In this document: positions 1-23,547 of the stretch, piece by piece | Numbering within the stretch: the first letter of the stretch is position 1 | Layout: each line of letters begins with the position of its first letter | IMG/VR virus record: IMGVR_UViG_3300038652_000237 | Location: 1 to 23,547 of that record | Source: a virus | Reading direction: 5' to 3' (one strand) | DNA length: 23,547 nt | Notes under the pieces: model-generated | What the model saw: only the letters and a program-made list of their open reading frames with translations | Database searches by the model: none | What the model was told of the DNA's origin: nothing | Translations under genes and position numbers: made by a program

Positions 1-1
1 A

Positions 2-436
2 TTCGCCGCACGAGAGGCTCCAGGCTTTTCCTGTGACAGCCTGGAGGTGTCACCCGCTGACATAAGGCAAGCTATTGCCGACAAGCAGGCTGCGAGTATG
101 CCGGAGGCAGACAAGGCATGGGCATCGCCTGACCCGTCATGGGTTCTTGCGCACTTCGAAGAAGAGACACCATTCGACATCGAGTCTATCGGGGAGATGC
201 TGGCCTTTGCCAAAGCCGATGCAACCTCAATCCCCGCCAAGGCTGCGAGTGTGCCGGATATGTGGCGGGACGTTGATTACGAAGTGCCGGAACAGGCGCA
301 AGAGGTTATCTTAGTGCTGGGCGAAAAGGTAGTACATGGGGCGTGGATTGGGGGAATGTTTTGGCACAATAATCGGAAAGTGGAGGCAACAAAGTGGATG
401 CCCCTGCCCCAACCACCAAATCAGGAGGGCCAGTGA
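2..436 (+). CDS. DUF551-like phage protein, 5' partial
   Basis: The reading frame is open to the left edge of the window, so the true start probably lies upstream. A GTG at 47 is the first in-window start candidate, but its only Shine-Dalgarno-like bases touch the codon, so it is weak. The C-terminal half (from about 263) has the DUF551 pattern: W-x-D with P-E-Q-x-Q-E-V-I-L-V, then G-x-W-I-G-G-x-F-W, and a terminal WMPLPQPP motif. DUF551 proteins are common small phage proteins of unknown function. The region before it contains an 18-bp direct repeat (88-105 and 241-258, one mismatch) encoding AAS(M/V)P(E/D). The stop overlaps the next start as TGATG, so it is translationally coupled. GC is about 50 percent, lower than the structural genes. 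The family call is fairly secure; the function is not known. Confidence 0.7.
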   Translation, partial: FAAREAPGFSCDSLEVSPADIRQAIADKQAASMPEADKAWASPDPSWVLAHFEEETPFDIESIGEMLAFAKADATSIPAKAASVPDMWRDVDYEVPEQAQEVILVLGEKVVHGAWIGGMFWHNNRKVEATKWMPLPQPPNQEGQ

Positions 437-756
437 TGGTTGCAACAACAACGCTCATGGATTACGAACGCAATAAGTCTACGTTAGACGAAGACGTTGA
501 TTATGTCCTCAGTGAGGCCCGCAAGTTAACCAACAAAGACTGGCAAGTACGCGTTACTGTGCATCGAGAAAAACGGTGGTTTCGTGAAGATCGAGTGTCT
601 AAAACGTGGGAATTGCTCGTTTACGTGGGCGGCTGCCTTCCTTGGCAAGTGCTAATGTGTGCAAAAGACCGTGGTACCGTTTTTGCCTACCTTGCGGGCG
701 TTGTATCAGGTGGCCATGGACGACCTGAGCCACCAAAGCAGGAGCAAGGCCAGTGA
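436..756 (+). CDS. Conserved-looking phage protein of unknown function
   Basis: This 106-residue protein should start at the ATG at 436, not at the upstream in-frame ATG at 394. AGGAGG at 423-428 precedes it well, and the ATG overlaps the previous stop as TGATG. The first half is charged. The second half has a W-E-L-L-V-Y-V-G-G strand pattern followed by PWQVLMCA and a short hydrophobic helix around FAYLAGVV, which looks like a small alpha/beta domain rather than a membrane protein. The tail is rich in Pro, Gln and Glu. It ends in a GTGA overlap with the next gene. GC is about 47 percent at 481-540. I do not recognise a named family and infer only that it belongs to the accessory operon. Confidence 0.7.
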   Translation: MVATTTLMDYERNKSTLDEDVDYVLSEARKLTNKDWQVRVTVHREKRWFREDRVSKTWELLVYVGGCLPWQVLMCAKDRGTVFAYLAGVVSGGHGRPEPPKQEQGQ

Positions 757-1199
757 GCGATTTATATGCAGAGCGGGACATCATAAAGCAAGAAGAATTC
801 TACACTCGGCACGTTTCGGCTATGACAAAAGAAGGGCTTGATCGAAAGTCGGACATTGCTGCCGAGCTGGCGCACAGAGATATAACGGTTTCAAATCAGC
901 AGAAGCACATAGAGGCATTGCAGGCGCGGGTGGCTGCACTGAATGGCCTTATCGAAACAAAGCAGGGCCGGTGGGTAACTCTGGACATAAATGTACCGTG
1001 GAGGCTTACAGGCCTGAATAAAAAAACAATGCGCCGGGGCGACGGCGCCTTCGCTTCGATCAGCGAGCACGGCGACCTGATCATTACAGCCAACCACAAC
1101 GACCCCAGCCAGGCGACCGATGCGGTATACATCGACAGAGAACGAGTGCAGGGCCTGATCGAATTCATCGAAGAACAGCGGGGGAGAACAGACCGATGA
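753..1199 (+). CDS. Unknown protein with N-terminal coiled coil
   Basis: This 148-residue protein uses GTG at 753, overlapping the previous stop (GTGA), with GGAGCAAGG at 741-749 as ribosome binding site. Residues about 30-70 (AELAHRD through VAALNGLIETK) have spacing expected of a helical coiled coil. The C-terminal half reads as a beta-rich domain (WVTLDINVPWRL, then GDLIITAN) ending in a helix, VQGLIEFIEEQRG. No catalytic motif or membrane segment is visible. It ends in an ATGA overlap with the following gene. I do not recognise the family. A role as a small oligomeric accessory protein would be a guess. Confidence 0.65.
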   Translation: MSDLYAERDIIKQEEFYTRHVSAMTKEGLDRKSDIAAELAHRDITVSNQQKHIEALQARVAALNGLIETKQGRWVTLDINVPWRLTGLNKKTMRRGDGAFASISEHGDLIITANHNDPSQATDAVYIDRERVQGLIEFIEEQRGRTDR

Positions 1200-1495
1200 A
1201 AACCGGCGATGAACTGGTGCTGCAGGCAATGAGACGAGAGTTTGCGCGCCTCTCGCGGATAGCGGATAAAGCCAAAGCGGAGGCAGACGAAGCGTTAAAC
1301 ATTGTGACCGAATATATGGAGATCCATAAGGAGCTAAAGCTCAGAAGGGGCAGGGCTCCCCGAATCATGAAGAAAGACATGGCCAAACTAATCGAAAAGG
1401 AAGTCGACGCGAAGTTTGAAAGGGACATGCTCGGCATCGAGATCGACAATATGGAGTGGCGACTGGGCATGCGGAAAGAAAGGTGCGGCCAATGA
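1196..1495 (+). CDS. Small helical charged protein, unknown function
   Basis: This 99-residue protein starts at ATG 1196, overlapping the previous stop as ATGA, with GGGGGAGA just upstream. Nearly the whole chain is predicted by eye to be helical and is rich in Lys, Arg, Glu and Ala, for example residues 10-50 (MRREFARLSRIADKAKAEAD onwards). It has no signal peptide, membrane segment or metal-binding cluster. It overlaps the Ref-like nuclease gene at its end (ATGA at 1492-1495), so the two are probably translated together. GC rises from about 50 percent before this gene to over 60 percent after it, so it lies near a module boundary. Family not recognised. Confidence 0.65.
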   Translation: MKTGDELVLQAMRREFARLSRIADKAKAEADEALNIVTEYMEIHKELKLRRGRAPRIMKKDMAKLIEKEVDAKFERDMLGIEIDNMEWRLGMRKERCGQ

Positions 1496-1809
1496 ACGGC
1501 AAGACCCCAACCAAAGGCGAGCGCGAATGGCTGAACGCCATCACCGGCCTGGGCTGCATCGTGTGCCTGCGCGAGCATGAGGAATCGACACCCGCGTCGC
1601 CGCACCATATCGACGGCAGCACGAAGCCCGGCGCCCATCGCAAGACGATCCCGCTGTGCTGGGCTCACCACCAGGGCAACAGTGACGGGACCAAGCAACC
1701 GTTCATCAGCCGCCACCCTTTCAAGGCCCGATTCGTGAAAGCCTACGGCGACGAGTACTCGCTGCTGGAGGATTGCAAAGAGCGCCTGGGCTGGGAGGCT
1801 GCAGCATGA
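1492..1809 (+). CDS. Ref-like RecA-dependent HNH nuclease
   Basis: This 105-residue protein resembles the core of the recombination enhancement (Ref) family typified by phage P1 Ref, an HNH-type nuclease that cuts DNA at RecA-promoted D-loops. Visible motifs are GCIVC (Cys22, Cys25), PHHID (His38, His39), HRKTIPLC (His49, Cys56) and AHH (His59, His60), followed by GDEYSLLE, in the order expected of the zinc/HNH fold. It lacks the long basic N-terminal region of P1 Ref, as many phage homologues do. ATG 1492 is preferred over in-frame upstream starts because it overlaps the previous stop. It fits with the ERF, exonuclease and SSB genes elsewhere in the window as a recombination tool. The family call is from motif order. 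Confidence 0.8.
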   Translation: MNGKTPTKGEREWLNAITGLGCIVCLREHEESTPASPHHIDGSTKPGAHRKTIPLCWAHHQGNSDGTKQPFISRHPFKARFVKAYGDEYSLLEDCKERLGWEAAA

Positions 1810-2024
1810 ATCACAACCTGGCCATGTTGACCGACGCCGAACGGCAGCGCATCGAAGTGGACAAGGCCCGATCCTTCATAGCCCACCAATGGCTGACCAA
1901 AACGCCGCGCCATGAAATCCGGCAACGGCTGGAAGGAATCGAAAACCAGGAGGAACGGGAGGACATGCGCCGGAGGCTAAACGAGATGAGGTCGCTCCCG
2001 CGCTATGCAAAGACAAGCCGTTAA
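1806..2024 (+). CDS. Small helical protein of unknown function
   Basis: This 72-residue protein starts at ATG 1806, overlapping the nuclease stop as ATGA; upstream in-frame starts would overlap the nuclease without a ribosome binding site. The sequence is strongly charged and helical: LTDAERQRIEVDKARSFIAH, then a segment KTPRHEIRQRLEGIENQEER that could form a small helix-turn-helix-like hairpin, but no clear DNA-binding signature is present. Its position directly after a Ref-like nuclease in a coupled operon suggests a common regulon only. Family not recognised. Confidence 0.6.
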   Translation: MNHNLAMLTDAERQRIEVDKARSFIAHQWLTKTPRHEIRQRLEGIENQEEREDMRRRLNEMRSLPRYAKTSR

Positions 2025-2190
2025 CCGGAGGAAGGCCAGGGCCCTGCATTTGCAGGGATACCTGGTGCGATGGCACGACGAGGAAGGCAGACATATCTGG
2101 TTTGTCGACGTAGCCCCCACCGTGACCAGGAGGCGCGAGAACGCCGCGAGCCTGGCCCAACTCTACGCCCACCGAAAGAAACGCCGCTGA
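2005..2190 (+). CDS. Small basic protein, possible last gene of the accessory operon
   Basis: This 61-residue ORF overlaps the end of the previous gene by 20 bases. The protein looks natural: a basic N-terminus, ARALHLQGYLVRW, a W-F-V-D-V strand and a basic helical tail ending HRKKRR. A net positive charge suggests nucleic-acid contact, but no motif proves it. The ribosome binding site is weak (GATGAGG about 14 bases upstream), so it may depend on translation of the upstream gene. There is no recognised family. It lies immediately before the structural genes; the 94 bases that follow, up to the protease start, hold no clear promoter. Confidence 0.5.
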   Translation: MQRQAVNRRKARALHLQGYLVRWHDEEGRHIWFVDVAPTVTRRRENAASLAQLYAHRKKRR

Positions 2191-2284
2191 CCACGCCAAG
2201 GGCCGCCCCAGGCCCAACGGCAAAACCTTGTATTACCGCCCCCCGCCACCGTTGCGATACTGCCGGCATCAACAAGGGGAGCCC

Positions 2285-3391
2285 ATGAAAAGAATCCACA
2301 TTTTCAAGACCGGAAAGCACACCAGCGCCGGCGGATCATCCATCGAGTTTTCAGAGGATGTCCTGCGCCGCGCGGCGGAAGCCTACGACCCCGCGATTCA
2401 CGAAGCGCCGATCGTTGTGGGGCACCCCGCAGACAACGGCCCGGCTTACGGCTGGGTAAGCAAGCTGGAATACGACGAAGGCAATGTTTTTGCCAACCCC
2501 CAGAACATCGAAGACCAGTTCAGCAAGCTGGTAAAAGCCGGCCGGTTCAAGAAAGTGAGCGCCTCGTTCTACAGCCCGGACGCACCCACCAACCCGGTAC
2601 CAGGCAGCTACTACCTGCGACACGTTGGATTTCTGGGCGCCAAGCCGCCCGCAATCAAAGGGCTGCAGCCTATCGAGTTCGGCGAAGCGCCCGAGGGGAT
2701 CGTCGAGTTTGGCGAGATGGAGCTGAACACCACCACCTCCATCTTCAAGAACTTGCGGGAGTGGCTCATCGACCGATTCAGCCGCGACGAAGCGAACACA
2801 GTCATACCTGAATGGGCGCTGGACGACCTGGAGCTTGCGAAGCAGATGAACCGCGAAGCAGAGACCGCCGACGAACCCTTCACCAACGGATTCACCGAGA
2901 AGACCCAAGAGGAAACCGACATGGAACTGCAAGCACAACTGGACGCCGCACTGGCGGAGAACGCGACCCTGAAAACTCAGGCCACCAATTTCACTGAGCG
3001 CGAGACCGCGTTGCAGGCGCGCGAAAGCGAGCTGGACAAGGCGAAAATCAAAGCCGATATCCAGAGCTTTGCTGACGCCGGCCGCATTCTGCCAGCGGAA
3101 GTGAACGAAATGGTCGAGTTTGCCAGCGGCCTGGACGCGGAGAAAACCGTCGAATTCAGCGAGGGCGTCAAGGCCACTCACCGCGAGCACTTCATCGCCA
3201 TGCTGGCCAAACGCCCCGTCGCCGTTGATTTCAGCGAGCACAGCCGCGAATCCGCAGAGCCCCTGAAGGCAGAGACCCCGAACGCCACAGCAGAACGCAT
3301 CACCGCCTACCGCGAAAAGAAAGAGAGCGAAGGCTCCAGCGTCACATTCGACCAAGCACTGCGCGCCGTTAAAGCCGGTACCGACAAGTAA
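2285..3391 (+). CDS. Capsid maturation protease with C-terminal scaffold (Mu gpI-like)
   Basis: This 368-residue protein resembles the Mu gpI-type head maturation protease group. The N-terminal domain (about 1-145) has APIVVGHP (His47), AYGWV, GRFKKVSASFY (Ser92/Ser94) and YYLRHVGFLGAKPPAIKG (His113), which are the conserved blocks of these proteases; the catalytic assignment is inferred. Residues 213-368 form a Glu/Ala/Lys-rich helical region typical of a scaffold, with coiled-coil character near AQLDAALAENATLKTQ. ATG 2285 is chosen because AGGGGAG lies just upstream. The tripeptide pattern (I/V)EF or VDF recurs six times and could mark self-cleavage sites. It precedes the decoration and major capsid genes, as expected. 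It should cleave itself, the scaffold and possibly the capsid protein inside the prohead. Confidence 0.82.
   Translation: MKRIHIFKTGKHTSAGGSSIEFSEDVLRRAAEAYDPAIHEAPIVVGHPADNGPAYGWVSKLEYDEGNVFANPQNIEDQFSKLVKAGRFKKVSASFYSPDAPTNPVPGSYYLRHVGFLGAKPPAIKGLQPIEFGEAPEGIVEFGEMELNTTTSIFKNLREWLIDRFSRDEANTVIPEWALDDLELAKQMNREAETADEPFTNGFTEKTQEETDMELQAQLDAALAENATLKTQATNFTERETALQARESELDKAKIKADIQSFADAGRILPAEVNEMVEFASGLDAEKTVEFSEGVKATHREHFIAMLAKRPVAVDFSEHSRESAEPLKAETPNATAERITAYREKKESEGSSVTFDQALRAVKAGTDK
2921..3391 (+). CDS. Possible nested in-frame scaffold protein
   Basis: An ATG at codon 213 of the protease gene, preceded by AAGAGGAAA at 2907-2915, could start a separate 156-residue scaffold identical to the protease C-terminus. 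Nested scaffold genes of this kind are known from lambda (C/Nu3) and Mu (I/Z). The product begins MELQAQLDAALAENATLKTQ, a good helical oligomerisation start, and lacks the protease domain. This is an inference from the start signal and known architecture. The alternative is that all scaffold is made as the full-length fusion and released by cleavage. Confidence 0.45.
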   Translation: MELQAQLDAALAENATLKTQATNFTERETALQARESELDKAKIKADIQSFADAGRILPAEVNEMVEFASGLDAEKTVEFSEGVKATHREHFIAMLAKRPVAVDFSEHSRESAEPLKAETPNATAERITAYREKKESEGSSVTFDQALRAVKAGTDK

Positions 3392-3445
3392 ACGAGCCGC
3401 ACCAGGCCCACACATAAGCGGCCAAAAGGCCAAAGGAAAACAGCC

Positions 3446-3799
3446 ATGCAAAACGACGTACTAACTAAGAGCTTCAAAGCCGAGGCAGCCATCCTGGGGC
3501 ACCACATTGTGACCCTGGGCGTCGCCAGCCAATCAGCCGTTACAGCCAGCGCGGTAAGCGAAGTGCTGATCGGCGTATCGCACAACCTGGACGCGGCGAT
3601 CAACACCAGCGCGGACGTTGTTGTCGCGGGTACACCCATGGTCAAGGCGGGCGCCGCGATCACCAAGGGCTCCTATGTGACCACCAACGCATCAGGCGAG
3701 GCCATCGCGGTATCCGTTGGCACCGACCGGACCATCGGCATCGCTCTGGAAGGCGCCAGCACAGGCGACCTGATCCCTGTTCTTCTGTCCGTGGCATAA
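3446..3799 (+). CDS. Head decoration protein, DUF2190-like
   Basis: This 117-residue protein lies between protease/scaffold and major capsid protein, the usual place for a capsid-stabilising decoration protein. The sequence is Ala/Val/Thr/Gly-rich and predicted to be beta-structured, with VVVAGTPMVKAGAAITKGSY followed by TTNASGEAIAV and GIALEGASTGDLIPVLLSVA. The last pattern (G-x-A-L-E-G-A, then G-D-L-I-P-V) is typical of the DUF2190/trimeric decoration-like group. AAAGGAAAA lies upstream of ATG 3446. It probably binds the expanded capsid surface and stabilises it. The role is inferred from gene order plus the C-terminal motif. Confidence 0.75.
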   Translation: MQNDVLTKSFKAEAAILGHHIVTLGVASQSAVTASAVSEVLIGVSHNLDAAINTSADVVVAGTPMVKAGAAITKGSYVTTNASGEAIAVSVGTDRTIGIALEGASTGDLIPVLLSVA

Positions 3800-3854
3800 G
3801 CGGCCCGAATAGCAGACCCGAACAACACCAGATAAAGACCCGAGGAAAAGTAAC

Positions 3855-4799
3855 ATGTCACAAAACCCGTTCCCGACTAACCCGGACCTGACCGCGATCG
3901 CCATCGCGTACCGGAACAAAAACCTAATCGCGGATCAGATCCTGCCCCGCACCCCTGTCAACGCGCGCGCATTCAAATGGACCGAGATCCCGAAGGGCCA
4001 GATGATGACCGTGCCTGAAACTTCAGTAGGCCGTCGCGGCACCCCAAACGTGGTTGAATTCGGAGGCACCGAGCGCAACGGATCCTGCGACGACTACGCC
4101 CTGGACGACATCGTGCCCCAGGACGACATCGAAGCCAGCGCCAGCGCGTCCAACTTCGACCCGCTGAACACGGCGACCACCGGCCTCACGGCGCTGATTG
4201 AGTTGGACCGCGAAGTGCGCGTCGCGCAATTGGTCTTTGACCCGAGCGTGTACGAGCACAAAGCCGTGCTGGACGCCACAAGCAAATGGGACGGCCTCAA
4301 CGCCGGCGGAACCCCTGTCGACCCGATCCCGGTTATTGGCGACGCGCTGGACGTTCCGATGATGCGCCCTAATGTTCTGATCCTGGGCCAGAAAGTAGCG
4401 ACCAAGCTGCGCCAGAACCCGAACTTCATCAAGGCGTATAACGGCAGCCTGGGCGACACCGGCATGGTACCGCTGGACTTTATCGCCGGCCTGTTTGGCC
4501 TGGAAGATATCGTGGTGGGCCAGGGGCGGATCAACATAGCCAAGCCCGGCCAGCCGGTCCAGATCATGAACGTCTGGGGCAACCACGCGAGCCTGATCTA
4601 CCGCAACCCGCAAGCGCGCCCGGATCGGGATGTCACCTTCGGTCTGACGGCCACCTGGGGCAGCCGGATGGCGGGCGACTGGTACGACCAGAACGTCGGC
4701 ATGCGCGGCGGCCGACAATTGCGCGTCGGCGAGAGCGTGAAGGAAATCATTATGGCGACGGATTGCGCCTACTTCTTCGAGAACGTGCTGAGCTCATAA
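3855..4799 (+). CDS. Major capsid protein
   Basis: This 314-residue protein follows the protease and decoration genes and has the length expected of a phage major capsid protein. Its N-terminal part, with NLIADQILPRTPVNARAFKW, RRGTPNVVEFGG and ALDDIVPQDD, resembles a widespread group of siphophage capsid proteins next to DUF2190 genes. The C-terminal part, with WGNHASLIYRNPQARPDRDV, FGLTATWGSRMAG and GGRQLRVGESVKEIIMA, is also typical of that group. Gene order supports the assignment. GAGGAAAAG precedes ATG 3855. It should assemble the icosahedral shell with the HK97-type fold, though the fold itself is inferred from the family. There is no obvious N-terminal delta domain; scaffold comes from the protease gene. 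A GC-rich hairpin follows the stop. Confidence 0.88.
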   Translation: MSQNPFPTNPDLTAIAIAYRNKNLIADQILPRTPVNARAFKWTEIPKGQMMTVPETSVGRRGTPNVVEFGGTERNGSCDDYALDDIVPQDDIEASASASNFDPLNTATTGLTALIELDREVRVAQLVFDPSVYEHKAVLDATSKWDGLNAGGTPVDPIPVIGDALDVPMMRPNVLILGQKVATKLRQNPNFIKAYNGSLGDTGMVPLDFIAGLFGLEDIVVGQGRINIAKPGQPVQIMNVWGNHASLIYRNPQARPDRDVTFGLTATWGSRMAGDWYDQNVGMRGGRQLRVGESVKEIIMATDCAYFFENVLSS

Positions 4800-4817
4800 G
4801 CCTCGGAGCCATTGGGC

Positions 4818-4843
4818 GCGGGCCTGACTGAGAGCGGGCCCGC
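4818..4843 (+). terminator. GC-rich hairpin after the capsid gene, possible attenuator
   Basis: GCGGGCC at 4818-4824 pairs perfectly with GGCCCGC at 4837-4843 across a 12-base loop. No T-run follows, so it is not a standard rho-independent terminator. Sitting just after the highest-demand gene, it could protect the capsid mRNA 3' end or lower downstream transcription. Regulatory function is inferred. Confidence 0.35.
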
Positions 4844-4870
4844 CTCCATCCCCACAGAAGGAACAGCACC

Positions 4871-5092
4871 ATGAAAGTGACCCTCACTCAAGGCGCGGTA
4901 ATCAACGGCAAACTTCGGGCACCTGGCGAACAGGAGATGACCGAGAAGGAAGCGAAGCTGGCGAAAGAGGCCGGAGTTATTAGAAAGCCCGTCAAGGCAG
5001 AGCCCACCGAGGCGGAGCTTGCAGAGCGGGCCCAGAAGGAAGCGGACGAGAAAGCCGCTGCCGAGAAAGCCGCACAGCAGGGCAAGCCCTAA
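4871..5092 (+). CDS. Small charged head-region protein, unknown function
   Basis: This 73-residue protein starts with MKVTLTQGAVINGKLRAPGE, a short beta element seen in small proteins encoded after capsid genes of Mu-like siphophages, and continues with a long Glu/Lys/Ala-rich helix to the end. GAAGGAACAG lies upstream of ATG 4871. The gene lies between the major capsid and DUF1320 genes, with 3 bases separating its stop from the next start. A connector or capsid accessory role is possible from position alone. The charged low-complexity tail gives no functional clue. Confidence 0.7.
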   Translation: MKVTLTQGAVINGKLRAPGEQEMTEKEAKLAKEAGVIRKPVKAEPTEAELAERAQKEADEKAAAEKAAQQGKP

Positions 5093-5095
5093 ACC

Positions 5096-5515
5096 GTGCC
5101 CTACATCACGCAGGCAGAGCTGGCGGACCGGTTCGGCAGTGACGAGCTGATCGCCCTCGCAGATCGAGACCGGGACGGCATAGCGGACACCGCCGTGATC
5201 GACCAGGCCATCACCGATGCCGAGGCGGAAATCAACGGTTATCTGGGAGTGCGATACACCGTGCCACTGACAAGCGCGCCCGCCGGCATTCAGGCCATAT
5301 GCGCGGATATCGCACGGTACCGGATGATGGACGACCGGCCCCTGGACGAGGCGGTCAAACGCTACGAAGCCGCCGTCCGGTTTCTGCGCGATGTAGCCAC
5401 CGGCCGGGCCAGTCTTGGGCTGACCTCCCCCAGCGACGCCCAACCGTTCCGGTACGCAGCCAGCAAGGGCGTCAGCGACCGCACCATGAGCCACAAGACC
5501 CTGGAGGGCTACTGA
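5096..5515 (+). CDS. DUF1320-like head-tail connector (Mu gp36 type)
   Basis: This 139-residue protein begins with GTG at 5096: PYITQAELADRFG, followed by DRDRDGIADTAVIDQAITDA and INGYLGVRYTVPL. This is the characteristic start of DUF1320 proteins, typified by Mu gp36, which resemble the gp6/gp15-type adaptor that binds under the portal. The helical second half (AICADIARYRM, VKRYEAAVRFLRDVATGRA) fits the same fold. It ends with GRASLGL and a short tail. The stop overlaps the next ATG as TGATG. It should bridge portal and tail-completion proteins. The family assignment is strong; the structural role follows from the family. Confidence 0.88.
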   Translation: MPYITQAELADRFGSDELIALADRDRDGIADTAVIDQAITDAEAEINGYLGVRYTVPLTSAPAGIQAICADIARYRMMDDRPLDEAVKRYEAAVRFLRDVATGRASLGLTSPSDAQPFRYAASKGVSDRTMSHKTLEGY

Positions 5516-5982
5516 TGGCACAAACGAACGTTACGCTGGACCCCGTCGCTGTCAAGCAGCTACAGGAACGGTTAGCAGGATTCACCGAGACCCGGGCACT
5601 AATGGCCCGGATCGGCAGAGTCATGAAGACCGACACCCAGATGAACTTCAGGCGAGGCCAGAGCCCCCAGGGCGAAACGTGGGCACCGCTGAAAAGCCGG
5701 AGCGGGCAACCCCTGCGAAAGACCGGACGGCTTATGCGCAGCATCGACTACCAGGCAAGCGACGACGAAGTGGTGATCGGCACCAACGTGAAGTACGGAC
5801 CCACGCACCAATTCGGCGCCGTCATTAGGCCGAAGAACGGCAAGCTGCTGCGCTTTAAAATCGGCGGCCGGTTCGTTTTTGCGAAGAAAGTCACCATCCC
5901 GGCCCGCCCCTTCATTGGCCTGGCGGCCCGGCAGCTCAAGAAAATAAACGAAAGCATCGACCAGTGGGCGGAGGGGCAATGA
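5515..5982 (+). CDS. Virion morphogenesis / tail completion protein (Mu gpG-like)
   Basis: This 155-residue protein starts at ATG 5515, overlapping the DUF1320 stop, with CTGGAGGG upstream; longer in-frame starts reach far back into the previous gene and are rejected. Motifs are those of the phage virion morphogenesis family: FRRGQSPQGETWAPLK, LRKTGRLMRSI, V-x-Y-G-P-T-H-Q-F-G-A and IPARPFIGL. The family includes Mu gpG and P2 gpS-like proteins and acts at the head-tail joint or tail terminus. The order DUF1320, gpG-like, gp37-like is conserved in Mu-like phages. The next gene starts inside its stop (ATGA). Confidence 0.88.
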   Translation: MAQTNVTLDPVAVKQLQERLAGFTETRALMARIGRVMKTDTQMNFRRGQSPQGETWAPLKSRSGQPLRKTGRLMRSIDYQASDDEVVIGTNVKYGPTHQFGAVIRPKNGKLLRFKIGGRFVFAKKVTIPARPFIGLAARQLKKINESIDQWAEGQ

Positions 5983-6431
5983 TCAATCTGGACAACGCCC
6001 TGGCCGCGATCGTTGAGGCAGCCCGGGAGCATTTCGGACCGGAGATCGGAGACATCGAAAGCCACCCGGGCGAGTTCACCGAAGACGAGCTGCGCCGATT
6101 CCATGTGGGGCGCGTAGCGATGCGGATCGCCCTGCTGGACGTCACCGAAGTACAGGTATCCGGCACCGGCACCCGGGCGGCCCTGGCCACCATCGGCCTG
6201 TTCGTTATCGCCACCGACAGACGGGACAACAAGCGCAACGCCGCTGCCCTGGCCACGGTTTCCGAAGCGCTGGAATGGCTCAGCTTCAACCAGTTTGGTG
6301 ACGATCGGCTAATGCCGGCGGACCCGAAAACCATCAGCGCACAGAACCTGTACTCAGGCGACCTGGACGCATCCACCGGCGTCGCCTTCTGGGGCGTCCG
6401 CTGGCAACAGCGCATCAAAGCAGCAAACTAA
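5979..6431 (+). CDS. gp37-like / DUF1834 tail terminator-type protein
   Basis: This 150-residue protein starts at ATG 5979 with GGAGGGG immediately upstream and a 4-base overlap with the gpG-like gene. Its sequence resembles Mu gp37/DUF1834: an N-terminal helix (LDNALAAIVEAAREHFG), central strands (ALLDVTEVQVSGTG, TIGLFVIATDRRDN), and a C-terminal part with FWGVRWQQRI. Proteins in this position usually cap the tail tube or join it to the head. It precedes the tail tube gene by 13 bases. The role follows from family and position. Confidence 0.8.
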   Translation: MINLDNALAAIVEAAREHFGPEIGDIESHPGEFTEDELRRFHVGRVAMRIALLDVTEVQVSGTGTRAALATIGLFVIATDRRDNKRNAAALATVSEALEWLSFNQFGDDRLMPADPKTISAQNLYSGDLDASTGVAFWGVRWQQRIKAAN

Positions 6432-6444
6432 CGAGGAAAGCACC

Positions 6445-7197
6445 ATGAGCATTATCGACCGGACGTTTATCGGCAAGGGCGAGATCCACCTAAAAGTACG
6501 CGGCGGCACCACCGCCCTTCTGCCCGTTGGCAACTGCAGCGAGCTGACCGTGTCATTCGAGGAAGACAGCAAGTCGGCCCTGGACTTCACCAGCCCGGGC
6601 GGCGGCGAAGCGAACAGCCTGACCCGGATCACGCAGTTTACCGGCAACATTAAGCACCTGGACATCAGCGCGGACAACCTGGCCCTGGCCTTGCGCGGCG
6701 CCGTTGAGCAAGTGCTGGGAGGCACCGTTGTCACCGACGAAGCCCAGCCCGCCATCGGCGTACTGAACGAGCTGGTGCCCTTCGAGTTTCTGCCAGACCT
6801 GGGCGAAACCCTGAGCGTCACCGACGCAGAATCAAGCGCACCGCTGACCGCCGGCGTCGACTACGAAGTCACCCGCACCGGCATCAAGATCCTGGATGGC
6901 ACGAACATCGGCGCCACCGGAATCCTCGCAACTTACACAAAAGCGAAGCAGGAGATCATGCAGGCGCTGGTCGCGGCTGGGCAGGAATTCAAGATGGTCT
7001 TTAACGGCCTGAACGAAGCGCAGAGCGGCAAGGCTGTGAACATCAGCATCCACCGCGTGAAATTCTCACCCGCTCAGGGCCTGAGCTTCATTGGCGACGA
7101 TTTCGCAGAGATGGACACCGGCTTTAACGCCCTGTCCGACGCCGCGATCGCAGGCGACGGCGTATCGAAGTACATGAAAGTGATCCAGGAACTATAA
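6445..7197 (+). CDS. Tail tube protein (major tail protein)
   Basis: This 250-residue protein lies between the tail terminator-type gene and the tape measure, the expected location of the tube protein in long-tailed phages without a sheath. It has a beta-rich N-terminus (GKGEIHLKVRGGTTALLPVG, CSELTVSFEED), a central inserted segment with LTAGVDYEVTRTGIKILDG, and a C-terminal segment (EFKMVFNGLN, AVNISIHRVKFSPAQG) like other major tail proteins. ACGAGGAAAG precedes ATG 6445. There is no sheath gene next to it, supporting a siphovirus tail. Hexameric rings of it would form the DNA channel. Confidence 0.8.
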   Translation: MSIIDRTFIGKGEIHLKVRGGTTALLPVGNCSELTVSFEEDSKSALDFTSPGGGEANSLTRITQFTGNIKHLDISADNLALALRGAVEQVLGGTVVTDEAQPAIGVLNELVPFEFLPDLGETLSVTDAESSAPLTAGVDYEVTRTGIKILDGTNIGATGILATYTKAKQEIMQALVAAGQEFKMVFNGLNEAQSGKAVNISIHRVKFSPAQGLSFIGDDFAEMDTGFNALSDAAIAGDGVSKYMKVIQEL

Positions 7198-7210
7198 ACC
7201 AGCCACCGAC

Positions 7211-7230
7211 GGCCGGCGGGATAACCGGCC
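7211..7230 (+). other. Inverted repeat in the tube/tape-measure gap
   Basis: GGCCGG at 7211-7216 pairs with CCGGCC at 7225-7230 over an 8-base loop, followed by two runs of six C. It lies in the 63-base gap where tail assembly chaperones normally lie. No T-run follows, so it is unlikely to terminate. The function is unknown. Confidence 0.3.
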
Positions 7231-7260
7231 CCCCATTCCCCCCGACCAAGTAGGCGCCGA

Positions 7261-10200
7261 ATGGCTCTCAAAGACTCCGTCCTGAATGTTGTTATCCGCG
7301 CGAAAGACGCCACCGGCGACGGCTTCCGAAGGCTGCGCGGAAGCATCGGCGGCGCGGAAAGCTCGACCAATAAACTCGGCGACAGCATCAAGCGGGCCGT
7401 TGTCGCCATCGGCGCCCTGGCGGCGACGTACCTGTCGCTGCGCGCGATTACCGGATTCTTTACCGCCGCAGTTAAAGAAAGCGCAGACTTCGAGGAACAG
7501 CTCGCCAAGGTCGAGGCAGTCAGCGGGGCCACAGCCGACGAGATGGGGCGCTTGAAAGAAGCCGCCACCGAGATGGGCGCAACTACCACGTTCAACGCCA
7601 GCCAGGCCGCGAACGCCATGGAGACCCTGAGCCGCGCGGGCCTGAACACCGAAGAAACCCTGCAAGCATTGCCGGAAGTGCTCGCCCTGGCGCGAGGCAA
7701 CAGCATCGAACTGGCAGAGGCAGCCAGCTTGGTCACCCAATCGATCCAAGGCATGGGCGGAACCTTCGCAGAATCCGGCCGCTACGCAGACGTTTTGACC
7801 CGAGCAGCCCAGCGCGCCAACACCAACGTCACCGGCCTGGGGCAAGCCCTGAGCTACGCCGCACCCACCGCCCGGGCCCTGGGCCTGGACGTTGAGCAGA
7901 CCGCCGCCCTGGTCGGCAAACTGGCAGACGCCGGCATCGATGCAAGCCGAGCCGGCACCGCACTGAACAGCATATTCAGCCAGTTCCAGAACCCCGCGTC
8001 GAAGTTCCGGGGCGAACTGGACGCCTTGGGAATCAGCACAAACGACTTTAGCGACGCCCTGGAACAGCTCGAGGGAGCGGGCGCCAATGGCCAGGCGGCA
8101 ATCAATGCCGTAGGTCAGGAGGCAGGCCCGGCCCTTCGCGCCCTTTTGGCTCAGGGCACCGGAAGCCTTCGAGAGCTTGAGGCGGAGCTACGCAAAGCCG
8201 GCGGCGCGGCCCAGGAAGCGGCCGACACAATGGACGACACCCTGCCAGGCGCCCTCGAGCGTTTGGGCAGCGCATGGCGAACCCTTAAGCGAGCGATCGG
8301 CGACAACGTACTAGGCCCCGCCAAGGACGCCGTGGACGAGCTGGCGGCCGGCATTGCCGATTTTGTGAGCAGCGGCGGCGTCGAGAAGCTGGGGCAGGAT
8401 TTCCGCGCGATGTTTATCGACATCACCGACCGGGCGCGGGAGTTCATAAAGGCGTTTGATTTTAAGAGTGCGACCGAAAAAGCCGGTACCGCCCTGCGAG
8501 AATTCGGCGACAGCCTGGCGAGCATAAAGACCGGCCTGCAAGTTACCGGAAACGTCATCAGTACGGTATTCAACGGTATCGGCTTTGTCGTTGGCGGCGC
8601 AATGGCGACGATAGCAAAGGGCCTGGCGCTTGTTGGTTTCGCGGCAAGCGGAGCCGTCCAGCTTTTGAACAAGGTGGGCATTACTTCCGACCAGTTCGCG
8701 CAAAAGACCAGCGATCACGTTAACGCCCTTAACGCTTCCGCCGACGCAATGATGAATTATTCCGTTGGCGCGCTGACCCAGGTGGGAAAGAACCTGGGCG
8801 TGGTTGCAGAGGAAACCAAAAAGGCCACCAAAGAAACCAAAGCGCAAAAGGACGCTGCCGCCGACGCTGCTGTCGCCAACAACTTCTGGGCATTCGCCGC
8901 GAAGGGCGCCGGCGGCGCCCTGGACGAAGTCAGCGCCGCTGCCGATAAGGGCGCGGTAGCTGCCGAGGAACAGGCTCAAAAAGTATCCGACCTGCAGGCC
9001 AACTACGACGCCCTGAAAGCCAGCGGCACCGCATCGGTCCAGGAGCTGGGCGAAGCCCTGGTTGCATTGAACCGGGAGCAGGAAAAGGCCGTCCAGTCAT
9101 CGGCCGCGCTGGAGGCGGCCTATCGAACCCTGGGCACAACCAGCCAGGCGGAACTGATCAAGGCAGCGGAGACCGCAAAAACCGCATTCGAAACCATCCA
9201 GGCCAGTGGCACCGCATCGGCAGAGGACGTTCAGCGCGCATACGCCGCCTACGCGAAGACCGTAAAAGAGACCGGGGATCAAACCCTGATATCCGCAGTT
9301 GAGGCGAAGGGCGCGGCCCTGGGATTGACTGAACAGCTCGAGGCGACAGGGAAGGCAGGCGAAACAGCCGGCACACAAATCAAAGCCGGGCTGGATAAGG
9401 CTGCAGTGGCATCGGCAGAGCTGAAAGTACAGGAGGATGCCGCCGCCGCCGCCGCCGAAGCCAGGACATCGAAACTGGCCGCCTGGGGTAACGCCTTCGG
9501 GAAGGCCCTGACCAACGCCCGCGAGAGCGTCACTGCCCTGAGCTCCGCCGCGCGCAATCTGTTCGAGGCCAAGATCGGCGGAAATGCCTTTGTTAGCGAG
9601 AGCGAAAGCGCCAGCGAATCTCTGGAAAAGACCCGCCGGCGCGTCGACGAACTGGAAAGCTCCCGGCGCCGGCTTATGAGCAACAGCTTCGCCGCCTGGT
9701 TCACCGACACCGCTCTCGCCGCGCAAGTAGTCAAAAAGGAGTTTCTCAAGCAGAAGGTTGCCGCCGACGCGCTGCTCGAATCCATCCAGGCCGGCAACGT
9801 GAGCCTGAACCAGATGAGCGCGGCCAGCCTGAAAGCGAGCGGCCAGTTCGACCTGCTGGACGACCAGACCCTCAGCGGGTTGCAGTCAGCCATCAACTCC
9901 GCCCGCTCAAAGCTTGAATCTCTCAATTCCTCTGCTGAGTCCACCCTCAACGGCCTGCGCCAGCGGCTGGCGGATATCCAGGGTGATACTGAAGAGGCTC
10001 AGCGCTTGCAATACGAAGCTGAGCGGAAGCGCTTGCAGGTAGAGCTGGAAAGTGCCCAGCAAGCCGGAGCCAACAACGCGGCCGCCGATTACCAGAGAGC
10101 CCTGGATCAGCTATCGAAGATCAACACCATCGAACAGAAGAATCGCCGCGAAGCCGAGAATCAGCGCGAGCGCGAGGCAGCCGACCGGCAGGCCAGGCAA

Positions 10201-10404
10201 GAACAGGCTGAGCGAGAGCGCCAGGCAGCCGAGGCAACGCAGCGCCGGGACGCGAGCACAACCACGAACCGGCAAGACAGCCAGGGCAGCAGACAGACCA
10301 TCGTCCTGCAGACGCCCCAGGGCGGAACCACCGAAGTACAAACGAATGACCCGGATGGATTCCTGAGCGCGCTGGAACAAGCCGGACTAAGGAGCGCCAA
10401 CTAA
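7261..10404 (+). CDS. Tail tape measure protein, TP901 type
   Basis: This 1047-residue protein sets tail length and is the largest gene in the window. The N-terminal third holds the TP901-type core, including EMGRLKEAATEMGATTTFNA, AMETLSRAGLNTEETL and AGIDASRAGTALNS. Hydrophobic segments lie near residues 44-66 and 430-470, as expected of a protein that may insert in the host membrane during DNA entry. Two copies of a short (A/T)-ASGTAS helix-turn motif lie at about 8992-9072 and 9172-9270. Residues from about 955 to 1000 are a Gln/Arg/Glu coiled coil. The start at 7261 has only a weak ribosome binding site. At roughly 1.5 angstrom per residue, the usual rule, a tail of about 150 nm is expected (inference). 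No frameshifting chaperone pair precedes it. Confidence 0.92.
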   Translation: MALKDSVLNVVIRAKDATGDGFRRLRGSIGGAESSTNKLGDSIKRAVVAIGALAATYLSLRAITGFFTAAVKESADFEEQLAKVEAVSGATADEMGRLKEAATEMGATTTFNASQAANAMETLSRAGLNTEETLQALPEVLALARGNSIELAEAASLVTQSIQGMGGTFAESGRYADVLTRAAQRANTNVTGLGQALSYAAPTARALGLDVEQTAALVGKLADAGIDASRAGTALNSIFSQFQNPASKFRGELDALGISTNDFSDALEQLEGAGANGQAAINAVGQEAGPALRALLAQGTGSLRELEAELRKAGGAAQEAADTMDDTLPGALERLGSAWRTLKRAIGDNVLGPAKDAVDELAAGIADFVSSGGVEKLGQDFRAMFIDITDRAREFIKAFDFKSATEKAGTALREFGDSLASIKTGLQVTGNVISTVFNGIGFVVGGAMATIAKGLALVGFAASGAVQLLNKVGITSDQFAQKTSDHVNALNASADAMMNYSVGALTQVGKNLGVVAEETKKATKETKAQKDAAADAAVANNFWAFAAKGAGGALDEVSAAADKGAVAAEEQAQKVSDLQANYDALKASGTASVQELGEALVALNREQEKAVQSSAALEAAYRTLGTTSQAELIKAAETAKTAFETIQASGTASAEDVQRAYAAYAKTVKETGDQTLISAVEAKGAALGLTEQLEATGKAGETAGTQIKAGLDKAAVASAELKVQEDAAAAAAEARTSKLAAWGNAFGKALTNARESVTALSSAARNLFEAKIGGNAFVSESESASESLEKTRRRVDELESSRRRLMSNSFAAWFTDTALAAQVVKKEFLKQKVAADALLESIQAGNVSLNQMSAASLKASGQFDLLDDQTLSGLQSAINSARSKLESLNSSAESTLNGLRQRLADIQGDTEEAQRLQYEAERKRLQVELESAQQAGANNAAADYQRALDQLSKINTIEQKNRREAENQREREAADRQARQEQAERERQAAEATQRRDASTTTNRQDSQGSRQTIVLQTPQGGTTEVQTNDPDGFLSALEQAGLRSAN

Positions 10405-10796
10405 TGCAGATTACCCTGACCGACGGGACGGGCACCGTAGAACTACCAGCCGGACTTCAATGGCGTGACGAGTTCGGATGGACCCCCGTCGAGCACAGCA
10501 CCGAGTACAGCCTTGCAGGCAACCTGGTGATCCAGGAAGGCACCCGGCAGGACGGCAGGCCCATCACCCTGTTCGGCGGAACCGAGGGCGCCTGGTGCGA
10601 CCGTGCGACCTTGCGCGCGCTTTATGCCATGGCCAGCGTCCAGGATCAGACCCTGACCCTGACCCTTTGGGGAATTGCCTACACCTGCATGTTCAGACGC
10701 CCCGCCATCGAGGCCGCCGAGATCATGCGCCTGGCTGACCCCCAGGCCGACCAGCAATACGCCATCACCGTGAACTTAATGGAAGTGACACCATGA
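10404..10796 (+). CDS. Distal tail-type protein
   Basis: This 130-residue protein begins at ATG 10404, sharing one base with the tape measure stop (TAATG). The beta-rich sequence (ITLTDGTGTVELPAGLQW, YSLAGNLVIQEG, ITLFGGTEGAW, LTLTLWGIAYTCMF) resembles small distal-tail proteins that close the tail tube and hold the tip. A similar small gene follows the tape measure in many Mu-like siphophages. It overlaps the following gene by 4 bases (ATGA). The role is inferred from size, position and strand pattern; no specific family name is certain. Confidence 0.65.
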   Translation: MQITLTDGTGTVELPAGLQWRDEFGWTPVEHSTEYSLAGNLVIQEGTRQDGRPITLFGGTEGAWCDRATLRALYAMASVQDQTLTLTLWGIAYTCMFRRPAIEAAEIMRLADPQADQQYAITVNLMEVTP

Positions 10797-12277
10797 CCAT
10801 AACCAGCAACCAGATCGTTCTTTCAGAATCCGAGGTCATGGCCGACACCGGCGACGGCGGCGGGCGCATGAGCGGGCGCCTGGTTGAATCCGGCCAGATC
10901 AACAACACCTTTCCCGATATCTCTCGAGTCGATCGCGTTTATGGGCGCGTGAACCTTCGCAAGATGTTTTTGTTCGTCAACGCCGCCAACCAGGACACCC
11001 TGCTCGGCGCGCATACGATCCTGAGCCAGAAGCCGGCGGATCCCAACGTCCACGCCCTGCTATTCACGACCGGCAGCCACACCGACCGCCGCGTCGATGC
11101 CCAGGACCGAATAGAGAGCTACGTCGTGCCCAGCAGCGAAGCGCCGTTCTGGCTTTGGGGCAAGCAGCTCGAGGGACAGCGCGCGATTCAGGCGTTGTCC
11201 TATGAGCGAAACATTCAGGATCCGGAGCCGGGCCAGATATTTGTCCTGGACGACGGCACAAACAGCCAGTTTGTTCGCGTTGTCGGCGTCGATATTCAGA
11301 CTCAGGTCTTTACCATCGACCGGGGAAACAGTTTCTACAACTTCCGATTGAAGACCTACACCATCGAGCTGGCCCAGCCGCTCGCCTATGACTTTCAGGG
11401 CAGCGAGCCGCGACCGACCGGCAACCAGATCGACGATATGAAGATCCTGAAGACCCAGATCGCCGACGCCGCCAAGTATATGGGCGTCTCGCCCCTGATC
11501 GCGGACGCCTCGGTCGACGATCGGACGCTGACCGTCGAGAACATATTCTCACCCCTGGTCCCGAGCGCCCAGAGCGAGAACGCGATCACCGACCAGCAGG
11601 CCGGCGCCAGCACCGCGAAAGTCGCCCCGATATCGGTCGGCACCTACAGCACCGGCAGTTTTTCGGGCGTCAGCACCGACGCCAGCGGCGCGGGCCTTTA
11701 CTACGCAGGGCGCGCGATTGTGCCGGGCAGCCTGGTCATCAGCGGCAGCAACGGCGAATACGTGGACGTTGGCGGCAAGCTGGAGCACACCGGAGGCAAC
11801 AACAGGCTCGACACCGAAACCAGTGCCGTCGACTACCGCAACGGTTTCATCCGCGCGTTTTATCAAAGCGGAGGCAGCGCCGGGCAATCGGTCAATCTCA
11901 CGTTCCAGCCTGGCGTCCTTCTCAACCAGCAGAGCAAGCAGCGGAGCCTGGAAGTGAACCAGCAGACCCGCAGCCTGACCTGGGTATTCCAAGCCCAGCC
12001 ACTGCCAGCGAAGGCGACGCTCAGCGTTGAATATCGCGCGCAGGGGAGCTGGTACCTGATTCAAGACGAGGGCGCCGGCGAGCTGGTGGGCAATGGCACC
12101 GGCACCGTCGACTACGCCAGCGGGACGGTCAGCTTCACACTGGAGGCCCTGCCCGACGCCGACACCGAGATCATCATCGCCTGGGGCGAGAAGCAGGGCA
12201 CCGTTATCGAAGACGACGCCGCCTTTAATGAAACCCCGACCGTCGTCTTCGAGATCGGCCAGACGTTCACCGAATAA
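10793..12277 (+). CDS. Tail tip structural protein with beta-rich C-terminus
   Basis: This 494-residue protein is coupled to the distal-type gene by an ATGA overlap. The N-terminal half is alpha/beta, including INNTFPDISRVDRVYGRVNL and RKMFLFVNAANQDTL, and resembles large tail proteins of Pseudomonas Mu-like siphophages that have no assigned role. From about residue 320 onward it carries at least two copies of a beta motif, (T/S)-x-V-D-Y-x-x-G, the second being GNGTGTVDYASGTVSFTLEA near 12090-12150. The same motif recurs in the next gene. It probably forms part of the tail tip or a baseplate arm. Ends 12 bases before the next gene. Confidence 0.7.
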   Translation: MTITSNQIVLSESEVMADTGDGGGRMSGRLVESGQINNTFPDISRVDRVYGRVNLRKMFLFVNAANQDTLLGAHTILSQKPADPNVHALLFTTGSHTDRRVDAQDRIESYVVPSSEAPFWLWGKQLEGQRAIQALSYERNIQDPEPGQIFVLDDGTNSQFVRVVGVDIQTQVFTIDRGNSFYNFRLKTYTIELAQPLAYDFQGSEPRPTGNQIDDMKILKTQIADAAKYMGVSPLIADASVDDRTLTVENIFSPLVPSAQSENAITDQQAGASTAKVAPISVGTYSTGSFSGVSTDASGAGLYYAGRAIVPGSLVISGSNGEYVDVGGKLEHTGGNNRLDTETSAVDYRNGFIRAFYQSGGSAGQSVNLTFQPGVLLNQQSKQRSLEVNQQTRSLTWVFQAQPLPAKATLSVEYRAQGSWYLIQDEGAGELVGNGTGTVDYASGTVSFTLEALPDADTEIIIAWGEKQGTVIEDDAAFNETPTVVFEIGQTFTE

Positions 12278-12289
12278 TAGGATTATCTC

Positions 12290-14410
12290 ATGGGAAGCAC
12301 ATCGCCAAGCTACAGCTATGTCAGCGTTACAAATGTTAAACGCAACCTTCAGCCCGGCACGGTTGTCGTCACCTGGAGCACCGGCGGACAGCAGTACACC
12401 CTGACCGACGCCGGCGACGGCACTCTCACCGGCGACGGAAGCGGCGAAGTCAGCTATGCCACCGGCCAGATTTTCCTGAACCCCAGCCCGGTACCGGCGC
12501 CAGGCGATGGCGACTATTCGATCGATTACCAGGAATGGCAGGGAACCACAAAAGCCACCGCAACCGCTCCCCTGAACGTCGGAGGAAGTACAACCTATGC
12601 CGCCGGCGTTGCCATGAGAGAGGGCTCGGTCGCCGTCCGACTGACCTTAAAGCGAATCAGTGAGCGTTGGGATTACGCCGAGAGCGAGGGAAGGGCTGAT
12701 CGCATTGAGTATTCCTCTTATGGCGTCACCCTGACCGACGACGGCAACGGGAACCTGAGACGCAACAGGGGCGGCTCCGTTATTGGCACCGTCAACTACG
12801 CCACCGGAGAACTGACCTTCGATCCAAGGGGTAGCAACAGCTACGCGCTGCACAAAGAAACCGCTTATAGGTATTTTGTCAATAAGTGGGATGACGAAAT
12901 CGGCTACGGCAACGAGGAATACGCCAGCACCGACGCCACGATTGAATGGACCGACCCGCTCGATCCAGCCAACACGCAGACCGCGATCCGCGCGATCCCC
13001 GGCCTGACCGTCGACCTAACGCCGGACAGCAACCGCAGCATCGCCCCGAACAGCGTCATCTTCACAATCGGCGGCGTCGAGTACCGCGACCAGGACGGCG
13101 CGATCCTCAAGAACTGGTCGCCCGTCACCGACGGCGGCGAAACCGTCGGGAGCATTGACTACAGCAGCGGCGAGGCCACCATCAACGACTTCCCGGCCGG
13201 CGTATCAACCGGCAACGCCATCAATCTGATTGCCTGCCTGACCGTTATTAACCAGGCTCCCGCCAACACCACCATTTTCAGGACCGCCGGCGCGCCGCTG
13301 CGCGAGGGCAGCCTGATCGTCAACGCCACCAACATCGCCGGAGACCAGATCACCGGCAACGCCGACACCGCCGGCAACATCACCGGCGAAGGCATCGACA
13401 GCGGTTTTGTTGACACTCAGACCGGACTGGTAAAAATCCAGTGGAGAGAAGAGGATAGCAGCGCCAGCGAGCCTGTCCTGCCGGCCTCTGTCCGTTACAG
13501 CGCCGTCAGCTTTACGTTCCTCCCGCTGGATGCGAGCCTGGTCGGGCTGGACGCCACGCGGCTGCCCAGCGACGGCCGTGTGCCGCAGTTCAATCGCGGC
13601 GATGTTGCCGTCGTCACCAACACCCAGAGCCAGGAATTGATGACCGCGACCGCCGGCCAGGTCATCACCTTCACCCGACAGAACCAGGCCGAGGTCTACA
13701 TCGAGGGCGCGAACGGAAACCGCCTGGCCGCCGCGCAATTCACGATCGACACCGACGCCGGCACCGCCACCCTGGCCGACCCGTTAAGCCTGGTCGACGA
13801 AGAAGCGAACGCCGTCACCGAGCCGCTGCAGGTCTTCGATCGCGTCGAAGACATGGGCCTGATTACCGACGTCCAGATCGGCGGCCAGCTCAGCATCAAT
13901 ATCCCGCTATCCCAGAACTACACCGCCGGCGACACCCTTGTCAGCGCCGCCGCGCTCTACGGCGACATTCGAGCGCGCGCGCACAACACGTTTTTTCAGC
14001 AGAGCTTTGACGGCAGCACCTGGACCGACGAGCTGGTCGGCAACAGCACCACGGCAAAGTACAACCTGGTCAGCAACCCGATCGAGATCACCAACCAGGG
14101 CGCCATCCAGGAGCGCTGGGCGATCCGCTTCACCAGCTCAACCAGCTTTGAGGTCATCGGCGAAACCGTCGGCGTCGTCGCCACCGGCAACGTCAGCGTA
14201 GACCTAGCCCCCACCAACCAAGCGACCGGCGCACCGTATTTCACAATTCGGTCGGACGGCTGGGGCACCGGTTGGGTCAGTGGCAATACCTTGCGTTTCA
14301 ATACCGATGGCGGGCAGGCACCGTTCTGGGTAGCGCGGACCATCGTCGCAGGCCGCGCGGTCGAAGAAACTGACCAGTTCGCGACGCAGAACCGTGGAGA
14401 TGCAGACTAA
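12290..14410 (+). CDS. Large beta-repeat tail protein
   Basis: This 706-residue protein is almost wholly beta-rich, with many Thr, Asn, Asp and Gly. It carries repeated copies of the motif also found at the end of the previous protein: GEVSYATGQIFL (near 12450), GTVNYATGELTF (near 12790), GSIDYSSGEATI (near 13150) and a weaker GFVDTQTGLVKI (near 13400). Each follows a D-x-G-x-G-x-L turn. Its C-terminal part (DGSTWTDELVGN, ERWAIRFTSSTSFEVIG) resembles domains in tail fibre or phage adhesion proteins. It may build an elongated tip or side fibre. TAATAGG serves as ribosome binding site. It ends with a one-base overlap with the next gene. The function is inferred from position and repeats. Confidence 0.7.
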   Translation: MGSTSPSYSYVSVTNVKRNLQPGTVVVTWSTGGQQYTLTDAGDGTLTGDGSGEVSYATGQIFLNPSPVPAPGDGDYSIDYQEWQGTTKATATAPLNVGGSTTYAAGVAMREGSVAVRLTLKRISERWDYAESEGRADRIEYSSYGVTLTDDGNGNLRRNRGGSVIGTVNYATGELTFDPRGSNSYALHKETAYRYFVNKWDDEIGYGNEEYASTDATIEWTDPLDPANTQTAIRAIPGLTVDLTPDSNRSIAPNSVIFTIGGVEYRDQDGAILKNWSPVTDGGETVGSIDYSSGEATINDFPAGVSTGNAINLIACLTVINQAPANTTIFRTAGAPLREGSLIVNATNIAGDQITGNADTAGNITGEGIDSGFVDTQTGLVKIQWREEDSSASEPVLPASVRYSAVSFTFLPLDASLVGLDATRLPSDGRVPQFNRGDVAVVTNTQSQELMTATAGQVITFTRQNQAEVYIEGANGNRLAAAQFTIDTDAGTATLADPLSLVDEEANAVTEPLQVFDRVEDMGLITDVQIGGQLSINIPLSQNYTAGDTLVSAAALYGDIRARAHNTFFQQSFDGSTWTDELVGNSTTAKYNLVSNPIEITNQGAIQERWAIRFTSSTSFEVIGETVGVVATGNVSVDLAPTNQATGAPYFTIRSDGWGTGWVSGNTLRFNTDGGQAPFWVARTIVAGRAVEETDQFATQNRGDAD

Positions 14411-15312
14411 TGGCGCAGACAAGCAAAGTTTCTGGCATCGTTCAGATCGACGGCACACCCGCCGAGCGCACCGTTCGCGCTTTCAGCTATGACTCAATAG
14501 CGCACACCATCGACGGCGGCGAGGTCACGTTAAGCCGAAGCCTCGGCAACGCCATCAGCGACCCAGCCAATGGCCAGTACACCATCGACCTGCTGGCGGC
14601 ATACGGGCAAGAGATATTTGTTGTGGCCTTTGATGATTACGGCGACGCCTTTACCGCAGAGCAGGCGCTGACTGTTGGCGACCGCATCCACCCGACCACG
14701 CCCAACGGGCACGTCTGGGAAACCACAGGAGCGGGCACACTACCAGTCGAGGAACCAACCTGGGTAGTGGACACCGAAACCAGCCAGCTATACGGCACCG
14801 CAAGCATGATAGCCCGGCCCTTCTATCGGCCCATGGTTCACGGGCCAGTAACGCCGGAAGTGACAGGAGAGGCGGCACCGCAGGGCGTTCCTCTGTCAGA
14901 TACATGGCGCTTGTTTATTTATTCAAGCAATGGTGATCCGAGAACCGGAATCGTTGAATGGGAGCTTTATGATCTGTTTGGAGGCAGAGTACAAATTGGA
15001 TCGGAGTCAGCATCTTCAGAATACTCAGAAATGTACGCCGCAGACCTGGCAAACGACGGCGATCAAGGAACGTTATGGCTGTCAACATCCAATGCTGACG
15101 AGTGGCTAAGGTTTAGCGCCCCTGCCGGGGGACCAGTAAAACTGGGATCAATGAAGATCCGGGCGGCGGGTGGTTCCAATGGCTCAGAACTCGCCCCTTT
15201 AGAGTTCGCGCTGGAATATATTGACCCTAATACGAATGGTTTTGTAGAGCATAAGCGATGGACAGAGACTAACTGGCAACCGCTAGAAATCAGGACATTT
15301 AGTTTGGAATGA
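14410..15312 (+). CDS. Probable receptor-binding tail protein
   Basis: This 300-residue protein appears modular. Residues 1-85 form a carboxypeptidase-regulatory/Ig-like beta domain (VSGIVQIDGTPAERTVRAF, GQYTIDLLA, FVVAFDDYGD). The middle is Pro-rich (PTTPNGHVWETTGAGTLPVE). Residues about 185-300 look like a discoidin (F5/8 type C) carbohydrate-binding domain: SSEYSEMYAADLANDGD, TLWLSTSNADEWLRF and a W-R-x-E-like end. That C-terminal part is AT-rich: 26 of 60 bases are G or C in 14941-15000 and again in 15241-15300, against 40 of 60 in 15541-15600. A recently acquired host-recognition domain is the likely explanation. Gene overlaps the next by 4 bases. Receptor binding is inferred from domain type and position. 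Confidence 0.65.
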   Translation: MAQTSKVSGIVQIDGTPAERTVRAFSYDSIAHTIDGGEVTLSRSLGNAISDPANGQYTIDLLAAYGQEIFVVAFDDYGDAFTAEQALTVGDRIHPTTPNGHVWETTGAGTLPVEEPTWVVDTETSQLYGTASMIARPFYRPMVHGPVTPEVTGEAAPQGVPLSDTWRLFIYSSNGDPRTGIVEWELYDLFGGRVQIGSESASSEYSEMYAADLANDGDQGTLWLSTSNADEWLRFSAPAGGPVKLGSMKIRAAGGSNGSELAPLEFALEYIDPNTNGFVEHKRWTETNWQPLEIRTFSLE

Positions 15313-17360
15313 CCTACGCTCCCGAAACCAACCCGCTGGCGGTTGTCCTTGATCTGGGGCAGCCCTACGCCCCGATCCTCGACCCGCTGGCGGTTGTCCT
15401 TGATCTGGGGCAGCCCTACGCCCCGATCCTCGACCCGCTGGCGGTTGTCCTTGATCTGGGGCAGCCCTACGCCCCGATCCTCGACCCGCTGGCGGTTGTC
15501 CTTGATCTGGGGCAGCCCTACGCCCCGATCCTCGACCCGCTGGCGGTCGACTTCGACCTGGCGGCCGTCGACGTTGGCTTCGTTTTCCGAAAGCCGCCGC
15601 TTGCGATCACCTACGGACACCGCAGCGAGCAGGCCAGCATCAAAGGCGTCGGCGCCTGGGCCCTGGATTTCAAGGAGGCCCCGGACAAGACCCCCCCAGG
15701 CAGGGAGCACCAGACGAACCAGGCGCGCGCGCTCACCCTGCCAGGCTACGCCAAGCCCTGGAACCGCGTCGCACCCAAGGACGACCGCGACCGGATACAC
15801 CAGGGCGATAACGCCGACCCGCTGAGGCTACGCGCCGAAGCCGTTGCCTGGAACCAGAACACGCCGCGCGACAGATTCGGCATCCACCCCTGGGGCGCGC
15901 CGGACCCGAAAGACCAGAACGAGCTGCAGGGATTCAACGTCCCGCCGACGCACGACGTCGCGACCCGACTGAGCGCATCCGATAGCGTCCTGAACTGGCA
16001 GCCGCCGCCACCGGTCGCCGTCGAAACCGAGCAAGGCGACACCCTGAATTTATTGTTCAGCCCGTACACGCCGCCCGGTTTCGCCGCCGTCGACTTCGAG
16101 CTGGTACCCGAGGCCCTGTTAGTTGTCGTGGTACCGCCGACCCGCAGCGTCGACGCCCAACAGAACACGCCGGCCTGGTCGCTGAAAGCGGCCCTCGACG
16201 GCCGCACCATCCACCCCTGGGACCGCAAGCCGCGCCTGGGCACTGAGGTCGAATTCCCCAGCGCCGCCGAACCAAACGCGCCGATCGACGAAGGCCCGGC
16301 GGAGCCCGAGAACAAAAGGACGTATTTGATTATGAACGCCAGCAGCCTGATCGAAGTCACCAGCGGCCTGCCGCTCGACTTCAAAGACCTGAGCATCGCC
16401 CTGGACGCCGACAGCTTCGCCTGGACCATGAGCGCGACGATCCTGAACCGCGCCAGCATGGATCAGATACGACCCGGCGCCGACGGCCCGGCCGAAGTCG
16501 AGGCCACCATTAACGGCCACATCTGGCGCTTCGTGATCGAAAGTTACCGCCTGGATCGATCGTTTGCCCGGGAGACGTACAAGGTCAGCGGCGCATCGAG
16601 AACGCAGCTCCTGGCCGCACCCTACGCCCCGAGAACCACCGGGCGCATCGAGAGCCAGCTCAACGCCTACCAGGTAATGAGCCAGCGCCTGCAGTTCACC
16701 GGATTTAGCGTCACCCGCCAGGCCGGCCTGAGCGACTACATCATCCCGGCCGACGCCTGGGGATGGGACGACAAGACCGCGATGGAAGTCATCGCCGAGC
16801 TCGCCGCCGCCCAGGGCGCCATTGTGGTACCGGACAAGGAAACCGACGAGCTGCATATCCGCCACCGCTACAAGCTGGCCGGCCCCTGGATTTATGACGA
16901 CCAGCCGATCACCTTTGTCGATGCCATTCTTCAGGACACGATGATCGTCAGCTACGCCAGCCAGTGGGAGCCGAACCCGGACTATAACGCCGTGTTTGTT
17001 TCCGGCATCACCGCCGGCGTCGCCACCGACGTCACCGTCCAGGGCACTGCCGGCGACAAGCCCGCGCCCGATATCTTCGACGATCTGAACGTCGAGGCCT
17101 TCCAGTGTCGCGAGCGAGGCATGACAGCGATCGCCGCCGGCGGGAACCAGGAGATCGTGACCATCGACACCGTCCTGCCCACCAGCGGGAGCCCCGGCCT
17201 GATCGAGCCCGGCAAGGTCATTGAGTACCGCGACACCCAGGCGCCCGCAAACACCTGGCGCGGCAACGTCCTAAGCACCAGCATCACCCTGGGCAAGCCC
17301 GGCACCGGGAAAGTCATCCAAACACTAAAGGTAGAGAGGCACCACTATGGCAACGGTTAA
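15309..17360 (+). CDS. Tail hub protein with repeat-bearing N-terminal extension
   Basis: This 683-residue protein appears to be a fusion. Residues about 342-683 match the gp27-like tail hub pattern: ASSLIEVTSGLPLDFKDLSI, then ATINGHIWRFVIESYRLDR, YKVSGASRTQLLAAPYAPR, a helix with AMEVIAELAAAQGAIVV, and a final part ending RGNVLSTSITLG. The first 341 residues are an unusual extension: four identical 17-residue repeats (residues 9-76, PLAVVLDLGQPYAPILD) followed by Trp/Pro-rich segments with degenerate IH(P/Q)(W/G) motifs. An internal ATG at 16332, after AAGGA, coincides with the start of the hub part and may be an ancestral or alternative start. Hub proteins form the trimeric centre of the tail tip. 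It overlaps the small gene that follows by 14 bases. Confidence 0.75.
   Translation: MTYAPETNPLAVVLDLGQPYAPILDPLAVVLDLGQPYAPILDPLAVVLDLGQPYAPILDPLAVVLDLGQPYAPILDPLAVDFDLAAVDVGFVFRKPPLAITYGHRSEQASIKGVGAWALDFKEAPDKTPPGREHQTNQARALTLPGYAKPWNRVAPKDDRDRIHQGDNADPLRLRAEAVAWNQNTPRDRFGIHPWGAPDPKDQNELQGFNVPPTHDVATRLSASDSVLNWQPPPPVAVETEQGDTLNLLFSPYTPPGFAAVDFELVPEALLVVVVPPTRSVDAQQNTPAWSLKAALDGRTIHPWDRKPRLGTEVEFPSAAEPNAPIDEGPAEPENKRTYLIMNASSLIEVTSGLPLDFKDLSIALDADSFAWTMSATILNRASMDQIRPGADGPAEVEATINGHIWRFVIESYRLDRSFARETYKVSGASRTQLLAAPYAPRTTGRIESQLNAYQVMSQRLQFTGFSVTRQAGLSDYIIPADAWGWDDKTAMEVIAELAAAQGAIVVPDKETDELHIRHRYKLAGPWIYDDQPITFVDAILQDTMIVSYASQWEPNPDYNAVFVSGITAGVATDVTVQGTAGDKPAPDIFDDLNVEAFQCRERGMTAIAAGGNQEIVTIDTVLPTSGSPGLIEPGKVIEYRDTQAPANTWRGNVLSTSITLGKPGTGKVIQTLKVERHHYGNG
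15331..15546 (+). repeat. 51-bp perfect tandem repeat, four copies plus a partial
   Basis: Identical 51-bp units start at 15331, 15382, 15433 and 15484, with a partial fifth at 15535-15546. They are in frame and each encodes 17 residues. Each unit carries an inverted repeat: GATC-T-GGGGC and GCCCC-GATC around an 8-base loop (15351-15377 in the first). Identity at every base, including silent positions, indicates recent expansion or an assembly effect. Confidence 0.97.
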
Positions 17361-17580
17361 TCCCTGGAAGCGATTTCAGAAGCTGCTCCCGCGCGCCGGC
17401 CGGTACACGGTTACGGTCGTTTCAGTGAACAGCGACGGCACCAGCACAGCGACCAGGCGGGATGGCCAGACGGTCAGGCTGAAGGGCGGGCTGGTATCAG
17501 CGGGGAATAAAGCCTGGGTAGAGGGTGAGCAGATCATCGGTGCGGCGCCGAACTTACCCGAGGCCACGCAGTACGTCTGA
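17347..17580 (+). CDS. Small tail-tip protein, OB-fold-like
   Basis: This 77-residue protein overlaps the end of the hub gene. The sequence is a compact beta barrel pattern: RYTVTVVSVNSDGTSTATRR, GQTVRLKGG, KAWVEGEQIIGAAP. Small proteins of this kind after the hub gene in Mu-like siphophages resemble the OB-fold insertion of gp5-type or hub accessory proteins. It is the last rightward gene of the late cassette, with no visible rightward terminator after it. The leftward recombination operon converges on it. The OB-fold call is from strand spacing only. Confidence 0.65.
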   Translation: MATVNPWKRFQKLLPRAGRYTVTVVSVNSDGTSTATRRDGQTVRLKGGLVSAGNKAWVEGEQIIGAAPNLPEATQYV

Positions 17581-17742
17581 CGAACAGAGGCGTGTGGGCA
17601 TTTTGTGGACAGCGGTAAAACGTCGTTGAACGCGGTTAGGCAGGGGTAGGCGAGAGCGCCCGGCCATCACCGCGCGGGACATACCGCAGTAACCGGGCGC
17701 AATGCCGGCCCGCAAGATGCGAGGCTGTAGCGAGACACTCAT
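17554..17742 (-). pseudogene. Possible disrupted AlpA-like DNA-binding remnant
   Basis: The reverse-strand ORF starts MSVSLQPRILRAGIAPGYCG and continues MSRAV, closely like my recollection of the start of small prophage DNA-binding proteins of AlpA/excisionase type (QPRILR-x-x-x-APGY-x-G-M-x-R-A). After RAV the reading no longer fits. If about 37 bases (roughly 17631-17667) are skipped, the frame would read RAVFNDVLP, closer to the family. This suggests a frame-disrupting insertion. The ORF lies beyond the ERF terminator and overlaps the end of the tip gene by 27 bases, so expression is doubtful. The family resemblance is from memory. Confidence 0.3.
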
Positions 17743-17757
17743 GGGATCACCCGATAG

Positions 17758-17787
17758 AAAAAGGGCGCGACCGGACGGCCGCACCCT
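17758..17787 (-). terminator. Rho-independent terminator of the recombination operon
   Basis: Reading leftward, an 11-bp stem (AGGGTGCGGCC with GGTCGCGCCCT, two G-U pairs) closes a 4-base loop and is followed by a T-run. It begins seven bases after the ERF stop codon. This is a strong intrinsic terminator on the minus strand. The plus strand has no matching T-run, so it should be one-directional. Confidence 0.85.
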
Positions 17788-17793
17788 GGGGAG

Positions 17794-18648
17794 TTATGCC
17801 ACTTTTGAAGCGACCTGATCGCCTTCGTCGGGCCCGGCATCTTCGGCCTGGGCATCAGCGGACGGATCCGCATGCGCGCCGGGATCGCCCGTTTCGGCTT
17901 TCGCCCCGACCTGAGCTTCGGCCTGCTTGGTTTCCGCTTTGGTCAGCATCCGGCAGGCCGCATCGTAAGCATTAGCGGGCAAGCGGTTCAGAGTCGGGAC
18001 ACCGGAAACCGCCGTGGCGAACTTGCCAGCGTCGCGGCCCATGGCTTCAATCCGCACCCGAAGCGCGTCGGCCTGTGCTTCAGAGACCACCGGAGGCGCG
18101 ACAGGACCGGCCGGCTTGGCCGCAGGCTTCGCGGGCTGGCGGGCTGGCTGGCGGTTTTGAGGTGGGGAGGACGGCGAATTGTCCTGGCTGCGCGCCGCGT
18201 CGTTGTCTTCAGAGGCGATGCCCAGGATAGACGAGGCATGGTAGCGGCGGGCGTAAGAGATCGCCGCACCGACGGCCTGAGCCACCGACAGGTTCTTCAT
18301 GGTTTCCACCGGGATCGACAACTGGCCCTGCATAAACTGACCAGAGGAGTGCGCCAGCGTGGTCACGATAATAACTTCACCGATGACTTCAGGAGCGAAG
18401 CCCTTGGAATCCGCAGGCAACACCATCCGCTGATCCGGCGGATACATCGTGAAGGTCGGGAACTGAGTCAATGACAGCCCGTTGGCTTCCAGGGCCCCAC
18501 GGGATGCCGCCAGGATTTGCGCAAGATCGGCATATTTGTAGCCGTAGCCCTGCTGAGATTTGCCGACATCCGCGACGGACCCCAGGAAGGATGAGTGAGC
18601 GCTAATCAGCGCGTCGATTCCAGATTCAGAGAATTTTACAAGTTCCAT
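17794..18648 (-). CDS. erf: ERF-family single-strand annealing protein
   Basis: This 284-residue protein has the ERF signature. The N-terminal domain (1-155) includes QQGYGYKYADLAQILAASRG, LEANGLSLTQFPT, TTLAHSSGQFM, AVGAAISYARRYHASSILGI and SEDNDAA. These match P22 Erf-type proteins, which form rings and anneal complementary single strands. Residues about 160-180 are a Pro/Ala/Lys linker (QPARQPAKPAAKPAGP), then a helical segment and an acidic tail (ETGDPGAHADPS). The start overlaps the exonuclease stop as TAATG, with TGAGGTGG upstream, so they are co-translated. The pair should act as a phage recombination system: the exonuclease exposes 3' single strands and ERF anneals them. A terminator follows directly. 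Confidence 0.92.
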   Translation of the reverse strand: MELVKFSESGIDALISAHSSFLGSVADVGKSQQGYGYKYADLAQILAASRGALEANGLSLTQFPTFTMYPPDQRMVLPADSKGFAPEVIGEVIIVTTLAHSSGQFMQGQLSIPVETMKNLSVAQAVGAAISYARRYHASSILGIASEDNDAARSQDNSPSSPPQNRQPARQPAKPAAKPAGPVAPPVVSEAQADALRVRIEAMGRDAGKFATAVSGVPTLNRLPANAYDAACRMLTKAETKQAEAQVGAKAETGDPGAHADPSADAQAEDAGPDEGDQVASKVA

Positions 18649-19934
18649 TAGACCACCTCATTAATGTCAGATTGACCGCGCGCATACGCAGGAATATCAA
18701 TTTCAACCAGGCCGCCGGGATAGGCTGGCCAGTTTTGCGCGTCACGGCAGGCGCTGAACTGCTCCAGCCCGCCGTGGTATTTTTCCCGGGCCCGAGACAG
18801 CAGGGCGTCGGATGCCAGATAGCAGCGCACCGCGAACGGCGCCGTGGTTTCCACAAACACCCAGACGAACTGGTCCGCCGGCTTGCCACAACCCGCCACT
18901 CCGTCCATGTACATCGCCGCCGATACGTCATAGCCATAATTTGAGATAGACCGGGCAACGGCCGCAGGGCGCGCGTCTTCGCAGGTTTTCAGGTCGACAA
19001 TGACGCCGTCGGTTTCGCGGTAGTAGTCCGTCCGGACCTTGCACAATTCGCCAGTGGCCTTATCGACCCAGACGAAAGACTGCTCAGCCACCCCGCCGGT
19101 CAAGTAAAAGGACGCATCGGCGTCGGCTTCGACGGACGTCACCGCCCCGATAGCAGCATCCGCCTGCAGCGGCGAAATGGCCGTCTTGCCTTCGGGCGGA
19201 AGCAGGAGGTCATCCATAAACACCACATCGGCGCCGGCGTTTTCCAGGGCCGCGCGGATATCGGCCTTGGTGGTTTTCGAGGCCAGGTCGATGCCCAGGC
19301 GTTCAGCCGCCGCTTTGTGATCGGCAACGGAATCGATGGCATCCGGAGAGTCAGCCTTCACCGGGATGGTGGCCGCCAAATCTTCCCAATAGACGGCGGC
19401 AACACCGGCGTCGTCTAGCTCCTTCCTGATGTCTGCTTTTTTGGCTTTGCCCGTTGGCGTGAACCCGGCCGCCTTCGCCGCTTCTTTATAGTCCGCGAGC
19501 GAATCCAGGGCTTCGGGATGGCCGGCCTTTGTTGGAGCTGCCGCCGCGAGGTCTTCCCAGAACACCAGGCCCGGATCCGCTGCCTCAAGCAACGGCCGAA
19601 TCTCAGCCTTCGATGTTTTCGAGGTCAGATCGAGCCCGGCTTTCTCAGCGGCATAAAGATAATCGTCGGAAGAATCCAGAGCGTCCGGGAAGTCTTCGCG
19701 GGACGGTTCGACGAAATACAGGGAGTCGAAGGTTTCCGGTTCGAGGACGGCCGCATGGATGACCGTGCCCAGGCTCATGGCGTCGGAGAACTTACGGCGC
19801 AGTCCGTCCATCATCGCCAGGCAATGAGCAGGCGAGCGGCTGATCAGTTCCTTGAGCGTGGTAGAGGACACGCCAGGTCCGCCGTGGTATTCGTCGTTGG
19901 ACAGTTCGGCGTTGCTATAAATTCCGGGCTTCAT
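18648..19934 (-). CDS. RecE-like PD-(D/E)XK exonuclease with three-repeat insert
   Basis: This 428-residue protein resembles RecE/exonuclease VIII-type nucleases (DUF3799, PD-(D/E)XK fold). ATG 19934 is chosen because MKPGIYSNAELSNDEYH is a typical family start and overlaps the upstream stop (TGATG). Conserved elements are VSSTTLKELISRSPAHC, GTVIHAAVLEPE (His60), KVRTDYYRE (Asp303), IVDLKTCED (Asp314, Lys316) and YDVSAAMYMDGV, where the usual Gln of the Q-x-x-x-Y motif is Ser. Between the His motif and the catalytic core lie three tandem 57-residue repeats (81-137, 138-194, 195-248) that resemble HeH/SAP-like helix-turn modules. It should digest double-stranded ends and load ERF. The insert is the odd feature. 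Confidence 0.85.
   Translation of the reverse strand: MKPGIYSNAELSNDEYHGGPGVSSTTLKELISRSPAHCLAMMDGLRRKFSDAMSLGTVIHAAVLEPETFDSLYFVEPSREDFPDALDSSDDYLYAAEKAGLDLTSKTSKAEIRPLLEAADPGLVFWEDLAAAAPTKAGHPEALDSLADYKEAAKAAGFTPTGKAKKADIRKELDDAGVAAVYWEDLAATIPVKADSPDAIDSVADHKAAAERLGIDLASKTTKADIRAALENAGADVVFMDDLLLPPEGKTAISPLQADAAIGAVTSVEADADASFYLTGGVAEQSFVWVDKATGELCKVRTDYYRETDGVIVDLKTCEDARPAAVARSISNYGYDVSAAMYMDGVAGCGKPADQFVWVFVETTAPFAVRCYLASDALLSRAREKYHGGLEQFSACRDAQNWPAYPGGLVEIDIPAYARGQSDINEVV
19191..19694 (-). repeat. Three 57-residue coding repeats in the exonuclease
   Basis: Each unit starts with a (F/H/S)-P-(D/E)-A-(L/I)-D-S motif, then D-x-x-x-A-A-x-x-x-G, (S/A)-K-(T/A)-x-K-A-(E/D)-I-R and (V/A)-(V/A)-(F/Y)-x-(E/D)-D-L. 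Unit spacing is exactly 57 residues twice. Sequences are diverged in both protein and DNA, so the expansion is old, unlike the 51-bp hub repeat. Confidence 0.9.
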
Positions 19935-20113
19935 CACGCACCCCCAAACAGAGCGGTGAGGTTGAAGACCCACACACCGACGCACAGCGACGCCAGGGCG
20001 GTCTCAACCTTGACGCGACGAACCGCCAGGGCAGAGCCACGACGACGCTGGATGAACGCCCTGTCGCGGAAGGACAGGGATACAGAGGGATAGGCTGGGA
20101 GAGTTGGGATCAT
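19934..20113 (-). CDS. Small single-pass membrane protein, leader of the leftward operon
   Basis: This 59-residue protein is the first gene under the leftward promoter. ATG 20113 is preferred to the in-frame ATG at 20122 because AGAAGGA (20123-20129) touches the latter directly but sits 9 bases from the former. The N-terminal half is basic (FRDRAFIQRRRGSALAVRR) and the C-terminal half is one hydrophobic segment, ALASLCVGVWVFNLTALFGG, so it may be anchored with the basic part inside the cell. Its stop overlaps the exonuclease start as TGATG. Positions like this in phages often carry host-takeover or superinfection functions, but nothing in the sequence fixes the role. Confidence 0.6.
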   Translation of the reverse strand: MIPTLPAYPSVSLSFRDRAFIQRRRGSALAVRRVKVETALASLCVGVWVFNLTALFGGA

Positions 20114-20172
20114 TTGCGGCATTCCTTCTGGTTTGGTTGTAGAGGAAACCGGTAAACCGGATTCGTTGTGCC

Positions 20173-20200
20173 ACTATAACCATTTTACAGGGAAAGTAAA
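20173..20200 (-). promoter_or_regulatory. Leftward early promoter (pL-like)
   Basis: Reading leftward, TTTACT (20195-20200) and TATAGT (20173-20178), 16 bases apart, fit a sigma-70 promoter. A start near 20166 would give a leader of about 40 bases before AGAAGGA. The inverted repeat GTAAA-CCGC-TTTAC (20196-20209) overlaps the -35 box and would allow repression. Confidence 0.6.
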
Positions 20201-20254
20201 CCGCTTTACCGGTTTAATACCGCAAAAAAAATGAAAGACAAAGGTTTTTACCGC

Positions 20255-20283
20255 TTTACCGTATACCGCAATACCGGTATGAT
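20255..20283 (+). promoter_or_regulatory. Rightward early promoter (pR-like)
   Basis: TTTACC (20255-20260) and TATGAT (20278-20283) are 17 bases apart. The palindrome ATACCGGTAT (20271-20280) covers the -10 box. A start near 20290 gives a short leader before the ribosome site GGAG at 20304. Confidence 0.6.
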
Positions 20284-20313
20284 ACCGGAACAATACCGCA
20301 AATGGAGAAATGC

Positions 20314-20733
20314 ATGACCCCTGAAAAACGCGACGCCCTGGACCACGCCATCCAATCGGCCGGCAGCCAGATCAGTTTATGCCGGTTCCTGGAAGTTCCA
20401 CAGTCCAGCTTCTGGACCTGGCATAAGGGCAACGGCCCGAGCCCCGCCATTGTTCCGAAGATGGTCGGACTGGTCTCCGGGGAGCGCACAGCCGATCAGT
20501 TCCGCCGGGACGTTTACGGCTGGCTGGCCCCGCTGAACGATTACCTGAACAGCCACAACGACCTGCCAGAGAGCGCCCGCCTGGCTGGCATCGACCTGAC
20601 CTGGCATCAGATCGACCAGAGCGCCGCCCTGGATTTCCTGACACGCGATAGGGGATGGGGGAAAGCGAAGGCCAAGCGAGCGATCGCGCAACTGGCGGGA
20701 CACCAGCTCACCCAGGCCCCGGCGGTAGCATGA
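20314..20733 (+). CDS. Cro/YdaS-like regulator with C-terminal extension
   Basis: This 139-residue protein is the first rightward early gene. ATG 20314 is preferred to ATG 20302, because GGAG (20304-20307) overlaps the latter and lies 6 bases from the former. Residues about 5-70 form a Cro/YdaS-like helix-turn-helix: LDHAIQSAGSQISLCRFLEV, PQSSFWTWHKG, PSPAIVPKM and ending TADQFRRDVYG, the usual YdaS end. Cro-type proteins normally stop here; this one adds about 65 residues including ALDFLTRDRGWGKAKAKRAI, perhaps a second helical domain. The gene stop overlaps the next start as ATGA. It probably binds the TACCG array and shuts off early promoters. No divergent CI gene is present. Confidence 0.75.
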   Translation: MTPEKRDALDHAIQSAGSQISLCRFLEVPQSSFWTWHKGNGPSPAIVPKMVGLVSGERTADQFRRDVYGWLAPLNDYLNSHNDLPESARLAGIDLTWHQIDQSAALDFLTRDRGWGKAKAKRAIAQLAGHQLTQAPAVA

Positions 20734-21638
20734 GCGTCACGGCCATAGCCTGGGCCTGGAAGCAGCCGATCACCCGGAACCTGCTGCCCGAACTGCTGGC
20801 GCTGGCGGACAACACCAACGACGTCGGCATCTGCTGGGTACGGGTGAGCACCCTGGCCAGCAAGACGAAGACCAGCGAGCGCACGGTCCAGAGGAACCTG
20901 ATCGCCCTACGGGACGCCGGCCTGCTGGAAGTGATCGAGCGCAGGCTGAAAGGCAGCGGCAACCGCTGCAACCTGTATCTGCTGCCCCTGCCCGGGATCG
21001 ACCAGAAAGCACAGCGGGAATTCATCGGGGAAATGACAGCGGGCACCCTGGCGAAAGCAAAAACAGGCACCAGCGACACCAGTGTCACCCAGGGGGGGAG
21101 GGTGACACCCATGTCACCCCGGGGTGACGCCAGTGTCACCCGTATCCATAAGAAGGAACTGTCCCTAAAGGGACTTATTCCTACGCGGGAGGAAAAACCA
21201 ATCGCTCAGGAGCCGAAACCAAGCAAGCCGGCGGCCAGTGGAAAGAGCCTTCTGCCCGAGGGCTGGACGGTACCGGAAACGACCCGGGCCAAACTGCTGG
21301 CGGACGGATGCACCGAGGCGAAGATCGCGGCGCAACAGGAACTGTTCAAAATCTATTGGTCAGAGCGGACGGACAGCGTCGGCAGGAAAGCGAGCTGGAG
21401 CATGGCCTTCATCAACTGGATGAAGCGAGCGGACAAAGAAAAGGCCGCGTCCTCAGAAGACGCAGCCCATTCAACAAACCAACCAAACCGGAGCAATTAT
21501 GGCACCTACCCACGGAAGCAATCAAGCGCTGGGCTCTTTGGTCAACTCGCTGAGCGACAGCAAGCGAACCAGCGACGCCAACAGCAACAGCCCGAAAAAA
21601 CCGGCGACTGGATCGAGGCGCACTACGAACGAACCTAG
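20730..21638 (+). CDS. O-like replication initiation protein
   Basis: This 302-residue protein starts at ATG 20730, overlapping the regulator stop. Residues 5-90 form a winged helix: LLPELLALADNTNDVGICWV, VSTLASKTKTSERTVQRNL, LRDAGLLEVIERR, NRCNLYLL. This is the N-terminal domain type of lambda O-like initiators. The central part (residues about 110-145) is low complexity, TSVTQGGRVTPMSPRGD, and is encoded by the iteron cluster. Residues about 165-235 have a DnaT-like pattern ending SWSMAFINWMKR. The tail is Gln/Arg-rich. It should bind the internal origin sites and recruit the P-like loader. It overlaps the P gene by 140 bases. Confidence 0.82.
   Translation: MSVTAIAWAWKQPITRNLLPELLALADNTNDVGICWVRVSTLASKTKTSERTVQRNLIALRDAGLLEVIERRLKGSGNRCNLYLLPLPGIDQKAQREFIGEMTAGTLAKAKTGTSDTSVTQGGRVTPMSPRGDASVTRIHKKELSLKGLIPTREEKPIAQEPKPSKPAASGKSLLPEGWTVPETTRAKLLADGCTEAKIAAQQELFKIYWSERTDSVGRKASWSMAFINWMKRADKEKAASSEDAAHSTNQPNRSNYGTYPRKQSSAGLFGQLAERQQANQRRQQQQPEKTGDWIEAHYERT
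21075..21141. other. Candidate replication origin: GTGTCACCC iteron cluster
   Basis: Five copies of GTGTCACCC or its complement lie at 21082-21090 (+), 21100-21108 (-), 21111-21119 (+), 21121-21129 (-, one or two mismatches) and 21133-21141 (+). The inverted repeat GACAC-CA-GTGTC (21075-21086) includes the first. As in lambda, the sites sit inside the initiator gene. The origin role is inferred. Confidence 0.7.
21154..21182. other. Dyad beside the iteron cluster
   Basis: GTCCC (21161-21165) and GGGAC (21170-21174) flank TAAA, with outer arms AGGAA (21154-21158) and TTCCT (21178-21182). It lies 12 bases after the last iteron in a relatively AT-rich stretch, so it may be part of the origin or an mRNA hairpin. 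Confidence 0.45.
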
Positions 21639-22065
21639 AATCGACCGGATCCGCCGCCGGGAGCAGCGCGACCTGACGCCAGAAGAAACGGATGAAATGG
21701 ACAAGTTCTTCATCCGCATGCAGGCGATCTACCGGCACCTTTGGTCTAGCTCATTCGAGGGCGAGGCCATGATGCGCCAGGCCCAGAAAGAATGGCTCGA
21801 CACGTTCTACCGCGCCAATCTGACGGGGAAGCAAATCAGCGAGGGCCTGGTCCGCTGCAAGCAAACCTTCTCAAAGCCACCCAGCCCGAAGGAGTTCCTG
21901 GACCTGCTGCCCAACCGCAGGCAGGCCCACCAGATAGCCCGCCGCGCCCTGCCAGAACCGGACGACGTCAAGGCCGCCCGCTGCGAGCGGGGCATGCAGA
22001 AAATGAAAAACATCAAAGCGCTGCTTAATTCGACCAAGCCAACCGAGGAAGCCCCAGATGAATAA
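21499..22065 (+). CDS. P-like helicase loader
   Basis: This 188-residue protein resembles lambda P-type replication proteins, which load the host DnaB helicase at O-bound origins. The key region (about residues 66-135) reads MDKFFIRMQAIYRHLWSSSF, AQKEWLDTFYRANLTGKQIS and EGLVRCKQTFSKPPSPKEF, the family's helical pattern ending P-P-S-x-x-E-F. GGAG at 21490-21493 supports ATG 21499, which makes a 140-base overlap with the O-like gene. The first 50 residues are Ser/Thr/Lys/Asn-rich and disordered-looking; a shorter start is possible. Its stop region overlaps the next start (ATGAATAA). The family call is good. Confidence 0.82.
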   Translation: MAPTHGSNQALGSLVNSLSDSKRTSDANSNSPKKPATGSRRTTNEPRIDRIRRREQRDLTPEETDEMDKFFIRMQAIYRHLWSSSFEGEAMMRQAQKEWLDTFYRANLTGKQISEGLVRCKQTFSKPPSPKEFLDLLPNRRQAHQIARRALPEPDDVKAARCERGMQKMKNIKALLNSTKPTEEAPDE

Positions 22066-22459
22066 CGTCGCTACCCTGCAGTTTCAGCCCGATATGATCA
22101 CCGCCACCGACACCACCGGAGGCGCCAACAGCGCCCTGGGATTGGGCGTCACCATGCGGGAGGGCCGGCCCTACCTGCGCTGGATCATCAGCAACAAGGT
22201 CGCCAGGAGCGTGGGCCTTCGGGCCGGCAGCCGGATCAGCTTCGGGATCAGCGAGGACCGCCAAACGATCGTGATCGCGCCCGCCCCAGGTAGCGGCTGG
22301 AAATTAACCAAGCAAGGCGAGAACAGCGTGGCCGCGATGGTCATCGCCGAAAAGCTGAACATCAACCCGGCGCATGGCATGCCAGTAGAGTCCCAGCGCT
22401 TCATCCGATACGACAACCAGCTGGTCGTCGATATTTCCACTTTCAGCCCGCAAGCGTAA
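22058..22459 (+). CDS. Unknown protein between helicase loader and SSB
   Basis: This 133-residue protein starts at ATG 22058 inside the end of the loader gene, with GAGGAAG upstream. The N-terminal half is beta-rich ([36 protein letters not shown]) and the C-terminal half contains a helix ([19 protein letters not shown]) and strands ending QLVVDISTF. The first half could be a small barrel, but no known motif is clear. Placement in a replication operon suggests a role in DNA metabolism; that is inference only. It lies 10 bases before ssb. I do not recognise the family. Confidence 0.65.
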
Positions 22460-22469
22460 GGAGCCAATC

Positions 22470-22994
22470 ATGGCCAGAGGCGTCAATAAAGTTATTCTGA
22501 TAGGCAACCTGGGCACCGACCCAGACGTCCGATACACCGCCGCCGGCAATGCCGTGGTGAACGTCAACCTAGCCACCGACGAGAGCTACAAGGACCGCAC
22601 CAGCGGGCAACTGGTCGACAAAACCGAATGGCACCGGATTGTGATCTTCGGCAAGATCGCGGAGATCGCCGCCCAATACCTGAAAAAAGGCGCAAAGGTT
22701 TATTTTGAAGGCAAGCTGCAGACCCGGAAGTGGCAGGATCAGAGCGGGCAGGACCGGTACAGCACCGAAGTGGTGATCGACATCACCGGCACCATGCAGA
22801 TGCTGGACAGTCCAGGTGATCGGCCCCAGGGCAACGCACAGCCGCAACAGCAACAACCGCAAGGCCAACGCCAGGGCCAAGCCAGTCAGCCAGCGCAGGG
22901 AGCTGCACAAGCCCAGCAGCCCACCGGCAGCAATATGCCAGAACCCATCGACGACTTCGACGACGACATACCTTTTAATTCTGTCCCTCACTGA
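22470..22994 (+). CDS. ssb: Single-stranded DNA-binding protein with extended C-tip
   Basis: This 174-residue protein is a typical SSB. The OB fold (1-110) includes [69 protein letters not shown] and [17 protein letters not shown] Gln/Pro-rich linker follows, then the acidic tip DDFDDDIPF. Normal SSBs end at this Phe; here NSVPH follows (residues 170-174). A -1 shift at TTTT (22973-22976) would read TAA at 22976-22978 and end the protein at IPF. AAGGAG precedes ATG 22470. It should coat single-stranded DNA made by replication and the exonuclease. The tip normally recruits host repair and replication proteins. Confidence 0.95.
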
Positions 22995-23021
22995 TCCCCG
23001 GGACAGTAAACGTAGGGGATC
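22981..23021 (+). other. Predicted H-type RNA pseudoknot at the ssb stop
   Basis: Two interleaved perfect 7-bp helices: CTGTCCC (22981-22987) with GGGACAG (23000-23006), and GATCCCC (22993-22999) with GGGGATC (23015-23021). Loop 1 is 5 bases, helices abut directly, loop 3 is 8 bases. The ssb stop (22992-22994) lies inside. A T-run ending at 22976 is 4 bases upstream. It could stimulate -1 shifting, or one stem could act as a weak terminator (TTT follows). Confidence 0.6.
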
Positions 23022-23041
23022 TTTCGTCAAGTGAAAACCGG

Positions 23042-23066
23042 CTGCCTGGTATATCAAACCGGGCAG
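23042..23066 (+). other. Stable hairpin downstream of ssb
   Basis: CTGCCTGGT (23042-23050) pairs with ACCGGGCAG (23058-23066), one G-U pair, over a 7-base loop. No T-run follows. It might slow transcription or protect RNA ends before the next small genes; the function is inferred. Confidence 0.45.
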
Positions 23067-23110
23067 TCATGCCATAATCCCAGAACCAAACACCGACCGA
23101 GGAACGGCAC

Positions 23111-23383
23111 ATGAAGGTAAATCCCAAGCAGTTAATCTGCCAGGCCACCGTTACAAGCTGGCACGAAGAGAATCTGATAGAGCAGAAGCCGCACAGGCCA
23201 CGAACACCGATTAACCTAAGCTACCCTACCAACACGACTAGAAGGCCCGCACAGGGCATTGGAGAACGATATGAGCAATCCAGATTGGACAGAAGCACCG
23301 GACGACGCAACGCATTGGGACACGGTTGCAGCAGTTTGGTGCAAGCACCTATATTTTTGGTGCTACGGGCGCTGGAATTATGA
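23111..23383 (+). CDS. Doubtful small ORF
   Basis: This 90-residue ORF has ATG 23111 with GAGGAA upstream, which is a good start signal. The product is basic and shows no family features. Its final 113 bases overlap the well-supported gene that starts at 23271, in another frame, so the true protein might be shorter or absent. A second frame through 23113-23203 reads more naturally (RYKLARRESDRAEAAQATNTD, then stop), suggesting a frameshift or a different coding frame. Uncertain. Confidence 0.3.
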   Translation: MKVNPKQLICQATVTSWHEENLIEQKPHRPRTPINLSYPTNTTRRPAQGIGERYEQSRLDRSTGRRNALGHGCSSLVQAPIFLVLRALEL

Positions 23384-23547
23384 GGGCGAAACCCATGATC
23401 TGGCGGAAGACCGCTACACACCACGCCCTGTAGAGCCAGCCACTACGGCATGGGATGGCACTGGCCTGCCGCCAGTGGGGGTGGAGTGCAGGCATCACAG
23501 CGGAAGGATTTACGTTGTCACAGGCATAGCAAACGAAAACACGCAAA
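23271..23547 (+). CDS. Phage accessory protein, 3' partial
   Basis: ATG 23271 has GGAGAACG immediately upstream and the frame remains open to the window edge, giving at least 92 residues. The protein reads MSNPDWTEAPDDATHWDTVA, then VWCKHLYFWCYGRWNYEGET, EDRYTPRP and WDGTGLPPVGVECRHHSGR. The pattern W-x-G-x-G-L-P-P-V-G-x-x-C is common in small proteins of Pseudomonas and related phages, whose role is unknown. It is Trp-rich and has paired Cys/His residues. GC is lower than in the replication genes, as in the accessory operon at the other window end. The remaining C-terminus is outside the window. Confidence 0.7.
   Translation, partial: MSNPDWTEAPDDATHWDTVAAVWCKHLYFWCYGRWNYEGETHDLAEDRYTPRPVEPATTAWDGTGLPPVGVECRHHSGRIYVVTGIANENTQ

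Follow-up and report, generated by a model that had tools for sequence, protein, structure and literature searches.

Closest described systems

Phage recombination and recombineering are driven by pairs of an exonuclease and an annealing protein. The closest described nuclease is RecE (exonuclease VIII) of E. coli, which Zhang et al. reportedly described in 2009 as a tetrameric ring. The RecE of phage HK225 (locus L015 of our set) carries a SAP-like stretch and a long insert between its catalytic His and D-x-K motifs (a 254-residue segment). At the same site, two or more HeH/SAP-like modules are present in the Jilinvirus-like phages MQ-4, Arya, Alux-21, Mano, Persinger, FoX5, Mica, and PPpW-3 (a loose group name, Jilinvirus being given in Arya's record only), in which a relative of the AAA_24 ATPase is found near the exonuclease. 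SAP domains (PF02037) have been solved for MKL1 (2kvu) and SF3B2 (2do5), and the SAP domain of Ku70 is described in the available part of its source as increasing the affinity for DNA of an end-loading ring (PMC11936186).

The exonuclease analysed here is encoded in a virus record of 23.5 kb, hereafter the window. It agrees with E. coli RecE (3h4r) in its fold, in the order of its motifs, and in its catalytic residues, but carries an array of three SAP/HeH-like repeats at a site where E. coli RecE (locus L185) has no array and a basic NRRTNAGK-like loop, and it has Ser in place of Gln in the QxxxY motif. HK225 RecE shares the SxxxY form with it, whereas the modules of HK225 RecE belong to a different and more diverged type (SAP score 12.0, under the Pfam cut-off) and its neighbour is RecT rather than the ERF protein of the window. 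In the Jilinvirus-like phages, the units are irregular and give weak signals, while those of the window are regular repeats of 57 residues. Compared with the SAP domain, the window units have about two extra loop residues and have diverged too far to match the Pfam model. The likeness to Ku70, as far as the available part of its source goes (PMC11936186), would lie in a SAP module borne by a ring loading on DNA ends; however, Ku70 is an end-binding protein with one C-terminal module, whereas the window has an internal array in a nuclease, and the host proteins are unrelated. A search of the open-access literature found no description of SAP modules in RecE-type exonucleases.

The exonuclease and its active site

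The exonuclease gene occupies positions 18648..19934 of the minus strand, on which all features of the operon described below are also located, starts with an ATG at 19934, and encodes a protein of 428 aa. Profiles and a match of the core structure assign it to the RecE-type exonucleases (exonuclease VIII, PF12684/phrog_412) of the PD-(D/E)XK group: its score with PF12684 is over the cut-off (100 bits versus 26, E 2.2e-28), the exonuclease VIII profile phrog_412 matches at E 8e-73, and the solved relative RecE 3h4r was detected at E 1e-15. The catalytic H, D, and D-x-K residues are all present. His60 of motif Ia (19755..19757), located upstream of the insert, is invariant in an alignment of 53 sequences (A2); in the catalytic core D303...D314-L-K316 (18987..19028), downstream of the insert, D314 and K316 are likewise invariant and D303 is conserved in at least 90% of the sequences.

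The Gln of the QxxxY motif is replaced by Ser338 (S338-x-x-x-Y342, 18909..18923), as seen from the sequence and the alignment. Q and Y occupy this site in 207 of 223 distinct sequences, and S and Y in four, namely the window, its twin L001, L143 from Acinetobacter, and HK225 RecE; seven sequences fell outside the search pattern and five have other letters, some of which represent a shifted match. Since members of the family vary at this position and everything else tested is present, Ser338 is considered a within-family variant, and since it is common to HK225 RecE, which sits beside RecT, it is not in itself a sign of a dead enzyme.

Three 57-residue repeats form the insert

The array covers residues 85–255 (19170-19682) and consists of three units of exactly 57 residues, defined by self-matching: unit 1 (residues 85–141, 19512..19682; helices 89–98, 109–119, and 126–131), unit 2 (residues 142–198, 19341..19511; helices 146–155, 166–175, and 183–188), and unit 3 (residues 199–255, 19170..19340; helices 203–212, 223–232, and 240–243). 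The ungapped self-match score is 249 at a lag of 57 residues and 134 at a lag of 114, while the maximum in 500 shuffled sequences was 52. Pairwise amino acid identities between the units are 29, 25, and 22 of 57, and the K-x-x-K-A-(E/D)-I-R helix occurs in all three (KTSKAEIR, KAKKADIR, and KTTKADIR). Most of what the preliminary description had noticed was thus borne out: three 57-residue repeats in a RecE-like exonuclease, placed at 19191-19694 (correct within about 20 bases) and parting the His motif (H60) from the D...DLK core (D303, D314, and K316), a basic helix in each of them, and a genuine, albeit rare (4/223, HK225 RecE included), Ser for Gln exchange in Q-x-x-x-Y.

At the nucleotide level, the units share 86–94 of 171 positions, and only 19–21 of 57 third codon positions match, which points to an old duplication with the protein pattern kept. 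Recent slippage of a DNA repeat was ruled out by these third positions and by Tandem Repeats Finder, which did not list the array even at a score of 30. Gly20 and Lys29 of the unit are identical in 14 of 14 aligned units. The net charge of the units is -6, -3, and -4, and that of the insert as a whole (residues 81–255) is -15. Comparison with L001, the same virus from another metagenome, revealed 15 codon changes in the exonuclease, three of which fall in the insert, making up 41% of its length; the insert therefore decays no faster than the rest of the protein. Another sequence, L003, looked like a natural one-unit allele (DYPD followed directly by unit 3), but was set aside, its DNA fitting a contig that happens to begin where unit 2 passes into unit 3, one base being changed.

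An AlphaFold2 model of the exonuclease, built on the alignment of 53 sequences, has a nuclease core with pLDDT mostly of 95–99, which superimposes on RecE 3h4r with Z 23.6 and rmsd 2.8 over 212 aligned residues. Each repeat is modelled as a helix, a loop of about 10 residues, a helix, and a short helix, an order of helix, extended loop, and helix that is seen in the SAP fold; unit 2 is modelled best (pLDDT about 88–92), and the linker at residues 191–200 has pLDDT <50. According to this model, the repeats stand outside the nuclease fold; the structure prediction proposed earlier as a check therefore yields a RecE core separate from the repeats rather than repeats that are part of the ordinary fold. 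A single unit modelled alone had pLDDT 78.7. Foldseek found nothing significant with it (no E <0.69), and all six entries with Z of at least 2 were Rho N-terminal or MANF/CDNF SAP-type domains, with weak Z values of 2.0–2.8.

Kinship of the repeats to SAP and HeH modules

Searched individually against Pfam, none of the three window units matched any family at E up to 10, and because of the lack of a direct match they are called SAP-like here rather than SAP domains. Matches of the insert to HMGL-like, Ldr_toxin, and other Pfam families were below the cut-offs and are attributed to chance. In profile comparisons, the window-unit profile matched that of eight single-copy modules of relatives with a score of 46.0 and a probability of 96.4, and that of the units of L110, a homologue from a Methylobacillus MAG, with a score of 36.1, while the best of 100 column-shuffled control profiles reached 15.2 and 16.3, respectively. 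A profile of nine single-copy modules, built with the window left out, detected the three window units in register at E 0.0054, 0.19, and 0.0058, the best E in reversed and shuffled controls being 1.2.

The single-copy modules in turn lead to the SAP family. Among 13 relatives scanned, with single or multiple copies, four exceed the Pfam cut-off for SAP (23.9) at the insert site, with scores of 32.9 (L069), 32.8 (L117), 32.7 (L202), and 25.6 (L006); SAP was detected under the cut-off in five (L121, L010, L014, L015, and L206), HeH only, also under the cut-off, in two (L251 and L265), and neither of them in two (L110 and L018). The cut-off of HeH/LEM (PF12949, 28.9) was reached neither by the relatives, the best of which scored 15.8 (L265), nor by the window units, which gave no match. 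The profile of single-copy modules matched the solved SAP domains of MKL1 (2kvu, E 9e-6) and SF3B2 (2do5, E 3e-4). The window-unit profile itself, searched against solved chains, matched designed helical repeats (E 0.031) and no SAP-type chain, which counts against the SAP reading and is overcome only through the transitive route. By this transitive argument through single-module relatives, we regard the units as diverged SAP/HeH modules. The module type suggested in the preliminary description thus stands by profile comparison via relatives, and not by a Pfam match of the window units themselves; the search with a single repeat that it proposed gives no Pfam family for the units alone and does match the modules of single-copy relatives.

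The insert (19170-19682, unit 3 above all) also matches PHROG profiles, in most cases at the C termini of phage families that are unrelated, including phrog_3281 endonuclease VII (unit 3, E 5.4e-8), an Arc-like repressor, and a connector, as if SAP-type tails were a common phage accessory.

A site of variable module number among relatives

At least 272 loci of relatives were collected; 11 without a clear His-to-DxK segment were left out and 223 distinct segments were kept, a sample drawn from among the matches listed and biased to kin of the query. Copy classes were assigned from the length of the His-to-D-x-K segment rather than with a module detector. In the Jilinvirus-like phages, the modules are weak. 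The segments fall into classes of up to 132 (181 sequences), 145–150 (15), 175–221 (18), and 254–275 residues (9), which are read as zero, one, two, and three or more modules; the segment of L089 (175) ends at a false D-x-K match, and two of the nine sequences in the highest class belong to the window's own virus. Counting of units in relatives, another check proposed earlier, thus reveals that copy number varies.

On a tree of cores without the insert, which is of a quick kind with many open forks, the copy class changes at least 13 times. L110 carries three modules of its own, and its units form a clade (95/93 support) separate from that of the window units (98/94), which indicates that the two triplications were separate, unless gene conversion keeps the units alike; a topology with the window and L110 units in one clade was not rejected (p 0.415). 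L115, the supported sister of L110, has zero modules, and L008/L118 is another close pair with and without an array. In Arya (L010) and Alux-21 (L007), the cores are nearly the same, and the main difference is two clean insertions in the insert region. A tblastn search for the window insert in phages returned four Vibrio phages only, at E 2, and a search of viral contigs returned the same virus only.

Copy-number polymorphism of the HK225-type RecE in E. coli was also considered, and none was seen among the matches listed. This RecE matched in 58 of 5426 E. coli genomes, 54 of them covering at least 80% of the query; among the 25 matches listed, coverage was 100% (rounded) in 22, with identities of 81–100%, and 94%, 68%, and 10% in one each.

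Judged from these comparisons, the insert site is a plug-in point just past the motif-Ia His helix, at which modules are gained, multiplied, or lost.

The array and the basic loop

Most zero-module enzymes have a short basic stretch at this site (xRRTKxGK, such as DRRTKAGK). A broad motif for it was found in 128 of 181 sequences without modules and in none of 42 with modules, and a strict motif in 99/181 and 0/42, respectively; when a less stringent pattern was applied to a longer stretch, the counts were 129/181 and 5/42, all five belonging to the two-module class. In three supported independent pairs, the broad motif ran opposite to the modules in an average of 2.6 and parallel to them in none, a number of pairs too small for the exclusion to reach significance on the tree. 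The array and the short basic loop thus appear, from the absence of co-occurrence in 42 sequences by the broad motif, to exclude each other. Linkers that contain modules are, on average, more acidic than the loop region whose place they take. According to the available part of the MGME1 study (PMC6237815), apo MGME1 has a disordered loop following the His helix, adjoining the DNA-holding arch, and in RecE the arch region is also disordered. Motif order would place the insert at this MGME1/RecE loop, beside the arch.

Gene neighbours

The gene following the exonuclease encodes an ERF single-strand annealing protein (17794..18648, minus strand; PF04404, E 4.5e-20), the start codon of which overlaps the exonuclease stop codon by one base, and the position of the two genes suggests a common operon. 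Elsewhere, the neighbours of module-bearing exonucleases are AAA_24, RecT, phrog_11517, phrog_3657, or none recognised. Neighbours were searched for with three queries only (the window ERF, HK225 RecT, and the Alux-21 ATPase) and in the flanks, so other annealing proteins would be missed, and within this search a recognised ERF was found beside the exonuclease of the window's virus only, among 42.

An AAA_24 ATPase relative (E up to 1e-3) lies near 32 of 42 exonucleases with modules versus 11 of 181 without. This link, strong in raw counts, was set aside, since it was not seen once kinship was allowed for: in three independent pairs, too few to show a link, it ran the same way in 0.2 and the other way in 0.1. 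In Roseobacter-group single-module loci, a phrog_11517 protein is encoded directly downstream (L117:3449-4078, L121:3487-4113, and L114:3406-4077) and is a candidate partner of the single-module exonuclease.

Other repeats in the window

Three palindromic repeats (GGTGACACC..TGTCACC) are located at 21075-21146, inside an ORF of the plus strand (20655-21638) that closely follows a small repressor-like gene. The O gene of phage lambda contains iterons, and by analogy these iteron-like repeats are possibly a replication origin. Dense direct and inverted repeats of ACCG type (ACCGCTTTACCG and ATACCGCAA) at 20146-20304, between the exonuclease operon and a divergent gene at 20302-20733, look like an operator region. 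At 20230, the same virus from other metagenomes (L001 and L002) has about 247 extra bases. Identity to the window reaches 99% to one side of this point, is 96% over the exonuclease, and falls to about 80% beyond it (L002), a mosaic pattern. At the start of ORF 15309-17360, 4.3 perfect copies of a 51-base repeat (15331-15547) encode a 17-residue protein repeat, and the perfect identity of the copies suggests recent expansion.

Possible role of the array

The reading that we favour, and to which we give about even chances, is that the array of SAP-family modules replaced the basic loop and helps the predicted ring nuclease to catch and hold DNA ends. The exonuclease and ERF would form a phage pair, with three SAP-family modules at a fixed site of the nuclease. 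In several lineages, the basic loop would have been swapped for one or more SAP modules, with copies later added or lost. With three modules per subunit, a tetrameric ring would carry twelve flexibly tethered modules round it. Such modules could catch duplex DNA near an end, help to thread it into the ring, and then keep it there, so that a flexible SAP string beside the DNA entrance would take over and extend the job of the basic loop. DNA handling would be the most likely action of the array, by analogy with the Ku SAP domain, which Fulnecek et al. are said to have studied in 2023 and which is reported to raise the hold on DNA. DNA contact, ring formation by the window exonuclease, and an effect on loading or processivity are what we infer. 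The extra DNA grip or processivity clamp suggested in the preliminary description would be plausible. The net acidic units (-6, -3, and -4) weigh against a simple electrostatic grip, and the weak fold matches to MANF/CDNF, in which the SAP-type domain is seen in contact with a protein (BiP), speak against a DNA-contacting role.

The same matches to MANF/CDNF, as SAP-type folds that can bind proteins, and the acidity of the array are in line with a role in partner docking, where the array would be an arm tethering ERF or another recombination or replication protein and handing over the 3' strand as it is made. The one-base overlap of the exonuclease and ERF genes and the raw AAA_24 counts point the same way. 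However, the AAA_24 link is not seen in the three pairs with kinship allowed for, and the neighbours differ, so that modules of one family would need unrelated partners. The earlier suggestion of a binding site for ERF in particular is not supported on the latter point, the same modules occurring beside an AAA_24 ATPase, RecT, or neighbours of unknown family, with ERF in one of 42. Docking as a whole is rather unlikely, and ERF as the docked partner is conceivable but not the reading that we prefer.

The loop past motif Ia may simply take insertions, and a captured module could have been duplicated there without much function. Disorder of the corresponding loop in apo MGME1 and of the arch region in RecE, as given in the available part of PMC6237815, and the changes of copy class on the tree (at least 13) would suit such tolerance. 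Nevertheless, separate lineages bear modules of the same family and not random sequence, Gly20 and Lys29 are kept throughout the aligned units, the insert is no less conserved than the core between the window and L001, the length of the HK225-type insert region is kept in 22 of the 25 listed E. coli genomes at 81–100% identity, and the basic loop (broad motif) is absent from all module-bearing sequences, making tolerated surface expansion improbable. We give still less credence to an oligomer or gate element, in which the units would pack against adjacent subunits or across the entrance of the ring and set ring stability or substrate choice: by motif order, the array emerges beside the arch that shapes the substrate cleft of the family (PMC6237815, available part), but the linker between units is predicted to be flexible in the AlphaFold2 model.

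Implications

Among the sequences compared, the window exonuclease is one case of an exchange that has recurred, together with amplification, at one fixed site. More tentatively, and with the odds somewhat against it, one could propose that RecE-type exonucleases own an evolvable DNA-capture port, in which the loop is swapped for SAP arrays of one to about four modules, independently amplified, to give a ring nuclease crowned with as many as twelve tethered DNA-binding modules or even more, the copy number tuning end loading and processivity. The exchange of loop and array would also hint at the job of the conserved basic loop of RecE. The natural series of zero, one, two, and three or more modules of a DNA-binding type represents a ready-made experiment on what determines how ring nucleases load and how processive they are, and a simple means of adjusting both properties.

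Follow-up and report, generated by a model that had tools for sequence, protein, structure and literature searches.

The 3' end of a phage ssb gene, located in an IMG/VR contig of 23,547 nt (IMGVR_UViG_3300038652_000237, analysed over its whole length and referred to here as the window), combines a run of four T, a stop codon in the -1 frame directly behind the last codon of the canonical SSB tip DDDIPF and an H-type pseudoknot. The same design is found in about 100 phage SSB-type gene ends, which code DDDIPF as ..CCT TTT RRN such that a -1 slip on TTTT leads to TAA, TAG or TGA after Phe, and in most of them an RNA helix, often part of an H-type pseudoknot with compensatory changes, begins exactly 6 nt after TTTT. 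Judged from these sequence comparisons, programmed -1 frameshifting at the ssb 3' end, yielding a tip-exposed and a tip-masked SSB, is a moderately probable reading of this arrangement.

The ssb gene end of the window and its pseudoknot

The window encodes a normal SSB domain (PF00436, Pfam SSB, E 9.7e-38), and the zero-frame 3' end of its gene reads GAC GAC GAC ATA CCT TTT AAT TCT GTC CCT CAC TGA (Table 1). In E. coli SSB, the binding of partners needs a free C-terminal Phe. The canonical bacterial SSB tail, with the zero frame ending at DDDIPF, is not present in the window, where five further residues follow, while a -1 shift on TTTT indeed meets TAA right after Phe, as the earlier note had claimed. 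Relatives with AATTAA behind the T-run have a zero-frame stop TAA at the place where the window has TCT instead. Among the relatives, 152 unique SSB ends have the tip DDDIPF, and the gene stops there in 113 of them. The other 39, or roughly one in four phage-type SSB genes of the sample, run past it, with short recurring extensions such as APLHHLVGA and DNPYRRLWRIV, which would mask the SSB tip permanently.

Both helices of the two-helix H-type pseudoknot (7+7 bp) were found exactly where the earlier note had placed them, with loops L1, L2 and L3 of 5, 0 and 8 nt, respectively. No other perfect H-type pseudoknot of 7+7 bp exists in the window (the other strand shows its mirror), and 40 shuffles of the window gave only 1 such structure in total (0.025 per window). 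When only nested pairs are allowed, the RNA fold of the region is unremarkable (z -1.05), because both helices cannot form in a nested fold. No match to Rfam 15 covariance models was obtained for 22700-23300 at E up to 5. A helix start 4 bases downstream of the T-run, as initially proposed, is true for the window, but the spacing conserved in the family is 6 nt to the GTCCC core at 22983, the shorter distance being due to two extra pairs in S1 of the window.

Table 1. Features at the 3' end of the ssb gene in the window
Feature	Position	Strand	Basis
ssb gene, zero frame, OB-fold SSB	22470..22994	+	ORF; Pfam SSB
Canonical SSB tip DDDIPF, codons GAC GAC GAC ATA CCT TTT	22959..22976	+	sequence; same tip in relatives
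Proposed slip run U_UUU within A_CCU_UUU (TTTT)	22973..22976	+	4-T run with -1 stop in ~100 relatives
TAA in the -1 frame, immediately 3' of the Phe codon	22976..22978	+	sequence
6-nt spacer AATTCT	22977..22982	+	comparison with relatives
Zero-frame C-terminal extension NSVPH, proposed to mask the Phe carboxylate	22977..22991	+	ORF; differs in every lineage
57-nt module replacing 2 nt (TA) of L002/L003, net +55 nt	22977..23033	+	comparison of near-identical contigs
Pseudoknot S1, 5' arm CTGTCCC	22981..22987	+	perfect 7 bp; family covariation
Zero-frame stop TGA of ssb	22992-22994	+	ORF
Pseudoknot S2, 5' arm GATCCCC	22993..22999	+	perfect 7 bp; family covariation
Pseudoknot S1, 3' arm GGGACAG	23000..23006	+	perfect 7 bp with CTGTCCC
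Pseudoknot loop L3 TAAACGTA, A-rich, family-conserved	23007..23014	+	comparison with relatives
Pseudoknot S2, 3' arm GGGGATC	23015..23021	+	HNH Shine-Dalgarno in HNH-bearing relatives
GTG at the position of the L241 HNH start codon, possible relic	23031..23033	+	opens a 27-codon frame only

A family of gene ends with a helix at a fixed distance

The family was gathered from close HNH relatives and from scans for DDDIPF coded with CCTTTT; the structure survey covers CCTTTT ends in depth and those that use different codons for Phe or Pro less deeply. In one relative, L009, whose SSB is about 60% identical, the corresponding region reads CCTTTTAGCGAT-GTCCC-TTAT-TCGCC-GGGAC-AGTAAACATA-GGCGA, with the same place and the same loop as in the window, an S2 that is changed yet paired, and a -1 frame stop that is TAG. 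In L121 and in Escherichia phage ECOO78 (L241), CCTTTTAATTAA precedes a longer version of the structure, behind which an HNH endonuclease ORF lies.

A stem energy of <= -6 at +6 was obtained for 29/39 HNH-less 4-T ends with a -1 stop (mean -8.6), HNH-less status being defined by a motif search within 260 nt so that a few are truncated or divergent HNH genes (e.g. L445, L457, L533), as compared to 11/101 of the five-T canonical ends used as control (mean about -3.2; Fisher 6e-13). Helix-start profiles, used in place of the too noisy RNAfold first-pair statistics, peak sharply at +6 after TTTT. Strict H-type pseudoknots at this position number 16 in the 4-T set, 1 among the 101 five-T controls and 0-1 in shuffles. 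Across 20 pseudoknots S2 pairs with its own partner at 99/100 positions (mean 55 and maximum 70 when partners are swapped) and double changes occur at every tested S1 and S2 position; these 20 were picked for pairing, the unbiased part being the position peak and the shuffles.

The -1 stop is associated with the helix. The final CCTTTT scan demanded such a stop, and the association was hence measured only on loci fetched without that demand: among 42 unselected 4-T ends, TAA, TAG or TGA follows Phe in the -1 frame in 32/33 with a +6 helix and in 1/9 without it (Fisher 7e-7). A zero-frame stop lies one codon later in 25 of the 33 helix ends, and 7 of the 8 others keep the -1 stop. Such retention after loss of the immediate zero-frame stop is seen in the window, L009, L330, L393, L103 and L389. 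At the same time, zero-frame extensions vary freely (N, S, D, R, NSVPH, SDVPYSPGQ, SNAPSA, DYGR), and apart from the -1 stop and the +6 helix the sequence beyond Phe in 4-T ends is not conserved. The -1 product is thus the likely target of selection; as a point against this, TAA/TAG/TGA can in part be put down to A to G transitions. As to the earlier proposal of a programmed slip giving two SSB forms, the joint occurrence of T-run, -1 stop and RNA at a fixed 6 nt in about 100 ends of several SSB families favours it. However, NSVPH is not conserved, and the comparison of homologues likewise reveals conserved T-run and helices but an extension that differs by lineage.

Carriers of the module include OB-fold SSB (PF00436), DUF669 and other PHROG SSB families, their independence resting on SSB family assignments. 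In bacteria the pattern is rare (395 genomes of Enterobacterales) or nearly absent (399 genomes of Pseudomonas), and hence the form is mainly viral. A DNA-level search of phages with the module of the window returned tip-codon matches only and led to ECOO78 and Vibrio phages. Vibrio phage 41E34.2 (MW824394) is a cultured phage that has the module without HNH. Matches of the pattern CCGGGACNGNAAACRTAGG in L237-L239 were discarded as chance, being sited inside other genes.

Slip site and codon usage

Z_ZZN constitutes a minimal -1 slip site, with a usual spacer of 5-9 nt to the stimulatory structure (PMC5009743). U_UUU permits re-pairing of Phe-tRNA in this minimal form, and the conserved S1 core, lying 6 nt behind TTTT, falls within that range. 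The A_CCU_UUU of the window is no classical tandem slippery heptamer, in agreement with the earlier note, since the tandem C_CCU_UUU is possible only with ATC as the Ile codon, which is used in 41/102 four-T ends and not in the window. Tandem slippage at C_CCU_UUU was rejected as a general rule, ATA being as common as ATC. Before CCT TTT, ATA is over-represented (48/102 four-T vs 26/101 five-T ends) and ATT is depleted (9 four-T vs 44 five-T ends), and this excess of ATA over ATT speaks against frameshifting, as it is not what better re-pairing of Pro-tRNA predicts. An endonuclease target or a pause at a rare codon are conceivable causes of the ATA excess in four-T ends.

Near-identical alleles without the module

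Two contigs, L002 and L003, are near-identical to the window around the module (ssb 98.4-98.6%, upstream 99%, just downstream 95%) and their ssb genes end canonically at DDDIPF (IPF*). They read CCG TTC TAA AAACC, as compared to CCT TTT, the 57-nt module and AAAACC in the window, and with flanks this similar the module amounts to a discrete unit that was gained or lost. An endonuclease ORF is absent after the module in the window, where only a 27-codon frame starts from the GTG at 23031. The ORF at 23111-23383 begins like an intact ORF of L002 (MKVNPKQLI..) and diverges after about 10 codons, and the gene downstream of the module so appears rearranged or broken. Between the two, an imperfect inverted repeat CCGGCTGCCTGG..ACCGGGCAG followed by TGCCATAATC (23038-23066) recurs further on in L002; it resembles a repeated intergenic element that includes a promoter-like -10. 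Elsewhere in the window, the large ORF 15309-17360 contains four head-to-tail copies of the protein repeat VVLDLGQPYAPILDPLA at 15343-15550.

Linkage to an HNH endonuclease and alternative explanations

A mobile HNH endonuclease (phrog_2340) that invades SSB 3' ends is linked to the module. HNH genes of this family stand beside the module in L121 and L241 (E 1e-40), and in eighty loci found by the HNH protein the HNH gene nearly always comes right after a gene with an SSB-like tip. In L121, L241 and L246 the Shine-Dalgarno sequence of HNH is formed by the S2 3' arm, and in another class of leaders 26/26 have an 8-nt arm at +6 that pairs with the region of the HNH start codon (mean pairs 7.92 with its own partner vs 6.76 when swapped). 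Many leaders also have a promoter-like sequence between the arms, as read by eye. HNH-bearing relatives thus exhibit a structure over the Shine-Dalgarno sequence or start codon, of the kind by which the RBS of homing endonucleases is sequestered.

Several observations concern the wider distribution of this endonuclease. In Escherichia phage Alux-21 (L578 560-720, L242), an HNH gene with a pseudoknot leader lies between tail genes, far from ssb, and the ssb gene of this phage ends in IPFNSKGKNAV, resembling a fusion to the HNH C-terminus, an apparent relocation of the cassette together with a deletion relic. A further class of SSB tails in cultured phages (L573, L574, L575, L577, L579, L580) has a fixed 15-residue extension, IPF-APIGLQY....IHxI*, with the ssb gene end abutting or overlapping the same HNH family, so that HNH invasion may have left its mark in many of the extensions of phage SSB; the fixed extension of these HNH-invaded genes also implies that a free tip is not indispensable, a point against the frameshift reading. 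Members of phrog_2340 are labelled 'baseplate wedge protein' in several GenBank records (matches of L078/L088; Alux-21, Vibrio and others), which is probably a misannotation. A kinship of the HNH protein to PacI, whose site TTAATTAA occurs at some junctions, was dropped, as no PDB sequence matched.

In HNH-bearing relatives the HNH start site lies under the same RNA, which speaks against frameshifting, and together with the Alux-21 leader, which accompanies its HNH gene far from ssb, this means that HNH control may explain the RNA. The pseudoknot would then be a translation-control leader of the HNH cassette, with the window copy a relic after HNH loss: transcripts reading through from ssb would hide the HNH RBS or start, transcripts from a cassette promoter without the 5' arm would be translated as in T4 I-TevI, and the T-run with its -1 stop would be the 5' junction of the cassette, fixed by descent or as endonuclease immunity. 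The pairing with HNH start regions, the promoter-like sequences and the T4 precedent (PMC2988022) all favour such a leader, and some HNH-less copies of the module may be recent relics. This main rival is nevertheless the less likely reading, because HNH-less genomes with diverse SSB families keep compact +6 pseudoknots away from a start codon (L330, L366, L469, L243) and because it leaves unexplained why the -1 stop is retained after loss of the zero-frame stop. Moreover, an RNA serving HNH alone should track HNH; however, among HNH-found loci the +6 helix occurs in 24/25 with 4-T and a -1 stop vs only 3/23 with a canonical stop, the latter corresponding to the shuffled level, which points to a role on the ssb side, HNH clade and 4-T state being confounded in this comparison. 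L1 measures 1-5 nt in HNH-less pseudoknots vs mostly 12-26 nt with HNH (p 0.0008), as if the short forms had been kept after loss of the HNH promoter. We think that the module RNA has or had both roles, for ssb and for HNH, and in the cassette it probably also controls HNH translation.

It is very improbable that one T was lost from CCTTTTTAA next to a chance pseudoknot without function: 4-T and 5-T ends do lie one T apart and 5-T canonical ends are common, but about 100 gene ends repeat the pattern with fixed spacing and compensatory changes, a recurrence that also makes the simple one-base loss from a TTTTT run, raised as the rival in the earlier note, an unlikely full explanation. Equally remote is a stability or termination element of the ssb mRNA 3' end to which the tip frame is irrelevant; this would suit the location of the RNA and the plain strong hairpins of some members (L408, L466), but most have no following U-run, the spacing is fixed to TTTT rather than to the zero-frame stop, which moves, and the +6 helix is associated with the -1 stop.

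Proposed mechanism and known systems

In the favoured reading of programmed -1 frameshifting, a ribosome whose P site contains CCU and whose A site contains UUU would meet the pseudoknot 6 nt ahead, and tRNA-Phe would re-pair one base back on U_UUU by single-tRNA slippage. The next codon would then be UAA, so that the product ends in ...DDDIPF-COOH, the canonical tip, while non-slipping ribosomes would add NSVPH and stop at TGA, the tip Phe no longer being the C-terminus. The phage would hence make a mix of tip-exposed and tip-masked SSB, giving mixed tetramers. The module itself would have been the 5' leader of an incoming mobile HNH cassette that targets the SSB tip codons, and in the window the HNH gene would have gone with the compact pseudoknot kept. 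We infer the slip, its efficiency and its effect on SSB partners from the arrangement of the gene ends.

The nearest parallel is E. coli dnaX (tau/gamma), in which a -1 slip also meets a stop at once and gives two forms of a replication protein, with an RNA stimulator on the 3' side. However, dnaX uses the tandem heptamer A_AAA_AAG and its slip removes a large domain (see also PMC5009743), whereas the ssb ends have a U_UUU run and an H-type pseudoknot, and the two forms would differ by 1 to about 9 residues that mask or unmask a binding tip. In the leaders of T4 I-TevI and segB and of Aeh1 mobE, RNA on read-through transcripts covers the endonuclease start site (PMC2988022). The module RNA would likewise form on read-through transcripts over an endonuclease start, but unlike these leaders it is often a pseudoknot exactly 6 nt behind the T-run of an SSB tip and is kept without the endonuclease. 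The HNH proteins of L121 and L241 belong to the phrog_2340 endonucleases, whose homing is putative; the window has no HNH at its module. As with group I introns or the T4 gene 60-type bypass element, the latter linked to a homing endonuclease, a small insertion occupies a conserved coding site; in contrast to these, the module has no Rfam match and needs no landing codon, because stops follow in both frames. No reports of ssb frameshifting were found in the open-access papers searched, and the 2016 frameshifting review has no ssb match; with respect to the open-access literature, the combination of T-run and +6 RNA at ssb appears to be previously undescribed.

Biological significance

The cassette recurs in many phages, and near-isogenic alleles without it exist (L002, L003). 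A broader scenario can be put forward only tentatively, at somewhat less than even confidence: homing endonucleases may have carried a small recoding cassette into the tip codons of phage SSB genes that belong to several unrelated families, with a pseudoknot that sets the tip ratio by -1 frameshifting and also gates endonuclease translation, and phages that lose HNH may keep the signal. SSB recruits partner proteins through its C-terminal tip. If frameshifting holds true, making a set fraction of the phage SSB with a free tip, or without one, would be a simple way to control which repair and replication proteins gain access to phage DNA, and mixed-tail SSB tetramers would arise naturally. The RNA leader of a selfish gene would thereby have become a recoding signal for its host gene.
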